Assembly (NCBI RefSeq): GCF_023634865.1
Contig: NZ_JAMLJN010000011.1
Location: forward strand, 1-64,000
DNA from: Flavobacterium fragile
GTDB taxonomy: Bacteria > Bacteroidota > Bacteroidia > Flavobacteriales > Flavobacteriaceae
Length of the DNA stretch: 64,000 nucleotides
Direction of reading: 5' to 3'
In this document: piece by piece, positions 1-64,000 of the stretch
Position numbering within the stretch: the stretch's first letter is position 1
How the letters are laid out: the number at the start of each line of letters is the position of its first letter
Notes under the pieces: model-generated
Told to the model about the DNA's origin: nothing
Database searches by the model: none
What the model saw: only the letters and a program-made list of their open reading frames with translations
Program-made: the position numbers and the translations under genes

Positions 1-118
1 GGAACTAGCATTCCGAACAGTCTTAATTGACCAATGACAAGATTTAGCTTTTATCTTTCTCTTTCTTCTGTTGAAATAAATTTATAAAATTTTCAAAGAA
101 CTTCCTTTTGCAAACATA
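1..118 (-). other. Possible promoter and leader of a minus-strand unit leaving the left edge
   Basis: Read on the minus strand, this stretch has a good -7 element TATGTTTG (111-118). It is followed by GTTCTTTGAAAA and an AT-rich non-coding leader that runs off the window. A GTTC-TTTGAAA block resembles the boxA-like sequences I associate with ribosomal RNA leaders in this phylum, so an rRNA operon just beyond the edge is possible. No convincing -33 element is seen at the usual distance. A small hairpin (CTCGC/GCGAG, 128-141) lies just upstream. No open frame is supported. This is an inference from motifs only. Confidence 0.3.
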
Positions 119-198
119 GGATGACAACTCGCAAATGCGAGGAATTTTGCTCAACTCACGAGCCAGTGGGATGGTTATCTGGAATACTAAACGTCTTA

Positions 199-295
199 TA
201 TAGCCCCGATGGGAGTGGAAATCTTTTTTTGCCTTGTTTCGAATTCACTTAATATTACAAGGCAAAAAAAATTGTAGCGCACAGCGGGACTAAGA
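199..295 (+). ncRNA. Flavo-1-like structured RNA element
   Basis: The block begins ATAGCCCCGATGGGAGTGG and ends GTAGCGCACAGCGGGACT. Between them is a long perfect stem, TTTTTTTGCCTTGT paired with ACAAGGCAAAAAAA around a loop of about 20 nt. The outer AGCCCCG and CGGGACT segments can also pair. I recognise this arrangement (AGCCCCGAT, variable U-rich stem, AGCGGGA) as a structured RNA common in Flavobacteria that I believe is the Rfam Flavo-1 motif. The family name is from memory. The stem is seen directly. It lies just past the 3' end of the minus-strand permease but reads in the opposite direction. Confidence 0.5.
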
Positions 296-330
296 GTATT
301 TATGGAATAATAAACGGCTGCTTCTAAAAA

Positions 331-1563
331 CTAATCGAAACGTATTGCTTTAACTGGTGAGATTTTGGTGATAATGTAAGATGGAATTAATAACACCAAT
401 AAACATACAATTACGGTTCCGATATTTAATAATGCGATGTGAAGCAAATTAATACTTACTGGCGCTTCGTTAACGTAATAGTTTTCGGGATTGAGTTGGA
501 TTACGCCGAAGAATTTTTGAATTAACAATAAAGTAATTGCGATTAGATTTCCCCAAAATAATCCGCGAGCGATTAAATAGAAAGCATTGTACAGGAATAT
601 TTTTCTAACATTCCAGTTGTTGGCGCCAATGGCTTTTAGGATTCCGATCATTTGGGTGCGTTCTAAAATTAGGACTAACAATGCAACTACCATATTAATA
701 GTAGCCACCACAATCATTACGATTAGAATAACCAAGATGTTGAAATCAAACAATTTCAGCCATTCGAAAATGCTGTAATATTTTTCTTCTATGGTGATAC
801 TATTATAGGTAGGTGGAATTTCTTTGTAGACTTCCTCACCTTTTTCTTTGATTTTTGAGAAATCATCTACGAAAACTTCGAATGCTCCGATTTGTGTTGG
901 TTCCCATTTATTGATCAATTGAATGTGGCGAATATCTCCTATTATGTAGGTTGCATCGAATTCTTGAAAACCTGAGTTAAAAATTCCGGTAATTAAGAAG
1001 TTTCTTTTATTTGGAAGTTTTCCGTTTTCTTTCATGAAAAAGGTTAGAAACTTATCTCCAACTTTTAAATGCAGACGCTTAGCTAAGTATTCCGAAATCA
1101 AAACTTCGGTATTTAATTCGGATTTTAGATTTGGGATTTTACCTTCGACCAAATATTCTTCTAGATGGGTGAAATTATAATCGTTTCCAACTCCTTTGTA
1201 AATGACTCCTTCGAATGCTTTTTCGGTTCGAATTATAGCGGCTTTAGTAGCTACAGCTTGTACATGATGAATCCCTTCTACATTTTTGAACTTAGGATAA
1301 AAACTTTGATTGATAGAAATGGGCTCGGTGGTGACTTGCGATTGATTGTCGTCGAAATTAGAAATAATAATATGTCCGTTGAAAGCCGAAACCTTCTCAC
1401 GAATTTTATCTTGAAGTCCAACACCCGTAGCCGCCGCCATAATCATCATAATAATTCCGATGGCAATTGCCGTAATCGCAATTTTTATAATTGGCGAAGA
1501 AATACTACTTTTATAACTTTTAGCAGCAATTAGTCTTTTGGCTATGAAATATTCTAAATTCAA
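331..1563 (-). CDS. ABC transporter permease, LolC/LolE-FtsX type
   Basis: An integral inner-membrane protein of about 410 residues with the LolC/MacB plan. There is one N-terminal membrane helix (about residues 15-38), a large periplasmic domain containing FNGHIIISNFDDNQS, and three C-terminal helices ending near the cytoplasmic ISPVKAIRFD tail. Family members act with an ABC ATPase in releasing lipoproteins or in related envelope export. No ATPase lies next to it. Only TTG codons are available as the start. I chose the one giving LNLEYFIAKRLI, where relatives usually begin MN.E(F/Y)FIAKRLI; a TTG 30 bp upstream would overlap the divergent gene. The start lies only 7 bp from the NamZ-type start on the other strand. 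Confidence 0.85.
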   Translation of the reverse strand: MNLEYFIAKRLIAAKSYKSSISSPIIKIAITAIAIGIIMMIMAAATGVGLQDKIREKVSAFNGHIIISNFDDNQSQVTTEPISINQSFYPKFKNVEGIHHVQAVATKAAIIRTEKAFEGVIYKGVGNDYNFTHLEEYLVEGKIPNLKSELNTEVLISEYLAKRLHLKVGDKFLTFFMKENGKLPNKRNFLITGIFNSGFQEFDATYIIGDIRHIQLINKWEPTQIGAFEVFVDDFSKIKEKGEEVYKEIPPTYNSITIEEKYYSIFEWLKLFDFNILVILIVMIVVATINMVVALLVLILERTQMIGILKAIGANNWNVRKIFLYNAFYLIARGLFWGNLIAITLLLIQKFFGVIQLNPENYYVNEAPVSINLLHIALLNIGTVIVCLLVLLIPSYIITKISPVKAIRFD

Positions 1564-1570
1564 GGTTTTT

Positions 1571-2854
1571 ATGACATCTAAATTATTTTTCAAAAGTACA
1601 TTATTATTTTTTTCTTTACTAATCGTTTCGTGTGGAAGTAGTAAAAAGGCAATTCCGCAACTAAAACCGAGTACTGATTATAGTATTCCTAAAAACAGCC
1701 GAATTGAAACTGGTGCAGAAACCTTATTTATGAGAAATATTGAATTATTAAAAGATAAAAAAGTAGGGGTTGTTGCAAATCAAACAAGTATTTCAGGTAC
1801 AATTGAAGTTCATTACACCGAATTTCCAAAAGAAGGGATTGAATCTTTCTATAAAAAAGAATATGTTCATTTAGTAGATGAATTAATTTGGGATAAAATA
1901 AATATCGTTAAAATCTTCGCTCCTGAACACGGCTTTAGAGGAACAGCTGATGCTGGAGAATTAATCGTTGACGGAAAAGACACTAAGACTAATTTACCAA
2001 TTATTTCACTTTACGGAAACAATAAAAAGCCAAAACCAGAGCAATTAGAAGGAATTGACATCTTGGTTTTTGATTTGCAGGATGTAGGTGCACGATTTTA
2101 CACTTATATATCTTCGTTGCATTATGTAATGGAAGCTTGCGCTGAAAATAATATTCCGCTTTTGGTTTTAGACCGCCCAAATCCGAATGGAAGTATTATT
2201 GATGGTCCGATTTTAGAAAAGGAACATAAAAGTTTTGTTGGGATGCATGAAATTCCTGTTTTGCATGGGATGACGATTGGCGAGTATGCCAAAATGATTA
2301 ACGGTGAAAAATGGCTGAAAGACGGTTTACAATGTAACTTGACTGTTATTCCGTGTTTGAACTATTCGCACGATATGAAATACAGCTTACCTGTGAAGCC
2401 TTCGCCAAATTTACCGAATGACCAATCGATTAATTTATATGCGAGTTTGTGCTTTTTTGAAGGTACGAATGTGAGTTTAGGTCGCGGTACCGAAAAGCAA
2501 TTCCAAATATACGGTTCGCCATTTTTACCTGAAAGCGAATTTGATTTTAGTTTTACTCCGAAACCCAATTTTGGTGCAAAAGATCCTGTTCATAATGGAA
2601 AGTTATGCTTTGGGGAAGATTTAACCGAAATTAGAAAAGTACACCGATTGGAATTAAAATGGTTATTAAAAGCTTACGAAAACACCACAGACAAAACCGT
2701 TTTCTTCAATGATTTCTTCACCAAATTAGCCGGAACCAAAAAACTCCGCGAACAAATTGAAACTGGCATGACCGAAAAAGAAATTAGAAAAACTTGGCAA
2801 GAAGGTTTGGAGCAGTTTAAGGAAGTGAGAAAGAAGTATTTGATTTATGAGTGA
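1571..2854 (+). CDS. namZ: NamZ-type exo-beta-N-acetylmuramidase (DUF1343), lipoprotein
   Basis: A 427-residue protein of the DUF1343 family, whose studied members (NamZ of Bacillus and Tannerella) remove terminal N-acetylmuramic acid during peptidoglycan recycling. Family-type segments seen are VGVVANQTS, FAPEHGFRG, LVFDLQDVGARFYTYISSL, VLDRPNPNG and NLSLGRGT-like NVSLGRGTEKQF. The N-terminus is a lipoprotein signal: a hydrophobic run, then a lipobox ending LIVSC at about residue 21. The ATG at 1571 starts this signal directly; 11 extra in-frame codons upstream would spoil it and overlap the divergent permease. Membrane anchoring, probably at the outer membrane, is inferred. Confidence 0.9.
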   Translation: MTSKLFFKSTLLFFSLLIVSCGSSKKAIPQLKPSTDYSIPKNSRIETGAETLFMRNIELLKDKKVGVVANQTSISGTIEVHYTEFPKEGIESFYKKEYVHLVDELIWDKINIVKIFAPEHGFRGTADAGELIVDGKDTKTNLPIISLYGNNKKPKPEQLEGIDILVFDLQDVGARFYTYISSLHYVMEACAENNIPLLVLDRPNPNGSIIDGPILEKEHKSFVGMHEIPVLHGMTIGEYAKMINGEKWLKDGLQCNLTVIPCLNYSHDMKYSLPVKPSPNLPNDQSINLYASLCFFEGTNVSLGRGTEKQFQIYGSPFLPESEFDFSFTPKPNFGAKDPVHNGKLCFGEDLTEIRKVHRLELKWLLKAYENTTDKTVFFNDFFTKLAGTKKLREQIETGMTEKEIRKTWQEGLEQFKEVRKKYLIYE

Positions 2855-2858
2855 TAAT

Positions 2859-2995
2859 GGAAGCTGGATGTTGGAAGTCGGAAGTTAAACAACATGAATT
2901 TTTCGAATTATCTCTAATAAAATTTGAGATTACTAACGGAATAATAAAATTGTAAAAAATCTGAACACTTTAAACTGAACACTGACCACTTTTAA
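2859..2995. repeat. Pair of 7-bp-period degenerate repeat tracts
   Basis: Two tracts lie between convergent genes. The left one (2859-2886) reads GGAAGCT, GGATGTT, GGAAGTC, GGAAGTT. The right one (2961-2995) reads CTGAACA, CTTTAAA, CTGAACA, CTGACCA, CTTTTAA. The right tract's complement (AAGTGGT, CAGTGTT, CAGTTTA) resembles the left tract, so the two form a loose inverted pair around 74 AT-rich bases. The right tract supplies the stop codon of the YkgJ gene. Similar heptad tracts with other unit sequences recur through the window. Confidence 0.75.
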
Positions 2996-3489
2996 AGCGG
3001 CAACTTCTCCTTCATTTTCTCCACAATATTAAACGCAGCTGGACAAATCGCAACATTTTTCAGAGTTAAATCTGAGATTTGTTGGAATTTCTTTCTGTCG
3101 GTGTGTGGGAATTCTCGGCAAGCTTTTGGGCGAACATCGTAGATGAAACATTTGTTGTCGCTATCTAAAAACGTACATGGAACACTTTTTAACACATAAT
3201 CGTTATCTTCATCAATACGAAGATATTGGTCGATAAATTGTTGTGGTTTTTGACGAAAACTCTTTGAAATTCGTTCAATATCGGCCGAAGTAAATAACGG
3301 TCCAGTTGTTTTGCAACAATTGGCACACTCCAAACAATTCGTTTTTTTGAATTCGGCATCGTGTAAATCTTGCATTACATAATCCAAATTCTTGGGTGTT
3401 TTCTTTTTTAACTTGTCAAAATACTTTTTGGTTTCGTTATGCGTATCTTTGGCAAGTTTTCCGAGTTCGTTTAAATTTGGCTTTAGCAT
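2992..3489 (-). CDS. YkgJ family cysteine-cluster protein
   Basis: A 165-residue soluble protein with the YkgJ (UPF0153) cysteine pattern: CLECANCC near residue 56, then CTFLDSDNKCFIYDVRPKAC and, towards the C-terminus, AICPA. The family is thought to bind a metal or Fe-S cluster; its biochemical role is not established. The first 50 residues are lysine-rich and probably helical. A -7 element (TAACTTTG, plus-strand 3508-3515) sits about 20 bp upstream on the minus strand. The gene ends inside a heptad-repeat tract. Family assignment is good; no function beyond metal binding can be read here. Confidence 0.88.
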   Translation of the reverse strand: MLKPNLNELGKLAKDTHNETKKYFDKLKKKTPKNLDYVMQDLHDAEFKKTNCLECANCCKTTGPLFTSADIERISKSFRQKPQQFIDQYLRIDEDNDYVLKSVPCTFLDSDNKCFIYDVRPKACREFPHTDRKKFQQISDLTLKNVAICPAAFNIVEKMKEKLPL

Positions 3490-3514
3490 TTTATGAATTT
3501 TCTACTGCAAAGTT

Positions 3515-3563
3515 ACGATTTTGAATTTCGAATTTAGAATAACGAATGTTGAATTTTGAAATA
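3515..3563. repeat. 7-bp-period tract (NGAATTT type)
   Basis: Seven consecutive heptads: ACGATTT, TGAATTT, CGAATTT, AGAATAA, CGAATGT, TGAATTT, TGAAATA. The tract begins where the minus-strand -7 element of the YkgJ gene ends and stops 6 bp before the methyltransferase ATG. It contains an ATG (3546) that opens a longer frame for that gene, but those codons are repeat sequence. Confidence 0.75.
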
Positions 3564-3569
3564 CAAACC

Positions 3570-4277
3570 ATGAAAGACCTTTTCGGAAAAGCCATTTTAG
3601 ACTACCAAACCAATAATTCTCCCGAAGATTTAATTACTGAAACTTCTATTTCGGAAGCCGATGAAATGAGCGTTGCCTATTTGTTTCGTGATTTTAAAGA
3701 GATGCCAAAATTGGAACAAAAAGCGTTGCAATTAGCTAAAGGAAAAGTGTTAGATGTAGGTTGCGGGGCGGGAAGTCATGCTTTGTATTTGCAAGAAAAA
3801 GGTTTTGATGTTACCGCAATTGATATTTCGGAAAATGCGATTAAGGCTTGCGTATTGAGAGGTTTGAAAAACTGTAAAGTTTCGGATGTTTTGGATTTAG
3901 ATAGTTCAGAGAAATTTGGCACCATATTACTTTTGATGAACGGAACTGGAATCTTCGAAAAAATGAATCAGATTTCGAAGTTCTTGCAAAAATTAAAATC
4001 GCTTTTAAACGAAGGCGGACAAATTCTGATTGATAGCTCGGACTTAATTTACATGTACGACCAAGACGAAGATGGTGCTTACGAAGTTCCGGCAAGTGGT
4101 TATTATGGTGAATTAACCTTCACGATTCAATATAAAGGTGAAACGGAAGATACTTTTAATTGGTTATATTTAGATTATAACACGCTACAAAACGCCGCAA
4201 TTGCAAATGGTTTGGAATGTGAATTGATTTTAGAGGGTAAACATTTTGATTATTTAGCGAAGCTAACCAAAATCTGA
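3570..4277 (+). CDS. Class I SAM-dependent methyltransferase
   Basis: A 235-residue soluble protein with the Rossmann methyltransferase core. Motif [17 protein letters not shown], is followed by an acidic motif II (VTAIDIS) and later [13 protein letters not shown]. The substrate cannot be told from sequence. A frame starting 24 bp upstream is open, but those codons lie in a 7-bp repeat tract, and [13 protein letters not shown] is the more natural N-terminus. It stands alone between divergent YkgJ and a downstream dispersed repeat; no operon partner is visible. Confidence 0.85.
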
Positions 4278-4287
4278 TTGAAAGTTT

Positions 4288-4376
4288 TTGTTACACAAAG
4301 TACCACGAAGTTTTTGCACAAAGTTTCACAAAGAAAAGATTTATCCTTTGCGGCTCATCGTCTTTGCGAGCAAAAA
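4288..4376. repeat. Dispersed CACAAAG/CTTTGCG repeat copy
   Basis: The gap between two converging genes holds CACAAAG-like words at 4294, 4304 (CACGAAG), 4317 and 4327, spaced 10, 13 and 10 bp. These are followed by CCTTTGCGGCTCATCG and TCTTTGCGAGCAAAAATT. Closely related text (CTTTG.G..CTTGGCGAG or CTTTGCGAGCTTTGTG) occurs at 14440-14467 and, inverted, at 33328-33372, so this is one copy of a dispersed intergenic family. Confidence 0.65.
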
Positions 4377-5009
4377 TTACGGGATATTCAAATATTTATG
4401 CGTTTGTAACGAAACTCTCCATTTTGGATTGTTCATCACATAATCTACAATTAATGGTGTCATTTCTTCTTTTTTGCTCCACTCAGGTTGTAAAAATAAA
4501 ATAGCGTTTGGATTTACTTTAGCTGCTTGTTCTTCTGCAAAAATGAAATCGTGTTTGTTGTAGATGATTACTTTCAATTCGTTAGCGATATTGTAAGCAC
4601 TTTGAACTGGTAATTTATTTTTCTTTGGTGACAAACAAAACCAATCCCAAGTTCCCGTAACTTCATAAGCTCCAGACGTTTCAATATGTACTTTTAGATT
4701 TTGCTCTTTTAATTTTGAAGTCAATAACGTCATGTCCCAAGTCAAAGGCTCTCCACCTGTTACCACTACAGTATCAGCGTATTTTTTAGCATTGGCAACA
4801 ATTACATCGGTATTTGTTGGTGGGTGTAATTCCGCATTCCAACTTTCTTTCACATCGCACCAATGGCAGCCTACATCACAACCGCCAATTCTAATGAAAT
4901 AAGCTGCTGTTCCTGTATGATATCCTTCGCCTTGAATCGTGTAAAACTCCTCCATTAAAGGCAACATTTCGCCTTTTTCAACCGCTAATTGTACTTCTTT
5001 TTGTAACAT
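4377..5009 (-). CDS. queE: 7-carboxy-7-deazaguanine synthase QueE
   Basis: A 210-residue radical-SAM enzyme that contracts the ring of 6-carboxytetrahydropterin to 7-carboxy-7-deazaguanine, a step in queuosine tRNA modification. It has FYTIQGEGYHTGTAAYFIRI followed by the CX3CX2C cluster site CDVGCHWC, then VVVTGGEPL. The short length and QGEG motif are typical of QueE. A second queuosine gene, queA, is about 17 kb away; other steps are not in the window. A -7 element TATATTTG lies about 20 bp upstream on the minus strand (plus-strand 5027-5034). Confidence 0.95.
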   Translation of the reverse strand: MLQKEVQLAVEKGEMLPLMEEFYTIQGEGYHTGTAAYFIRIGGCDVGCHWCDVKESWNAELHPPTNTDVIVANAKKYADTVVVTGGEPLTWDMTLLTSKLKEQNLKVHIETSGAYEVTGTWDWFCLSPKKNKLPVQSAYNIANELKVIIYNKHDFIFAEEQAAKVNPNAILFLQPEWSKKEEMTPLIVDYVMNNPKWRVSLQTHKYLNIP

Positions 5010-5086
5010 TACTTTAAAATTGGGTACAAATATACTTATTTACTTGCACGTGTTATAATTACGAACCTAGTTTTTATAATATAATA

Positions 5087-5122
5087 AAAAAGGCTCAAAT
5101 CATAATTAGATTTGAGCCTTTT
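5087..5122 (-). terminator. Intrinsic terminator after the TonB/TPR operon
   Basis: A perfect stem, AAAAGGCTCAAATC paired with GATTTGAGCCTTTT around a 7-nt loop, followed on the minus strand by a T-rich run. It sits about 20 bp past the stop of the TPR gene and closes the operon. Confidence 0.9.
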
Positions 5123-5141
5123 AATAGGTGTAATTATCTTA

Positions 5142-6812
5142 TTACAATGCTTTCAATGTATCTGATGCGTATTTATTAGTAGGATCTACAACTAATAATT
5201 TTTTAAGATTTTCAACCGCTTTATCTTTTTGACCTGTATTGGCATAATGAGCACCAACATGAGTTAAAGCCTCTATTAAACCTCTTTTACTTGCAGGTTT
5301 TGCTTTTTCAGCATCACCTTTATCATCAAGAATTTTTATGTACTGCTCATATGAAGTTAAAGTAAGATTTTTAGCTTCAGGAGTGTTTATTAAATCATTA
5401 ACTCTAGCTCTGTATAAATGAGCATCTTGTGTTGTAGGCGAAACCTCAATAACTTTTGAAAAAGCAAGGTCGGCTTGCGTTAGCTGTTCTTTAGGAGAAG
5501 TTTTAACTTCATAATCTAAATACAAAGCATAACCTAAATAAAAATTATCTAATGTATAATTTTTAGATTTTGGGTTCTTAATTGCTACTTCAAAAAGCTT
5601 AGTTGCATTTTTGTACAACTTGTCATTAAACATTTTTCTACCAATCGGGTTTAATTCACCTGCAATTGATGGTTCTTTTTCAACGGCTTTATTCAATTCA
5701 ACAACACCTTCGTTAAAAATTTTTTCATCATAGGTTCCATCAGCTTTTTTAGCTTCAGCCATTTTGGTCAACCCTAGATATAAATAATCTCTAGCTATAA
5801 TTCTTTTTGGATCTACTTTAACAAAAAACTCAGTTAAAGCTTTAGAACTTTCAGCGAAGTTTCCATTTTCATATGCAGCATAACCTAAGTATCTTAAAAT
5901 TCTTGGATTAATATTATCCAATTTTTTCATCTCACTAGCTTCTTTTTCTAAAGCTTTGTAATCTTTAGCTAGTATCAAGAAATCGGCATGACGCATTCTA
6001 GAATCTAACGAATAGTCAGTTAGACTCATATATTTTTCATAATAATTTAAAGCCTTAGTGATGTAGTCTTGGTATTTGTCTTGTTCAGAATTTGCCCAAA
6101 AGTAATAGGTTTCTGCTAATTCACGGTAAACAGGACCAAAATTTGGATTTGTTTTTACAATTTCATCAAATGATTTAACAGCTTGATTAAATGCTTTCGC
6201 GTTTTTTGTAATTTTGGCAATGTTCATCTTAGCTAAGATCACAGAGTTATCGTAATCATAAGCATTTCTATAAGAGGAATAAGCTTCATTTGAATTTCCA
6301 CTTGCAAACTGTGCGTCACCTAGTAATAAATGAGCTTGAGCATTATCTACCTTAGTTGCTAAAACTTTATTAATAATTTCTATAGCTAATTTGTAATTTG
6401 GGTTTTCGGACTGAATATAAGCCTTTGCTATCAACAAAGTTTCGTCTACGTCTTTCTTCTTAATTTCTTTTGAAGCTTTATCAAATTTAACGGCTGCATC
6501 AGCATTCTTTTTAGCATCTAGATCTAATATTCCAAGACCTATATTGTTTAAAAAACCTTTTTCCTTAGCTAGCAAACCTTTGTTAAAAATAGCTTGGGCG
6601 GAATCTGATTCTTTATGAGCCAAATATACATCGCCTAAGTAATAGTATAACTTACCATTATCAGGATTTGTTTTTATTAAGGATTTCAATGTTTTTTTTG
6701 CTGAATCATATCGCTCAGCTTCGATATCTTTTTTTACTTGTGTTAAATCTTGAGCAAAACCAAGACTTGATAATGTTACAAATAAAATACTCAAACCTAA
6801 TTTCTTCTTCAT
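5142..6812 (-). CDS. Exported tetratricopeptide-repeat protein
   Basis: A 556-residue periplasmic protein. The signal peptide is MKKKLGLSILFVTLSSLGFA, then Q. The rest is built of TPR helix pairs, for example LYYYLGDVYLAHKESDSAQ near residue 55, AHLLLGDAQFASGN near residue 160, and repeats up to the C-terminal TNKYASDTLKAL. TPR domains act as protein-binding scaffolds; the partner is unknown. It is the last gene of the ExbB-ExbD-TonB operon, 19 bp after the PstS-like lipoprotein gene, so a role beside that transport apparatus is inferred. Confidence 0.88.
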   Translation of the reverse strand: MKKKLGLSILFVTLSSLGFAQDLTQVKKDIEAERYDSAKKTLKSLIKTNPDNGKLYYYLGDVYLAHKESDSAQAIFNKGLLAKEKGFLNNIGLGILDLDAKKNADAAVKFDKASKEIKKKDVDETLLIAKAYIQSENPNYKLAIEIINKVLATKVDNAQAHLLLGDAQFASGNSNEAYSSYRNAYDYDNSVILAKMNIAKITKNAKAFNQAVKSFDEIVKTNPNFGPVYRELAETYYFWANSEQDKYQDYITKALNYYEKYMSLTDYSLDSRMRHADFLILAKDYKALEKEASEMKKLDNINPRILRYLGYAAYENGNFAESSKALTEFFVKVDPKRIIARDYLYLGLTKMAEAKKADGTYDEKIFNEGVVELNKAVEKEPSIAGELNPIGRKMFNDKLYKNATKLFEVAIKNPKSKNYTLDNFYLGYALYLDYEVKTSPKEQLTQADLAFSKVIEVSPTTQDAHLYRARVNDLINTPEAKNLTLTSYEQYIKILDDKGDAEKAKPASKRGLIEALTHVGAHYANTGQKDKAVENLKKLLVVDPTNKYASDTLKAL

Positions 6813-6831
6813 TTTAATATTTCTTAATTAA

Positions 6832-7749
6832 TTATTCTATACTTCCTTTAACATTTATCTCCCTTGAAGGAACTTTTTTTGGAGAAAGACCAGATTTTAA
6901 AATTATTCTTTGCCCGTTTTCTCCTGCAATATAAGATGCAAAACCCATGCCTAAACCATTAGCTCCCTGAAAATTTAACAAATATAACTTTCTAGTCCAA
7001 GGATAAGAATGATCGGCAATATTCGATTGATTAGGAAAAACTACATTTTGATTGCCATTTTGAAGTGAAGATGTAAAACCTATAATTTTAACATTTTGAA
7101 CCTCTCTTTCAATATCAACAGAGGGCTGTAATAACCAATTAACACCTATAACACCAACAGCATCCTTATTATCCGCAATGAACTTGATCAACTCTTTTGA
7201 GTTATTCATAGAATAAACTAAATTGGAATCAAGTTGATCTAAATTAAATTCATTTTTCACAAAGTTAATTATACTAGAATTGGGATTTTCAAAAACAATC
7301 CTTTGATTTAATACACTTGACTTTCCTTTTAACTTTGAAGCTAAATCATCTTTATTTAAAGAAGGTAAATTATTCTCTTTGTTTGTAATGAATACTACAG
7401 CATCTTCTGCAAATTCAGTAATTCTCGGTATAATTTTCTTTTTTGTATAATAATCTAATTCTTCATCATTAAGATTTCTGGGTAAGATTGCAATTTTAGC
7501 TTTATCTTCTTTTAGCAAACTAATTATTTCACCTTCTGGCTTACTAATTAATTTTATACGTGCATTTTTGTATTCGTTTTCAAAAACAGCTACCACATCC
7601 TCAACTATTGGAAAAATAGTCTCATCAACTAAAATTGTAGTAGTTCCAGTAACTACAGTCTCTTTCGAGTCTTTTGTGAGTTTAGCTCCTTTTTCACATG
7701 AAAAGAATACAGATAATAAAATAAGAGCAAATAAAAATTTAGTTTTCAT
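6832..7749 (-). CDS. PstS-like substrate-binding lipoprotein
   Basis: A 305-residue lipoprotein with signal MKTKFLFALILLSVFFSC (lipobox ending at C18) and a periplasmic-binding-protein fold of the PstS/phosphate type. It contains TTILVDETIFPIVEDVVAVF and, near the C-terminus, SYPWTRKLYLLNF and GLGMGFASYI, as in PstS-like proteins. No PstABC genes are in the window. It sits inside an ExbB/ExbD/TonB operon, so it may serve an import or sensing function other than classical ABC phosphate uptake. Ligand identity is inferred only from fold similarity. Confidence 0.82.
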   Translation of the reverse strand: MKTKFLFALILLSVFFSCEKGAKLTKDSKETVVTGTTTILVDETIFPIVEDVVAVFENEYKNARIKLISKPEGEIISLLKEDKAKIAILPRNLNDEELDYYTKKKIIPRITEFAEDAVVFITNKENNLPSLNKDDLASKLKGKSSVLNQRIVFENPNSSIINFVKNEFNLDQLDSNLVYSMNNSKELIKFIADNKDAVGVIGVNWLLQPSVDIEREVQNVKIIGFTSSLQNGNQNVVFPNQSNIADHSYPWTRKLYLLNFQGANGLGMGFASYIAGENGQRIILKSGLSPKKVPSREINVKGSIE

Positions 7750-7760
7750 AACTACTAAAA

Positions 7761-7985
7761 TTAATCAGTTGAGATGTTATTTAACCTGTAGAAGCGAATA
7801 ATTGCATATACAATCAGAATTATTCCTAAAATTACTCTTCTAGAATAAGAAATTTCAACGGGCATAGTTTTCCAAACAAATAATGTTATACCTAGAAAGA
7901 CATATATTAAAAGAAAAACTAGTCCTAAAACAAACAGAAATCTCTGAGACAGAGATTTCTGTTTATAATTTTTAAAAATATTCAT
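7761..7985 (-). CDS. Small membrane protein of the TonB operon
   Basis: A 74-residue protein starting MNIFKNYKQKSLSQRF, with two hydrophobic helices (FLFVLGLVFLLIYVFLGITLFVW and VILGIILIVYAIIRFY, the first slightly abbreviated by loops). I recognise no domain. The longer open frame to 8051 overlaps tonB, so the internal ATG at 7985, 10 bp after the tonB stop, is the likely start. It lies between tonB and the PstS-like gene with short gaps on both sides, which supports co-transcription. Confidence 0.72.
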   Translation of the reverse strand: MNIFKNYKQKSLSQRFLFVLGLVFLLIYVFLGITLFVWKTMPVEISYSRRVILGIILIVYAIIRFYRLNNISTD

Positions 7986-7995
7986 GTTAGTAAAA

Positions 7996-8817
7996 TTACT
8001 GAACTTTAATAACAATAGGTAATGCAAATTGAGATCGAACAGCATTACCATTATGAATTGCAGGCTTCCAATTTGGCATTTTTTTCAATACTCTAATTGC
8101 TTCTTTACCTGCTTCAGGGTAACCTCCGTCACGCAATACTCTAATATCTGTAAAACTTCCATCCTTTTCAACAACGAAACCAACAACAAATCTGATTTGA
8201 GTGATTCCACCATCTACTTCTGGAGTAGTAAATGATTTTGCAAAACGTTTGTAAAAAGCTTCCATACCTCCAGGTGGTTCAGCCTGAACTTCTACAGCAA
8301 CGTAAACTTTTTCAGGGTCCTCAGTTACAACACTACCTTTAGGACCTTCACCAGAAGGAGTATCAATATTGATATCACCTGCTTTAGGGTCACCTTTAAT
8401 GTTTTTTTGACCAGGATCTGCTTTTTCAAGATCTTGAACTGTTGGTGGATCTTCGTCTTTCACCTTTTCTTTTTCTACCACTTTTGGTGGTGGGAACTTC
8501 ACCTGATCATTAATAGACTTAGGTGGTTCTGGTGGTGGTGGTGGTGGAAGCGCCTCGTCTTTTGGAGGAGGAGGTAATAAAGCAGCCTCTATTACTTTAT
8601 CTTTAACTTCTTTTTCTGTTGATGCTAATTGCTGATTAATAATGTTTTTAACTACTGGTACAGCAATAACAGAAACAAAAAAAACAGCTCCAACTAACAA
8701 AGCTCTTGTAGTAGTTTTTGAATCATGTGCACGCAACTCATAAGCACCATATGCTTTATTGCGCCCTTCAAAAACCATATCAATCCACTCTTGCTGAAAT
8801 ATGTTTAATTTTGACAT
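7996..8817 (-). CDS. tonB: Energy transducer TonB
   Basis: A 273-residue inner-membrane protein that carries proton-motive energy from ExbB/ExbD to outer-membrane receptors. It has a cytoplasmic N-terminus (RNKAYGAYELR, common in Bacteroidota TonB), one membrane helix near residues 38-58, a proline-rich periplasmic linker (LPPPPPPEPPKS near residue 100) and a C-terminal TonB domain. In the last domain, GGYPEAGKEAIRVLKKMP and WKPAIHNGNAVRSQFALPI are the family signature. It follows exbD by 34 bp. Confidence 0.95.
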   Translation of the reverse strand: MSKLNIFQQEWIDMVFEGRNKAYGAYELRAHDSKTTTRALLVGAVFFVSVIAVPVVKNIINQQLASTEKEVKDKVIEAALLPPPPKDEALPPPPPPEPPKSINDQVKFPPPKVVEKEKVKDEDPPTVQDLEKADPGQKNIKGDPKAGDINIDTPSGEGPKGSVVTEDPEKVYVAVEVQAEPPGGMEAFYKRFAKSFTTPEVDGGITQIRFVVGFVVEKDGSFTDIRVLRDGGYPEAGKEAIRVLKKMPNWKPAIHNGNAVRSQFALPIVIKVQ

Positions 8818-8851
8818 AATTATAATTGTTTTAAAATGTAGAAAATAAAAC

Positions 8852-9409
8852 TTATTTAGTTAATAAATTTTCCTTTTCTAACATAGCTTTATCCTCTGGA
8901 GTAATATCTACAATTGCATAAGTTGGTACTTTTGTAATTGCAATTTCATCTAATATATCAACTAAATTTCTATATGTTGATTTGTTGCTCGCCTTTACCA
9001 ATACAATTAAACCTTTTTTAGGATCACCATATTTTTCAACAACTGATTTGGTTTTTGATAGTAACTCCTTACGGATACCATTTTTACCATATCCAACTAC
9101 TGTTGGACCCTCTAAAGGTGAATTTGGTAAACCATAATACCAAACCATTTTATTTTTCTCACCTAATAAAATAGTCATAGTTCTATCATCAGCTACATCC
9201 AAGTTAGGCTCATCAACTTGCTCTTTGGTTTTATCAGGCATAGCCAAGTTCATTGACTGTGGTTTTGACAACGAAGTGGTAAGCATAAAGAAGGTAATCA
9301 AAAGGAATGCCAAATCTACCATCGCTGTTAAATCTACACCAGCATCCTGCTTCTTACTTCTTACTTTTTTACCTTTACTATCGCCTCCGCCAGTATTTAA
9401 TTCTGCCAT
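8852..9409 (-). CDS. exbD: ExbD-type biopolymer transport protein (second copy)
   Basis: A 185-residue protein with the ExbD/TolR plan: a basic cytoplasmic N-terminus, one membrane helix AGVDLTAMVDLAFLLITFFM carrying the conserved Asp, and a periplasmic domain ending in KVPTYAIVDITPEDKAML. It is longer than enterobacterial ExbD (about 140 residues), as is usual in Bacteroidota. It lies 17 bp after another exbD-like gene. Two different ExbD subunits with one ExbB suggest a heteromeric motor, which is an inference. Confidence 0.92.
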   Translation of the reverse strand: MAELNTGGGDSKGKKVRSKKQDAGVDLTAMVDLAFLLITFFMLTTSLSKPQSMNLAMPDKTKEQVDEPNLDVADDRTMTILLGEKNKMVWYYGLPNSPLEGPTVVGYGKNGIRKELLSKTKSVVEKYGDPKKGLIVLVKASNKSTYRNLVDILDEIAITKVPTYAIVDITPEDKAMLEKENLLTK

Positions 9410-9426
9410 TATATAGTATTTTTAAA

Positions 9427-10041
9427 TTAAAAATCTTCGCTTCTTAGACCAGTAACGAGGAAAAACTTGTTTATTTTTTGATCTTGAAGAATATCAATTA
9501 CCTTTTTAATTGTAGGATATTCTTCTTTAGCATCACCTTTGATAGCAACCTTAACCTCTTTTTGATGTAGCTCTTTGGTAGCATATCTAGCTGCCAAAAT
9601 CCACTCTCTTAACTGGTTGTCAATTGAATCATAAGGAATACCAGGCTGAACCCCTTCTTTGTTTCGTTCATCACTTTTAAGCGAAATCAATTTATTTAAA
9701 TTTCCAGCTGGAACTCCAAAACCATCAATTAAAGAAAAACGCTTAGTTTCTTCCTCTGTGAAAGACAACTTGTATTTTTCTGCAATTCTACCTAAAGCAT
9801 CTGTACGAATATCTTGACCTATCATACCAAAAAACACTTTTCCATCACCTACCGTAATGGTTACCAAATCTGTATCTGGTAACTTAGTCTCACGAGTAGA
9901 AGCCGGTGTATCTACCGGAAGTGGTTCTGGCACTTTAGCAGTAGACGTCATTACAAAGAAAGAAAGCAACAAAAAGGCAACATCACACATTGCGGTCATG
10001 TCGATTTTTGTACTCTTTTTTGACATTTTTACTTTTGCCAT
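9427..10041 (-). CDS. exbD: ExbD-type biopolymer transport protein (first copy)
   Basis: A 204-residue protein with a single N-terminal membrane helix, KIDMTAMCDVAFLLLSFFVM, that contains the ExbD Asp, followed by a periplasmic domain ending IDILQDQKINKFFLVTGL. Starting at the second ATG gives MAKVKMSKK, the common N-terminus of relatives; an ATG 9 bp earlier is also possible. It follows exbB by 79 bp. Sequence divergence from the downstream exbD indicates an old duplication, not a recent one. Confidence 0.92.
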   Translation of the reverse strand: MAKVKMSKKSTKIDMTAMCDVAFLLLSFFVMTSTAKVPEPLPVDTPASTRETKLPDTDLVTITVGDGKVFFGMIGQDIRTDALGRIAEKYKLSFTEEETKRFSLIDGFGVPAGNLNKLISLKSDERNKEGVQPGIPYDSIDNQLREWILAARYATKELHQKEVKVAIKGDAKEEYPTIKKVIDILQDQKINKFFLVTGLRSEDF

Positions 10042-10120
10042 CTTTTTCAAAATTTTAATTTCAAAATTCTATTTTGAATATTTGAAACATATTAATAATT
10101 AACTCTAAAAACTGCTATTG

Positions 10121-10954
10121 TTATGCAGCTTTTCCTTTCATTCTTCTGTAAGCTTGTGTAATAGCAAAACCAGCCTCATCAATAGAATAAGTTAATTTAT
10201 CGATTTTAGATGTAAATAAGTTGTAAGAAATAATAGCTAAAGTAGATGTTCCAATACCTGTAGCCGTATTAATTAACGCCTCAGAAATACCAGTTGCTAA
10301 CGCCGCTTGGTCTGGAGCACCCGCTGCTGCTAATCCCGAGAACGCTTTAATCATACCTGATACAGTTCCTAATAATCCCATTAATGTACCAATTGATACT
10401 AAAGTAGCAATAATAGTCATATTTTTTTCCAACATTGGCATTTCTAAAGAGGTAGCCTCTTCAATTTCTTTTTGAATAGTTTCTGTAGCTTTCTCACTAT
10501 CAAAACCTTCTTTTTTAACTTCTTGATACTTTGTTAATCCTGCTCTAACTACGTTAGCCACAGATCCTTCTTGAGCATCACACTCCGCAATAGCTTCGTC
10601 AACCTTTCCTGCAGCTACTAAAGTTTGAACATTTTTCACAAACTTTTCAACATTCGCTTTTCCTGCAGCTTTTCCGATTACAAAAAATCTTTCAATAGAA
10701 AACACTAAAGACATTAAAAGTAAGCCCATCAAAATAGGAACGATAAAACCTCCTTTGTAAACCATCCCTAAATAGTTACCTGGTAGCGGATGACCTTCTG
10801 GATCATTGTTTTCAAAATTTGATGGATGACCCATAATGAATTTCCAAATTAAAATTCCGATTGCAATACAAATTACAATAGTTAAAGCTGCAAATAAATT
10901 TGAGCCTTTAGAGCTTGCTCCGTTTTCAACAGATCCGTTAGATACGTTTGTCAT
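10121..10954 (-). CDS. exbB: ExbB/TolQ/MotA-family proton channel
   Basis: A 277-residue inner-membrane protein forming the proton channel of the TonB motor. Membrane helices lie at about residues 18-40, 65-87, 160-190 and 205-230. The MotA/TolQ/ExbB core includes GTLMGLLGTVSGMIKAF and GISEALINTATGIGTS. It is the first gene of a seven-gene minus-strand unit. A -7 element TAAATTTG (plus-strand 11026-11033) lies about 70 bp upstream. Confidence 0.95.
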   Translation of the reverse strand: MTNVSNGSVENGASSKGSNLFAALTIVICIAIGILIWKFIMGHPSNFENNDPEGHPLPGNYLGMVYKGGFIVPILMGLLLMSLVFSIERFFVIGKAAGKANVEKFVKNVQTLVAAGKVDEAIAECDAQEGSVANVVRAGLTKYQEVKKEGFDSEKATETIQKEIEEATSLEMPMLEKNMTIIATLVSIGTLMGLLGTVSGMIKAFSGLAAAGAPDQAALATGISEALINTATGIGTSTLAIISYNLFTSKIDKLTYSIDEAGFAITQAYRRMKGKAA

Positions 10955-11315
10955 TTTTTTTAAATTTATTAGTTATAAAATGTCTATAATTTTGTTAAAG
11001 CCCACTTTTATGACTTAACCGGGGTCAAATTTAATTTTTTACTTTGAAATAAAAAAGTTTTTTAAGCTTTTACATTTAATATTAAGAAATATTAACAATA
11101 ACTTTACTTAACGGTAAATTTATTGTTAAATTAACTTTTTTAAAAATTAACACTTTAACACTATTTATATCAAAACGCAACTAAAATAAAAAATATTATG
11201 ATAATTATTAAATATTTATTTTAAATTGCATTTTTATAACTGAGTTAAATTAATTTGTGATTTTTTATAATTAGTAACTTTACCTTTATCTTTGACCTCA
11301 ATAAATCAATGTAAC
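10955..11315. promoter_or_regulatory. Divergent promoter region between exbB and DUF486
   Basis: A 361-bp very AT-rich gap between divergent units. On the minus strand, TAAATTTG (plus-strand 11026-11033) is a -7 candidate for the exbB operon. On the plus strand, TATCTTTG (11287-11294) is a -7 candidate 21 bp before the DUF486 ATG. No convincing -33 partner is seen for either. The plus-strand TTG inside TATCTTTG opens the longer in-frame start, which is therefore promoter sequence. The middle (11040-11280) is A/T tracts with no coding signal. Confidence 0.6.
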
Positions 11316-11684
11316 ATGAAAGGAGTATTAACCATAGGCTTACTAATTTTATCAAATGTTTTCATGACATTGGCTTGGTACGGACATTTAAAATTTAAAG
11401 AATTAAAATGGTTTGAAAACGCGGGTTTAATTACCGTGGTTTTAATCAGCTGGGGATTAGCATTGTTTGAATATTTCTTTCAAGTTCCTGCGAATAAAAT
11501 TGGATATGAAGGCAATGGCGGACCCTTTTCGTTAATGCAATTAAAAGTAATTCAAGAAGTGATTACGTTGGTTATCTTTGTGATTTTCTCTTTACTATTT
11601 TTCAAAAACGAAACATTCCGATGGAATCACGCAGTAGGATTTTGTTTTTTAGTATTGGCAGTTTATTTTATTTTTAAGAAGTAA
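11316..11684 (+). CDS. DMT-like small membrane protein, DUF486
   Basis: A 122-residue membrane protein of the DUF486 family, related to drug/metabolite transporters. It has four hydrophobic segments, beginning MKGVLTIGLLILSNVFMTLA and continuing through WYGHLKFKELKWF, VVLISWGLALFEYFFQVPAN and VITLVIFVIFSLLFFKNE. Substrate is unknown. The ATG at 11316 gives the family's usual N-terminus. The cupin gene follows 4 bp after the stop, so the two are probably co-transcribed. Confidence 0.88.
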   Translation: MKGVLTIGLLILSNVFMTLAWYGHLKFKELKWFENAGLITVVLISWGLALFEYFFQVPANKIGYEGNGGPFSLMQLKVIQEVITLVIFVIFSLLFFKNETFRWNHAVGFCFLVLAVYFIFKK

Positions 11685-11688
11685 CAAA

Positions 11689-12051
11689 ATGAAAAAATAT
11701 TTTATTCAAAAAACACCTTTTGTAGTTCCAACAACAGATGGAAAATTGATTGAAGAACATCACGGATTGGCAACCACAAACAATTCAGGAATTTCGATTG
11801 CTCATATGATAGCTCCTTCTGGATGGAGCGAACCCTTTCAAACTCCAGAGTTTGATGAATACACCTATATCATTAAAGGTAAAAAGCAATTTATAATCGA
11901 AGATGAAGTGGTAGTATTAGAAGCCGGTCAATCGATCAAAATTGAGAAAAACACGCGTATTCAATATTCGAATCCATTTGATGAACCGTGTGAATATTTA
12001 GCAATTTGTACGCCAGCTTTTAGTATGGATGCTGTTAATAGAGAAGATTAA
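11689..12051 (+). CDS. Small cupin-domain protein
   Basis: A 120-residue single-domain cupin. The beta-barrel motifs are seen as GWSEPFQTPEFDEYTYIIKG (motif 1, with Glu and Tyr where many cupins have two His) and VVVLEAGQSIKIEKNTRIQY (motif 2). Enzyme or binding role is unknown. It is too short and lacks the pattern of 3-hydroxyanthranilate dioxygenase, even though kynurenine monooxygenase is the next gene on the other strand. The gene ends in a hairpin shared with kmo. Confidence 0.78.
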   Translation: MKKYFIQKTPFVVPTTDGKLIEEHHGLATTNNSGISIAHMIAPSGWSEPFQTPEFDEYTYIIKGKKQFIIEDEVVVLEAGQSIKIEKNTRIQYSNPFDEPCEYLAICTPAFSMDAVNRED

Positions 12052-12078
12052 AAAAGAGAGGCGATTGCCTCTCTTTTT
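12051..12078. terminator. Bidirectional terminator between cupin gene and kmo
   Basis: A perfect 12-bp stem, AAAAAGAGAGGC paired with GCCTCTCTTTTT around GATT, with T-runs in both directions. It overlaps the last base of the cupin gene and the stop codon of kmo, serving both convergent genes. Confidence 0.92.
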
Positions 12079-13417
12079 AATTTAATAAATCTAAAATCTT
12101 ATTTTCAACTTCTTCAGTATTCCAATTTTCTTCTATATTGTCCATTTTCAGAACTTCTTGCATGATTTTGTTTTGAAAATCACCAATTGCTAAAGCTTCG
12201 GAATACGGTTGTAAACTAAAAGTTACTCGGCTATACAATGGCATCCATTTTTCTGGATGTTTATCAGAAAACCATTTTTCAATTTTCTTTTGTAATAAAA
12301 AATTAGCATCAGCAGTTTTCGTACTCATTTCTTCAAAATTTCTTCTAGAAAGTTCAGCAATAGCGTCTGCATTTGGCTTTCTTGAAATCTCATAAGCTTT
12401 GAAAATTTGATGCCAATCGTCTCCATATTTTAGCATCATTTCATTTAAAATGGTGATATCTTCAAAACCAGCATTCATTCCGTGACCATAAAATGGTACT
12501 ATTGCATGGGCCGAATCTCCAATTAAAGCTACTTTATCCTCAAATGTCCAAGGAAAGCATTTCATGATTGCTAAATAACTCGTTGGATTTTTAAAGAAAT
12601 CTTGAACCAAATCTGGTATTACTTCTTTTGTGTCTTGAAAATATTTAGCAAAAAAATCAACTAATGTAGTTTCATTATTCAACGATTCAAAAGAATTTTC
12701 ACCTTTAAATGGCATAAATAATGTACAAGTAAAAGTCCCGTCCAAGTTTGCCAAAGCCATCAACATAAAGTTACCTCGCGGCCAAATATGAAGTGAATTT
12801 TTATCAATTTTATGTGAACCATCAGCATTGGCTGGGATATGTAATTCCTTGTAACCAATTTCCATAAATTCTTGCGAATAATCGAACATCGATTGTCGCT
12901 GCATTCTGTGCCTAATTCTAGAAAAAGCACCATCAGCACCAAATACTTTATCGTAATTTAGTTCAGACCAAGCCCCTTGTTCTGTTTCTCCTTCATATAA
13001 TGTGGCTGTCGCCAAATTGATATCCCAAATTTTTCTTTCAAAAAAGAATTCTACACCTTCTCCTTCTGCCAAGTCTACCATTTTTCTATTCAAAACACCT
13101 CTTGATAGTGAAAAAATAGCTTCGCCCTCTTTTCCGTAGTATTGATAATTTAATTTTCCATCTTGCAAATGAATCGCTCTTTTATCCACCGGAATTCCAA
13201 TTTTTCGAATTTCATCATCTAAACCGATATCTTCTAAAGCTTTCCAACCTCTATCGGACATTACTAAATTAATAGAACGACCCGAAAATTGAATCGTACG
13301 AATATCCGGACTACGGTCAAAAACATGAACTATATGCCCAGCTCTCTTTAAATAGATAGCCAATAAAGTTCCTACTAATCCAGAACCAACAACAGCAATT
13401 TTTTGTGGCGTTTGCAT
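12077..13417 (-). CDS. kmo: Kynurenine 3-monooxygenase
   Basis: A 446-residue FAD-dependent aromatic hydroxylase converting L-kynurenine to 3-hydroxykynurenine with NADPH and oxygen. The N-terminal dinucleotide fold is VVGSGLVGTLLAIYLKRAGH. Other family segments are GRSINLVMSDRGWKALEDIG, DGAFSRIRHRMQ and the second FAD motif GDSAHAIVPFYGHGMNAGFE. Kynureninase lies about 6 kb away on the same strand, so both steps from kynurenine to 3-hydroxyanthranilate are encoded nearby, whether for NAD synthesis or tryptophan breakdown. A -7 TACTTTTG (plus-strand 13444-13451) lies 27 bp upstream. Confidence 0.95.
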   Translation of the reverse strand: MQTPQKIAVVGSGLVGTLLAIYLKRAGHIVHVFDRSPDIRTIQFSGRSINLVMSDRGWKALEDIGLDDEIRKIGIPVDKRAIHLQDGKLNYQYYGKEGEAIFSLSRGVLNRKMVDLAEGEGVEFFFERKIWDINLATATLYEGETEQGAWSELNYDKVFGADGAFSRIRHRMQRQSMFDYSQEFMEIGYKELHIPANADGSHKIDKNSLHIWPRGNFMLMALANLDGTFTCTLFMPFKGENSFESLNNETTLVDFFAKYFQDTKEVIPDLVQDFFKNPTSYLAIMKCFPWTFEDKVALIGDSAHAIVPFYGHGMNAGFEDITILNEMMLKYGDDWHQIFKAYEISRKPNADAIAELSRRNFEEMSTKTADANFLLQKKIEKWFSDKHPEKWMPLYSRVTFSLQPYSEALAIGDFQNKIMQEVLKMDNIEENWNTEEVENKILDLLN

Positions 13418-13443
13418 GAAGATTTTTGTAAAAATTTGGATTA

Positions 13444-13552
13444 CAAAAGTACGTAATAATAAATTTCTAAGCTTGCCTTTTAATAAATTTTCACTTTTAA
13501 ACTTAAATTTTGTTTAATTATTTTTATTATTCATTAAACAAAACTATCTTTG
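13444..13552. promoter_or_regulatory. Divergent -7 elements for kmo and the photorepair operon
   Basis: On the minus strand, TACTTTTG (13444-13451 in plus coordinates) serves kmo. On the plus strand, TATCTTTG (13545-13552) lies 14 bp before the flavin reductase ATG. Both match TAnnTTTG. A -33 TTG at the usual 17-23 bp is not clear for either. Confidence 0.6.
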
Positions 13553-13565
13553 AATAAAAATTGCA

Positions 13566-14201
13566 ATGAAAAAAATTACTAAAGAAGATTTATCTCAAAT
13601 GTCTAAAGTACCAAGACTCAACTTGGTAAATTGCGTTACGGGTTATAAATCAGCCAATTTAATAGGAACCATTTCTGCAGATGGCGTTTTAAATGTTGCT
13701 GTTTTCAGTAGTGTTACGCACTTAGGAAGTGAACCACCCTTACTAGGATTTATTTTAAGACCCACAACGGTACCAAGAGACACGTATAAAAACTTAAAAG
13801 AAACAGGTTATTTTACTGTAAATCATATTACCGAAGAAATGATTGCCGATGCCCATCACACCTCTTCAAGTTATGACGAACACATTTCAGAATTTGACAA
13901 AACCAATTTGGAACCCGAATTCTTCGACCATCACAAAGTTCCTTTTGTAAAAAGAAGTCCTGTTAAATTATTGTGCAAATATCTCAACGAATACAAAATT
14001 GAAGAAAACGATTGCATTCACATCATCGCTTCAATCGAAACCATTTATGCGGATGAAAATCTCTTTCACGATGACAATTGGATACAATTAGATCGAGGAA
14101 ATGTTGTCGCTATTAATGGTTTAGATGGATATACAGTACCAAAATTAGTGGACCGATTTCATTATGCAAGACCTGACAAACCTACAACTTCGATGTTATA
14201 A
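13566..14201 (+). CDS. Flavin reductase-like FMN-binding split-barrel protein
   Basis: A 211-residue soluble protein of the flavin reductase family. The split-barrel domain spans most of it, with [20 protein letters not shown] and [20 protein letters not shown] near the flavin site and [13 protein letters not shown]. The substrate is uncertain. Its stop codon overlaps the start of a DUF2256 gene (TAATG), followed by two cryptochrome/photolyase genes, so a role in supplying reduced flavin or otherwise supporting light repair is plausible but inferred. Confidence 0.85.
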
Positions 14202-14338
14202 TGGCGCATAAAAAAGTACATCTTCCTGAAAAAATCTGTAAAACCTGTCTACGTCCTTTTTCATGGCGCAAAAAATGGGAGAAAAATTGGGAGGAAGTTT
14301 TGTATTGTAGTGATAAATGCAGGAAAAACAAGAATTGA
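14201..14338 (+). CDS. DUF2256 small zinc-ribbon-like protein
   Basis: A 45-residue protein, [16 protein letters not shown] followed by [10 protein letters not shown] and ending [10 protein letters not shown]. Its two Cys pairs (CKTC and CSDKC) and WRKKW core are the DUF2256 signature. Function is unknown; the gene is typically found beside cryptochrome/photolyase genes, as here. Its ATG overlaps the flavin reductase stop by one base, so it is translationally coupled. It is short enough to be missed by length filters. Metal binding is inferred from the four Cys. Confidence 0.9.
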
Positions 14339-14555
14339 TTTTCTGATGTTCTGATTTTCGGAAAGCGGATTTTCGGAATACGGATTTGAGAAAGGAAAGG
14401 AATCTAGAAAATCATAAAAAATAAATCTTAAAAAAATGTTCGCGACTTTGTGTCTTGGCGAGTAAAAAAATAATGACAATCAGATTTTCGGTTTTCAGAA
14501 AAAGAAAGTAAACCATCTGAAAATCCATAATCTGAGCATCCGAAAAACTAAAAAA
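14339..14555. repeat. Inverted pair of 7/8-bp tracts enclosing a CTTTGTG repeat
   Basis: The gap between DUF2256 and the DASH gene is filled with repeat text. The left tract (about 14345-14400) has TTCTGAT, TTTCGGA, AAGCGGA, TTTTCGGA, ATACGGA, TTTGAGA. The right tract (about 14486-14551) carries complementary words such as ATCTGAA, AATCCAT, AATCTGA, GCATCCG. Between them at 14440-14467 is a short copy of the CTTTGTGTCTTGGCGAG dispersed family. A minus-strand open frame here is repeat sequence, not a gene. Confidence 0.7.
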
Positions 14556-14557
14556 AC

Positions 14558-15850
14558 ATGAACGGACTAATATGGTTTAGAAATGATTTGCGCACGATTG
14601 ACAATCATTCATTGTACAATGCTTGTAGAGAAAATGAAAAAGTAATAGGGGTTTATTGTTTAGACCCAAGACATTTCGAAACAACGCAATACGGTTTCAA
14701 GAAAACAGAAAAATTTAGAACCCAATTTCTTCTAGAAACTTTAGCCGAATTACAAAAAAATTTAGCGGAGAAGAATATCTCCTTGTTAGTTTATTATGGT
14801 TATCCCGAACAATTAATTCCTGAAATAGCTGCAAAATATCAAATTGATACCATTTATTGTCAAAAAGAATGGACGCAAGAAGAAGTGGATGTAGCAACTG
14901 AAGTTCGCAATTTAATTCCAGCAGTAAATTGGAAAACGTATTACGATCAGTTTCTATTTCATCCTGATGATGTTCCGTATGAAGATTGGGATAAAATACC
15001 AGAAGTTTTTACGGAATTCAGAAAACAATTAGAAAAGAAAATTCGAGTGCGTCCTACCGTTGCTATTTCAGCAAAACCAATTGCTAACCTAATTGAAGAA
15101 AAAACAAACATTCCAACATTAGAAGATTTAGGATTTGATGAGTTTAAGCAACCGAATAAAACTGCTTTTCCTTTTAAAGGTGGCGAAAATCAAGCTAAAA
15201 AAAGAATCAGAGATTATTTCTGGGATACCAAAAAACTAGCAGTTTACAAGAAAACTCGAAATGGTTTAGTTGGAAAAGACTACAGTTCAAAACTTTCCGC
15301 TTGGTTAGCGAATGGGAGTATTTCGGCACGAACAATTTATTGGGAAGTACAACAATTTGAGAGAAAAGTAGTCAAAAATGAAGATACCTATTGGTTGATT
15401 TTCGAATTGATTTGGCGCGATTATTTCAAATACATATCCCTAAAACACGGCAACAAAATTTTCCAATTGAACGGTATATTGCAAAAAGAATACCATTGGA
15501 ATCAAAATACAAAAGCTTTCAATCAATGGACGAATGGTACCACATCGGAACCTTTCGTGAATGCCAACTTGATTGAATTACAAAAAACAGGTTGGATGAG
15601 CAATCGAGGCCGTCAAAATGTAGCGAGTTTTTGGGCAAAAGAATGGGAACAAGATTGGCGCATTGGGGCGGCTTATTTTGAAAGCATGTTACTAGATTAC
15701 GATGTGCACAGTAATTATGGCAACTGGATATACAATGCTGGTGTTGGAAACGATCCTAGAGATAGGAAATTCAACATCAAACGTCAAGCGGAAATGTATG
15801 ATAGCGATGGAAAATTTCAGAAAATATGGTTAATTCCTGAATTATTTTAG
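14558..15850 (+). CDS. DASH-type cryptochrome/photolyase
   Basis: A 430-residue flavoprotein of the cryptochrome-DASH group, members of which repair pyrimidine dimers mainly in single-stranded DNA using blue light. The N-terminal photolyase domain begins MNGLIWFRNDLRTIDNHSL. The FAD-binding half has WLANGSISARTIYWEV, FELIWRDYFKYISLKHG, GWMSNRGRQNVASF and the DASH-typical DYDVHSNYGNWIYNAGVGND. It ends exactly where the next photolyase gene starts, so the two are co-translated or tightly coupled. Confidence 0.95.
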   Translation: MNGLIWFRNDLRTIDNHSLYNACRENEKVIGVYCLDPRHFETTQYGFKKTEKFRTQFLLETLAELQKNLAEKNISLLVYYGYPEQLIPEIAAKYQIDTIYCQKEWTQEEVDVATEVRNLIPAVNWKTYYDQFLFHPDDVPYEDWDKIPEVFTEFRKQLEKKIRVRPTVAISAKPIANLIEEKTNIPTLEDLGFDEFKQPNKTAFPFKGGENQAKKRIRDYFWDTKKLAVYKKTRNGLVGKDYSSKLSAWLANGSISARTIYWEVQQFERKVVKNEDTYWLIFELIWRDYFKYISLKHGNKIFQLNGILQKEYHWNQNTKAFNQWTNGTTSEPFVNANLIELQKTGWMSNRGRQNVASFWAKEWEQDWRIGAAYFESMLLDYDVHSNYGNWIYNAGVGNDPRDRKFNIKRQAEMYDSDGKFQKIWLIPELF

Positions 15851-17383
15851 ATGAAAACACTTCGATTACTTTTGGGCGACCAACTCAATTCGGAACATTC
15901 TTGGTTTGATGAAGTCAATCCAGATGTGATATATGTAATGGCGGAAATGCGTCAGGAAACGGATTATGTGAAACATCATATTCAAAAAGTCGTGGCGTTT
16001 TTTCTTTCCATGCGAAATTTTTCGGAGGAATTGATGAATAAGGGGCATCACGTGGTTTATTATAAAATTTCGGATGCGAATAATCCTCATAATTTGGAAC
16101 AATTGATTCTGGATTTGGTCGAAAAGAATACAATCGAGCAATTTGAATATCAATTTCCAGATGAATATCGCTTAGATGAACAATTGAAATACATCTGTGA
16201 AAAACTTTCTATTCCCACAAAAGCAGTTGAATCCGAACATTTTTATACTTCTAGAAATGAATTGGCTGATTTTTTCAAAGGGAAAAAGCAACTTTTGATG
16301 GAAAGTTTCTATCGCATGATGCGAAAAAAACACAACGTTTTAATGGTCGGTGATCAACCGCTAGACGGAAAATGGAACTTTGACCACAACAACCGCAATC
16401 AATATAAAAACGAAGTTCCAATTCCGTTCCCTTTGGAATTTCATCAAAATGTAAGTGCCCTTGTTGCCGAAATTGAAGCGCAAAACATCACCACTTTTGG
16501 AAGCATTGATAAAGAAAATTTCAATTGGCCAACTTCCAGAAACGAGAGTTTACAATTGATTAACTATTTCTGTGAACATTTGTTGGCGCATTTTGGAACG
16601 TATCAAGATTCGTTATTTTCTGGACATAAATTTCTGTTTCACTCCCGTTTGTCTTTTGCGATGAATTCTAAAATGATAAGTCCGAAAGAAGTGGTTGACG
16701 CTGTCGTTTCGTATTATTATCAAAATCAAGAAACGATAGAATTGGCGCAAGTAGAAGGTTTTGTGCGACAAATTATTGGTTGGCGCGAATATGTTAGAGG
16801 AATTTATTGGAAAGAAATGCCGAATTATGCCCAAATGAACGCATTAGAAAACTACAATCCGCTACCTGATTTCTTTTGGACCGGAAAAACTAAGATGAAA
16901 TGTATGCAACATTCCATTTCTCAGAGTTTATCGGAAGCGTATGCGCATCACATTCAGCGATTGATGGTGATTGGGAATTTTTCTTTGTTAGCCCAATTGC
17001 ATCCTGACGAAGTTGACACTTGGTATTTAGGCGTTTACATCGATGCGATTGAATGGGTAGAAATGCCTAATACACGTGGAATGAGTCAATATGCGGATGG
17101 CGGCATTGTGGCAACCAAACCTTATGTTTCTTCGGGAAGTTACATTAATAAAATGAGCAATTATTGTGGTAGTTGTCATTACAACGTAAAAGAGAAATTG
17201 GGCGAAAAAGCTTGTCCGTTTAATAGTTTGTATTGGCATTTTTTAGATGAGAAAAAGCAGCATTTTGCCAATAATCAAAGAATGAGCATGATGTTGGCCC
17301 TACTAAGAAAAATGAAACCAGAAGAATTTGCTGCTACTAAAGAAAAAGCGATTTCGATTTTGGGGGATTTGGGAAGTTTATAG
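15851..17383 (+). CDS. Iron-sulfur cryptochrome/photolyase (PhrB/FeS-BCP family)
   Basis: A 510-residue member of the prokaryotic Fe-S cryptochrome/(6-4) photolyase group. The N-terminus, TLRLLLGDQLNSEHSWF, is family-typical. Four cysteines stand where the 4Fe-4S ligands of Agrobacterium PhrB lie: C351 (KMKCMQ), C439 and C442 (NYCGSC) and C455 (EKACPF), the same spacing. FAD-site segments include PNTRGMSQYADGG. Members repair (6-4) photoproducts. The ATG follows the DASH stop with no gap. The 3' end overlaps the convergent membrane-protein gene by 6 bp. Confidence 0.94.
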   Translation: MKTLRLLLGDQLNSEHSWFDEVNPDVIYVMAEMRQETDYVKHHIQKVVAFFLSMRNFSEELMNKGHHVVYYKISDANNPHNLEQLILDLVEKNTIEQFEYQFPDEYRLDEQLKYICEKLSIPTKAVESEHFYTSRNELADFFKGKKQLLMESFYRMMRKKHNVLMVGDQPLDGKWNFDHNNRNQYKNEVPIPFPLEFHQNVSALVAEIEAQNITTFGSIDKENFNWPTSRNESLQLINYFCEHLLAHFGTYQDSLFSGHKFLFHSRLSFAMNSKMISPKEVVDAVVSYYYQNQETIELAQVEGFVRQIIGWREYVRGIYWKEMPNYAQMNALENYNPLPDFFWTGKTKMKCMQHSISQSLSEAYAHHIQRLMVIGNFSLLAQLHPDEVDTWYLGVYIDAIEWVEMPNTRGMSQYADGGIVATKPYVSSGSYINKMSNYCGSCHYNVKEKLGEKACPFNSLYWHFLDEKKQHFANNQRMSMMLALLRKMKPEEFAATKEKAISILGDLGSL

Positions 17384-18016
17384 TTTAATTTTAAATTCCT
17401 CAGGTTTATTTGGATTTTTATGATATTCATACCAGATATACATATTTGCAATATCATTTTTATAATCAACCTTTATTGAATCAATGTCTTCAAAATTTAA
17501 ATTTTCATCTTTATATTCCTTTTCAAAAATTCCAATTTTTTTATAAACTTTAATTCTTGGAAGTGCCATAACCCCAACAAAACTGCTTTGAATTCTTAAT
17601 TTATTATCTTCATAATAAATTTTATCGACTGGATTAAATAATTGTCCGATTAGGGAAACTACAATTATAAAACCAATCATCGGAATTAAAACTAATCCAA
17701 AAAATAGAATAGGAAAAAAACTTAAAAAAGTGAAATAATATTTTTCCACCTTATTTAAAACCGATTTTTGAGCAATCAAATTGTAAAATACTCCAATAAA
17801 AATTGAAACTATAATTACAATTTGAGTCGTCCAAATTCCCCTTAAACTATAATTAATAAAAGCAAAAGACAATGATAAAATTAATGTAAAATAGTGTAAA
17901 TATTTTAAACAGCTAGATTTAAATGCAGAAAATCTAAATTGGTTTTTCTTCCAAAACTTCAAGGAGTATGCATAACTACCCGCAATTATTAAAAATAAAA
18001 TACCTAATTCTATCAT
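17378..18016 (-). CDS. Hypothetical multi-helix membrane protein
   Basis: A 212-residue protein I do not recognise. Four hydrophobic segments occupy residues 1-15, about 40-60, 65-85 and 95-125. A hydrophilic C-terminal part (about 130-212) has the look of a small beta domain (DNKLRIQSSFVGVMALPRIK). The frame is intact and ends by overlapping the photolyase stop on the opposite strand. Codon use is very AT-rich (many Ile, Lys and Phe), more so than the flanking enzymes, which may mark an accessory gene. Confidence 0.65.
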   Translation of the reverse strand: MIELGILFLIIAGSYAYSLKFWKKNQFRFSAFKSSCLKYLHYFTLILSLSFAFINYSLRGIWTTQIVIIVSIFIGVFYNLIAQKSVLNKVEKYYFTFLSFFPILFFGLVLIPMIGFIIVVSLIGQLFNPVDKIYYEDNKLRIQSSFVGVMALPRIKVYKKIGIFEKEYKDENLNFEDIDSIKVDYKNDIANMYIWYEYHKNPNKPEEFKIKL

Positions 18017-18049
18017 TTATTTTAGACTATAAAGAAGTTATTAAATTAA

Positions 18050-18082
18050 AAAGTCAAACTAAAACAACTTCAGTCTGACTTT
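18050..18082 (-). terminator. Intrinsic terminator of the ureohydrolase gene
   Basis: On the minus strand, AAAGTCAGACT pairs with AGTTTGACTTT (one G-U pair) around an 11-nt loop, followed by a T-run. It lies about 20 bp after the ureohydrolase stop. The wobble pairs only in the minus-strand transcript, which supports the strand call. Confidence 0.8.
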
Positions 18083-18100
18083 ATATATTCAAATTAAACT

Positions 18101-19177
18101 TTACTTATTAAATTTAATCTTATTCCCCACATTCATTTTCTGAGATTTTGCAAAAGCACCACACATATGGAATAACATTCTTGCTCCTACGTTTCCATCC
18201 CAGTCGTCATCACCAGGTGCAACCTCAACTAAATCAAATCCGATAATTTCTTTATTCGTTTCCGCTAGGCGACTGAACAAATAAGCGGCTTGCTCAAATG
18301 AAAATCCACCCGGTACTGGAGTTCCTGTGTTAGGACAATACCAAGGATACATGCCGTCAATATCAAACGAAATACAAACTTTATCTGGTAACGAAGCGAT
18401 GATATGATCGCATTGTTGTTGCCAAGTTTTGCCTTCGAAAGCTTCTTGTTTTAAATCCATATCGGTATGCACTAAAACTCTATCTTTTAAAGCGACTTCC
18501 ACTTCTTGCTCACAAAAATCGCGAATACCCACTTGTACAATTTTAGAAATTTGTGGAATTTGTAAAGCATTGTACATAATAGAAGCGTGCGAATATGTGA
18601 ATCCTTCGTACGCAATACGTAAATCCATGTGCGCATCTAAATGCAAGATTCCGAAGTTGTCGTATTTGGTTGCTAAAGCTTGGTAATAGCCTAATGGTGT
18701 GGAATGATCTCCACCAAGAAGCACCACTTTTTTACCTTGGTTCATCCAATGCAACACGCGGTCTTTTACTTCTTGATGCAATTCCTTACATACTTTATTG
18801 ATTTTATCTAAATCCGCTTGTAAGGCTGGAAAAGTTGCCACATCTTCTCCACTTTCTAATGCTTCGATTATGGGTTGGGCTAAACTTTTATATTTTTCTG
18901 AATTCTTTGCCCAATGTGCTGGCGCTTCATCCATGTAAATTCCTAATTTCCATAATTCAGGGAACTCTTGATGATTTAAATCTACTTGAAAAGAAGCATC
19001 TAAAATCGCATCGGGTCCTTCCGAAGCACCGGCTCCATAACTTACTGTTACTTCCCATGGCACCGGAACTACAATAATTTCACTTTGCTCTGCTGAGAAT
19101 GGCAATCCAAAAACGGTTGCATCTGCTAACCCAGGTTGTGATGGGTCAAAATTTTCTATGATTTGTTGTTTGGTCAT
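18101..19177 (-). CDS. Ureohydrolase (agmatinase/arginase-family protein)
   Basis: A 358-residue metallohydrolase of the arginase-agmatinase-formiminoglutamase family. Metal-site motifs are GGDHSTPLGY, LDAHMDLR and SFDIDGMYP, with NTGTPVPGG. The third motif differs from the usual SxDxDxxDP because the second metal-loop Asp position reads Tyr (GMYP). Substrate is therefore uncertain; relatives are annotated as agmatinase-family. The start chosen is the ATG; a TTG 12 bp upstream is in frame but abuts a heptad repeat. It lies alone with its own terminator. Confidence 0.85.
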   Translation of the reverse strand: MTKQQIIENFDPSQPGLADATVFGLPFSAEQSEIIVVPVPWEVTVSYGAGASEGPDAILDASFQVDLNHQEFPELWKLGIYMDEAPAHWAKNSEKYKSLAQPIIEALESGEDVATFPALQADLDKINKVCKELHQEVKDRVLHWMNQGKKVVLLGGDHSTPLGYYQALATKYDNFGILHLDAHMDLRIAYEGFTYSHASIMYNALQIPQISKIVQVGIRDFCEQEVEVALKDRVLVHTDMDLKQEAFEGKTWQQQCDHIIASLPDKVCISFDIDGMYPWYCPNTGTPVPGGFSFEQAAYLFSRLAETNKEIIGFDLVEVAPGDDDWDGNVGARMLFHMCGAFAKSQKMNVGNKIKFNK

Positions 19178-19183
19178 TTTTTG

Positions 19184-19217
19184 TTTCAAGTTTCAAGTTT
19201 CAGGTTTTGAACCTGAA
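19184..19217. repeat. 7-bp tract TTTCAAG with hairpin
   Basis: TTTCAAG, TTTCAAG, TTTCAGG, then TTTTGAA and CCTGAAG. The last copies fold as a hairpin: TTCAGGTT paired with AACCTGAA around TTG. The tract lies 6 bp upstream of the ureohydrolase ATG on the minus strand and so falls in its leader or promoter region. Confidence 0.75.
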
Positions 19218-19244
19218 GTTATTATTTATTCAAAATCAATTGCT

Positions 19245-19775
19245 TCAATATTTACTCATATCGAATTCATCAAGGTAACTACTATTCTCAATTTCTAAAA
19301 TATCTTTTTCAGATGGTTTAATTTCATTCCCATTTGTATCATAAAAATTCCAATTGTTTGTGACATAACCAAAATTTATTTCATCACCTCCTTCACAACT
19401 TGTTTTTTTATATTTCTTACCTATTCGATACGTACCTTTTGCCTTTAGGTTTCCATTTTCATGATAGTATTTCCATTCTCCATATTTGTAACTGTAATAA
19501 CCATCACAAAACCCACTTACACAACATTGTTTATAAGTATCTAATTTATAATTACCTTCTGATTTTAATTTCCCATTTTTATGAAATTCCTTCCAAAATC
19601 CTACTCTAAAATTATAATATTCTTTATGAAAAGCATCAATTACTCCAATATTTTTTACTTCCCCTGTATCATAAAATAAGGTAATTTCATTTTCTTTTAA
19701 ATGATTGACCTCAATACTCGAAGTTTTACAACTCAAAAATAAAATAAGAGAAAAAAGTAAAAAAGATGACTTCAA
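19245..19775 (-). CDS. Lipoprotein with MORN-like repeats
   Basis: A 176-residue lipoprotein: TTG start, signal MKSSFLLFSLILFLSC, then MORN/YwqK-type repeats such as FWKEFHKNGKLKSEGNYK, EWKYYHENGNLKAKGTYR and NNWNFYDTNGNEIK. These repeats often bind other proteins or lipids or occur in toxin-antitoxin-like proteins; no function can be assigned. No ATG is available upstream, so TTG is the likely start because it yields the signal directly. Lysine-rich AT-heavy codon use suggests an accessory gene. Confidence 0.7.
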   Translation of the reverse strand: MKSSFLLFSLILFLSCKTSSIEVNHLKENEITLFYDTGEVKNIGVIDAFHKEYYNFRVGFWKEFHKNGKLKSEGNYKLDTYKQCCVSGFCDGYYSYKYGEWKYYHENGNLKAKGTYRIGKKYKKTSCEGGDEINFGYVTNNWNFYDTNGNEIKPSEKDILEIENSSYLDEFDMSKY

Positions 19776-19797
19776 TTTTAATTAAATTAAGTTTACA

Positions 19798-21078
19798 CTA
19801 TTTCTCCAAAATCAGTCTTTTCAATATTTGTCCAAATTCGTACATATCTTCAAAAGAACAATAGAATGGTGCCGGTGCTAAACGAATTACATTTGGTTCT
19901 CTCCAATCGGTGATTACGCCGCTTTTCATTAATCTATCGAATAACTCTCTTCCTTGTCCGTGAAGATATACTGACAACTGACATCCGCGTTCTTCTGGAT
20001 TCGATGGTGTAATAATTTCAAAATCGGCTCCTTCTAATTCTTTATCAATTTCGTGTAAAATGAATTCTAAATAAGAAGTTATTAAATTTCGCTTTGCTAT
20101 CAATTTATCCATTCCAACCTCAGCAAACATTTCTACCGAAGCTAAATAAGGTGCTAAAGATAAAATCGGAAGATTACTAATTTGCCATCCATCTGCTCCA
20201 TGAACTGGATCAAAATCGGGTTCCATTTTAAAACGACGCTCTTTATTGTGTCCGTACCAACCTGCAAAACGCTTTAATTCTTTATCGTTATGATGTTTTT
20301 CATGGACAAAAAATCCAGATGCATTTCCTGGTCCAGAATTCATATATTTATAACTACACCAAGCCGCGAAGTCTACATTCCAATCGTGTAAATTTAATTT
20401 GATATTTCCGGCAGCATGAGCTAAATCCCAACCCACATAAGCACCGTATTTTTGTCCGGCTGCCGTGATGGTTTTCATATCAAAAACTTGCCCCGTATAA
20501 TAATTTACACCGCCGATTAAAACCAAAGCTAATTCATTTCCTACCTCATCAATTTTAGCTAATACATCTTCTAATCGAATATTCGCTTCTCCTTCTCTTC
20601 TTTTGATTTCTACAATTGCATCTTTTGGATCAAAACCATGAAATTTCACTTGACTTTGGAACATGTATTGGTCGCTTGGAAACGCTTTTTCCTCACAAAT
20701 AATTTTGAATTTCTTTGGCGTTGGATTGTAAAAAGATACCATTAACAAATGAAGATTCACGGTTAAGGTATTCATAACACCAACTTCTGAAGGTTTTGCT
20801 CCAACAATTTCGCTTAATGGAGCAGCGAATCGCTCTTGATAATCCCACCAAGGTTTATCAGCATAAAAGTGACCTTCTACCGCCAAATTAGCCCAATCGT
20901 TCATCACTTCATCCACGTAAGCTTTTGTTCTTTTAGGCTGTAAACCCAATGAGTTTCCGGTAAAATAAATTACTTGTTTTCCGTTGACATGTGGAAAGTA
21001 AAATTCGTCTCTGTATTTTCTCAATTCATCTTGAGCGTCTAAACTTTGTGCGAATTCGCGCGTATTTTGAAAAGTCAT
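19798..21078 (-). CDS. kynU: Kynureninase
   Basis: A 426-residue PLP enzyme cleaving kynurenine or 3-hydroxykynurenine to anthranilate or 3-hydroxyanthranilate plus alanine. Seen are FTGNSLGLQP near the N-terminus, VNYYTGQVFDM, GWDLAHAAGN, the Schiff-base lysine in WCSYKYMNSGPG and the C-terminal DWREPNVIRLAPAPFY. Length is standard. Together with kmo it gives the lower kynurenine pathway. The promoter has both -33 and -7 elements just upstream. Confidence 0.97.
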   Translation of the reverse strand: MTFQNTREFAQSLDAQDELRKYRDEFYFPHVNGKQVIYFTGNSLGLQPKRTKAYVDEVMNDWANLAVEGHFYADKPWWDYQERFAAPLSEIVGAKPSEVGVMNTLTVNLHLLMVSFYNPTPKKFKIICEEKAFPSDQYMFQSQVKFHGFDPKDAIVEIKRREGEANIRLEDVLAKIDEVGNELALVLIGGVNYYTGQVFDMKTITAAGQKYGAYVGWDLAHAAGNIKLNLHDWNVDFAAWCSYKYMNSGPGNASGFFVHEKHHNDKELKRFAGWYGHNKERRFKMEPDFDPVHGADGWQISNLPILSLAPYLASVEMFAEVGMDKLIAKRNLITSYLEFILHEIDKELEGADFEIITPSNPEERGCQLSVYLHGQGRELFDRLMKSGVITDWREPNVIRLAPAPFYCSFEDMYEFGQILKRLILEK

Positions 21079-21098
21079 CTATTTGGTTGTTTGGTTAG

Positions 21099-21129
21099 CA
21101 AAAATAGGGAAAAGTTAGTAGGTGTCCAA
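21099..21129 (-). promoter_or_regulatory. Promoter of kynU
   Basis: On the minus strand, -33 TTG (21127-21129) and -7 TATTTTTG (21099-21106) are separated by 20 bp. The -7 end lies 20 bp before the kynU ATG. This fits the Bacteroidota primary-sigma pattern. Confidence 0.7.
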
Positions 21130-21173
21130 CTTTTAAAAAAGACAAAAGGAATTTGAATCTGAAGGATTAGAAA

Positions 21174-21203
21174 ATAAAAAATCCCAACCTTTCGATTGGG
21201 ATT
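21174..21203 (-). terminator. Intrinsic terminator of queA
   Basis: An 8-bp stem, AATCCCAA paired with TTGGGATT around an 8-nt loop, followed on the minus strand by TTTTTTATTTT. It lies 7 bp past the queA stop. Confidence 0.85.
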
Positions 21204-21209
21204 GAGAAA

Positions 21210-22259
21210 TTATATAATTAACATCGCATCTCCGTAAGAATAAAAACGATATTTTTCTTGAATGGCTTCTTTGTATGCTTTCATCATTAAATCATGACCA
21301 CAGAAAGCTGAAATCATCATTAATAAAGTTGATTTTGGGGTATGGAAATTGGTAATCATGCAATCCGCAATACTAAAGTCGTAAGGAGGATAAATAAATT
21401 TATTTGTCCAACCTGTATAAGGATTTAACGTTCTTTGAGAAGAAACAGAACTTTCCATGGCTCTCATCGAAGTGGTTCCAACGCAACAGATTTTTTTCTT
21501 ATTAACTTTTGCATTATTAACAATATCACAAGCTTCTTGCGTAATAATCATTTCTTCCGAATCCATTTTGTGTTTCGATAAATCTTCTACCTCCACTGGA
21601 TTGAAAGTTCCAAGGCCAACGTGAAGCGTAACTTCTGCAAAATTTACTCCTTTAATTTCTAAACGTTTTAATAAATGTTTAGAAAAGTGTAGACCCGCAG
21701 TTGGAGCCGCAACAGCACCTTCTTCTTTTGCATAAATAGTTTGGTAACGCTCAGCATCTTCTGGTGTTACTTCACGATTGATGTATTTAGGAATTGGTGT
21801 TTCACCTAGTTCTACCAATTTTTCTCTGAATTCTTCATACGAACCATCGTATAAGAAACGCAATGTTCTTCCACGAGAAGTGGTATTATCAATTACTTCA
21901 GCTACTAACGAATCGTCATCTCCAAAATATAATTTATTTCCGATACGAATTTTACGTGCTGGATCTACTAAAACATCCCATAAACGTTGTTCAGCATTTA
22001 ATTCTCTTAATAAGAAAACTTCGATACGAGCGCCTGTTTTTTCTTTATTTCCGTACAAACGAGCTGGAAAAACTTTAGTATTGTTTAACACCATTACATC
22101 TCCGTCATCGAAATAATCGATCACATCTTTGAATAATTTGTGTTCAATAGTTCCTGTTTTTCTGTTTACTACCATTAAACGAGATTCATCTCTGTTTTCT
22201 GTAGGAAATTCAGCTAATAATTCTTCTGGCAAATTGAAATTGAAATGCGATAATTTCAT
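21210..22259 (-). CDS. queA: S-adenosylmethionine:tRNA ribosyltransferase-isomerase
   Basis: A 349-residue enzyme that transfers and isomerises the ribosyl part of SAM onto 7-aminomethyl-7-deazaguanine in tRNA, giving epoxyqueuosine. Family motifs are [60 protein letters not shown] and [18 protein letters not shown]. Length is normal. A 7-bp tract lies directly upstream, then a promoter with -33 and -7 elements. SAM use links it to the metK gene of the window. Confidence 0.97.
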
Positions 22260-22263
22260 AGTT

Positions 22264-22298
22264 TAGTATTAAGTATTAAGAATTTAGTATTAAGACTT
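22264..22298. repeat. 7-bp tract AGTATTA type in the queA leader
   Basis: TAGTATT, AAGTATT, AAGAATT, TAGTATT, AAGACTT. It starts 5 bp upstream of the queA ATG and lies between its -7 element and start codon, so it would be transcribed as the 5' leader of queA mRNA. Confidence 0.75.
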
Positions 22299-22319
22299 GC
22301 ATCTTACTAAAAACGGTTG

Positions 22320-22351
22320 CAAATATACAATCTGAAAATAGGGGTTGTCAA
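22320..22351 (-). promoter_or_regulatory. Promoter of queA
   Basis: On the minus strand, -33 TTG (22349-22351) and -7 TATATTTG (22320-22327) are 21 bp apart. The leader to the ATG is about 55 nt and contains the heptad tract. Confidence 0.65.
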
Positions 22352-22392
22352 GTAAATTGATGTTTATTTTTTATAAATCTAATTAAAGTTAT

Positions 22393-22400
22393 TATTTTTG
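22393..22400 (+). promoter_or_regulatory. -7 element of tRNA-Pro
   Basis: TATTTTTG matches TAnnTTTG and ends 9 bp before the tRNA 5' end, the spacing expected if transcription starts almost at the tRNA. No clear -33 TTG is seen. Confidence 0.55.
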
Positions 22401-22409
22401 CAAAAGTTT

Positions 22410-22483
22410 CGGGATGTAGCGCAGCCTGGTAGCGTACTAGCATGGGGTGCTAGGGGTCGCTGGTTCGAATCCAGTCATCCCGA
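22410..22483 (+). tRNA. tRNA-Pro (anticodon GGG)
   Basis: A full cloverleaf: acceptor CGGGATG/CATCCCG, D-arm GCGC/GCGT, anticodon stem CTAGC/GCTAG with loop ATGGGGT giving anticodon GGG, and T-arm with loop TTCGAAT. The discriminator is A and no CCA is encoded. A T-run follows at once. The only tRNA gene I can find here. Confidence 0.97.
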
Positions 22484-22490
22484 CTTTTTT

Positions 22491-23744
22491 CTAAATTTCT
22501 TCAATAGAAAATCCTACTTTTTTTAAATCTTCCCAAAAATCGGGATATGATTTAGATACCACTTCAGCTTCATTAATTTGTATTGGAGCTTTCAAAGCTA
22601 AAGGAGCAAAAGCCATGGCCATTCTGTGGTCTTGGTAAGTGGAGATACTGATATTCTCTTTAATAGTTAGTGAGGATTTCAAATATAACGCATCATTAGT
22701 AACTGAAATTTCAGCTCCAAGCTTAGTAAGTTCTATTTTTAAAGCTTCCAATCGATCGGTTTCTTTGATTTTTAGCGTATGTAATCCCGTTAAATCACAA
22801 GCTATTCCTAATCCAAAGCAAGTAACTGCTATAGTTTGAGCAATATCGGGAGAATCTTTAAGGTTATGGCTAAAAGGCAAAAGGTTATGTTTTTTTTCTT
22901 TTGAAATCGTAATTGAATTATCACTATTAAAAGTAGTTTCAACTCCAAAATCTTGATAAATGTTTACCAAAGCACTATCGCCTTGTAAACTATTTTTTTT
23001 ATAGCTTGAAAGTGTAATTTGTGTTCCAATTGAAGATAAGGCCACAATGGAATACCAATAGGAAGCCGAACTCCAATCGGACTCTACAATTAACTGAGAT
23101 GCTGAAACGAGTTCAGCATGACAAACTGTGATTTTATTTCCAACAAATGAAGTCGTTACTCCTATTTCATTTAATAACGCCAATGTCATTTTGATGTATG
23201 GAACAGATGTGATTTCGCCTTCTAAGATTAATTCCAAACCCTTTTCTAATTTGGGCGCAATTAACAACAAGGCTGAAATATATTGACTGCTTACATTGGC
23301 TGACAGTGATACTTTATTCTGGGTTATTTTTTTCCCTTTGATTCTTATTGGAGGAAAACCTTTCTTTTCTTCATAAGTAATTTCGGCTCCTAACTGATTT
23401 AAAGCGTCAACCAAAATTTGAATCGGACGTTCTTTCATTCGAGAAGAGCCTGTTAAAACTACTTCTCTTCCTTCTTGAATAGAAAAATATGCAGTTAAAA
23501 ACCGCATCGCTGTTCCTGCGTGGTGAACGTCTATGAGTTGGGAGTTGGGAGTTGGGAGTTGGGAGTTTTGCAATGCCTTCAACATCACTTCGGAGTCATC
23601 AGAATTAGAAGTATTTTCCAGCTTCAAATTGGGATACAAAGCTTGCAAAAGCAATAGTCTATTCGTCTCTGATTTGCTTCCTGTGATGGAAAGTTGCGAG
23701 TTACGAATTGCAAGTTGCGAGTTGTATGTTAAAAATAAATCCAT
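22491..23744 (-). CDS. aroA: 3-phosphoshikimate 1-carboxyvinyltransferase (EPSP synthase)
   Basis: A 417-residue enzyme joining PEP to shikimate 3-phosphate. Motifs: ITGSKSETNRLLLLQALYP, HHAGTAMRFLTA, GSSRMKERPI, SDWSSASYW, KETDRLEALK and TYQDHRMAMAFAPLAL. The ATG overlaps the SMR stop (TAATG). The protein is odd in three places, each encoded by repeat DNA: TYNSQLAIRNSQLS near the N-terminus, NSQLPTPNSQLID near residue 65, and CHAELVSASQL before the DWSSASY motif. All keep the frame and miss the core motifs. So the enzyme is probably active but carries repeat-derived loops. Confidence 0.95.
   Translation of the reverse strand: MDLFLTYNSQLAIRNSQLSITGSKSETNRLLLLQALYPNLKLENTSNSDDSEVMLKALQNSQLPTPNSQLIDVHHAGTAMRFLTAYFSIQEGREVVLTGSSRMKERPIQILVDALNQLGAEITYEEKKGFPPIRIKGKKITQNKVSLSANVSSQYISALLLIAPKLEKGLELILEGEITSVPYIKMTLALLNEIGVTTSFVGNKITVCHAELVSASQLIVESDWSSASYWYSIVALSSIGTQITLSSYKKNSLQGDSALVNIYQDFGVETTFNSDNSITISKEKKHNLLPFSHNLKDSPDIAQTIAVTCFGLGIACDLTGLHTLKIKETDRLEALKIELTKLGAEISVTNDALYLKSSLTIKENISISTYQDHRMAMAFAPLALKAPIQINEAEVVSKSYPDFWEDLKKVGFSIEEI
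23095..23123. repeat. Palindromic dispersed element inside aroA
   Basis: The 29-bp stretch has 8-bp arms ATGCTGAA and TTCAGCAT around ACGAG and ends ATGACA. On the coding strand it encodes CHAELVSAS. I recall this text (CATGCTGAAC...TTCAGCATCTCA) as a frequent dispersed element in Bacteroidota genomes. It lies in a variable loop before the DWSSASY motif of AroA. Confidence 0.7.
23534..23568. repeat. 7-bp tract GAGTTGG inside aroA
   Basis: Five heptads: TGAGTTG, GGAGTTG three times, GGAGTTT. Translated from the minus strand this gives NSQLPTPNSQL, a 7-residue period because three heptads make 21 bp. It lies just before the conserved HHAGTAMRF motif. Confidence 0.9.
23691..23725. repeat. 7-bp tract GAGTTGC inside the 5' end of aroA
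   Basis: AAGTTGC, GAGTTAC, GAATTGC, AAGTTGC, GAGTTGT. It encodes NSQLAIRNSQL at residues 8-18 of AroA, directly before the conserved ITGSKSETNR. The unit differs from the second aroA tract by only one or two bases. Confidence 0.85.
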
Positions 23745-24070
23745 TATTTGGTAACGGCTTTCAATCCAATTATTGAGATAATCAAAGTACTTATAAAGAA
23801 CACGCGCCAAAAAGTAGCAGGTTCTTTAAAAACGATAATTCCCATTAAAACACTTCCTACAGCACCAATCCCTGTCCACACAGCATAAGCGGTTCCGATA
23901 GGTAATTCTTTTGTTACTTTTACGAGCAATATCATGCTAATGGAAAGACAAACTAAAAAACCTATATACCAGAGAAAAGAGGCATTTCCTGTTGTTTCCT
24001 TAGCTTTTCCGAGACAAGTAGCGAAACCTACTTCAAATAATCCTGCTATGATGAGTAAAATCCAGTTCAT
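23744..24070 (-). CDS. Small multidrug resistance (SMR) family exporter
   Basis: A 108-residue inner-membrane protein with four helices and the SMR pattern: MNWILLIIAGLFEVGFATCL with the essential Glu at position 13, PIGTAYAVWTGIGAVGSVL and the C-terminal IISIIGLKAV. The motif GLFEVGFAT.LGKA is closer to the SugE/Gdx (guanidinium) branch than to EmrE, so guanidinium or quaternary ammonium export is likely but not certain. The stop overlaps the aroA start. The ATG is preceded by an inverted pair of 7-bp tracts. Confidence 0.9.
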   Translation of the reverse strand: MNWILLIIAGLFEVGFATCLGKAKETTGNASFLWYIGFLVCLSISMILLVKVTKELPIGTAYAVWTGIGAVGSVLMGIIVFKEPATFWRVFFISTLIISIIGLKAVTK

Positions 24071-24075
24071 GTTTT

Positions 24076-24150
24076 GTTAGGGTAAATGGTTAAGGGTGAA
24101 GGGAAATTCAATAATAAAAGTGACTTTTTACCTTTTGCCCTTACCTCAAA
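24076..24150. repeat. Inverted pair of 7-bp tracts, GGG/CCC type
   Basis: Left arm (24076-24103): GTTAGGG, TAAATGG, TTAAGGG, TGAAGGG. Right arm (24124-24150): TTTTTACC, TTTTGCCC, TTACC. The right arm is roughly the complement of the left, with about 20 bp between them. The pair fills the gap between the MazG-like stop and the SMR start. Confidence 0.75.
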
Positions 24151-24153
24151 ATC

Positions 24154-24480
24154 TTACTTTAATTTCTCGTTATTATGATGTCTGTCGTGATCGCGTTTGG
24201 TTTTCAAATCCATTTTTTTATCAAAAGCAGCTTGTAAATCCACTCCTGTTTGATTGGCTAAACACAAAACTACGAAAACTACGTCGGCTAATTCCTCGCC
24301 TAGATCTTTGTTTTTATCCGATTCTTTCTCCGATTGCTCGCCATAACGACGGGCGATAATACGAGCTACTTCACCTACTTCTTCGGTAAGTTGGGCCATA
24401 TTAGTTAATTCATTGAAATAACGAACACCGTGTTCTTTAATCCAATTATCAACTTCTTGTTGGGCGTTTTTTAGATTCAT
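24154..24480 (-). CDS. MazG-like nucleotide pyrophosphohydrolase
   Basis: A 108-residue all-alpha NTP pyrophosphohydrolase of the MazG/dCTPase-like type. The metal-site pattern is seen as QLTEEVGEVARIIAR (EExxE) and later LGEELADVVFVVLCLA (ExxD). It probably hydrolyses a non-canonical or excess nucleotide to the monophosphate. Its ATG overlaps the stop of the upstream 65-codon gene by 4 bp (ATGA type), so it is coupled to it and to dtd. Confidence 0.9.
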   Translation of the reverse strand: MNLKNAQQEVDNWIKEHGVRYFNELTNMAQLTEEVGEVARIIARRYGEQSEKESDKNKDLGEELADVVFVVLCLANQTGVDLQAAFDKKMDLKTKRDHDRHHNNEKLK

Positions 24481-24674
24481 TGTTTATCTGTTTTATTTTT
24501 ATTTAAACTTGGTAACACAAACGTGTTAAAAAAAGCCATAAACAATCCAAAGAAAGAAACACTAAAAAGAAATTGTTCTAATGAATTTATAGAGCCTACA
24601 AAATACATTAATAAACCATATATCAATCCATTAATAAAAAAAGAGATAGTGAAATTCTTCCATTTCTGTTTCAT
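24477..24674 (-). CDS. Small two-helix membrane protein
   Basis: A 65-residue protein with two hydrophobic helices (ISFFINGLIYGLLMYFVGS and FLFSVSFFGLFMAFFNTFVL) and a lysine-rich tail. I recognise no family. Start and stop overlap the neighbouring dtd and mazG-like genes (TAATG and ATGA), which strongly supports translation. Confidence 0.78.
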   Translation of the reverse strand: MKQKWKNFTISFFINGLIYGLLMYFVGSINSLEQFLFSVSFFGLFMAFFNTFVLPSLNKNKTDKQ

Positions 24675-25126
24675 TACTCTTTATTTTTAGTATCAATAAT
24701 AATAGTAACTGGCCCATCATTAACCAAACTCACTTTCATGTCGGCACCAAATTGTCCTGTTTGTACTTTTTTGCTTAATTCTAATTCCATTTGTTTTACA
24801 AAAGATTCATAAAGTGGTATAGCAATTTCAGGTTTAGAGGCTTTGATATAACTTGGGCGATTTCCTTTTTTTGTAGCAGCATGTAACGTGAATTGCGAAA
24901 CTACAATTATTTCGCCATCAATGTCTTTTAATGACAAGTTCATGACCTCATTTTCATCAGGAAATATGCGAAGATTTGCTATTTTGGATGTTAACCAATT
25001 GATGTCTTCTTGATTATCGGCATCTTCTATACCAACCAAAACCAATAGCCCTTTTTGAATTTGAGCAACAATTTCGTTATTAATAGTAACTGATGATTCA
25101 GAAACCCTTTGTATTACTGCTTTCAT
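24674..25126 (-). CDS. dtd: D-aminoacyl-tRNA deacylase
   Basis: A 150-residue homodimeric enzyme that frees D-amino acids (and glycine from tRNA-Ala) mischarged on tRNA. It begins MKAVIQRVSESSVTIN and has the two active-site motifs SQFTLHAATKKGNRPSY and NDGPVTIII. The chosen ATG gives the standard N-terminus; two extra upstream codons are possible. It starts the coupled run dtd-small membrane protein-mazG. Confidence 0.97.
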   Translation of the reverse strand: MKAVIQRVSESSVTINNEIVAQIQKGLLVLVGIEDADNQEDINWLTSKIANLRIFPDENEVMNLSLKDIDGEIIVVSQFTLHAATKKGNRPSYIKASKPEIAIPLYESFVKQMELELSKKVQTGQFGADMKVSLVNDGPVTIIIDTKNKE

Positions 25127-25132
25127 AGCCAC

Positions 25133-25232
25133 CTAACCCCCAAAGGGGGAATTTAGAATTTATACTTTAATATTTATTTCATCATTTTATAACACAATCT
25201 TTATAAAACCCCATCCTTTGTAGGGGTTGGGG
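25133..25232. repeat. C/G-block intergenic repeat pair between rsgA and dtd
   Basis: Two GC-rich blocks in an AT-rich gap: CCTAACCCCCAAAGGGGGAA (about 25133-25152) and CCCCATCCTTTGTAGGGG followed by TTGGGGAGGC (25205-25232). Each is itself palindromic, and together they form an inverted pair around AT-rich DNA. I recall closely similar CCCCAACCCC/GGGGTTAGGGG text as a frequent Flavobacterial intergenic repeat; that is memory, not a search. Confidence 0.65.
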
Positions 25233-25235
25233 AGG

Positions 25236-26213
25236 CTATTTCCTAGTTTCGTCACTTGCCTTTCTTTCGGCATCGTAAATATCAGCTCGGTATTGTTCGT
25301 CGTCCCCTTCTAAAATTTGGATGTAACTTTTATATCTAGACCAGGCAATTTCATCTTTTTCTAATGCAGCTTTTACAGCACAATGCGGTTCGTCTTTATG
25401 CAAACAATTGTTGAACTTACATTGGTCTTTCAAAGCGAAAAATTCAGGAAAATAATCCCCAATTTCTTGTTTTTCCATATCAACAATTCCAAAACCTCGA
25501 ATTCCTGGTGTATCTATAATTTTAGCTCCAAAAGACAAATCAAACATTTCAGCGAATGTTGTGGTGTGTTGTCCTTGGGCATGTGATGATGAAATTTGTT
25601 TGGTTTTTAGATTTAATGTAGGTTCTAAAGTATTAACTAATGTGGATTTTCCAACACCCGAATGTCCCGAAAACATGGACACCTTATCTTTCATAAGCGC
25701 TTTCAATTCATCAATTCCTTTTCCGGTTTGGGCTGAAATTCGTAAACATTGATAACCTATTGAAGAATAGATGTGCTGTAAATACAGTTGTTCATCTAGA
25801 GTAGCTTCGTCAAACGTATCAATTTTATTGAATACGATAATGGCTTCAATTCCGTAAGCTTCTGCCGTTACTAAAAATCGATCGATAAAACTTGTGGTTG
25901 TTGGCGGATTATTTATCGTTACTAAAAGAAACACCACATCAATATTAGCTGCAATAATATGCACTTGATGCGATAAGTTAACGGATTTTCTAACAATATA
26001 ATTCTTTCTGTCATGAATTGTCGTAATTACACCCGTTGTTTCGTCGGTTGTATTTTCAATGTCATAATCTACAACGTCTCCCACCGCAATTGGATTGGTA
26101 CTTTTAATACCTTTCATTCTAAATTTACCTTTTATACGGCACTCCAAAAATTCACCATTTTCTGTTTTAATGGTGTACCAACTTCCGGTAGATTTATAAA
26201 CGATTCCTGTCAT
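25236..26213 (-). CDS. rsgA: Ribosome small-subunit-dependent GTPase A
   Basis: A 325-residue ribosome-assembly GTPase. The OB domain (about residues 1-70) is followed by a circularly permuted GTPase domain, with G4 VFNKID before G1 GHSGVGKST, switch region QGQHTTT and G3 DTPGIRGFG. A zinc-binding end has CKFNNCLHKDEPHC. The order G4-G1-G3 is diagnostic. A heptad tract occupies its leader, and a -7 TATCTTTG (plus-strand 26276-26283) lies farther upstream. Confidence 0.97.
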   Translation of the reverse strand: MTGIVYKSTGSWYTIKTENGEFLECRIKGKFRMKGIKSTNPIAVGDVVDYDIENTTDETTGVITTIHDRKNYIVRKSVNLSHQVHIIAANIDVVFLLVTINNPPTTTSFIDRFLVTAEAYGIEAIIVFNKIDTFDEATLDEQLYLQHIYSSIGYQCLRISAQTGKGIDELKALMKDKVSMFSGHSGVGKSTLVNTLEPTLNLKTKQISSSHAQGQHTTTFAEMFDLSFGAKIIDTPGIRGFGIVDMEKQEIGDYFPEFFALKDQCKFNNCLHKDEPHCAVKAALEKDEIAWSRYKSYIQILEGDDEQYRADIYDAERKASDETRK

Positions 26214-26216
26214 ACA

Positions 26217-26251
26217 AAGTTAGAAGTTAGAAGCTAGAAGTTAGAAGTTTT
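26217..26251. repeat. 7-bp tract AAGTTAG in the rsgA leader
   Basis: AAGTTAG, AAGTTAG, AAGCTAG, AAGTTAG, AAGTTTT. It ends 3 bp from the rsgA ATG. The likely -7 element TATCTTTG (minus strand, 26276-26283) is upstream of it, so the tract would be in the mRNA leader. The first copy itself also makes TAACTTTG on the minus strand, a -7 match only 2 bp before the ATG. Confidence 0.85.
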
Positions 26252-26300
26252 CTAAATTCACTTCGTTAATTAAAGCAAAGATAGCGTTTCTAGTTAAAAA

Positions 26301-27383
26301 TTATTTATTTATCACTTTTTCTTGATGGCTAATACTTTCTTGATGAATTGCTTTAAACAATTGCATTACAAATTCATTACTCAAGCCTTTCTCTTCACCT
26401 TCCAAAATCATTTTACCTAAAATTTCATTCCAACGTTGGTTTTGTAAAATCGCAACATTCTTTTCTTTTTTTAGCAATCCGATTTTATCTGCAACTTTCA
26501 TTCGGTTACCCAAAATCTCGAGTATTTTTTCATCAAACTCATCTATTTGCATACGCAATTTTGCCATTTTTTGATTGTATTCACTCTCATCATCGGTAAC
26601 TTTTCTAACTTTTAAATTCAAAAACATTTGCTTTAAAGTAGTTGGCGTTACTTGTTGGGCCGCATCACTCCAAGCATTATCTGGGTCGATGTGGGTTTCG
26701 ATAATTAAGCCATCATAATTCAAATCTAAGGCTTGTTGCGACACTTCTTGAATCATATCGCGCTTTCCAGTAATGTGTGAAGGATCGCAAATCAAAGGCA
26801 AATCTGGAAAACGATTTTGCATATCGATAGCAATTTGCCATTCAGGATTATTACGATATTTTGTTTTTTCGTAAGTTGAAAATCCTCTGTGAATTACGCC
26901 TAATTTCTTAATATTGGCATTATACAATCGTTCTAAACCACCAATCCATAAAGACAAATCAGGATTTACAGGGTTCTTTAATAAAACGATTTTATCTGTA
27001 CCTTGCAAAGCATCTGCAATTTCTTGAACGGCGAAAGGGTTTACGGTTGTTCTGGCACCAATCCACAATACATCAATATCGTATTCTAATGCTAATTTTA
27101 CGTGAGCTGCTGTAGCAACTTCGGTTGCCATTAACAAACCGGTTTCTGCTTTGGCTTTTTGCAACCATTTCAACCCGATTTCTCCCACGCCTTCAAAACC
27201 TCCAGGACGCGTTCTGGGTTTCCAAATTCCAGCACGAAAAATCGTCACATCAGAATCTTTCAATTCGTATGCTATTTTTAAAACTTGTTCCTCGGTTTCC
27301 GCACTGCACGGACCCGCGATGACTAAGGGATGATTCAAGTGAAAATCATCTAACCAAGTGTGAAATTCTTTTTTATTTTCCAT
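26301..27383 (-). CDS. Bifunctional DAHP synthase / chorismate mutase (type II)
   Basis: A 360-residue fusion. The first 265 residues are a DAHP synthase joining PEP and erythrose 4-phosphate: PLVIAGPCSAETEEQVL, FRAGIWKPRTRPGGFEGVG, LWIGARTTVNPF, LICDPSHITGKRD and LIIETHIDP. The C-terminal 90 residues are an AroQ-type chorismate mutase: RMQIDEFDEKILEILGNRMK and IGLLKKEKNVAILQNQRW. The fusion order is typical of Bacteroidota and allows prephenate feedback. The ATG at MENKKEF fits; six codons upstream are also open. AroA lies in the same run. Confidence 0.95.
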   Translation of the reverse strand: MENKKEFHTWLDDFHLNHPLVIAGPCSAETEEQVLKIAYELKDSDVTIFRAGIWKPRTRPGGFEGVGEIGLKWLQKAKAETGLLMATEVATAAHVKLALEYDIDVLWIGARTTVNPFAVQEIADALQGTDKIVLLKNPVNPDLSLWIGGLERLYNANIKKLGVIHRGFSTYEKTKYRNNPEWQIAIDMQNRFPDLPLICDPSHITGKRDMIQEVSQQALDLNYDGLIIETHIDPDNAWSDAAQQVTPTTLKQMFLNLKVRKVTDDESEYNQKMAKLRMQIDEFDEKILEILGNRMKVADKIGLLKKEKNVAILQNQRWNEILGKMILEGEEKGLSNEFVMQLFKAIHQESISHQEKVINK

Positions 27384-27507
27384 AACAATCAATTGTTGCA
27401 AAATTACAATTAATTCTGCTTAAGAATTATAAAATTAAATTAAAAACAGCCTTCAAAATCGAATTGTTTTCATAAAAATTTAAGTAGAAAATACTTTTTT
27501 AAATCAA

Positions 27508-27537
27508 TTTGAGTTCTATTAAAAAAAGTTACTTTTG
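27508..27537 (+). promoter_or_regulatory. Promoter of gldA
   Basis: A -33 TTTG (27508-27511) and -7 TACTTTTG (27530-27537) are separated by 18 bp. The ATG follows 16 bp after the -7 end. This is the cleanest Bacteroidota-type promoter in the window. Confidence 0.8.
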
Positions 27538-27553
27538 CTAAAATTTACAAGTT

Positions 27554-28456
27554 ATGTCGATAGAAGTTCAAAATATTTCGAAAAATTACGGAGACCAAAA
27601 AGCGTTGGATAACGTTAGTTTTTCTGTAAAAAAAGGAGAAATCGTAGGTTTTTTAGGTCCAAATGGTGCCGGGAAATCGACTTTAATGAAAATTTTGACC
27701 ACTTATTTAACAGCAGATAGCGGAACTGCAATGGTGAACGAACACGATGTAGCTTCGGCACAAAAAGAAGTTCAAAAATCAGTTGGATATTTACCCGAAC
27801 ACAATCCGCTTTATCTTGATTTGTATGTTAGAGAATATTTAGCTTTCAATGCTGATTTGCACAAAGTTGCGAAATCAAGAATTGACGAAGTAATTGCTTT
27901 AACCGGATTAACTCCAGAATGTCATAAAAAAATTGGAGAATTATCAAAAGGTTACCGCCAACGTGTAGGATTGGCTACAGCTTTATTGCACAATCCAGAT
28001 GTCTTAATTCTGGACGAACCCACTACGGGATTAGATCCAAATCAATTAGTTGAAATTCGGGATTTGATTAAAAACATTGGAAAAGACAAAACCGTTTTTC
28101 TTTCCACTCATATCATGCAAGAAGTGGAAGCTATTTGCGATAGAATTATCATTATCGATAAAGGTAAAATCGTAACCGATAAAAAATTAAATAATTTAGT
28201 AGCTGAAGAAGCCGAACAAATTATCGAAGTAGAATTCGATAAAGAAGTTACCGAAAGTATTTTTGCCGCGCTACCTAATCTAAAAAGCGCTAAAAACACA
28301 CACGATTTGGTATGGGAATTAACGTTTACCTCAACCACAGACATGCGCCCAGCCTTATTTGATTTTGCTCAAGAACATCAATTAAGAACACTACAACTTG
28401 TTTTGAAAAGCAAGAACTTAGAACAAATTTTTAGAGAGAAAACGGCAAAAAAATAA
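27554..28456 (+). CDS. gldA: Gliding-motility ABC transporter ATPase GldA
   Basis: A 300-residue ABC ATPase. Walker A is GPNGAGKST, the signature is ELSKGYRQRVGLA and Walker B is VLILDEPTTGLD, with the H-loop in LSTHIMQEVEAICD. The combination MSIEVQNISKNYGDQKALDN, YLPEHNPLYLDLYVREYLAF and the C-terminal LKSKNLEQIFREKT matches Flavobacterium johnsoniae GldA as I remember it. GldA works with GldF and GldG, which are not here. Its stop directly abuts the metF stop on the other strand. Confidence 0.9.
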   Translation: MSIEVQNISKNYGDQKALDNVSFSVKKGEIVGFLGPNGAGKSTLMKILTTYLTADSGTAMVNEHDVASAQKEVQKSVGYLPEHNPLYLDLYVREYLAFNADLHKVAKSRIDEVIALTGLTPECHKKIGELSKGYRQRVGLATALLHNPDVLILDEPTTGLDPNQLVEIRDLIKNIGKDKTVFLSTHIMQEVEAICDRIIIIDKGKIVTDKKLNNLVAEEAEQIIEVEFDKEVTESIFAALPNLKSAKNTHDLVWELTFTSTTDMRPALFDFAQEHQLRTLQLVLKSKNLEQIFREKTAKK

Positions 28457-29413
28457 TCAAAATATTTCTTTTGCAATAGCTTTGATATTTTCAGCTTTTC
28501 CCATTGAATAGTAGTGCAAAACTGGAATACCAGCTTTGACCAAGCCTTTGCTTTGTTCTATACACCATTCAATCCCAATTTGTTTAACCTGATGGTTGTC
28601 TTTAGCTTTTACCACAGCCATAATTAAATCATCAGGCAAATCAACTTTGAAACGATGTGGTATTAAATTCAATTGTTTTTTAGTAGCGATAGGTTTCAAT
28701 CCTGGAATAATAGGAACCGTAATTCCAGCTGCTCTGCATTTTGCAACAAAATCAAAAAACTTTTGATTATCAAAAAACATTTGGGTAATAATATAATCGG
28801 CACCATTTTTAATTTTTTGCTTCAAAAAATGAATGTCGCTATCCATACTTGGCGCTTCCATATGTTTTTCTGGATAACCTGCCACTCCAATGCAAAAATC
28901 AGTTTTGGTTGAATTTTGCAAATCTTCGTCTAGATAAATTCCTTTATTCAAATTGCTGATTTGCGTTACTAATTCCGATGCATAAGCATGACCTTCTTTC
29001 TCGGGTTTGAAGTAAATTTCGCTTTTAACCGCATCTCCACGAAGCGCTACGACATTGTCAATTCCTAAGAAATCCAAGTCTATTAATAAATTCTCTGTGT
29101 CTTCTTTTGTAAATCCACCACACAAAATATGTGGAATAGCATCTACTTGATATTTATTCTGAATTCCAGCACAAATCCCAACCGTTCCTGGACGTTTTTT
29201 TACTACTTTTTTCTGAAGCAAGCCGTTTTCTAACTCTTTAAATTCGTATTCCTCACGATGATACGTAACATCAATAAATGGTGGATTGAATTCCATCAAC
29301 GGATCGATACTATCAAAAATAGATTGAATGTTTTGACCTTTTAAAGGTGGTAAAATCTCGAAGGAGAACAAAGGTTTTCCGTTGGCGTTTTGTATATGTT
29401 CTGTTACTTTCAT
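28457..29413 (-). CDS. metF: 5,10-methylenetetrahydrofolate reductase
   Basis: A 318-residue FAD-dependent TIM-barrel enzyme making 5-methyl-THF for methionine synthase. Seen are FSFEILPPLKGQNIQS with the catalytic Glu, FIDVTYHREE, DNVVALRGDA, HMEAPSMDSDIHFLKQKI and IITQMFFDNQKFFDFV and PIIPGLKPI. It is the last gene of the metH-metF unit, separated from metH by an inverted pair of heptad tracts. Confidence 0.97.
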   Translation of the reverse strand: MKVTEHIQNANGKPLFSFEILPPLKGQNIQSIFDSIDPLMEFNPPFIDVTYHREEYEFKELENGLLQKKVVKKRPGTVGICAGIQNKYQVDAIPHILCGGFTKEDTENLLIDLDFLGIDNVVALRGDAVKSEIYFKPEKEGHAYASELVTQISNLNKGIYLDEDLQNSTKTDFCIGVAGYPEKHMEAPSMDSDIHFLKQKIKNGADYIITQMFFDNQKFFDFVAKCRAAGITVPIIPGLKPIATKKQLNLIPHRFKVDLPDDLIMAVVKAKDNHQVKQIGIEWCIEQSKGLVKAGIPVLHYYSMGKAENIKAIAKEIF

Positions 29414-29415
29414 TA

Positions 29416-29486
29416 TTTTGGGTTTTAGGCATTGGGTTTGGGGTTAAAGGCAAACTATTTACCTTATACCTTTTCCCTATACCTTA
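29416..29486. repeat. Inverted pair of 7-bp tracts between metF and metH
   Basis: Left arm: TTTTGGG, TTTTAGG, CATTGGG, TTTGGGG, TTAAAGG. After CAAACTA comes the right arm: TTTACCT, TATACCT, TTTCCCT, ATACCTT. The right arm is the loose complement of the left, so the transcript could fold into an imperfect hairpin between the two cistrons. Confidence 0.8.
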
Positions 29487-29488
29487 TG

Positions 29489-32161
29489 TTAATCTGCTAA
29501 GTTTGGTGAGAGCCACTTTTCGGCTAATTCTATACTTATATTTCTTCTTTTGGCGTAATCTTCTAATTGGTCTTTTTTAATTTTTCCTAAGCCAAAATAT
29601 TTACTTTCTGGATTCGCAAAATAATAGCCCGAAACCGAAGCTGCTGGCCACATCGCCATGCTTTCGGTTAACTTTACTCCTATTTCTTGTTCTACATTTA
29701 ATAATTTCCAAATTGTTGGCTTTTCTAAATGGTCAGGACAAGCGGGATATCCGGGAGCGGGACGAATTCCTTTGTATTTTTCTTTGATTAATTCTTCATT
29801 TGATAACACCTCATCAGAAGCGTAACCCCAAATTTCTTTTCGAACTTTTAAATGTAGATATTCAGCGAAAGCTTCTGCTAATCTATCGCCTAAAGCTTTA
29901 ACCAAAATCGAATTGTAATCGTCTAATTGCTTTTCAAATTCCGAAGCTTTTTCATCTACCCCAAAACCAGTTGTAACGCAGAAACATCCAATATAATCTT
30001 GTTTTCCAATTTCTTTTGGTACAATAAAATCTGCCAAAGCGATATTTGGTGCTCCAACCGTTTTTTGAGATTGTTGTCTTAAACTCAGGAACTTCTCGAC
30101 TCCGCTCGAAGTGACAAGCTCAATATCATCATCATTTATTGTATTCGCTGGAAAAATTCCTAAAATCCCTTTTGCTGTGAACCATTTTTCTGAAACAATT
30201 TGAGAAAGCATTTTTTGGGCATCTTTATATAAATCAGAAGCTTGTTCGCCTACAATTTCATCGGTTAAAATCGTTGGAAATTTCCCATACAATTCCCATG
30301 ATTGAAAAAAAGGTGTCCAATCGATAAAATCTACTAATTCTGAAAGTGCAACTTCAATAGTTTTAGTTCCAATGAAATTTGGTTTTACAGGTTCGAAAGT
30401 ATTCCAGTCGATTTTGAATTTATTTTTACGAGCTTCTTCAATAGATAGGAAGTTTTTCTCTTTGCTTCTATTCAAATATCCTTCTCTTAACTTATCATAT
30501 TCTTCGCGAAGCGAATGTGCATAAGTTACTTTCGTTTCCGATTGTAATAAATGGGTTGCAACGGTTACTGCACGAGACGCATCGTTCACATGAACCACAG
30601 TTTCCTTATACTCTGGCGCAATTTTCACTGCTGTGTGCGCACGAGAAGTTGTCGCACCACCAATCATTACGGGGATTTTGATATTCAGTTTATCCATTTC
30701 TTTGGCCAAATACACCATTTCATCCAACGATGGCGTTATCAAACCACTCAAACCAATAATATCTACATTTTCTTTAACCGCAGTCTCAATGATTTTTTCT
30801 GGAGGAACCATCACACCTAAATCGATGATTTCGAAATTATTACAAGCTAAAACTACAGAAACAATATTTTTACCAATATCATGTACATCACCTTTTACCG
30901 TTGCCATCAACACTTTTCCTGCTGAAGACGATTTTCCGTCCTTTGAAGCTTCAATATAAGGAAGTAAATAAGCCACTGCTTTTTTCATTACACGAGCTGA
31001 TTTCACAACTTGAGGCAAGAACATTTTTCCACTTCCGAATAAATCACCAACCACATTCATTCCGTTCATCAGGTGATTTTCAATTACTTCTATAGGTTTT
31101 TCAACTAATTGACGTGCTTCTTCCACATCAATTTCGATAAACTCATCAATTCCTTTAACTAACGAATGCGTTAATCGTTCTTGAACTGAACCATTTCGCC
31201 ATTCGGCCACAGCTTTCTCATTCGACTTTGTATCACCTTTGAAACTTTCTGCTAATTCCAACAAGCGTTCGGTAGCATCTTCTCTTCTATTTAGCAAAAC
31301 ATCTTCCACATGTTCCAACAAAACCGGGTCGATTTCATCATAAATCTCTAACATTTCCGGATTTACAATTCCCATTGTCATTCCATTTTGAATGGCATGA
31401 TATAAGAATGCCGAATGCATGGCCTCTCGCACTTTATCGTTGCCACGGAAAGAAAAAGACACGTTACTAACCCCACCAGAAATATTAGCATACGGAAGAT
31501 TTTCACGAATCCATTTGGTAGCTCGGAAGAAATCTAAAGCATTTAGTTTGTGTTCTTCCATTCCGGTTGCGACTGGAAAAATATTAGGATCAAAGATGAT
31601 ATCTTCAGCAGGAAAACCCACTTGGTTCACCAAAATATCATAACTTCTTTTACAGATTTCTATACGTCTTTCATACGTATCTGCCTGACCGTTTTCGTCA
31701 AAAGCCATTACGATTACTGCAGCTCCGTATCGTTTGATTAATTTGGCATGATGGATAAAAGTTGCTTCTCCTTCTTTTAACGAAATCGAGTTCACCACAC
31801 CTTTTCCTTGAATCACTTTTAATCCCGCTTCAATGATTTCCCATTTGGAAGAATCTATCATCACAGGAACTCGGGCTATGTCAGGTTCGGCCGCGATTAG
31901 ATTCAGGAATTTGGTCATCGCATAAACACCATCCAACATACCTTCATCCATGTTGACGTCGATAATTTGTGCACCACCTTCTACTTGAGCACGTGCGATA
32001 TCTAAGGCTTCATCGTATTTTTCTTCCTTAATTAATCGAAGAAATTTTCTAGAACCGGTTACATTTGTTCGTTCTCCAACGTTCACAAAATTGGTTTCTG
32101 GAGTTACAATCAAAGGTTCTAAACCTGATAATTTTAAATATTTATCGGAATTATAACTCAT
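29489..32161 (-). CDS. metH: Methionine synthase, folate/cobalamin/activation part
   Basis: An 890-residue protein equal to the last three modules of MetH. The pterin-binding domain has [17 protein letters not shown] and [16 protein letters not shown]. The B12 cap and Rossmann domain have [16 protein letters not shown], whose His is the cobalt ligand, and [17 protein letters not shown]. The C-terminal SAM-dependent activation domain has [17 protein letters not shown] and [16 protein letters not shown]. It lacks the homocysteine domain, supplied by the gene just upstream. A dispersed palindrome lies in its linker before the activation domain core. Confidence 0.96.
30083..30122. repeat. Palindromic dispersed element inside metH
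   Basis: The core ACTTCTCGACTCCGCTCGAA (30091-30110) is a near palindrome, flanked by CTCAGGA and GTGACAAGC. On the coding strand it encodes [15 protein letters not shown] recall CTTCGACTCCGCTCGAAGTGACA-like text (split here only by memory) as a frequent dispersed repeat of this group. It occupies a length-variable part of MetH between NDDDI and LRQQ. Confidence 0.6.
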
Positions 32162-32321
32162 TACTTATTCTTTTATAGTGTTTTGCAACATCTTTCCAAA
32201 AGGATTTACTGTTGCTCACGTATTGGCAAACTCTACATTGTTGTGACTGTAAAAATGTTTTGAATTGTATTTTTATGGTACTGTTTTTCATTGTTTACAT
32301 ATTTAATAATTGACAAATCAA

Positions 32322-33323
32322 TTATTGAGACAACGCATGCGTTTTCTCTACGGGGCGTGGTTTGAATTCTTTTGCCACCTCCGCAATTAATTTGATGTGT
32401 TCTGGGGTTGTTCCGCAACATCCACCGATGATATTCACTAGATTTTCTTGTAAATATTCGCGAATTAATTGTTGCATTTCTTCAGGCGTTTGGTCGTATT
32501 GACCGAAAGCGTTTGGTAAACCTGCATTGGGATGGGCTGAAATATTTAATGAGGTGTTATTTCCTAATCGTTTCAAATACGGTTTCAATTGGTCGGCTCC
32601 CAAGGCACAATTAAATCCAACACTTAAAAGAGGAATATGTGAAATCGAAATCAAAAAAGCCTCAACGGTTTGACCCGACAATGTTCTTCCAGAAGCATCG
32701 GTAATTGTTCCTGAAACCATTATTGGAATATCGATATTTCGTTCTTCTTTTACTTCTTCAATTGCAAACAAAGCTGCTTTCGCATTCAACGTATCGAAAA
32801 TTGTTTCTACCAAAAGTAAATCGCAACCACCATCAATTAAAGCCTCCACTTGTTGTTTGTAAGCGATTTTTAAGTCATCGAAATTCACAGCTCGAAATCC
32901 AGGGTCGTTTACATCAGGTGACATGGATGCTGTTCTGTTGGTTGGTCCAATAGAACCCGCTACAAATCTTGGCTTATCTGTAAATTCATCTGCAACTTCT
33001 CGAGCAATTTTTGCGGATTGAAAGTTCAATTCGTAGACTAAATCTTCCATGTGATAATCCGCCATTCCGATAGTCGTTCCCGAAAAAGTATTGGTTTCTA
33101 CAATATCGGCACCTGCCTCGAAATAGGCACGATGTACAGCTTTCACCGCTTCAGGTTGGGTAATAGAAAGCAGATCGTTATTTCCTTTTAAATGATGCGG
33201 AAAATCTTTGAAGCGTTCGCCTCTAAAATCTTTTTCTTCAAATTTATAACGTTGTAGCATTGTTCCCATAGCCCCATCGAGCACGAGAATTCGTTTTTTT
33301 ATTTCTTCTTGAATTTTTGACAT
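32322..33323 (-). CDS. metH: Homocysteine S-methyltransferase module of methionine synthase
   Basis: A 333-residue protein equal to the N-terminal homocysteine-binding module of MetH. Seen are RILVLDGAMGTMLQRYKF, GADIVETNTFSGT and the zinc cysteines in SVGFNCALGAD and NIIGGCCGTTPEHI. It ends where the interdomain linker of one-piece MetH would be, and the next gene restarts with its own ATG after 160 bp. So this is a split enzyme and not a frameshift. A 9-bp hairpin (AATAATTGA/TCAATTATT, 32305-32326) overlaps the stop. A SAM-I riboswitch precedes it. Confidence 0.95.
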   Translation of the reverse strand: MSKIQEEIKKRILVLDGAMGTMLQRYKFEEKDFRGERFKDFPHHLKGNNDLLSITQPEAVKAVHRAYFEAGADIVETNTFSGTTIGMADYHMEDLVYELNFQSAKIAREVADEFTDKPRFVAGSIGPTNRTASMSPDVNDPGFRAVNFDDLKIAYKQQVEALIDGGCDLLLVETIFDTLNAKAALFAIEEVKEERNIDIPIMVSGTITDASGRTLSGQTVEAFLISISHIPLLSVGFNCALGADQLKPYLKRLGNNTSLNISAHPNAGLPNAFGQYDQTPEEMQQLIREYLQENLVNIIGGCCGTTPEHIKLIAEVAKEFKPRPVEKTHALSQ

Positions 33324-33327
33324 ATTA

Positions 33328-33372
33328 TTTTTAACACAAAGCTCGCAAAGGGTTTTCGCAAGGTTCGCAATG
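33328..33372. repeat. Dispersed CTTTGCG repeat copy in the metH leader
   Basis: In minus-strand orientation it reads CCATTGCGAACCTTGCGAAA, then ACCCTTTGCGAGCTTTGTGT. It is the same family as at 4288-4376 and 14440-14467. It sits between the SAM-I aptamer and the metH start codon, in the mRNA leader. Confidence 0.65.
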
Positions 33373-33419
33373 GTTTATTTATTAATATGTTATCAAGAAA
33401 TTGGAAAGAATTTCCTAAG

Positions 33420-33521
33420 GTTATCTTTTCCGCCTAGGCGGATAGAATGTAGCACCTTTCCACTGGCGCGGGAGGTTGCTAAGCTTTCATAGGGTCTATT
33501 CCCTCCAGCTTTCGTGATAAC
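33420..33521 (-). promoter_or_regulatory. SAM-I (S-box) riboswitch upstream of metH-metF
   Basis: On the minus strand the leader shows the S-box core. P1 is GTTATC paired with GATAAC, enclosing ACGAAAGCTGGAGGGAATAG, ACCCTATGAAAGCTTAGCAA, CC, then GGTGCTACATTC and a tight P4 (CCGCC/GGCGG). The invariant blocks GGAGGGA, GACCC, GCAACC and GGTGCTA are all present. It should bind SAM and lower expression of metH-metF. A second GATAAC lies 31 bp downstream (plus-strand 33389-33394) and could pair with the P1 5' strand, a possible competing fold. No terminator with a T-run is obvious. Confidence 0.92.
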
Positions 33522-33544
33522 AAACACTAAAATCATGAACAGGA

Positions 33545-33552
33545 CAAATGTA
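33545..33552 (-). promoter_or_regulatory. -7 element of the metH unit
   Basis: TACATTTG on the minus strand matches TAnnTTTG and lies 23 bp upstream of the SAM-I aptamer. No -33 TTG at the normal distance is seen. Confidence 0.5.
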
Positions 33553-33735
33553 CTAACAAAATTGAAATAATGAAATATTTTCTATATAATTATAATTTAA
33601 ATATTAAATTTAGAATTATTTAAACTTAAAATAATTATTTATAGATTAAAAATCTAATCTATTTGAGTTTTAAATAAAATAAAATCATTTTTGTTAAAAA
33701 AACTCTATTTGTTTCCATAATTAAAAATCAGTTCT

Positions 33736-33743
33736 TAAATTTG
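33736..33743 (+). promoter_or_regulatory. -7 element of metK
   Basis: TAAATTTG matches TAnnTTTG and ends 10-14 bp before the SAM-II-like structure, so the aptamer would start near the mRNA 5' end. A TTTG at 33708-33711 is a -33 candidate with a long 24-bp spacer. Confidence 0.55.
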
Positions 33744-33753
33744 CATCCGAAAA

Positions 33754-33855
33754 TTAAGAGGAAAAATTTGAACTGATTGCAACCTCATTAAAAAATGCTA
33801 AAGCAGTAATTACTACTCCTTTAGGCACTATTTGCAATTATTTTTCCTCGCTTAA
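33754..33855 (+). promoter_or_regulatory. SAM-II-like riboswitch upstream of metK with competing helix
   Basis: The aptamer has P1 GAGG (33758-33761) with CCTC (33783-33786), the loop TTGAACTGATTGCAA, and the pseudoknot strand GCTAAAGCAGT, where ACTG (33772-33775) pairs with CAGT (33804-33807). This matches the SAM-II plan, including GCTAAAG. Downstream, ATTTTTCCTC (33840-33849) is the exact complement of GAGGAAAAAT (33758-33767). TTGCAA (33832-33837) can pair with TTGCAA (33777-33782), and CTTTAG (33819-33824) with CTAAAG (33798-33803). The whole leader can thus refold into one long hairpin that destroys the aptamer. No T-run follows, so control of translation is more likely than termination. 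Confidence 0.82.
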
Positions 33856-33873
33856 AATTTAAAAAAAATTATT

Positions 33874-35124
33874 ATGGCTTATTTATTTACGTCAGAATCA
33901 GTGAGTGAAGGACATCCTGACAAAGTTGCGGATCAAATTTCAGACGCATTAATTGATAACTTTTTAGCATTTGACCCTGAGTCAAAAGTAGCTTGTGAAA
34001 CTTTAGTAACTACAGGTCAGGTAATTTTAGCTGGGGAAGTTAAATCAAACACGTATTTAGATGTACAAACTATCGCAAGAGATGTAATCAAGAAAATTGG
34101 TTACACGAAAAGCGAATATATGTTCGAAGCAAATTCTTGTGGAGTTTTATCTGCAATTCACGAACAATCTGCTGATATTAACCAAGGAGTGGATAGAGCT
34201 AGCAAAGAAGAGCAAGGTGCAGGTGACCAAGGAATGATGTTTGGTTACGCCACGAATGAAACTGCTGAGTTCATGCCTTTAGCATTGAAATTATCACACC
34301 AAATTCTTCAAGAATTAGCGGATTTAAGAAGAGAGAATAAAGAAATCACTTACTTACGTCCGGATGCGAAATCTCAGGTTACTTTAGAATATTCTGATGA
34401 TAACAAACCGGTTCGAATTGATGCTATTGTAGTTTCAACTCAACATGATGATTTTGCTGATGAACCAACGATGTTGGCTAAAATCAAAAAAGATATCATT
34501 GAAATTTTGATTCCAAGAGTGATTGCTAAAAATCCTCAATACGCTCATTTATTTAATGATGCAATTAAATATCACATTAACCCAACAGGAAAATTCGTAA
34601 TTGGAGGACCTCACGGAGACACTGGTTTAACAGGAAGAAAAATTATCGTAGATACTTACGGTGGAAAAGGAGCTCACGGTGGTGGTGCTTTCTCTGGAAA
34701 AGACCCTTCTAAAGTAGACCGTTCGGCTGCTTATGCAACACGTCATATTGCTAAAAATTTAGTGGCTGCTGGTGTAGCTGACGAAATTTTAGTGCAAGTT
34801 TCTTACGCAATTGGAGTTGCTGAACCAACATCAATCAACGTAAACACTTACGGAACTGCAAAAGTGAATTTAACTGACGGAGAAATTAGTAAAGTAGTTG
34901 AAGGTATTTTCGACATGCGTCCGTACTTTATTGAACAACGTTTGAAATTAAGAAATCCGATTTACAGTGAAACTGCTGCTTATGGACACATGGGAAGAAC
35001 ACCAGAAGTCGTGACTAAAACGTTTACGGCTCCAGGTGGAGAATCTAAAACATTAACTGTAGAATTATTTACTTGGGAAAAATTAGATTTTGTAGATCAA
35101 GTAAAAGCTGCTTTTAAATTATAA
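33874..35124 (+). CDS. metK: S-adenosylmethionine synthetase
   Basis: A 416-residue cytosolic enzyme making SAM from methionine and ATP. Signatures are [58 protein letters not shown] and [19 protein letters not shown]. Length is within the normal range. It is transcribed alone behind a SAM-II-like leader and ends in a strong terminator. Its product is the ligand of both riboswitches beside it. Confidence 0.98.
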
Positions 35125-35140
35125 TAAATTATTAGTTGTA

Positions 35141-35168
35141 AAAAAGCCTGACTTAAGTCAGGCTTTTT
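35141..35168. terminator. Bidirectional terminator after metK
   Basis: A perfect 28-bp palindrome, AAAAAGCCTGACTT paired with AAGTCAGGCTTTTT, with T-runs both ways. It separates metK from the convergent outer-membrane protein gene. Confidence 0.93.
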
Positions 35169-35175
35169 TTATGGA

Positions 35176-37920
35176 TTATAAAGTGTACTTTAAACCTAAA
35201 ATTATAAACCTTGGTTGTACTCTGTAACTCGAAAAGCTACTAGCTCCTCCTAATTGATTAAAACTGTTTGTATCAAGAGATCTGGTTTCAAGTAAATTAG
35301 TACCCGATAATCTCCACTCCCATTTACTGTCTTTCTTTTGATACATCAAACTAGCCGTTAAGAAATCATACTCACTATCAATTGTCTTGGATTTATTTCT
35401 ATTATGAAAATAGGAATATTCAGAAACAAAAGAAAAAGCATTTAAGAAATAATATTCTAACGTTACCGTTGGACTATCCACATAAATTACATCCGAAAAA
35501 TTATCATTTATAGAGAAATTATACCCTAATGTTAAGTTTGGTAACTTCTTATAATTGGTTGAAAAACTCAAATTATAATTCTGTGAATACGATTCGATAG
35601 TTTGGATTTCCGATGGATTATTATTTGGATTAGCATCAGCATCTGGATACACCCTAATATTATTAAACTTAGACCAATTGAAACCTGCTCTAAAATTTGC
35701 TTTGTAATAACGAGCAAACGAACGTCCATAATTTCCACTTGCCGAGAAAGTTTCATCTGGAAAATTAGAATTAATATTCTCAGAAGAAGAAATTTGATTC
35801 ACGCCAAATAATAAAGCTCTATTTTTAATTGCATCTACTTGTCTTGTATAAGAAATATTGGCAAAAATATTCTCAAAATTAAACATGTTGTACTTAAAAT
35901 AACGTAGCGAATGTACTTGAGAGGTAGAGTTTTCTAACATTCTATTTCCACTAAATAAACTATTATAGTTTGAAAACACATAACCTTGAGCCAATTTATT
36001 AATGTCTGTAAAATTGTTAGTTAACGAATAATTATACGTTAATGTTTCCGACTTCTTAATTTGCCACATTGCATAAAAATCAGGTAAAATTCTGTTAAAT
36101 GATTGTTTATTTGAAGACGCTAATTGCTCATCATTCATATTAAATTGATGTACGCTAAATCCGGGATTAAAAGTAAACTCCCCTAACAAAAACTTATAGT
36201 GAACTCCCAAAAAGACATCGTTAAAAGTATAATTCACATCATTGATTGTCGTAGCATCAGTTAAATTATTTTGAGTTCCATTGTTTAGCAACTGAAAAAT
36301 TGATGAATCAAAATTTTGATAAGAATACGTATTCCCTAATGTCAAATTGATATTACTTTTTGGTGTTACCATATAATAATAATCAAACTTGGCATCTAAT
36401 TTATTGGTTTGTACAAAGCGCTTCTGAGTGACATCATCCCTAACTCCAGATCCTTCATCCACATACCCTGTTAATAATGGCGAAAAAGGCAAGGTCTCTA
36501 AGTTGGCATTATAAAAAGGATCTTCTTTTTGATACAAATGTTGCATTTCGTAGGCAAAAATATGCTTGTCATTTAGGGTATAATAATAATTCAAATTTTG
36601 ATTTATCGAAAAAGGATTCTGTCTCTTACCAGTGTAAACATCAGAAAGCAAACTAGAAAAAAGGCTAGTATTTTCTTTTTGATCGGATAATTTAATTAAG
36701 GCATCATAATCGATATGTTTCTTTTCTGAAGGCACATAACTCGAACTCAATTTAAATAAAACTTGATCGCTTTTTTGTCTAGTAAAATCTTCACGTGTTT
36801 CAGTAATTGTTTGTGTGCTACCATCAGGAAGATTATCAACACGATTAGAAATTGTACGATTTTCTATTTCGGTTTTATTTCCTAGTAATATACCAAAACC
36901 ACTTAAAGTCCATGCTTTTGATGGATTAAAACTAAAGTTTGCAGCTCCAAATTTAGTCTCGATATTAGCAGCTTGATTATTTCGAAGCCCCATAATCCCT
37001 AAATCGTTAGAAGCTACATTAAACGAAGAGCCTCCTTTACGCATCATATTTCGAAATCCGCCAGTAAACTTGAAATAATCCTGAGCTGTAAGCGGTAATT
37101 CTCCAATATTATTAACGTTAGCAATTACATTTAAACTGTATTTGGGATTATAATAAAACAATTTAGGATTTACAATATACCTAGAATCACCCGTTCCCAG
37201 TCCAATACCAACATTCATATCTCCAAACCAAAAATTCTTTTTCCCTTCTTTTAATTTAATGTTTATTGCTACATTTTCTTCATTATTTTCAAGTCCTTTT
37301 AAATTAGAAACTTCATTGTAATTTCTTAAAACCTGAATTTTATCCAATGCATCAGCAGGGATATTTTTTGTTGCTAATTTTGTATCACCATCAAAAAAGT
37401 CTTTCCCTTCCACCATTACTTTCTGAACCTTCTTTCCTTCCACTTCAATTTCACCATCTTTATTAACCTCTACACCAGGAAGTTTTTTAAGCACATCTTC
37501 TAATTTTCTTTCAGTACCATTTGTAAAAGAATCCGAATTGTAAATAATGGTATCTCCAGAAACTGTAACAGGCATTTCATAAACAATTTCGACTTCTTTT
37601 AATTGCGTTCCTTCTTTTAAAACCACAGGAAAATTCATGTTAGTAGTTCCTGTAGTTATTGATTTCTCAAAAGTTTGAAAACCTATATAACTAACTTTTA
37701 GGGTATATTCAGTGCTTGCTTTTAAATTTAAAGCATATTTTCCTGTTTCATTTGTAATTGCATAAGCATCCATAGCTTTTGTTTGTTTATTAATAGCCAT
37801 AATATTAGCCATTTCTAAACCTACACCAGCTGTATCTTTAACAGTACCTTCAAAACGAATGTTTTGAGAAAAGGTACTCGTTGAGAGTACCATTATTAAG
37901 AGAAAGAATATTTTTTTCAT
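35176..37920 (-). CDS. Outer-membrane beta-barrel protein with CarboxypepD-reg domain (TonB-receptor-like)
   Basis: A 914-residue outer-membrane protein. Signal MKKIFFLLIMVLSTSTFS is followed by a carboxypeptidase-regulatory-like domain (about residues 22-105), then a plug-like region with TVSGDTIIYNSDSF and EDVLKKLPGVEVNKDGEIEV and DALDKIQVLRNYNEVSNLKG. The rest is a large barrel ending RVQPRFIILGLKYTL. No TonB box is obvious. The substrate is unknown. It follows the GLPGLI gene by 14 bp, a pairing often seen in Bacteroidota, so the two proteins may work together. Confidence 0.88.
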   Translation of the reverse strand: MKKIFFLLIMVLSTSTFSQNIRFEGTVKDTAGVGLEMANIMAINKQTKAMDAYAITNETGKYALNLKASTEYTLKVSYIGFQTFEKSITTGTTNMNFPVVLKEGTQLKEVEIVYEMPVTVSGDTIIYNSDSFTNGTERKLEDVLKKLPGVEVNKDGEIEVEGKKVQKVMVEGKDFFDGDTKLATKNIPADALDKIQVLRNYNEVSNLKGLENNEENVAINIKLKEGKKNFWFGDMNVGIGLGTGDSRYIVNPKLFYYNPKYSLNVIANVNNIGELPLTAQDYFKFTGGFRNMMRKGGSSFNVASNDLGIMGLRNNQAANIETKFGAANFSFNPSKAWTLSGFGILLGNKTEIENRTISNRVDNLPDGSTQTITETREDFTRQKSDQVLFKLSSSYVPSEKKHIDYDALIKLSDQKENTSLFSSLLSDVYTGKRQNPFSINQNLNYYYTLNDKHIFAYEMQHLYQKEDPFYNANLETLPFSPLLTGYVDEGSGVRDDVTQKRFVQTNKLDAKFDYYYMVTPKSNINLTLGNTYSYQNFDSSIFQLLNNGTQNNLTDATTINDVNYTFNDVFLGVHYKFLLGEFTFNPGFSVHQFNMNDEQLASSNKQSFNRILPDFYAMWQIKKSETLTYNYSLTNNFTDINKLAQGYVFSNYNSLFSGNRMLENSTSQVHSLRYFKYNMFNFENIFANISYTRQVDAIKNRALLFGVNQISSSENINSNFPDETFSASGNYGRSFARYYKANFRAGFNWSKFNNIRVYPDADANPNNNPSEIQTIESYSQNYNLSFSTNYKKLPNLTLGYNFSINDNFSDVIYVDSPTVTLEYYFLNAFSFVSEYSYFHNRNKSKTIDSEYDFLTASLMYQKKDSKWEWRLSGTNLLETRSLDTNSFNQLGGASSFSSYRVQPRFIILGLKYTL

Positions 37921-37934
37921 CTTCAATATTTATA

Positions 37935-38843
37935 TTATCTACTCATTCTAAATTGCATACGATTACCGCTTCCTGGACCTGAATTCATTTCTCTCATCTC
38001 TTCCATCTTCTTTTTAATGGTTTCATCATATTCTTTTTGAGTAACCACTTTACCTTTTGTAGCTGGCTTAATCTCCACTTTTTCTTTAGAATTTAAAACC
38101 AATTTTGAACATAAAATAACCGTTTTACCATCATTAACCTCTAAAATTAATCCTGGCAATCCCCAATAATTTTCTGGGCCTTGATTAACCGGAATTTCTG
38201 GACAATACCATGCAGTAATCGTATTTTCTTTTGGCAATTCCCAATCGTCTGTAAAATTAGTTTTCTTAGCTTTTGCAGTATCTTTTATAGTTTCAGACTT
38301 TTTTTCGTCTTCCTTGTTCTCATTATTTCTATTTCTGAATCTAAAATTTCTAAAATCCGACTCGCTAACTTTTACTACTGCAGTAGCTTTAAAACAAGTG
38401 TAATTTCCAATTTGTTTTGATTCTCCTTCTAACTTCCAATTGTATTTTGGAAGAGAATCCTTAATTAAAAATTCTTTTCCAAAAATTTCTTTGTCTACTA
38501 TATATTGTTTGTCTTTGGCATTTTTATAAAAAGTTCCTCCGCCTCCCATCATAGACATCATCATTCTTCCCCCACCTTGTTGGCCAGGAGCATCTAACTT
38601 TTCTTCTTCTTTGTAAATTGAAGCTGTTTTATCAAAATTTAAAACAAATGTTTTCTCAAACATTTTTTTCATTCGCTCTTCCATTTGCTTTTGCATTTCA
38701 GGAGTTATCTCGCGATTACCGCTTATTCCTCTCATAAAATCTGCAGTACTTGTTTTAGATTCATAAACTGCCACGCCTTGAAAATTCTGAGCATTTATAA
38801 ATCCCGAAAACATTAAAATTGAAGCAACTATAATTTTTTTCAT
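37935..38843 (-). CDS. GLPGLI family secreted protein
   Basis: A 302-residue exported protein. After the signal MKKIIVASILMFSGFINAQN it has the family features VYESKT near the N-terminus, YTCFKATA, ITAWYCPEIPVNQGPENYWG and the name-giving GLPGLILEVND. An internal Lys/Glu-rich linker lies around residue 190. Function is unknown. The start at the second ATG gives the signal directly. A -7 TACTTTTG (plus-strand 38880-38887) lies upstream on the minus strand. Confidence 0.93.
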   Translation of the reverse strand: MKKIIVASILMFSGFINAQNFQGVAVYESKTSTADFMRGISGNREITPEMQKQMEERMKKMFEKTFVLNFDKTASIYKEEEKLDAPGQQGGGRMMMSMMGGGGTFYKNAKDKQYIVDKEIFGKEFLIKDSLPKYNWKLEGESKQIGNYTCFKATAVVKVSESDFRNFRFRNRNNENKEDEKKSETIKDTAKAKKTNFTDDWELPKENTITAWYCPEIPVNQGPENYWGLPGLILEVNDGKTVILCSKLVLNSKEKVEIKPATKGKVVTQKEYDETIKKKMEEMREMNSGPGSGNRMQFRMSR

Positions 38844-38965
38844 ATTATTGATTTGATAATTAGATATCATTTAGACTCACAAAAGTATTATTTGTTACAC
38901 ATCTTAAAATTATTAACCATTTAATGTAGTATATTAGGACCCTAATATTCAGTTTAAGTTTAACA

Positions 38966-39763
38966 ATGCTTATAAAAAGGAATCTATTTCTAATAACTTT
39001 TAGTTTGTTGTTCTATTCTTTAATAGCACAAGAATTTCATACTGCTTCAAAAATTAATAGTTTTACAATTAAAGCTGATACTTTTTTAGGATTTGATAAC
39101 CAAAAAAACTACTACAGTTTAAATAATAATACTTTATCTAAAACTAATGGAAAAACTACTTACCAATACAACAATTTAGCCTTAGGAAAAATTACAAACG
39201 TAGATTTTCAAAATCCATTACAACTTGTTGTATTTTACAAAACTTTCAATACCGTTGTACTTTTAGACAACCAGCTTAACGAAATAAAAAAAATCAATTT
39301 CAATTCAAAATCAGTTCCCATAACATTGGAAGCTGTAGCTTTATCTTCTCAGAATCAAATTTGGGTTTATGATAGTGTGACTTCTAAAATTGGTTTGTAT
39401 AATATTAACTCAGAAACTTTTAAGTGGATTTCAACTGTGTTAGAAAATCCAATATTATCTTATGAATCGGATTACACTCATTTTTATTGGACTGATTTAA
39501 AATTGAATCTATATCGTATTTCTATTTATGGAACCATAGAAAAATTAGGTAATTTACCCAATTACGACGCCATCCAACTAACAAAAAATGGAAATTCATT
39601 GTATGTTTTAGATAATAAAATGTATTATTATAATCTTATTACAAAGAGTAGCAGTAAAATAAAAATTGATGAAAAAATCATATCGAATTTTTTCTTTAAA
39701 GATGGAATTTTGTCTATTTTTACCCAAAATGAAATTACTAATTACAAAATAATTTTACCATAA
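38966..39763 (+). CDS. Exported hypothetical protein, possible beta-propeller
   Basis: A 265-residue protein with signal MLIKRNLFLITFSLLFYSLI and AQE after it. Repeating blade-like strands (YYSLNNNTLSKTNGKTTYQY, VVFYKTFNTVVLLDNQLNEI, SLYVLDNKMYYYNLITK) suggest a beta-propeller. I recognise no named family. Its stop overlaps the ATG of the deoxynucleoside kinase gene (TAATG), so they are translated together, though no functional link is evident. Confidence 0.78.
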   Translation: MLIKRNLFLITFSLLFYSLIAQEFHTASKINSFTIKADTFLGFDNQKNYYSLNNNTLSKTNGKTTYQYNNLALGKITNVDFQNPLQLVVFYKTFNTVVLLDNQLNEIKKINFNSKSVPITLEAVALSSQNQIWVYDSVTSKIGLYNINSETFKWISTVLENPILSYESDYTHFYWTDLKLNLYRISIYGTIEKLGNLPNYDAIQLTKNGNSLYVLDNKMYYYNLITKSSSKIKIDEKIISNFFFKDGILSIFTQNEITNYKIILP

Positions 39764-40377
39764 TGCACATAGCAGTAGCAGGAAATATTGGCGCAGGAAA
39801 AACGACATTAACTCGATTATTAGCGAAACATTTTAAATGGGAACCGCACTTTGAAGATGTGGTAGATAATCCTTATTTAGATGATTTTTACCATCAAATG
39901 GAACGTTGGAGTTTTAATTTACAAATCTATTTCTTAAACAGTCGTTTTCGTCAAGTATTGCAAATTCGCGAAAGCGGTAAAAATATTATTCAAGACCGAA
40001 CCATTTATGAAGATGCTCATATTTTTGCACCCAATCTTCACGCTATGGGATTAATGTCGAATCGTGATTATAACAATTACACTTCCCTTTTCGAATTGAT
40101 GGAGAGTTTGGTGGGTTCGCCTGATTTGTTGATTTATTTAAGAAGTTCTATTCCAAATTTAGTAAGCCAAATTCACAAAAGAGGGAGAGATTACGAAAAC
40201 TCCATTTCGATTGATTATTTAAGTCGTTTAAACGAACGCTATGAAGCTTGGATTCAAACCTACAACAAAGGAAAACTAGTAATTATTGATGTTGACAATA
40301 TTGATTTTGTGAACAATCCAGAAGATTTAGGAATGATTATCAACCGAATTGATGCCGAATTAAACGGATTATTTTAA
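39763..40377 (+). CDS. Deoxynucleoside kinase
   Basis: A 204-residue salvage kinase of the dCK/dGK-like family that phosphorylates deoxynucleosides with ATP. The P-loop is AGNIGAGKTTL; WSFNLQIYFLNSRF, the DR motif in IIQDRTIYED and the lid in IHKRGRDYENSI are family signatures. Base specificity cannot be read. It overlaps the upstream exported-protein gene by one base and ends in a hairpin. Confidence 0.93.
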   Translation: MHIAVAGNIGAGKTTLTRLLAKHFKWEPHFEDVVDNPYLDDFYHQMERWSFNLQIYFLNSRFRQVLQIRESGKNIIQDRTIYEDAHIFAPNLHAMGLMSNRDYNNYTSLFELMESLVGSPDLLIYLRSSIPNLVSQIHKRGRDYENSISIDYLSRLNERYEAWIQTYNKGKLVIIDVDNIDFVNNPEDLGMIINRIDAELNGLF

Positions 40378-40381
40378 AACA

Positions 40382-40406
40382 AAAAGCCTCACAATGTGAG
40401 GCTTTT
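40382..40406. terminator. Bidirectional terminator between dNK and hppA
   Basis: AAAAGCCTCACA paired with TGTGAGGCTTTT, with T-rich tails on both sides. It serves the convergent kinase and pyrophosphatase genes. Confidence 0.9.
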
Positions 40407-40423
40407 CTTTTAATTATTTTGAA

Positions 40424-43003
40424 TTATTTTCCAAGTTCAGCAACTTTTGCATCAACTTCAATTTCAGATCCTTCGAAAACTTTTTCTTCTTTTACTTCTT
40501 TGCCATCCACCATTTTAGTTAAAGTAACGGTTGCTTTCATTTTTCCATTAGCTTCTTTTTCTTTTTTAACATCCATGTTGATGATTTCTTGGTGATCTCC
40601 GTGATTGCAATTTGATCCGTGAACGTGTGCTGCATCTCCGATGTATTTTCCGTTTTCATCGTATTGAGACATGCATTTGTCTTTGCATTCTTGAGAGCAA
40701 CCATTCTCCTCACACATTTTAGCGCATTCTTCTTTTGTCATAGTTGCACATTTTGATAAATCGCATTTTCCTTCGTGGCAAACTTCTTTTTTATCTTTTG
40801 AACAACATGCTCCATTTTCAGTTGTAGCACCATGACCTCCTAAAATTGGAGCAATTACTAAACCAATTAAACATGTTAACTTGATTAAAATATTCATCGA
40901 TGGACCAGAAGTATCTTTAAATGGATCTCCAACTGTATCTCCAGTTACCGCAGCTTTATGCGCATCCGAACCTTTGTAGGTCATTTCACCGCTGATTTCA
41001 ACTCCAGCTTCAAAAGATTTTTTAGCGTTATCCCAAGCCCCACCAGCATTGTTTTGGAACACTGCCCAAAGTACACCTGAAACCGTCACTCCCGCCATAT
41101 AACCACCTAACATTTCGGCAATTAATTGATTATTATCTCCATAGACTAATTTTCCTAACAATACTATTGCAATTGGGAAACCAATCGTTAAGATTCCTGG
41201 CAACATCATTTCGCGTAAAGCGGCTTTTGTAGAAATTTCAACACATTTTCCGTATTCTGGTTTACCAGTTCCTTCCATAATTCCTGGAATATCTTTGAAC
41301 TGACGACGTACTTCATACACCATGTCCATTGCTGCTTTTCCAACAGAGTTCATTGCTAATGCAGAGAACACTACAGGAATCATGCCTCCAATAAATAACA
41401 TGGCTAATACTGGTGCCTTGAAAATGTTGATTCCATCAATTCCAGTAAACGTTACATACGCAGCAAATAAAGCTAACGAAGTTAATGCAGCAGAAGCAAT
41501 GGCGAAACCTTTTCCTGTTGCAGCGGTTGTATTTCCTACTGAATCTAAAATATCGGTTCTTGTACGAACTTCTTTTGGTAATTCACTCATTTCTGCGATT
41601 CCTCCAGCGTTATCAGAAATTGGCCCAAAAGCGTCGATTGCTAATTGCATTGCTGTTGTTGCCATCATTGCAGAAGCTGCCAAAGCAACACCGTAAAATC
41701 CAGCTAAAGCATAAGAAGCCCAAATGGCACCTCCAAATAATAAAACAGTTGGGAAAGTTGAAATCATCCCCGTAGCTAAACCAGCTATTACGTTAGTTCC
41801 AGCTCCAGTTGATGATTTTTGTACGATTGCCAATACTGGTTTTGTACCTAATCCTGTGTAATATTCTGTTACTGATGAAATTGCTCCACCCACAAATAAA
41901 CCTACAATAGTAGCATAAAAAACACGAATAGAAGCAATTTCTTTATCACCTTCACCATAGAAGTTTAATGTTAATACTTCAGGCAACATGAAGTCTACTA
42001 AGAAATAACAAGAAATTAAAGTTAAAACGATAGAAACCCAGTTTCCAATATTTAATGCTTTTTGAACTTGCGCTTCTTTAGCATCGTCGCTTGAAATTTT
42101 AACTAACATGGTTCCAATGATAGAAAATAAAATTCCGAAACCAGCGATTGCCATTGGTAATAAAATGGGTCCGATTCCTCCAAAAGCGTCCTCGATTTTA
42201 CCCCCCATATCTTTAATTACGTAATTTCCTAAAACCATTGCCGCTAAAACTGTTGCTACATACGAACCGAATAAATCGGCACCCATACCCGCAACGTCAC
42301 CTACGTTATCACCTACGTTATCTGCAATAGTAGCAGGATTACGAGGATCATCCTCTGGAATACCTGCTTCTACTTTTCCTACTAAGTCCGCACCTACGTC
42401 GGCAGCTTTAGTATAAATACCACCACCTACACGAGCGAATAAAGCGATAGATTCCGCTCCAAGAGAAAATCCAGCTAATGTTTCAAGAACGATAGTCATA
42501 TCTTCTGTTGAAGTCCATTCTCCATTCATGAAAATTCTAAAGAAAATAATAAAAAAACCAGTTAATCCTAAAACGGCTAAACCTGCCACACCCAATCCCA
42601 TTACAGTTCCACCACCAAAAGACACTTTTAATGCTTGTGGTAAACTTGAACGAGCGGCTTGTGTTGTACGAACATTAGTTTTTGTCGCGATTTTCATTCC
42701 AATATTTCCAGCATAAGCTGAAAAAATTGCTCCGAAAATAAATGCAATTACGATTAACCAATGGGTTGTTGGAACTATGAATGAAATTCCGGCAAGAACC
42801 ACACTCGCTCCAAGAACAAAAAAAGTTAATAATTTATACTCTGCTTTTAAAAATGCTAAGGCTCCTTCGTAGATGTAATCTGAAATTTCTTTCATTTTAC
42901 CATCACCCGCATCTTGTCTAAGAACCCAAGTGCGTTTGGCTAACATAAAAGCTAAACCTAATAGTGCCATGACTATAGGTACATAGATCATCATTGATTC
43001 CAT
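40424..43003 (-). CDS. hppA: Ion-pumping membrane pyrophosphatase with Cys-rich C-terminal tail
   Basis: An 859-residue polytopic pump using pyrophosphate hydrolysis to move Na+ or H+. Catalytic motifs are [20 protein letters not shown] and [13 protein letters not shown]. The segment [13 protein letters not shown] has Ala at the position that is Lys in K+-independent enzymes, pointing to a K+-dependent type. After the usual end (about residue 720) is an extra tail of about 138 residues. It has eleven Cys, several paired or spaced as in [11 protein letters not shown] and CSQECKDKC, His-rich [12 protein letters not shown], then a charged beta-like end. The start at MESMMIYVP is chosen; 26 upstream codons are open but non-coding in look. 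Confidence 0.92.
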
Positions 43004-43063
43004 AAAATATAATTTAGTTTTAGTTTTTGTTAATTTTATGGTAATATTAAGAAAATAAAACAA

Positions 43064-43098
43064 AAAAGACAATATTTCCATGAAAATATTGTCTTTTT
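43064..43098 (-). terminator. Intrinsic terminator of ppa
   Basis: AAAAAGACAATATTT paired with AAATATTGTCTTTTT around a short loop, about 20 bp after the ppa stop on the minus strand, with a T-rich tail. It separates ppa from hppA. Confidence 0.85.
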
Positions 43099-43117
43099 AT
43101 TATTATGTTAAAAAAAA

Positions 43118-43648
43118 TTATTTAATACTAAACAATCCTTCTGGTTTGTTTTCTAATTCTTCAAAACGCTTAGTACATTTAACTAAGATTTCTTTTGCTT
43201 CATTCACATCTCCCCAACCTTCAACATCTACTTTTTTGTGCTCTAAGTCTTTGTAAACTTGGAAAAAATGTTCGATTTCTTTAATTAAGTGGGGATTTAC
43301 ATCGCTTAAGTCGTTTAATTTATTCCAAATTGGATCTGAAACGGGTACACAAATTACTTTTTCATCCGGACCTTTGTCGTCTGCCATGTGGAAAACACCG
43401 ATTGGTTTTACTTCCATCACACAGCCTGGGAATGTTGGTTCGTTGACTAACACTAAAACATCTAATGGGTCACCATCCAATGCTAATGTTTCTGGAATAA
43501 ATCCGTAATCTGCAGGATACATCATTGAAGAAAATAACATTCTGTCAAAACGCATTCTTTTTAATTCAAAATCGTACTCGTATTTGTTTCTACTTCCTCT
43601 TGGAATCTCAATCAATACATCAAATGTAGTAATTTTATCTGCTGTCAT
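43118..43648 (-). CDS. ppa: Soluble inorganic pyrophosphatase
   Basis: A 176-residue family I pyrophosphatase. Seen are VLIEIPRGSRNKYEYD, MLFSSMMYPADYGFIPETL, LDGDPLDVLVL (the metal-binding DxDPxD motif) and FFQVYKDLEHKKVDVEGWG. It releases the energy of pyrophosphate that the neighbouring membrane enzyme conserves, so two competing uses of PPi lie side by side. A -7 TAACTTTG (plus-strand 43673-43680) lies about 25 bp upstream. Confidence 0.97.
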   Translation of the reverse strand: MTADKITTFDVLIEIPRGSRNKYEYDFELKRMRFDRMLFSSMMYPADYGFIPETLALDGDPLDVLVLVNEPTFPGCVMEVKPIGVFHMADDKGPDEKVICVPVSDPIWNKLNDLSDVNPHLIKEIEHFFQVYKDLEHKKVDVEGWGDVNEAKEILVKCTKRFEELENKPEGLFSIK

Positions 43649-43813
43649 TTTTCTTATATTTTAAAGCGGGTGCAAAGTTACCACTATAAAAAATCAGAAA
43701 CAAAAGAGTTTTGCAAAAAAAATATAGATTTTACAAAGATTTAATCTTAAGTCCATAAAAACTTTTTATCAATATTTAAAAACATAACTAAACATTTATC
43801 TATTGTAAACAGT

Positions 43814-46297
43814 TTAGAAATAAAATCCAAAAGAAGCTTTTACCGTAAATTTATTAGCATCAGGTATATCTAAGTAACTTCCGCGCCAAGCAAAATCAAT
43901 ACGTAAAACTTTAAATATATTTCCAACCCCTGCATGATATTCCCAATAAACATCTTCTGGAGCTCTGTAAACTAATCCCGACGCATTGATGAATTTATTT
44001 TCATCTGAAACAGTTCCATAAACCCCTTTAACCCCAACAATTTCTCTCCAATTCAACTTTCTAAGCAAAGGAATTCGAGAAAACAATCTACCGTTAAAAT
44101 GATGTTCAAAATGTAATGAAGCATATTGGTCAGCCACAAAGTCATAATAATTCAAGAGATTGTAGGTATTATCAATTATAAAATACGATTGATTTCCGGG
44201 AATTACCCCCATTAAACCTAGCGGAACTTGACCGAATATTTTACCTATTTCTAAAGTTGAAAATAAACGCCCAAAACCACCTATCAAAACTGGTTGACGA
44301 TAATAAAATTGTAACTTTTGGTAATCGAAATCACTATTTAGAACACCTTTTAAACCTTGACTATAACTCAAGAAAATTCGGGCGTAATTATTATCTACTT
44401 CCAAACGTTCCACTCCATAACCAACAGTTCTTTTACCAGGTGTAAATTCTGCCACTAAATTAATTTCAGACTGTTTAATCTCGCCTTTAGTAGTGGATTG
44501 AGCAGTATCAACATAGTAATCTAAGCTAAATTGATTAGATGCAGATTTTAATGTTCTAAAAGAAAAATTGGTTTGAAAAGTTAAATTTTTTACAGGCTCA
44601 ATTTCAAGACCTAAAGTAGTAAGATTTACCGAAGTTAACTTATTATTAGTTCCACTTGAAAAGAATGAAGACGAAGCAAAACTTCTCCCCAACACATCAT
44701 TGGAAGTTGTTAAACTCACACCTATTTGTTCCACATCTCTTCTGTTTCCTGCAGACAAAATAATTCGATTCCTCTTGTTTACCATCCATTTTCCAGAAAT
44801 CCCATATTTAAACTGATTATCTTTAAATCCGTAAGCGGTATAGCCTTGGAGTCTCCAAATATCATTAGAACCAAAGTAAGTCCTTCCCCCTACTCTAATT
44901 CTTTGTCCTTCAACATCATTATATCCAAAAGTTGAAAAAATAGGTCCGTAATCCAATTTTAGCTTGGGTATCTCGATATAGCCACTCCCTAGAATAGTAG
45001 CCAAATTATATATTCGTTTAAAACGAGGTACTTCTTTCAAAGTATCTAGCATTTTATAAATTCCAGCTTCATTTTTATTTAGATTTTCAAATCGATTTTC
45101 TTCCCAAAACTCATTCGATTTATTGAAAACCGAGTTATCATAGAAATTAACTTCTTGCTTGTAAAATTTGTCTTCTTTTTTAATGTCAAACTTATGATTT
45201 CTGGCCAATGTAGTTCGTTTACCATAAACTCCTTTTGATTCTTCCTTTTTAGAAAAACTAAAATCCGACATCATGTAATCACGCGTTAACAGAAATACGG
45301 AATCATTCAGAACCTCGTACTCTTGCTCAATATAAATTTCTTTAACCCAGTTTATATTAGCACTTTTACTAGCTTCAAGATTGATTTTTTTGATTGCAAA
45401 AGTGGTGTCGTTTACCCAAAAATCACCTTTAAAAGTAAGCTCATTTTTACGTCGTGGATAATACACAATATTATAACACCACTTATTATCAATAAACATA
45501 CTATCGCTAAGAACATAATTGTACACATTGATTCCAGTTCTTGATAATGGACTTACAAAATCTTTATCAAAAAACTTTAAGTAATTATCGTAAATATCAA
45601 ATTCTGCATACAAATCTTTAATAAAAGTGTTCACACCATCTCCTGTACCTAAACCAGAATTTTTATTAGCTGTCGTAATTTCTTTGTATTTTTTTTGCTG
45701 ATTATCCCCATAAACTTCACTCAACGTTTCATTGATGAAAATGGGTAAAAATGTCTTACCCGAGATATTAGACGTATCAATCTGCTTGAAAATAAACTCC
45801 ATTCCTTTGAACACTTTACTATTCATAAAGGCAGAATCTATAGTATTCAAATCAAATTCTACTTTTTCATACTTATCATATTGATATTGTTTGAACATTT
45901 TGAGACCATTCTTTCTTCTTCTTTCCCAAATTTTTCTCAAAATATCTAAAGCAGGATTATTCTTTTTAGAAGTTTTTCCATTGTAAATAACCACTTCTTT
46001 TAATTCGGTTCCGGACTTCAACTGAATTTTCAACCCCGTATTTAATCCAGGTTTCAATGCTATTTCTTTCTTTTCATACCCCACAAAAGAAACTACTAGA
46101 GTAGCGTAATTTCCTTTAGACTCAAAATAGAAATTTCCATTTTCGTCTGTAATTACACCCTCACTAGAGTTTTTAAATACAACATTAGCAAAAGCAACCG
46201 GAACACCTGATTCGTCAATCACTTTCCCACCAACCTTTGTTTGTGAAACAACTACAGAAGTAATAAATAAAAAGAATATTATAATTTTTGTTTTCAT
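43814..46297 (-). CDS. DUF5686 outer-membrane protein with CarboxypepD-reg domain
   Basis: An 827-residue envelope protein. Signal MKTKIIIFFLFITSVVVSQT leads to a carboxypeptidase-regulatory-like domain (GKVIDESGVPVAFANVVFKN). The DUF5686 part follows, with ALDILRKIWERRRKNGLKMF and VYNYVLSDSMFIDNKWCYNI. A surface-antigen-like barrel ends KFTVKASFGFYF. Function is not established. The start at the second internal ATG gives a clean signal; 14 upstream codons run into the pdhB terminator. Confidence 0.9.
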   Translation of the reverse strand: MKTKIIIFFLFITSVVVSQTKVGGKVIDESGVPVAFANVVFKNSSEGVITDENGNFYFESKGNYATLVVSFVGYEKKEIALKPGLNTGLKIQLKSGTELKEVVIYNGKTSKKNNPALDILRKIWERRRKNGLKMFKQYQYDKYEKVEFDLNTIDSAFMNSKVFKGMEFIFKQIDTSNISGKTFLPIFINETLSEVYGDNQQKKYKEITTANKNSGLGTGDGVNTFIKDLYAEFDIYDNYLKFFDKDFVSPLSRTGINVYNYVLSDSMFIDNKWCYNIVYYPRRKNELTFKGDFWVNDTTFAIKKINLEASKSANINWVKEIYIEQEYEVLNDSVFLLTRDYMMSDFSFSKKEESKGVYGKRTTLARNHKFDIKKEDKFYKQEVNFYDNSVFNKSNEFWEENRFENLNKNEAGIYKMLDTLKEVPRFKRIYNLATILGSGYIEIPKLKLDYGPIFSTFGYNDVEGQRIRVGGRTYFGSNDIWRLQGYTAYGFKDNQFKYGISGKWMVNKRNRIILSAGNRRDVEQIGVSLTTSNDVLGRSFASSSFFSSGTNNKLTSVNLTTLGLEIEPVKNLTFQTNFSFRTLKSASNQFSLDYYVDTAQSTTKGEIKQSEINLVAEFTPGKRTVGYGVERLEVDNNYARIFLSYSQGLKGVLNSDFDYQKLQFYYRQPVLIGGFGRLFSTLEIGKIFGQVPLGLMGVIPGNQSYFIIDNTYNLLNYYDFVADQYASLHFEHHFNGRLFSRIPLLRKLNWREIVGVKGVYGTVSDENKFINASGLVYRAPEDVYWEYHAGVGNIFKVLRIDFAWRGSYLDIPDANKFTVKASFGFYF

Positions 46298-46308
46298 AGT
46301 AAAAAAAA

Positions 46309-46334
46309 ACTTCATCAGAGAGTACTGATGAAGT
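46309..46334 (-). terminator. Intrinsic terminator of pdhB
   Basis: ACTTCATCAG paired with CTGATGAAGT around 6 nt, followed on the minus strand by nine T. It lies 23 bp after the pdhB stop and just upstream of the DUF5686 start. Confidence 0.9.
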
Positions 46335-46356
46335 TTCAAATATAGTAAGTTAATTG

Positions 46357-47334
46357 CTATTTATACATAACTTTTTTTACCGCTTTGATTACATCTTGCG
46401 CATTAGGTAACCACTCTTTTAATAAAGCTGGAGAATAAGGCGCTGGTGCATCAGCAGTTGTAATTCTTTGAATTGGCGCATCTAAAAAATCAAAAGCTCT
46501 TTCTTGAACCATATAGGTAATTTCAGAAGCTACGGATGCAAATGGCCAAGCTTCTTCTAAAACCACTAAACGATTTGTTTTCTTTACCGAATTAATGATG
46601 GTATCATAATCCATTGGACGAACCGTTCTCAAATCAATAATTTCACAAGAAATACCTTCTTTCGCTAATTCTTCTGCGGCAGCATAAGCTTCTTTAATAA
46701 TTTTCCCAAAAGAAACTATAGTTACATCACTTCCTTCTCTTTTAATATCCGCAACACCTAGTGGAATAGTATACTCTCCTTCAGGCACTTCACCTTTATC
46801 ACCGTACATTTGTTCAGATTCCATAAAGATTACTGGATCATTGTCACGGATGGCTGATTTCAATAAACCTTTTGCATCGTATGGGTTTGATGGCACTACC
46901 ACTTTTAATCCAGGACAGTTAGCATACCAATTTTCAAAAGCCTGTGAGTGAGTAGCTGCTAATTGACCTGCAGAAGCCGTTGGACCTCTAAATACCATTG
47001 GCATTGGAAATTGACCGGCTGACATTTGGCGCATCTTAGCTGCATTATTAATAATTTGATCAATCCCTACTAATGAAAAGTTGAAGGTCATAAATTCCAC
47101 AATTGGGCGATTCCCATTCATAGCCGAACCTACTGCAATTCCAGCAAAACCCAATTCAGCAATTGGTGTGTCAATAACACGTTTGGGTCCGAATTCATCT
47201 AACATTCCTTTTGAAGCTTTGTAAGCCCCATTGTATTCTGCTACTTCTTCACCCATTAAATATATCGATTCATCGCGACGCATTTCTTCGCTCATCGCTT
47301 CACAAATAGCTTCTCTAAACTGTATCGTTCTCAT
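46357..47334 (-). CDS. pdhB: Pyruvate dehydrogenase E1 component, beta subunit
   Basis: A 325-residue thiamine-diphosphate enzyme subunit that pairs with E1 alpha. Seen are REAICEAMSEEMRRDESIYL, MGEEVAEYNGAYKASKGML, DTPIAELGFAGIAVGSAMNG, PMVFRGPTASAGQLAATHSQ and IISFG-like VTIVSFGKIIKEAYAAAEEL. Branched-chain E1 beta is the alternative, but the start and YNGAYK are typical of PDH beta. E1 alpha and E2 are not adjacent. The promoter has both elements. Confidence 0.93.
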   Translation of the reverse strand: MRTIQFREAICEAMSEEMRRDESIYLMGEEVAEYNGAYKASKGMLDEFGPKRVIDTPIAELGFAGIAVGSAMNGNRPIVEFMTFNFSLVGIDQIINNAAKMRQMSAGQFPMPMVFRGPTASAGQLAATHSQAFENWYANCPGLKVVVPSNPYDAKGLLKSAIRDNDPVIFMESEQMYGDKGEVPEGEYTIPLGVADIKREGSDVTIVSFGKIIKEAYAAAEELAKEGISCEIIDLRTVRPMDYDTIINSVKKTNRLVVLEEAWPFASVASEITYMVQERAFDFLDAPIQRITTADAPAPYSPALLKEWLPNAQDVIKAVKKVMYK

Positions 47335-47362
47335 GAAATTAATTTCTTTGAATTATGATTGG

Positions 47363-47391
47363 CAAAAGTAAGAAAAATTAAATTATTCCAA
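47363..47391 (-). promoter_or_regulatory. Promoter of pdhB
   Basis: On the minus strand, -33 TTG (47389-47391) and -7 TACTTTTG (47363-47370) are separated by 18 bp; the ATG is 28 bp downstream. Confidence 0.72.
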
Positions 47392-47606
47392 TTGCTTATT
47401 AAAAAAAATGAAATCTGTCTCTACTACAACCTTGTAGTATTAAAAAATTATATTTTAGTTGCAATTTCACCTTATAATTTTAAACAATTCGTAAGAAAAA
47501 GATAATTTTCATGAGAAATAAATATTTGTTATGCGTGCATAGTTTTTAATTCAAAATTATTTTATATTTTTGGGTCTGAAAATATTCACTTATAAAACAT
47601 ACAAAA

Positions 47607-48353
47607 ATGAAAATATTAGTTTGCATCAGTCATGTACCTGATACTACTTCAAAAATTAATTTTGTCAATGGCGATAGCGAGTTTGACACAAACGGAGTTC
47701 AGTTTGTTATTAATCCGAATGATGAATTTGGTTTAACAAGAGCGATTTGGTTTAAAGAACAACAAGGGGCCAATGTTACTGTAGTTAATGTTGGTGGTGC
47801 TGATGCTGAAGCAACTTTAAGAAAAGCTTTAGCAATTGGAGCGGACGAAGCTATTCGTATTAACGCTAACCCTACAGACGGAATGTTTGTAGCAAAACAA
47901 TTGACAGAAGTTGTTAAAAACGGAGGTTACGATTTAATTATCGCTGGAAAAGAATCTTTAGACTACAACGGCGGAATGGTTCCTGGAATGATGGCTGCGA
48001 TGTTAGGTTATAATTTCGTTAACGCTTGTGTGGGTATCGATGTAAACGGAAACGAAGCAAAAGTTACCAGAGAAATCGACGGAGGAAAAGAAATTGTATC
48101 TGCAAGCCTTCCTTTAATCATTGGTAGTCAAAAAGGAATTGTAGAAGAAAAAGATTTACGTATTCCAAACATGAGAGGTATCATGATGGCGAGAACTAAA
48201 GCTTTAACTTTAGTAGAGCCAACAGGAGATGCAACAGCAACTAAAGCTGTTAAATTTGAAAAACCAGCTGCAAAATCAGCTGTTAAATTAGTAAGTGCTG
48301 ATAATTTAGATGAGTTAATCAGTTTGTTACACAACGAAGCTAAAGTTATCTAA
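47607..48353 (+). CDS. etfB: Electron transfer flavoprotein beta subunit
   Basis: A 248-residue ETF small subunit. It begins MKILVCISHVPDTTSKINFV and has VINPNDEFGLTRAIWFKEQ, RKALAIGADEAIRINA, LIIAGKESLDYNGGMVPGMM and PNMRGIMMARTKAL. With EtfA it accepts electrons from dehydrogenases such as acyl-CoA dehydrogenase. A -7 TATTTTTG (47565-47572) lies 34 bp upstream of the ATG. etfA follows 25 bp later. Confidence 0.96.
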   Translation: MKILVCISHVPDTTSKINFVNGDSEFDTNGVQFVINPNDEFGLTRAIWFKEQQGANVTVVNVGGADAEATLRKALAIGADEAIRINANPTDGMFVAKQLTEVVKNGGYDLIIAGKESLDYNGGMVPGMMAAMLGYNFVNACVGIDVNGNEAKVTREIDGGKEIVSASLPLIIGSQKGIVEEKDLRIPNMRGIMMARTKALTLVEPTGDATATKAVKFEKPAAKSAVKLVSADNLDELISLLHNEAKVI

Positions 48354-48378
48354 TTTCAAACCATTAAATTAAAGAATC

Positions 48379-49347
48379 ATGTCTGTATTAATATATGCTG
48401 AATCAGCAGAAGGAAAAATTAAAAAAGTTGCTTTAGAATTAGCTTCATACGCGAAAAAAGTAGCTGCTTCTATGGGAACAACAGTTACTGCTGTAACTAT
48501 CAACAACTTTGACAATAGCGCTTTAGCTGCTTACGGAGTAGACAAAGTATTAAACGTTTCTAACGATAAATTAAACAATTTTAGCGCTAAAGCTTACGCT
48601 GATGTAATTGCTCAAGCTGCAAAAAAAGAAGGAACTCAAATCGTATTAGTTTCTTCATCAACAGATAGTATCTATTTAGCACCACTTGTCGCTGTAGCTT
48701 TAGAGGCAGGATATGCTTCAAACGTTGTAGCGCTACCTGTTAGCACTTCGCCATTCCAAGTGAAAAGAACTGCTTTCTCAAACAAAGCGTTCAACATTAC
48801 TGAAATTTCAACTCCAGTTAAAGTTTTAGGAATTGCTAAAAACTCTTTTGGACTAGTGGAAGATGCCGTTGCAATGACAGAAGAAGCTTTCGCACCATCA
48901 TTAAATGATGCTGATTTTGGAATCAAAGTGGAAAATGTAGAAAAAGTAACAGGAAAAGTTACTATTGCTGATGCTGAAATCGTAGTTTCTGCAGGTCGTG
49001 GAATGAAAGGTCCAGAAAACTGGGGAATGATTGAAGAATTAGCTTCGGTTTTAGGTGCTGCAACAGCATGTTCTAAACCTGTTTCTGACATCGGATGGAG
49101 ACCTCACAGCGAGCACGTAGGACAAACTGGAAAACCAGTAGCTTCCAACTTATATATTGCAGTAGGAATTTCTGGAGCTATTCAACATATTGCAGGAATC
49201 AACTCTTCTAAAGTAAAAGTAGTGATCAACACAGACCCTGAGGCTCCTTTCTTTAAAGTAGCAGATTATGGAGTGGTAGGTGATGCATTTACTGTAGTTC
49301 CTCAATTAATTGAAAAATTAAAAGCCTTTAAAGCGAGCAACTCTTAA
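48379..49347 (+). CDS. etfA: Electron transfer flavoprotein alpha subunit
   Basis: A 322-residue ETF large subunit with the FAD-binding C-terminal domain: IVVSAGRGMKGPENWGMIEE, CSKPVSDIGWRPHSEHVGQT, LYIAVGISGAIQHIAGI and INTDPEAPFFKVADYGVVGD. The N-terminal part has VLIYAESAEGKIKKVALELA. It forms a two-gene unit with etfB and is followed by two hairpins. Confidence 0.97.
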   Translation: MSVLIYAESAEGKIKKVALELASYAKKVAASMGTTVTAVTINNFDNSALAAYGVDKVLNVSNDKLNNFSAKAYADVIAQAAKKEGTQIVLVSSSTDSIYLAPLVAVALEAGYASNVVALPVSTSPFQVKRTAFSNKAFNITEISTPVKVLGIAKNSFGLVEDAVAMTEEAFAPSLNDADFGIKVENVEKVTGKVTIADAEIVVSAGRGMKGPENWGMIEELASVLGAATACSKPVSDIGWRPHSEHVGQTGKPVASNLYIAVGISGAIQHIAGINSSKVKVVINTDPEAPFFKVADYGVVGDAFTVVPQLIEKLKAFKASNS

Positions 49348-49386
49348 AAAAATTAGTTGTTCAAAAAATATAATTAAATTAAAATT

Positions 49387-49461
49387 AGAGTTATCTTTGT
49401 TTAGATAGCTCTTTTTTTTATTTTTGGGCCAAATGGCTAACCGTTTTTCAGTTAGCCATTT
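49387..49461 (+). terminator. Tandem hairpins after etfBA
   Basis: The first hairpin, AGAGTTATCT with AGATAGCTCT (one G-U), is followed by eight T (49412-49419), a normal terminator. A second, AAATGGCTAAC with GTTAGCCATTT (49431-49461), is a perfect 11-bp stem with a short T tail (TTTT), 12 bp further on. The first is the likely terminator; the second may be a back-up or the start of the next leader. Confidence 0.8.
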
Positions 49462-49526
49462 TCTGACTTTGTGATGTTTAAAATCTCCATCACCCTTTCA
49501 GAAAAAATGATAATTAACCTATTGAA

Positions 49527-50147
49527 ATGAGTTTAGTAAAATTAACCATAAAAGGAATCTCTTACAGCCAAACACAAAATGGTGCTTATGCCTTGATTTT
49601 AAATGAGGTAGATGGTGAACGAAAACTTCCAATTGTTATTGGCGCTTTTGAAGCCCAATCGATTGCTATTGCTTTAGAGAAAGAAATAAAACCACCTAGA
49701 CCTTTAACGCACGATTTATTCAAAAATTTTGCAGATCGATTTGATATTGTGGTAAAACAAGTCATTATTCACAAGTTAGTCGATGGTGTTTTCTATTCGA
49801 GTATTATTTGTGAAAGAGATAAAATTGAAGAAATTATAGATGCTAGAACTTCGGATGCTATTGCTTTAGCATTACGATTCAATGCTCCTATTTTTACCTA
49901 CAAAAACATTTTAGATAAAGCTGGTATTTATTTAAATGTAAATCCAGTTGATAAAACCGAACATTCGGAAAACGATGATATATTATCTTCTGTTGAAGAT
50001 TATGATGATGATGTTGTAGTTCCGGCAGATAATTTTTCAGGATATTCTTTAAAAGAATTGTACGACAAACTCGAAGAAGCGGTTCAAAACGAAGACTACG
50101 AAAAAGCAGCGAAAATTAGAGACGAAATCTCAAAAAAAGAATCTTAA
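49527..50147 (+). CDS. Bifunctional-nuclease-domain (DUF151) protein with UVR motif
   Basis: A 206-residue protein. The first 135 residues are the BFN/DUF151 domain: YALILNEVDGERKLPIVIGA, FEAQSIAIALEKE, RPLTHDLFKNF and DARTSDAIALALRFNAPIF. An acidic linker (ENDDILSSVEDYDDDV) leads to a C-terminal UVR (UvrB/UvrC-type) motif, LEEAVQNEDYEKAAKIRDEI. The family has been linked to nuclease activity; its cellular role is unsettled. A nucleoside transporter gene follows 18 bp downstream. Confidence 0.9.
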   Translation: MSLVKLTIKGISYSQTQNGAYALILNEVDGERKLPIVIGAFEAQSIAIALEKEIKPPRPLTHDLFKNFADRFDIVVKQVIIHKLVDGVFYSSIICERDKIEEIIDARTSDAIALALRFNAPIFTYKNILDKAGIYLNVNPVDKTEHSENDDILSSVEDYDDDVVVPADNFSGYSLKELYDKLEEAVQNEDYEKAAKIRDEISKKES

Positions 50148-50165
50148 AACTTTAATGAAACAAAC

Positions 50166-51425
50166 ATGAATGTAAAATTCAGATTAACGATAATGAACTT
50201 TTTCCAGTTCTTCGTTTGGGGAGCTTGGCTTATCACAGTAGCAAACTATTGGTTTGGAACTAAAAATTGGGACGGCGCACAATTTGGAGCTATTTTTTCT
50301 ACTATGGGAATCGCTTCGATTTTTATGCCAACGCTTTGTGGAATTGTTGCCGACCGATGGATAAACGCCGAAAAATTATATGGAGCACTTCATATTTTAG
50401 GAGGATTAACTTTGATGTATGTTCCACAAGTTAGCAATCCATCCGATTTCTTTTGGGTGATTTTAGTAGCGATGATTTTCTACATGCCAACCATTGCGCT
50501 TTCTAATTCCGTTGCTTACAACGCTTTGAAAAAAGGTGGTTTAGATGTGGTAAAAGATTTTCCACCTATTCGTGTTTGGGGAACTATTGGTTTTATTGTG
50601 GCGATGTGGATTACTAACTTAACTGGAAACAAAGCTTCGGAAAATCAATTTTACATTGCTGCTATTGCTGCTATTTTCTTAGGATTGTATTCTTTTACCT
50701 TACCAAAATGTGAACCCGAAGGAAAAACAGCAGAAAACAAATCGTTTATGGAACTTATGGGATTGAGTTCGTTTAAATTATTTGCCGATTATAAATTAGC
50801 CTTGTTCTTTATTTTTAGTATGTTCCTTGGAGCGGCTTTACAATTAACAAATGCTTATGGCGATGTGTTTTTGGATGATTTCAAACACAACCCAATTTAT
50901 GCTGATTCATTAGTAGTAAAATATTCGACTTTAATTATGTCGATTTCTCAAATTTCGGAAACATTATTCATCTTAGCTATTCCGTTTTTCTTGAAACGTT
51001 TTGGCATCAAACAAGTAATGTTGTTTAGTATGATTGCTTGGGTTTTACGTTTTGGATTATTCGCTTATGGAAATCCGGGAGAAGGCTTATGGATGATTAT
51101 TTTATCTTGTATCGTTTACGGAATGGCATTTGATTTCTTCAATATTTCAGGTTCATTATTCGTAGAAACCTCAACCGATTCTAAAATTCGCTCTTCGGCA
51201 CAAGGTTTATTTATGATGATGACTAATGGTTTTGGAGCCGTTTTAGGAAGTGTTGTCAGCGGACAAATCATTAGTTTATACTTTACCGATGCTGCTACAG
51301 GAGAAAAAGATTGGCACAACATCTGGTTAACGTTTGCAGCTTATGCATTAGTAATTGCTATTGCTTTTGCAGTTTTATTCAAACACAAACATAATCCAAA
51401 AGACGTTTCAAACATTTCACATTAA
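50166..51425 (+). CDS. NupG-type nucleoside:H+ symporter (MFS)
   Basis: A 419-residue inner-membrane transporter with about 12 helices, related to NupG/XapB. Seen are FRLTIMNFFQFFVWGAWLIT, PTLCGIVADRWINAEKL, VRVWGTIGF-like PIRVWGTIGFIVAMW and FDFFNISGSLFVETSTD. It would import nucleosides. Downstream lie thyA and, farther off, folA, and a deoxynucleoside kinase lies 10 kb upstream, so nucleotide salvage is a fitting context. Confidence 0.9.
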   Translation: MNVKFRLTIMNFFQFFVWGAWLITVANYWFGTKNWDGAQFGAIFSTMGIASIFMPTLCGIVADRWINAEKLYGALHILGGLTLMYVPQVSNPSDFFWVILVAMIFYMPTIALSNSVAYNALKKGGLDVVKDFPPIRVWGTIGFIVAMWITNLTGNKASENQFYIAAIAAIFLGLYSFTLPKCEPEGKTAENKSFMELMGLSSFKLFADYKLALFFIFSMFLGAALQLTNAYGDVFLDDFKHNPIYADSLVVKYSTLIMSISQISETLFILAIPFFLKRFGIKQVMLFSMIAWVLRFGLFAYGNPGEGLWMIILSCIVYGMAFDFFNISGSLFVETSTDSKIRSSAQGLFMMMTNGFGAVLGSVVSGQIISLYFTDAATGEKDWHNIWLTFAAYALVIAIAFAVLFKHKHNPKDVSNISH

Positions 51426-51893
51426 AAAGGTGAAGGTTTTTTGGTGAAGGGTAAAAGGCAAAACATTGTGTAAAAGAAAAATATTTTTAATTTGAGCATG
51501 AGAAATTTTAGAGAATTAGATATTTGGAAAGAAGGCAGAATTATTGTCAAATCCACTTATTTACTGATGAGAGAAATGCCAGATGCTGAAAAATTCGGCT
51601 TGACTTCTCAGATTAAGCGTTCTGTTATTTCAATCCCTTCTAACATTGCCGAAGGTTGTACAAAAAGTTCCGAAAAAGACTTATGTAGGTTTTTAGAAAT
51701 CAGTTTAGGTTCTTGTTTTGAATTAGAAACACAAATACTACTATGTTCAGATGTAGAATATTTAACTGAAGATTTAGTACTAAAGCAGATAGAGTCCATT
51801 CAATTACTCGAAAAAAGAATTTCATCTTTCATGACATTCCTTAGAAAAAACAATTAACCCAAAACCTTTAACCTTTTACCCAACACCCAAGAA
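51426..51893. repeat. Inverted 7/14-bp tracts flanking the four-helix-bundle gene
   Basis: Left arm (51426-51465): AAAGGT, GAAGGTT, TTTTGGT, GAAGGGT, AAAAGGC, that is, a 14-bp double unit GGTGAAGG plus six bases. Right arm (51858-51893): CCCAAAA, CCTTTAA, CCTTTTA, CCCAACA, CCCAAGA. GGGTAAAAGG (51449-51458) and CCTTTTACCC (51872-51881) are an exact inverted 10-mer. The arms enclose one gene and match the shorter inverted pairs at 24076-24150 and 29416-29486. Confidence 0.8.
51498..51857 (+). CDS. Four-helix-bundle protein of the 23S rRNA IVS (S23) family
   Basis: A 119-residue all-helical protein. The family signature is clear: FRELDIWKEGRIIVKSTYLL, KFGLTSQIKRSVISIPSNIA, EGCTKSSEKDLCRFLEISLG and SCFELETQILLCSDVEYL. 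Relatives are encoded in intervening sequences of 23S rRNA genes and, elsewhere, as solitary genes; a related fold occurs in Avd of diversity-generating retroelements. Function is unknown. ATG at 51498 is preferred over a TTG 6 bp upstream. It sits between inverted 7-bp tracts in the nupG-thyA gap, as if inserted there. Confidence 0.92.
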   Translation: MRNFRELDIWKEGRIIVKSTYLLMREMPDAEKFGLTSQIKRSVISIPSNIAEGCTKSSEKDLCRFLEISLGSCFELETQILLCSDVEYLTEDLVLKQIESIQLLEKRISSFMTFLRKNN

Positions 51894-51895
51894 AA

Positions 51896-52720
51896 ATGCA
51901 ACAATACCACGATTTAGTAAAACACGTATTAGCAAACGGCAACCAAAAAGGCGACCGTACTGGAACTGGAACACTTAGTGTTTTTGGGTACCAAATGCGT
52001 TTTGATTTAAGCGAAGGTTTCCCAATGGTAACTACAAAAAAGCTGCACTTAAAATCAATTATTTACGAATTGTTATGGTTTTTAAAAGGCGATACCAATA
52101 TCAAATATTTACAAGAAAATGGTGTGAAAATTTGGGACGAATGGGCAGATGAAAATGGCGATTTAGGTCCGGTTTACGGACACCAATGGCGCAATTGGAA
52201 CAGCGAAGAAATTGACCAAATTACCGAATTAATCGAAACCTTAAAAACCAATCCAAACAGCAGAAGAATGTTGGTTTCCGCTTGGAATCCTAGTGTTTTG
52301 CCAGATACTTCGGTTTCGTTTGCGGAAAATGTTGCCAATGGAAAAGCGGCTTTACCTCCATGTCATGCCTTTTTCCAGTTTTATGTGGCAGATGGAAAAT
52401 TAAGTTGCCAGTTGTATCAACGCAGTGCTGATATTTTCTTAGGTGTTCCGTTTAACATTGCATCTTATGCTTTATTTACGATGATGATTGCCCAAGTTTG
52501 CGATTTACAAGTGGGCGAATTCATCCACACCTTTGGTGATGCACACATTTACAACAACCATATCGAGCAATTACAATTACAATTATCTCGCGAGTGCCGA
52601 CCTTTACCAACGATGAAATTAAACCCAGAAATTAAAAATATTTTCGATTTCAAATTTGAAGATTTTACGTTAGAAGGTTATGACCCACATCCGCATATTA
52701 AGGGAGTTGTGGCGGTGTAA
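51896..52720 (+). CDS. thyA: Thymidylate synthase
   Basis: A 274-residue enzyme converting dUMP to dTMP with methylene-THF. Seen are [43 protein letters not shown], the catalytic Cys in [33 protein letters not shown] and [14 protein letters not shown]. The ATG follows the heptad tract by 2 bp. A weak hairpin, GCTATCC/GGTTAGC (52750-52769), follows the stop. The partner folA lies about 1 kb downstream, beyond two orphan genes. Confidence 0.97.
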
Positions 52721-52854
52721 GAATTAGATAAACAACTATGTTGAGCAAAGCTATCCAAATATGGTTAGCTATATTCAAGTAAATTAATAAAAAACTGAGC
52801 ATATATAAAAGTTGGTAGTAATTTTGCCTCAGAAAAAACTTAAAAATCAACAAA

Positions 52855-53028
52855 ATGACATTTGAAATCGTAAAAAGTTTATTAATCCCAATTATTATGA
52901 TTGGTTTTGGAATATTCATAAAAAACACTGAAAATGCAAACTACCAAAACGTTAAAAAATGGTGGAAAATTTTAGTTATTTTAGGTATCATATCTTTGAT
53001 TTTGAAAGTTATTAATTTATACGTTTAA
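52855..53028 (+). CDS. Small two-helix membrane protein (orphan)
   Basis: A 57-residue protein beginning MTFEIVKSLLIPIIMIGFGI, with two hydrophobic helices separated by a polar loop (ENANYQNVKKWWK) and ending SLILKVINLYV. No family recognised. A good -7 TAATTTTG (52819-52826) lies 28 bp upstream, and the next gene starts 8 bp after the stop, so the two form a small unit. It is below the usual ORF length cut-off, so easily missed. Confidence 0.65.
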   Translation: MTFEIVKSLLIPIIMIGFGIFIKNTENANYQNVKKWWKILVILGIISLILKVINLYV

Positions 53029-53036
53029 ATAAATCT

Positions 53037-53561
53037 ATGAGTTTAATAAAAATTTCAAAAAGAAATAAAATTATCGTTTCATTGATTGCTACAATTCTAA
53101 TTTTTGTTGGATATTATTTAGCTATTTATAAATCATTTAGTTATCAATCAAATAATGATACAATTGGAAATATAATGATGATAATTTCAATTGGTCTTTT
53201 TCCAATGCTTTGGTTGAATATTTCAGAAAACTCTAAATGGAAAAAATATGTTTATGTTATACCAATGGTAATTGTAGGTATTATTATTGTAATTGTAACA
53301 ATTACTAAAAAGAAAGAATATTTAGAAAAAGAATTAGATAAATATGGACAAAAAGCTGTCGGAAAGATTATCGGATTTGAGGTTGAACACACTAGAAGAA
53401 GTAAATTTGAATATGCAACGTTCAAATATAAATATAAAAACAAACAATTTATTCAAAAAACCGAAAATTTTGACAATGAATATAAAATCGACCAAATTTT
53501 GAACCTCAAAATATCGAAAAGAAATCCTGAAATGTTCAAAATAATAGAAACTGAAAAATAA
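53037..53561 (+). CDS. Hypothetical membrane protein (orphan)
   Basis: A 174-residue protein with three hydrophobic segments (about residues 13-31, 44-60 and 70-90). A soluble C-terminal part (GQKAVGKIIGFEVEHTRRSK, then FKYKYKNKQFIQKTEN) looks like a small beta domain, similar in outline to DUF3592-type proteins. I cannot name it firmly. Codon use is strongly Lys/Ile-biased. It is followed by an attC-like palindrome and lies between thyA and folA, genes that belong together, so this pair looks inserted. Confidence 0.68.
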   Translation: MSLIKISKRNKIIVSLIATILIFVGYYLAIYKSFSYQSNNDTIGNIMMIISIGLFPMLWLNISENSKWKKYVYVIPMVIVGIIIVIVTITKKKEYLEKELDKYGQKAVGKIIGFEVEHTRRSKFEYATFKYKYKNKQFIQKTENFDNEYKIDQILNLKISKRNPEMFKIIETEK

Positions 53562-53567
53562 AAACTA

Positions 53568-53700
53568 CTGCCAACAGCGTTTGCAAGAAATGGCGAGAAA
53601 TGTGCTAAATTCACGTTTATTTTCCACAAGAAATTTTATCTTAGCAGAAAATACACAATTCCGAAGTTCGCCACTTGTTGAAGCCGCCAAACGTTAAATT
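53568..53700. repeat. attC-like imperfect palindrome after the orphan genes
   Basis: The left end reads CTGCCAACAGCGTTTGCAAG, then AAATGGCGA. The right end reads TTCGCCACTTGTTGAAGCCG, CCAAACGTTAAATT. AAC, GCGTTTG and GGCGA on the left match GTT, CCAAAC and TCGCC on the right, giving a broken stem of about 130 bp. The right end contains GTTAAAT, which fits the integron R' core GTTRRRY; the left box (TGCCAAC) fits RYYYAAC only partly. I recall similar CTGCCAAC...CCAAACGTTA elements near orphan genes in Bacteroidota. An integron-type recombination site is a hypothesis. Confidence 0.45.
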
Positions 53701-53798
53701 CAAACTCAAAAAAGTAATTTATGGCTACTCGCTATTTTTCTCCATAAAGAAAAATAATTCCCCCCAAAATACTTACCTTAGCGATTCAAATTATTACT

Positions 53799-54284
53799 AT
53801 GTTAACCATAATCGCAGCGGCATCTGAGAATAACGCTTTAGGAAAAGACAATCAGTTGGTTTGGCATTTGCCAGATGACTTTAAGCGTTTTAAAGCCATC
53901 ACGTCTAGTCATTACATTGTAATGGGAAGAAAAACCTTTGAAAGTTTTCCGAAACCCTTACCTAATCGTACCCATATTATTATTACGCGACAAAAAGATT
54001 ACCAAGCTCCAGAAGGATGTCTACTAGCAAGCAGTTTACAAGAAGCAATTGAATTGTGTCCAAAAAATGAGGAAGTTTTCATCATTGGCGGAGGCGAAAT
54101 CTACAAACAATCTATCGAAATTGCCAATAAAATCGATTTAACTCGCGTGCATACGACTATTGAAGCCGATACTTTTTTTCCTGAAATCGATACAGATAAA
54201 TGGGAATTGGTTTTCGAAGAATTTCATTCTAAGGACGAAAAACACGATTACGATTTTACTTTTTTAACGTACGTTAGAAAATAG
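53799..54284 (+). CDS. folA: Dihydrofolate reductase
   Basis: A 161-residue enzyme reducing dihydrofolate to THF, which thymidylate synthase oxidises. Seen are LTIIAAASENNALGKDNQLV, WHLPDDFKRFKAITSSHYIV, MGRKTFESFPKPLPNRTHII and EVFIIGGGEIYKQSIEIANK. Length and motifs are those of a normal chromosomal enzyme, with nothing suggesting a resistance-cassette dfr type. No strong promoter is seen directly upstream; TACCTTAG is a weak -7 match near 53773. Confidence 0.96.
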   Translation: MLTIIAAASENNALGKDNQLVWHLPDDFKRFKAITSSHYIVMGRKTFESFPKPLPNRTHIIITRQKDYQAPEGCLLASSLQEAIELCPKNEEVFIIGGGEIYKQSIEIANKIDLTRVHTTIEADTFFPEIDTDKWELVFEEFHSKDEKHDYDFTFLTYVRK

Positions 54285-54289
54285 TTTTT

Positions 54290-54427
54290 TAGAACGCGGA
54301 TGACGCAGATTTGACAGATTTCAACGGATTTTTTAATTTTCTTAAATCAGTGTTTCTAAAAATAGGCTCTTAAATCAAAATTGACATTGAATTTGAATTT
54401 TGAAGTTGCTATTGAAATTGAATTTTG
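54290..54427. repeat. GGATTT-type and TTGAAT-type short-period repeats before ubiE
   Basis: First block (54293-54333): CGCGGATGA, CGCAGATTT, GACAGATTT, CAACGGATTT, a 9-10-bp period known to me as a common intergenic pattern in this group. Second block (about 54376-54440): TTG recurs with spacings 6, 6, 7, 6, 6, 6, 7, 6, 6, as in ATTGACATTGAATTTGAATT. The second block runs up to the ubiE promoter. Confidence 0.6.
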
Positions 54428-54430
54428 CCC

Positions 54431-54459
54431 TTGTATTTGATTTTTTATCAGTACTTTTG
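54431..54459 (+). promoter_or_regulatory. Promoter of ubiE-porT
   Basis: A -33 TTG (54431-54433) and -7 TACTTTTG (54452-54459) are separated by 18 bp; the ubiE ATG is 19 bp downstream. The longer in-frame start at 54425 lies inside this promoter and is rejected. Confidence 0.72.
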
Positions 54460-54478
54460 TGTTCCAAAAAATTGCAAA

Positions 54479-55210
54479 ATGTCAAAAAATATTACGCCAT
54501 ATCAAGATTCTAACTTAGGGAAAAAAGAACAAGTTGCTCAAATGTTTGATACCATTTCTGAAAATTATGATGGGTTAAACCGAGTTATTTCTTTTGGAAC
54601 CGATGCCAAGTGGAAAAAGAAAATCTTAAAAATGATTGCGGCAAAACAACCGAAAACCATTTTAGATATTGCTACTGGAACAGGTGATTTAGCGATTTTA
54701 TTTGCCAATACTTCGGCTACTGAAATTATTGGCTTAGATATTTCGCAAGGCATGTTAGACATTGGGAAGAAAAAAATTGCAGCACAAAAACTAGATTCCA
54801 AAATTCAAATGGTTTTAGGAGATGGCGAAAACATTCCCTATCCTGATAATTATTTTGATGCCATTACCGTAGCTTATGGTGTTCGTAATTTCGAAAATCT
54901 TGAAAAAGGCCTAACTGATATTTTAAGAACATTAAAACCTGGAGGACAATTGATTATTTTAGAAACTTCGGTTCCTACACAATTTCCGTTCAAACAAGGG
55001 TATTATGTTTATACCAATTTCATTATGCCAACCATCGGAAAATTATTTTCAAAAGATAAAAAAGCCTACCAATATTTGTCTACTTCGGCACAAAATTTCC
55101 CTTTTGGAGAAGCTTTAAACAATATTTTGAGAAAAATTGGGTTTATAGAAGTGAAGCATCTCCCTCAAACATTTGGAGTAGCCACTATTTATCAAGCATC
55201 TAAAAAATAA
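54479..55210 (+). CDS. ubiE: Demethylmenaquinone methyltransferase
   Basis: A 243-residue SAM-dependent C-methyltransferase for the last step of menaquinone synthesis (menaquinone is the usual quinone in this phylum). Seen are VAQMFDTISENYDGLNRVIS, FGTDAKWKKK, ILDIATGTGDLAI, NYFDAITVAYGVRNFENLEK and KPGGQLIILETSVP. The N-terminus MSKNITPYQDSNLGKKEQVA fits relatives. porT starts 1 bp after the stop, a pairing I know from other Bacteroidota. Confidence 0.95.
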   Translation: MSKNITPYQDSNLGKKEQVAQMFDTISENYDGLNRVISFGTDAKWKKKILKMIAAKQPKTILDIATGTGDLAILFANTSATEIIGLDISQGMLDIGKKKIAAQKLDSKIQMVLGDGENIPYPDNYFDAITVAYGVRNFENLEKGLTDILRTLKPGGQLIILETSVPTQFPFKQGYYVYTNFIMPTIGKLFSKDKKAYQYLSTSAQNFPFGEALNNILRKIGFIEVKHLPQTFGVATIYQASKK

Positions 55211-55211
55211 C

Positions 55212-55904
55212 ATGAAGAAGTTACTGGTTTTATTTCTTATTTCGCCCCTACTTTTTGCTCAAGAAGGCATGTTCAGTAAAGACCCAATTATCAACAAAGA
55301 AAATTGGAACAAGCAACGTATTCATTGGGGTTATTTTCTTGGATTTAACAGTTTAGATTTCAAAACAGATTACTTATCCGTTACCGAAGATATTGAAGTT
55401 AAAAGTACTACCGGTTTTAATGTAGGATTGATTGGAAATCTTAGACTAGCTGAATATTTTGATTTACGTTTTGAACCTGGTTTATACATTACCCAACGAA
55501 ATTTAACTTATCCAAACATCCTAGACGCAGGTGACCGATTGAGAGAAGTAAAATCAACCTATATCTTTTTTCCGCTTTTATTAAAATATTCTGCTTTACG
55601 AACAGGTAATATCAGACCTTACTTGATAGGCGGTGTTTCAACTGCTTTAAATTTAAGCAGTAATGCCAATGTTACAGAAGACAACTATAATGAACGCTTT
55701 AGAATGACCAAATGGACAAACTTTTATGAAGTAGGTATTGGAATTGACTTATACTTTGAATACTTCATTTTTTCTCCTTCCATCCGTGGTGTTTTCAGCA
55801 TGAACGATGAATTAATTCGTGATAACGACCCGAATAGTCCATGGACTGGAAATGTTCACGAAATGAAAACCCGAGGATTCTTTATCAACTTTGCCTTTCA
55901 CTAA
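55212..55904 (+). CDS. porT: Type IX secretion / gliding protein PorT (SprT)
   Basis: A 230-residue outer-membrane eight-strand-like barrel protein with signal MKKLLVLFLISPLLFAQ. The segments WGYFLGFNSLDFKTDY, FNVGLIGNLRLAEYFDLRFE, PGLYITQRNLTY and FFPLLLKYSALRTGNIRPYL match PorT, required for type IX secretion in Porphyromonas and called SprT in Flavobacterium. Position directly after ubiE supports the call. The stop overlaps the convergent trmH gene by 4 bp. Confidence 0.9.
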   Translation: MKKLLVLFLISPLLFAQEGMFSKDPIINKENWNKQRIHWGYFLGFNSLDFKTDYLSVTEDIEVKSTTGFNVGLIGNLRLAEYFDLRFEPGLYITQRNLTYPNILDAGDRLREVKSTYIFFPLLLKYSALRTGNIRPYLIGGVSTALNLSSNANVTEDNYNERFRMTKWTNFYEVGIGIDLYFEYFIFSPSIRGVFSMNDELIRDNDPNSPWTGNVHEMKTRGFFINFAFH

Positions 55905-56635
55905 ACTGAAAAACTGCGTTTAAATTCACTTAAAATAATAGCGGTTGCAGTAGCTACATTCAAACTTTCTGTAATTTGAAGATTTCCAAAACGTGGAATT
56001 GCAATTCGAGAAGTAACTAAAGCTTCAATAGAAGAGGAAATTCCGTTGGCTTCATTTCCCATCACAATGATTCCTTCTTTTAGTAATTTTTCTTGATAAA
56101 TATTATTCCCATCCATAAAAGTACCGAAAACAGGTAATTTAGTTTGAGATAAAAAGGCTTCTAAATTCCCATACACAACATTCACTCTACTAATAGACCC
56201 CATCGTAGCTTGCACTACTTTTGGATTGTAAATATCAACAGAAGCTTCAGAGCAAAATAAAGTTTCAATTCCAAACCAATCACACAAACGGATAATTGTA
56301 CCTAAATTTCCGGGATCGCGAACGTCGTCCAAAGCCACTATCAATCCTTTTTCAGCTAAAGGCTTTGCGGCTGGAATTTTAAAAACAGCCAAACAAGTAT
56401 TGGGCGTGGTTAACACGCTTATTTTTTTCAATTCAGCCTCAGAAATGGCATGAACTTTGTCTTTTGAAACCGTATGAAAATCGTCTTTTGTAGTAAACAA
56501 ATCTTGCAACTCAAAGTTAGATTGCAATAATTCTTGAACCACCTTTATGCCTTCGGCAAAAAAAAGTTGTTCTTGTTTTCTATATTTTTTTTGTTGTAAA
56601 CTCGTTATTAGTTTAATTTGGTTTTTACTAACCAT
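55901..56635 (-). CDS. TrmH-family (SPOUT) RNA 2'-O-methyltransferase
   Basis: A 244-residue rRNA or tRNA ribose methyltransferase. The N-terminal substrate domain (about residues 1-90) has ITSLQQKKYRKQEQLFFAEG. The SPOUT domain has the three motifs ALDDVRDPGNLGTIIRLCDW, IVMGNEANGIS and IPRFGNLQITESLNVATATA, which form the SAM-binding knot. The exact target base is unknown. It diverges from tamL with 24 bp between starts. Confidence 0.93.
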   Translation of the reverse strand: MVSKNQIKLITSLQQKKYRKQEQLFFAEGIKVVQELLQSNFELQDLFTTKDDFHTVSKDKVHAISEAELKKISVLTTPNTCLAVFKIPAAKPLAEKGLIVALDDVRDPGNLGTIIRLCDWFGIETLFCSEASVDIYNPKVVQATMGSISRVNVVYGNLEAFLSQTKLPVFGTFMDGNNIYQEKLLKEGIIVMGNEANGISSSIEALVTSRIAIPRFGNLQITESLNVATATAIILSEFKRSFSV

Positions 56636-56659
56636 AAAAATTGTATTTTTGACTAACTT

Positions 56660-59221
56660 TTGAAAAGCACCTTGGGAAAATATTTATCAAAAATAGTATT
56701 ATTATTTGGAATCGGAACAATAATTTATTCGTGTTCGTTAGTAAAACGTGTACCCGAAAGCAAACAATTATTAACCAAAAATGAAATCTTTGTTAATGAT
56801 AAATTAGCAAAAGAAGACCGCATTAATAATTTAGTAGTGCAACAACCTAATACTAATTTTCTAAGTTATCCCTTTGGCTTAACCTTATACAATTTAGCCA
56901 AACCTAATCCGGATTCCTCTTATCAGGCATGGTTAAATAGAAAACCAAATCGGATTAAAAGATTGAACAATTTTCTTTCTGCTAAGCAAGTAGAACGTTT
57001 AGGCAAATCGTTTTTTGTGAGTGGGTTGTCAAATTTTGCAAAAGAAACTGGTGAAGCTCCTGTAATTATCGATTCTAAAAAGGTAACGAAATCAGAGGAA
57101 CGATTAAGCGGGTTTTACTACAACAATGGTTTTATTCGCAATAAAGTCACCAGCAAAATTGATTCTGTAGGTAAGAAAAAAGGGAAGGTAATTTATACCA
57201 TTACCACAGGAAAACCTTATTACATAGATTCGATTACCAAAATTATTGAAAGCCCTATTGTGGATAGCTTATATGCTACAATTGAAAAAAAATCTTTTGT
57301 AAAAAAAGGAGAGCAATACAACTTCACTAATTTTGATACCGAGCGAAAAAGAATCACTCAATTTTTAAGAAATAATGGCGTTTATCATTTTCAAGAGAGT
57401 AATGTCCGATATGATGCTATAATTGATGATTCAATCCAAAAAATGGCCATCAATTTAAAGATTGAAGATCGATTGGTTAAAGATGGAGATACGTTAATTA
57501 AAAAACCATTTTCAGTCTATAAAATTAGTCAAGTTAATGTTTTTACCAACAATACTTCTCGAAAAGAACGCAATCAATTTAACGACAGTATTACGTTTCG
57601 CAATTTCAACATTTATAGTGCCGGAAAACTAAAGTATAAACCAAAAGCGATTACCAATGCTATATTCATTGAACAAGGAAAACTATTTAGTGATAACGAC
57701 AGAACGTTAACTTCTAAATCATTGAGCAATTTAAAAGTTTTTAACTATCCAAATATTGAATACGTTGAAGACAAAAGAGATACTACTAAATCATCATTAA
57801 TTGCTAATATTTATTTAATTAGTAAACCCAAGTATATTTGGCAACCTTCGTTAGATTTTACCACATCCGATATTCAACAGTTCGGAATTAGCGGAAGAAT
57901 GGCATTCACTTGGAGAAACTTATTCAAAAGAGCCGAAACTTTTGAATTATCAGCAAAAGGAAATATTGGTTCGTCAAGAGATTTAGCGAATCCAAACAAC
58001 GTGTTCTTTAATATTTCGGAGTATGGATTGGAAGCGAAATTGAATTTCCCAAGAATTGTTTTTCCAATAGATACTAGAAAAATAGTCAGAAAAGAAATGC
58101 TGCCAACCACTACAGCAACCATTGGTATTACTAGCCAACGCAACATTGGACTTGATAAAGAAAACTTAACCGGAGTTTACAGTTACAATTGGACACCTAA
58201 GCAAAACAATAGCATTCGTTTGGATTTATTGAATGTACAATTCATTAAAAACTTAAATCCTGGAAATTATTTTAATGTATATTCATCATCTTATAACACT
58301 CTAAATAATTTAGCTCAAAGCTATAATGTTGACCCCAATAATTTAGAAAACGGAAGCTTAACAACGCAAGGGGCTATCAATTTTATTAACGATGTTAGAA
58401 GTGGATTAACCTCTTTAACTCCTGATGATAATGAATACAAAATCATACGAAGTATTGGAGAGAGAAGAAATCGTTTAATCGAAAACAACCTTATTGTTTC
58501 TACTGGTATCACCTTCTTCAAAAACACTAAAGCGAACTTATTGGATAACAACTTTTATTCCATTAGAACTAAAATTGAATCTGCAGGAAATATTTTATCG
58601 CTTTTAGCTGGAACAAAAAATGAGCAACTAAGCACTAATGGCAATAAAACATTATTTGGAATCGAATATTCACAATATATAAAAGCTGAAGTAGATTACA
58701 TCAAACATTGGGATTTTGGCAAGAAAAACACACTAGCCATGAGAGCATTTGCAGGTTTAGCTGTTCCTTACGGAAATGCAAATTCTATCCCTTTTTCACG
58801 AAGTTATTTTTCAGGAGGTTCAAACGACAACAGAGGATGGCAAGCCTACAGCTTAGGTCCAGGTAGAAGTGGTGGAATAAACGATTTTAACGAGGCCAAC
58901 TTAAAATTAGCCTACAGTTTGGAATATCGTTTCAGAGTAGGTGGCAACTTCTATAGTGCTTTCTTTGCCGACATTGGCAATATTTGGAACGTATTTGATA
59001 ACATCAAAGACAAAGATTACACTTTTAACGGAATAAGCTCACTAGAAGATTTAGCGGTTGGTTCTGGAATAGGATTACGATATGATTTTGATTTCTTCGT
59101 ATTTCGTTTCGACTTGGGTTACAAAGCCTATGATCCGGCTAGAGAAGTGGGTGACCGATGGGTAAAAGGAATCAACTTTAGCAAAACGGTGCTAAATTTT
59201 GGTATTAATTATCCGTTCTAA
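56660..59221 (+). CDS. tamL: TamL, lipoprotein form of TamA (BamA family)
   Basis: An 853-residue outer-membrane protein. The N-terminus is a lipoprotein signal ending GTIIYSC, which separates Bacteroidota TamL from ordinary TamA. POTRA-like domains follow (about residues 150-400, with RLSGFYYNNGFIRNKV), then a BamA-type barrel ending NFGINYPF. RSYFSGGSNDNRGWQAYSLG is the conserved barrel-loop region. It probably helps insert outer-membrane proteins or surface lipoproteins. Only TTG is available as start; the next ATG would delete the lipobox. A TATTTTTG -7 element ends 8 bp before the TTG, implying a very short leader. Confidence 0.92.
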   Translation: MKSTLGKYLSKIVLLFGIGTIIYSCSLVKRVPESKQLLTKNEIFVNDKLAKEDRINNLVVQQPNTNFLSYPFGLTLYNLAKPNPDSSYQAWLNRKPNRIKRLNNFLSAKQVERLGKSFFVSGLSNFAKETGEAPVIIDSKKVTKSEERLSGFYYNNGFIRNKVTSKIDSVGKKKGKVIYTITTGKPYYIDSITKIIESPIVDSLYATIEKKSFVKKGEQYNFTNFDTERKRITQFLRNNGVYHFQESNVRYDAIIDDSIQKMAINLKIEDRLVKDGDTLIKKPFSVYKISQVNVFTNNTSRKERNQFNDSITFRNFNIYSAGKLKYKPKAITNAIFIEQGKLFSDNDRTLTSKSLSNLKVFNYPNIEYVEDKRDTTKSSLIANIYLISKPKYIWQPSLDFTTSDIQQFGISGRMAFTWRNLFKRAETFELSAKGNIGSSRDLANPNNVFFNISEYGLEAKLNFPRIVFPIDTRKIVRKEMLPTTTATIGITSQRNIGLDKENLTGVYSYNWTPKQNNSIRLDLLNVQFIKNLNPGNYFNVYSSSYNTLNNLAQSYNVDPNNLENGSLTTQGAINFINDVRSGLTSLTPDDNEYKIIRSIGERRNRLIENNLIVSTGITFFKNTKANLLDNNFYSIRTKIESAGNILSLLAGTKNEQLSTNGNKTLFGIEYSQYIKAEVDYIKHWDFGKKNTLAMRAFAGLAVPYGNANSIPFSRSYFSGGSNDNRGWQAYSLGPGRSGGINDFNEANLKLAYSLEYRFRVGGNFYSAFFADIGNIWNVFDNIKDKDYTFNGISSLEDLAVGSGIGLRYDFDFFVFRFDLGYKAYDPAREVGDRWVKGINFSKTVLNFGINYPF

Positions 59222-59234
59222 TTTTTTAAATTAT

Positions 59235-59242
59235 TATTTTTG
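59235..59242 (+). promoter_or_regulatory. -7 element of the aldolase gene
   Basis: TATTTTTG matches TAnnTTTG and lies 27 bp before the aldolase ATG. The TTG inside it is the first codon of a longer open frame, so that extension is promoter DNA, not protein. Confidence 0.6.
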
Positions 59243-59269
59243 CACATCTATAACCAAAAACGTACAACT

Positions 59270-60337
59270 ATGAATCACAATATTAAACCTGGTGTTGCAA
59301 CCGGAGATCAAGTACAAGAAATCTTTAATTACGCTAAACAAAAAGGATTTGCATTACCTGCTGTTAATGTTGTAGGGTCTAGTACCATAAATGGTGTTTT
59401 AGAAACAGCTGCTAAATTAAATGCCCCAGTTATCATTCAATTTTCTAATGGAGGTGCTCAATTTAATGCTGGAAAAGGTTTGTCAAACGAAAACCAACAA
59501 GCAGCTATTTTAGGAGCAGTTGCGGGTGCAAAACATATACACACTTTAGCAGAAGCTTATGGGGCAACGGTTATTTTACACACCGATCACTGCGCGAAAA
59601 ATCTTTTACCGTGGATTGATGGTTTATTAGATGCTTCTGAAAAACATTTTGCTGAAACTGGAAAACCATTATATAGTTCTCACATGATTGACTTATCTGA
59701 AGAACCAATCGAAGAGAACATCGAAATTTCTAAAAAATATTTAGAAAGAATGAGCAAAATGGGCATGACATTAGAAATCGAATTAGGAATCACTGGTGGT
59801 GAAGAAGATGGTGTGGACAATTCAGATGTAGATAGCTCAAAATTATATACGCAACCTAGCGAAGTAGCCTATGCTTACGAAGAATTAATGAAAGTAAGCC
59901 CAAGATTTACTATCGCGGCTTCTTTTGGAAATGTGCACGGCGTTTACAAACCAGGAAACGTAAAATTAACTCCAAAAATTCTTAAAAATTCGCAAGAATA
60001 CGTTCAAAATAAATTCAATACAGGACATAATCCTGTGGATTTTGTTTTTCACGGAGGTTCAGGTTCGACTTTAGAAGAAATCAGAGAAGCTATTTCTTAC
60101 GGAGTCATTAAAATGAATATTGACACGGATTTACAATTTGCTTTCACAGAAGGAATTCGCGATTATATAACCTCTAAAATTGATTATTTAAAAACGCAAA
60201 TCGGAAGTCCAGACGGAGCAGACAGTCCAAATAAAAAACACTACGACCCAAGAAAATGGGTTCGTGAAGGAGAAGTTACGTTCAACAAACGTTTAGAACA
60301 AGCTTTTGCCGATTTAAATAACGTAAATACTTTATAA
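59270..60337 (+). CDS. fbaA: Class II fructose-bisphosphate aldolase
   Basis: A 355-residue zinc aldolase interconverting fructose 1,6-bisphosphate with DHAP and glyceraldehyde 3-phosphate. Seen are FALPAVNVVGSSTINGVLET, VIIQFSNGGAQFNAGKG, ATVILHTDHCAKN with the zinc His, TLEIELGITGGEEDGVD, FGNVHGVYKPGNVKL and FHGGSGSTLEEI. Length and insertion match the E. coli FbaA type (class IIA). It reads away from tamL's end with a short gap. Confidence 0.97.
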   Translation: MNHNIKPGVATGDQVQEIFNYAKQKGFALPAVNVVGSSTINGVLETAAKLNAPVIIQFSNGGAQFNAGKGLSNENQQAAILGAVAGAKHIHTLAEAYGATVILHTDHCAKNLLPWIDGLLDASEKHFAETGKPLYSSHMIDLSEEPIEENIEISKKYLERMSKMGMTLEIELGITGGEEDGVDNSDVDSSKLYTQPSEVAYAYEELMKVSPRFTIAASFGNVHGVYKPGNVKLTPKILKNSQEYVQNKFNTGHNPVDFVFHGGSGSTLEEIREAISYGVIKMNIDTDLQFAFTEGIRDYITSKIDYLKTQIGSPDGADSPNKKHYDPRKWVREGEVTFNKRLEQAFADLNNVNTL

Positions 60338-60442
60338 GTACGAAGTACAAAGTACGAGGTACGAAGTTTAAAATTTATTATTAATTGAAATTAGATAAAG
60401 TTAAGGTCTTCCTTCCAACTTCTAACTTCTAACTTCTAACTT
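60337..60442. repeat. Inverted pair of 7-bp tracts between fbaA and accD
   Basis: Left arm: AGTACGA, AGTACAA, AGTACGA, GGTACGA, AGTTTAA. Right arm (60413-60440): TTCCAAC, TTCTAAC, TTCTAAC, TTCTAAC. The right arm's complement, GTTAGAA, resembles the left GTACGAA unit and equals the rsgA-leader unit. The right arm ends 6 bp before the accD ATG, so it is in the accD leader or the fbaA-accD spacer. Confidence 0.85.
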
Positions 60443-60446
60443 AATT

Positions 60447-61301
60447 ATGGCTTGGTTTAAAAGAAAAGAAAAAGGGATTACAACTCCAACAGAAGCTAAA
60501 AAAGATATGCCAAAAGGTTTATGGTATAAATCGCCTACAGGAAAAATTGTTGATCAAGACGAATTAGCGAGAAACTTATGGGTAAGTCCTGAAGATGATT
60601 ATCATGTACGTATTGGCAGTAAAGAATATTTCGAAATTTTATTCGACAACAATGAGTTTACAGAGTTAGATGCAAATTTAACTTCTAAAGACCCGTTAAA
60701 ATTTGAAGACACTAAAAAGTACAGTGAGCGTTTAAAAGATGTGATGGCTAAAACCAAACTTAAAGACGCGATTCGTACCGGTGTTGGAAAATCGAAAGGA
60801 AAAGAGCTAGTAGTTTCTTGTATGGATTTTGCTTTCATTGGCGGTTCTATGGGAGCGGTTGTAGGTGAAAAAATTGCAAGAGCTATTGATTACTCTATTA
60901 AACACAAAATTCCATTTGTATTGATTTCTAAATCAGGTGGTGCTCGTATGATGGAAGCTGCATTTTCATTAATGCAATTAGCTAAAACCTCAGCAAAATT
61001 AGCGCAATTAGCAGAAGAAAGAATTCCATACATTTCATTATGTACTGATCCAACTACTGGTGGAACTACTGCTTCTTATGCAATGCTTGGAGATATCAAC
61101 ATTGGCGAACCAGGAGCATTAATTGGTTTTGCTGGACCTCGTGTTGTAAAAGACACTACTGGTAAAGATTTACCTGAAGGTTTCCAAACTTCTGAATTCT
61201 TATTAGAGCACGGTTTCTTAGATTTCATCGCTCACAGAAAAGAATTAAAAAACAAAATCAACTTGTATTTGGATTTGATTCAAAATCAAGAAATTAGATA
61301 A
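60447..61301 (+). CDS. accD: Acetyl-CoA carboxylase carboxyltransferase beta subunit
   Basis: A 284-residue subunit that with AccA transfers the carboxyl group from biotin to acetyl-CoA. The crotonase-like core has [40 protein letters not shown] and [16 protein letters not shown] and IGFAGPRVV. The N-terminus aligns with the usual zinc ribbon, but the four cysteines are missing: [20 protein letters not shown] replaces the CxxC...CxxC text. Relatives in this family are the same as far as I recall. accA is not nearby. Confidence 0.95.
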
Positions 61302-61306
61302 AAACT

Positions 61307-61340
61307 AAAAAACCGTCTTAAATATTTAAGACGGTTTTTT
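61307..61340. terminator. Bidirectional terminator after accD
   Basis: A perfect stem, AAAAAACCGTCTTA paired with TAAGACGGTTTTTT, with a 6-nt AT loop. It lies between accD and the convergent secreted-protein gene. Confidence 0.93.
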
Positions 61341-61349
61341 AGTTTTACT

Positions 61350-64000
61350 TTATTCTACAGCAATTTGATGGCTTTCTTCATTACCATTTATATAAATTTT
61401 TAAAACGTAAATACCTTTATTAAGACCATTAACAGAAAAAACTGCTTTATGATCAACAATTTCAACATTTGATTTTAAATTACCCATCAAATCATATAAT
61501 TCTCCATATACTTTTGATTTTATTTCAGGTAAATTATTTTGATCTCTTAAATCAATGTAAACCATATCTTTTGAAGGATTTGGATAAATCATGTAAGTTG
61601 TTAAAGCATCTCCTCTCATTAAAAATCCATTACTATTACATTTGTCCACATTTAATGTAAATGTTACCCAATTTGAAAAACCACAACTATTACTTACTCT
61701 AACCTTAAATGAAATTTGTCCTAATGTATAAGGGTGTATATATAATACATTATTACTTCTATTCCAATTAAAATTACCTGACAATTTTACAATTTCCCAT
61801 TGCGAATTTGAATCTAAACCTGCAACACAAATTGTTTTTCTGTTTTCATAGGTATCCCCACCTAAGCATAAGGTTTGTGTCTCAACTGGGCATAAATTAA
61901 CATCAACAAAATATTCAAGCTCGGCAGGAGATGGATTTGAACCAAAAATATAGGGTTGACCAATCCAAACTTTTTTAATTAGTTTTTGTCCATTTTGAAA
62001 AGTTGCTGTAATTTCTGCATACCCATAAGCATCTGCATTTGTTTTAACGACTTCTACAGCATAATCTGTTTGATTTATAATTTGAATATTGCCAGAAACA
62101 GACCAAACGGGTACGCTTGGAATTTTACAAACATCATTGAATGAATATGTAGCATTTGTACAAAAAGAATCTGGACCACTTAGCACATTTTTTCCTATAG
62201 GAAAATGTGGAACTTGTGCATTGCCCTCTAGTTCTTTAATTAACCAATTTGCATTTTCAGCAGACACAAAAACGTGTTCTTCGTTTTTACTTGGTGCAAA
62301 ATAGGAATCAAAATAAATTTCTTTATTATTTGGATCACACACTAAATTTCTATTTAAAGCAGTTGACCAGTTAAAATTTGGGTTTTTGAATGCTAATGAG
62401 CTTACTGTTGGTATAAAAGCGTGATTTGGTGTATAAGTTCTCCACTCAATACTTTTTCTGCCTGGTATTTGTTCATTTAATGCTACATCAAATTCATCTT
62501 TAATAATTCCTTGAGTATTGAAAGTTCCCCCAGGAACATTATCCATAGAACCTCTTGGGTTAATATTTGTTCTTGTAACTATTCCGTTTATGGCATAAGG
62601 GAAATTGTTGTTCCAACCTGCAAAATAGATTGCTTTTCCAGAAAATGTTTGAGTTGTTGAATATGGTGTTCCCATAAATCTGTCTTCAATTCTTGCAACA
62701 TTAATTTTCGTTTGTAAAGGTGTTCCAAATATTTGCCCATATTTTATGATTTTAAATGCAGCTAATTCTAAAAACATTTGATTCTCTGTGTTAGTTTTTG
62801 TTCCGTTAGTTGTTCCATTTATCATTGCAATTTTTCTAACATTTTGAGGATAACCACTTGAACCCGCTAAACCATTTGTGTTTAATCTTGTTTGAAATTG
62901 TTGTCTAAAATTTGTATTATTATTTCCTCCGTTTGAAACCGTACCGTTTGGCATTAAATCTGTTGGATAAGGAGCATTTTCTTGAACATAATCTAACTGT
63001 TCTATTAGCATTTGGCGAGCCGCAGGTGAGCGAAAATTTTCGTCAAACTTAATTTTAGCTTGGTCTTTCCGCCCTTTATAGCCATAAAAATATAAATTTT
63101 CTTGAGCACCAATTGGAATATTTGCACCTAAATGCGGACTATCAAAACTTACCCAAAGTCTTGTATTATGATTCAAATTGTTCTTTTCCATGTAGGCAAG
63201 GGCATAACGAGAAATTAACCCACCCATACTTGGTCCAATAAGCGCAATTTTTTCGGTACTACCATTTGCCTCTAATTTAGCGGTTTCTCTTTGTAATAAT
63301 GAAACAACCGCCATAGCATTTCTTTCTATATAATCTGCTCCAGCAGGAAAATTAACCAATGTAACATCAAAACCATAGGGGGCATTTCGAAGTTTTTCTA
63401 CTAGATTTTCTTTTAATGTTGCTGGGTTATTATCATGGTCATAATACATTAATTCATAAAGACTGCTTTTATCTTGGCTATATCCTAAACTTTCAGTATA
63501 AATTTTTCTTCCATCACCTGGATCATATCCATCAAGAATAATGATTTCTTTTCTAATTTTAGATTGAGTAGAACCATCGTTAGTAACTAAATTATAATAG
63601 GTTCGGTATTCTAAAGTTCCTTTGGTTTCTGTGGTTTCGTTATATCCTTGAAAAGCAATATTTCCTGCTGTTTCAGTTGTTATTCCATCTGTTCCTACAA
63701 AATCCTCTTCAAGAGGAAATGCTGTTGTTGCTCTAAATGTTGTTGTTGCAACAGGAGGAACTTCTATATACATACTGGCTGTAAGTGTTTCGGTAGTATT
63801 ATTACTGAAAGTAACGGTAAATGTGAATGTTTTTGTACCACTAGTAGTGAAATTTACAATTGGGTTTGTTGTTGAAACTACACTATTTGTAATTAAATTA
63901 TAGTTGGTAGTTGTGCCAAAGTTTGCTACTAAGTTTTTAATAGGTAAACCTGTAAGTTGTAGCATAAATGAAGGCAGCAACCTAAATGTTACTGTACCAG
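61350..64000 (-). CDS. Secreted alpha/beta-hydrolase with type IX sorting domain (5' end cut by window)
   Basis: At least 883 residues. The frame is open to the right edge with no signal peptide visible, so the N-terminus is outside. Ig-like strands (about the first 90 seen residues) lead to an alpha/beta-hydrolase region: KEIIILDGYDPGDGRKIY, VTLVNFPAGADYIERNAMAV, the nucleophile elbow KIALIGPSMGGLISRYAL and LWVSFDSPHLGANIPIGAQE. It resembles PGAP1-type esterases. The C-terminal 75 residues are a type A sorting domain (YMIYPNPSKDMVYIDL, ending NGNEESHQIAVE), so it should be secreted by the type IX system that includes PorT. Substrate unknown. Confidence 0.88.
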   Translation of the reverse strand, partial: GTVTFRLLPSFMLQLTGLPIKNLVANFGTTTNYNLITNSVVSTTNPIVNFTTSGTKTFTFTVTFSNNTTETLTASMYIEVPPVATTTFRATTAFPLEEDFVGTDGITTETAGNIAFQGYNETTETKGTLEYRTYYNLVTNDGSTQSKIRKEIIILDGYDPGDGRKIYTESLGYSQDKSSLYELMYYDHDNNPATLKENLVEKLRNAPYGFDVTLVNFPAGADYIERNAMAVVSLLQRETAKLEANGSTEKIALIGPSMGGLISRYALAYMEKNNLNHNTRLWVSFDSPHLGANIPIGAQENLYFYGYKGRKDQAKIKFDENFRSPAARQMLIEQLDYVQENAPYPTDLMPNGTVSNGGNNNTNFRQQFQTRLNTNGLAGSSGYPQNVRKIAMINGTTNGTKTNTENQMFLELAAFKIIKYGQIFGTPLQTKINVARIEDRFMGTPYSTTQTFSGKAIYFAGWNNNFPYAINGIVTRTNINPRGSMDNVPGGTFNTQGIIKDEFDVALNEQIPGRKSIEWRTYTPNHAFIPTVSSLAFKNPNFNWSTALNRNLVCDPNNKEIYFDSYFAPSKNEEHVFVSAENANWLIKELEGNAQVPHFPIGKNVLSGPDSFCTNATYSFNDVCKIPSVPVWSVSGNIQIINQTDYAVEVVKTNADAYGYAEITATFQNGQKLIKKVWIGQPYIFGSNPSPAELEYFVDVNLCPVETQTLCLGGDTYENRKTICVAGLDSNSQWEIVKLSGNFNWNRSNNVLYIHPYTLGQISFKVRVSNSCGFSNWVTFTLNVDKCNSNGFLMRGDALTTYMIYPNPSKDMVYIDLRDQNNLPEIKSKVYGELYDLMGNLKSNVEIVDHKAVFSVNGLNKGIYVLKIYINGNEESHQIAVE

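Follow-up and report, generated by a model that had tools for sequence, protein, structure and literature searches.

How does a single-copy gene for a core enzyme come to carry dispersed repeat DNA inside its reading frame, and what happens to such DNA among related species? The question is raised by aroA in the 64,000-nucleotide stretch of the Flavobacterium fragile genome analysed here (the window), in which a sequence-only reading had recognized two tracts of 7-bp repeats and one palindrome. That reading described them as three in-frame insertions that avoid catalytic motifs and are tolerated in loops. A picture of three events in one genome is too small: the repeat content of the sites has changed repeatedly among relatives, and metH has behaved likewise. 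The explanation favoured here, with somewhat better than even confidence, is that four surface loops of AroA are hotspots in the Flavobacterium nearest this genome: 7-bp arrays and short palindromes, the kinds of repeat dispersed in the genome itself, enter them, undergo trimming and take one another's place.

In dozens of Flavobacterium genomes, unrelated repeats have refilled the same loops of a core metabolic enzyme. Standard comparative genomics is therefore enough to trace how protein segments encoded by repeats arrive, are exchanged and are trimmed, and enzyme assays can put this to the test. A further point is that phylogenies and annotation can be misled by loops of this kind and by mosaic genes.

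The aroA gene and its repeat sites

The host of the repeats is an open frame, from ATG to stop, for an EPSP synthase of 417 residues (22491..23744, minus strand). In the 2.69-Mb genome it is the sole match at E <= 0.001. The product lies above the NCBIfam equivalog cut-off of TIGR01356 (301.3 bits vs 287.25) and scores 261.3 bits against Pfam EPSP_synthase. An AlphaFold2 model of AroA based on 46 sequences has a pLDDT of 90.1, and its ten best fold matches are solved EPSP synthases, with TM values (query) of 0.81-0.89. Invariant in 46 AroA sequences are GSKSETNR (residues 22-29), HAGT (75-78), PD (299-300), KETDR (327-331), DHR (372-374) and K398, motif residues that we take to be catalytic. 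Directly beyond the 3' end of aroA, a tRNA-Pro (ggg) lies on the opposite strand at 22410-22484.

Both heptad tracts are 33 bp long and, like the palindrome, belong to the minus strand. Site 1 (23692..23724) is degenerate, with units like AACTCGC or AACTYGC, and encodes NSQLAIRNSQL; TRF reports a period of 7, 4.7 copies and 76% matches. Arrays are called strict here at a score of at least 12 (+1/-2); the site 1 tract of the window scores below this, and its call rests on TRF and on the relatives. Site 2 (23535..23567) is a perfect tract of AACTCCC x 4.7, with a TRF period of 7 and 100% matches, and encodes NSQLPTPNSQL. Site 3 (23097..23123), located by pattern search, is a 27-bp dispersed palindrome, TGTCATGCTGAACTCGTTTCAGCATCT, which encodes CHAELVSASQ and is one of 22 genome matches within 3 mismatches, against none for the reversed control pattern. 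The three repeats of the sequence-only reading are thus present where it placed them, in an open single-copy gene, beside the invariant motifs and outside them. All three sites recur in relatives, but a fourth repeat-prone site had been missed. This site 4 (22857..22898, minus strand; residues ~283-296) is degenerate and heptad-like in the window, with a best period-7 score of 6, and carries clear heptads in relatives.

The period of seven stands out beyond aroA. The window contains 5 strict period-7 arrays; no other period between 4 and 15 has more than one, and three Markov-shuffled windows yielded zero strict arrays at any period. Across 464 kb of the genome, 13 strict period-7 arrays were counted, and at most 5 for any other period. 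A looser heptad pattern returned 17 overlapping rows in the genome, six of them corresponding to the two aroA tracts and 11 lying elsewhere, and only tract 2 gave exact ones. Heptads are not dense in every genome: samples of 100 kb from eight other genomes held 5, 6, 1, 4, 0, 0, 4 and 0 strict period-7 arrays. Two genomes (G032 and G067) have arrays in aroA, yet zero strict arrays in the 100 kb sampled elsewhere in each.

Heptad arrays in the aroA genes of relatives

The comparison covered 80 named loci, the best of 560 confirmed, and 29 from same-genus genomes, a set that leans to near relatives. Genes differing in the last 300 residues were counted as distinct, which left 90 of the 111 rows that the 110 loci and the window provide. 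At least one strict period-7 array is present in 79 of these 90 genes, and seven have one at all four sites. In total, 162 such arrays occur in 115.8 kb of aroA (1.40/kb), compared with 34 in flanking intergenic DNA (0.31/kb) and 9 in flanking open frames (0.024/kb); judged by eye, eight of the last group precede the apparent start codon and one (L049) occupies the first codons. All 162 aroA arrays are confined to the four sites (43, 49, 30 and 40 at sites 1 to 4).

The arrays are built from many units. The relatives' aroA genes contain 65 distinct ones, most commonly AATTCAC, AACCCGC, AAAAGTC and AACCTAC, and 153 of the 162 arrays are A+C-rich on the coding strand. The consensus unit is free of stops on the coding strand in 149 of 162 aroA arrays, versus 15 of 34 intergenic arrays on at least one strand. 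When two sites of one aroA are compared, their units are the same in 13.2% of 121 pairs; with units shuffled among species the figure is 2.5%, and none of 1000 shuffles was as high. Between aroA units and flanking intergenic units the excess is weak (10.6% of 85 pairs vs 4.8% when permuted; 53 of 1000 permutations reach the observed value). Heptads of CTTTTTT-like units were also noticed at eight loci (L025, L038, L043, L051, L057, L066, L071 and L073), approximately 2.6-2.8 kb away from the aroA frame, as measured from its 5' end, and just before a conserved gene, presumably that of kynureninase.

Arrays thin out with distance from this genome. The genus was sampled with 89 of 150 genomes (the 29 nearest and about every second of the rest, including one blank row, L261, and a few genes cut by contig ends). 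Strict arrays are found in aroA of 28 of the 29 nearest members and in 16 of the 60 farther ones, three of which have them right where the open frame begins and where they are probably not coding. Other genera were represented by the 29 best-matching of 116 other-genus or own-family genomes with a match, and two of these 29 family genes (L197 and L208) have strict arrays. The sequence-only reading had proposed that AroA of close relatives be aligned; the repeat segments indeed vary between them. It had also named identical sequence and length across distant Flavobacteriaceae as the mark of ordinary protein loops, and the sequence was found to differ.

Loop position and length

In the AlphaFold2 model, site 1 is located between predicted strands 3-7 and 15-18 and runs into the second, site 3 between predicted strands 204-207 and 217-219, and site 4 between predicted strands 277-282 and 291-294. 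As each falls between consecutive predicted strands, these three sites are taken as hairpins. Site 2 joins predicted helix 49-60 to strand 69-72, and the model is less sure at this position (mean pLDDT 72 for residues 61-70). The earlier suggestion that dispersed repeat DNA lies within the coding frame and in loops is supported.

The loops at sites 1-4 are 18, 17, 16 and 22 residues long in the window. The corresponding medians are 18, 11, 17 and 21 in 29 other-genus genes and 16, 11, 16 and 22 in 22 array-poor same-genus genes, which were hand-picked, are presumably johnsoniae-like, and include three that have an array right at the beginning of the frame. The site 2 loop has 17 residues in the window, versus 11 in 28 of the 29 other-genus genes and in all 22 array-poor genes. 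Because the native loop length is kept, the native sequence at sites 1, 3 and 4 was replaced; only site 2 is truly longer. The description of three insertions consequently fits site 2, but not sites 1 and 3, where the loop is at its native length with the sequence replaced. Constant length at sites 1, 3 and 4 is unlike the prediction of bare insertion.

Several relatives depart from these lengths. L002 is without exactly 21 bp, or three units, at site 2. Loops are lengthened in L033, L040 and L043, with a palindrome inside or beside the heptad, and other extra sequence lengthens loops in L048 and L049. At sites 1, 3 and 4, no array-bearing gene among the relatives was paired with an otherwise identical gene carrying a clean empty site.

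Turnover and mosaic structure

Alignment of near relatives shows that heptads and palindromes exchange at one and the same site. Between L012 and L023, 30 of the 66 nt that encode residues 51-73 differ, and one has a heptad tract there where the other has a palindrome. Outside site 2, differences amount to 5 of 147 nt before this segment and 3 of 771 nt in residues 74-330; a second differing stretch follows in residues 331-346 (11 of 48 nt), and residues 347-417 differ at 12 of 207 nt. The window and its closest relative, L001, are identical at sites 1-3, and in successive segments, with bounds set after looking, they differ at 1 of 222, 58 of 339, 1 of 249, 42 of 159 and 4 of 282 nt. The gene is mosaic, and we read the swaps between near relatives as probable recombination in short tracts.

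The identity of units at the same site was set against the identity of the genes. The share of pairs with the same unit was 67% (6 pairs) at gene identities of at least 95%, 50% (10 pairs) and 48% (27 pairs) in the two bins that follow, 19% (90 pairs) at 80-85%, and 3-7% below that (65-80%). On a queA tree, which was limited to the 59 of 81 rows with a long queA match, the minimum numbers of unit changes at sites 1-4 are 13, 19, 12 and 20; the floors set by the number of units alone are 10, 16, 10 and 18. Units thus rarely recur on this tree, and the closeness of these minimum changes to the floor weighs somewhat against the favoured explanation. The presence and absence of arrays require 15-18 changes on the same tree.

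Palindromes, metH and other genes

Two palindrome families were counted in the genome within 3 mismatches, with 22 copies of the 27-bp core and 13 of the 20-bp core. Fifteen of the 35 copies lie in frame inside open frames, and the other 20 are outside frames or at their edges. All but one of the in-frame copies (14 of 15) fall in frames with a Pfam or NCBIfam match, the exception being the frame of L323. The hosts are aroA, genes for a YggS-like protein, a GNAT protein, an isobutyryl-CoA-type mutase (two copies) and an epimerase-like protein (two), metH, and genes for a restriction methylase, an unnamed protein, a GSCFA protein, hisA, PDH E2 and a radical SAM protein; a Kdo-transferase-like protein, whose family score is below the NCBIfam cut-offs, is also a host. 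When this HisA is aligned with one of solved structure, a gap falls at the peptide that the palindrome encodes; both palindromes of the mutase are located between stretches matched to a solved relative.

Besides aroA, metH (29492..32164, minus strand; an open frame delimited stop to stop) is another gene of the window in which repeats have rewritten a loop, and inside it lies the dispersed palindrome CTTCGAGCGGAGTCGAGAAG (30092..30111, minus strand). Among 20 same-genus metH loops, a strict heptad array is present in five and, by eye, a palindrome or decayed palindrome in five (L305, L307, L308, L310 and L311). Five more (L315-L319) have an LRDENGKVLEK-like sequence, which we take as the native loop, and the remaining five are other or unscored; the loops of L303 and L312 (2 of the 20) were scored by eye. 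The palindrome in metH of L311, GACGTTGCATGCAACGTC, differs from that of this genome.

Further repeats were observed in the same genome. In the mutase gene (L327, L120; G000 C5 ~6940-7020) both palindrome families occur between two domains, and in the epimerase-like gene (L321, L124; G000 C12 ~321800-322085) two different palindromes are in frame. In the radical SAM gene (L332; G000 C27 ~66100-66160) a palindrome adjoins a heptad tract in frame, giving HIERSRDA followed by NSQLLTSNSQ. An in-frame heptad tract, EFRIQNSEFRIQ, is found at L136 18936-18968, in an open frame that we presume from its appearance to be that of a glycosyltransferase. The mutase gene is closely followed by a Y1_Tnp transposase-like gene (L133 1450-2133, minus strand), which scores 26.7 bits against a cut-off of 23, and 21.8 in the genome scan. 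In its protein the peptide TRLIAS/SRLIAS occurs three times over, which may reflect a further dispersed repeat. In REP/RAYT systems the REP transposase gene is flanked by its REPs; in the 3,156-bp locus of the Y1_Tnp frame none of five palindrome patterns was found within 5 mismatches.

A broader proposition would be that, in this part of Flavobacterium, an active DNA-level process overwrites the hairpin loops of core enzymes with any dispersed repeat at constant length. Repeat DNA would then keep supplying AroA, MetH and probably a number of other enzymes with new protein surface. This generalization is speculative, and we consider it rather improbable as a whole.

Possible explanations

In the favoured explanation, that of loops as hotspots, repeats would arrive as in-frame insertions, and selection on the enzyme would then favour deletions that restore the length of the loop but not its native codons. 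Trimming would be easy in tandem arrays, where steps of 21 bp correspond to three units and seven codons. Homologous recombination between strains would subsequently spread the loop alleles. Heptads suit insertion into loops because 7 is not a multiple of 3: since 7 leaves a remainder of 1 on division by 3, an array of at least three units encodes one cyclic heptapeptide in every frame, so that nothing more is required than a unit without stops and an overall length that is a multiple of three. A tetrapeptide that recurs after seven residues (NSQL-AIR-NSQL) may suit a hairpin, one copy for each strand, and selection may decide which repeats survive. Insertion with later trimming is proposed because lengthened loops occur in relatives; the trimming is inferred from these few loops and the one 21-bp difference. 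Weighing against this explanation are the constant length at sites 1, 3 and 4, where no pair with a clean empty site was seen, the weak sharing of units with flanking intergenic DNA, the two species with arrays in aroA but none in the 100 kb sampled elsewhere, and the thinning of the pattern across the genus.

The main rival is overwriting in place, in which the replication strand slips by 7 nt, copies neighbouring bases and realigns, so that neither insertion nor trimming is needed. The nearly constant loop length at sites 1, 3 and 4 is what this process predicts, and period 7 stands out both in aroA and in the window's genome. It also agrees with an earlier survey, as related in PMC4679880, in which most genomes had heptanucleotide repeats as their commonest class, and with the proposal that the polymerase touches a stretch of 7 nt. 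However, overwriting leaves the palindromes at the same sites and the lengthened loops unexplained, and some swaps between near relatives reach into flanking codons, as in recombination. We regard it as unlikely, though a serious competitor.

If, instead, single old insertions had been inherited by descent and had later drifted, the identity of the window and L001 at sites 1-3 would be natural, as would the decayed forms of the palindrome (QHAKFVSAS, GHAKYVGAT). Different species, however, hold near-perfect arrays of different units, and a heptad faces a palindrome in a pair that is 97% identical outside the loops. Common descent of this kind is very improbable.

Ordinary protein loops would account for the repeats if selection on hairpins favoured peptides of the NSQLxxxNSQL type and the DNA periodicity were a by-product. 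Loops occur naturally at sites 1, 3 and 4, with a length that hardly varies, and the sequence found at site 1 in other genera, LQKSKIAKQSSIKI, is similar to some heptad peptides. Against this, the repeat-coded stretches were recoded synonymously, and only 20 of 16,200 trials reach the observed 7-bp score (316 reach the threshold of 12). Because the observed periodicity is so seldom reached in this way, the periodicity of aroA is DNA-level repetition and not protein convergence, and plain convergence is refuted as the source of the DNA period. The palindrome at site 3, moreover, has identical copies at other places in the genome. The probability left to ordinary loops is slight.

Phase variation, in which the gain or loss of units would switch aroA off and on, can be rejected as scarcely credible: one or two 7-bp units gained or lost would shift the frame, and the genome search marked one in-frame TAA within the match in G098 and G078, but the arrays have little length (85 of the 162 measure 31-35 bp), open frames of at least 410 codons are present at all 110 loci and in the window, G098 and G078 included (415 and 436), and palindromes at the same sites are unable to switch in this manner.

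Comparison with known systems

The favoured picture of loop hotspots concerns Flavobacterium, which is free-living and not obligate intracellular. The closest precedent is that of the Rickettsia palindromic elements (RPEs), which lie within the reading frames of protein genes (Ogata et al. 2000, 2002, cited in PMC2229807, PMC3733652 and PMC2996958). As in the accessible accounts of RPEs, dispersed palindromes occur here in frame in conserved proteins, typically in non-structured segments, and also between genes. RPEs are given there as 105-146 bp long (PMC2229807), whereas the matched cores here are 27 and 20 bp, a figure that does not cover longer outer parts, and R. conorii is described as obligate intracellular (PMC3733652). 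In those accounts, as far as they were available, neither tandem heptads nor repeated refilling of one loop by unrelated repeats is mentioned. The sequence-only reading had drawn the Rickettsia analogy for all three repeats; it suits the palindromes, but for in-frame heptads the literature search, in the text it could reach, found no precedent, nor anything on heptad arrays inside aroA or on loop hotspots in Flavobacterium. Selfish repeats that keep the reading frame have been recorded in Rickettsia, in Wolbachia and in one archaeon (PMC2996958).

The GTAG- and CGTC-tagged REPs are palindromes of 20-40 bp with many copies, some of them in coding regions (PMC3733652). The palindromes described here are similarly short, numerous and largely extragenic (22 and 13 copies; 20 of 35 outside frames or at edges). 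They differ in that neither a GTAG nor a CGTC tag was seen, by eye, on either strand of the matched cores or of the sequence close beside them.

For the heptads, the nearest comparison is with the TAACTGA heptanucleotide arrays, reported from Beggiatoaceae, some Cyanobacteria and five Bacteroidetes, and mostly intergenic (PMC4679880). Both systems have a 7-bp tandem unit in several copies, spread over the genome. The arrays in that account, however, consist of one unit and are mostly intergenic, whereas those of Flavobacterium are built from many units and occur in frame, at fixed sites of a core enzyme.
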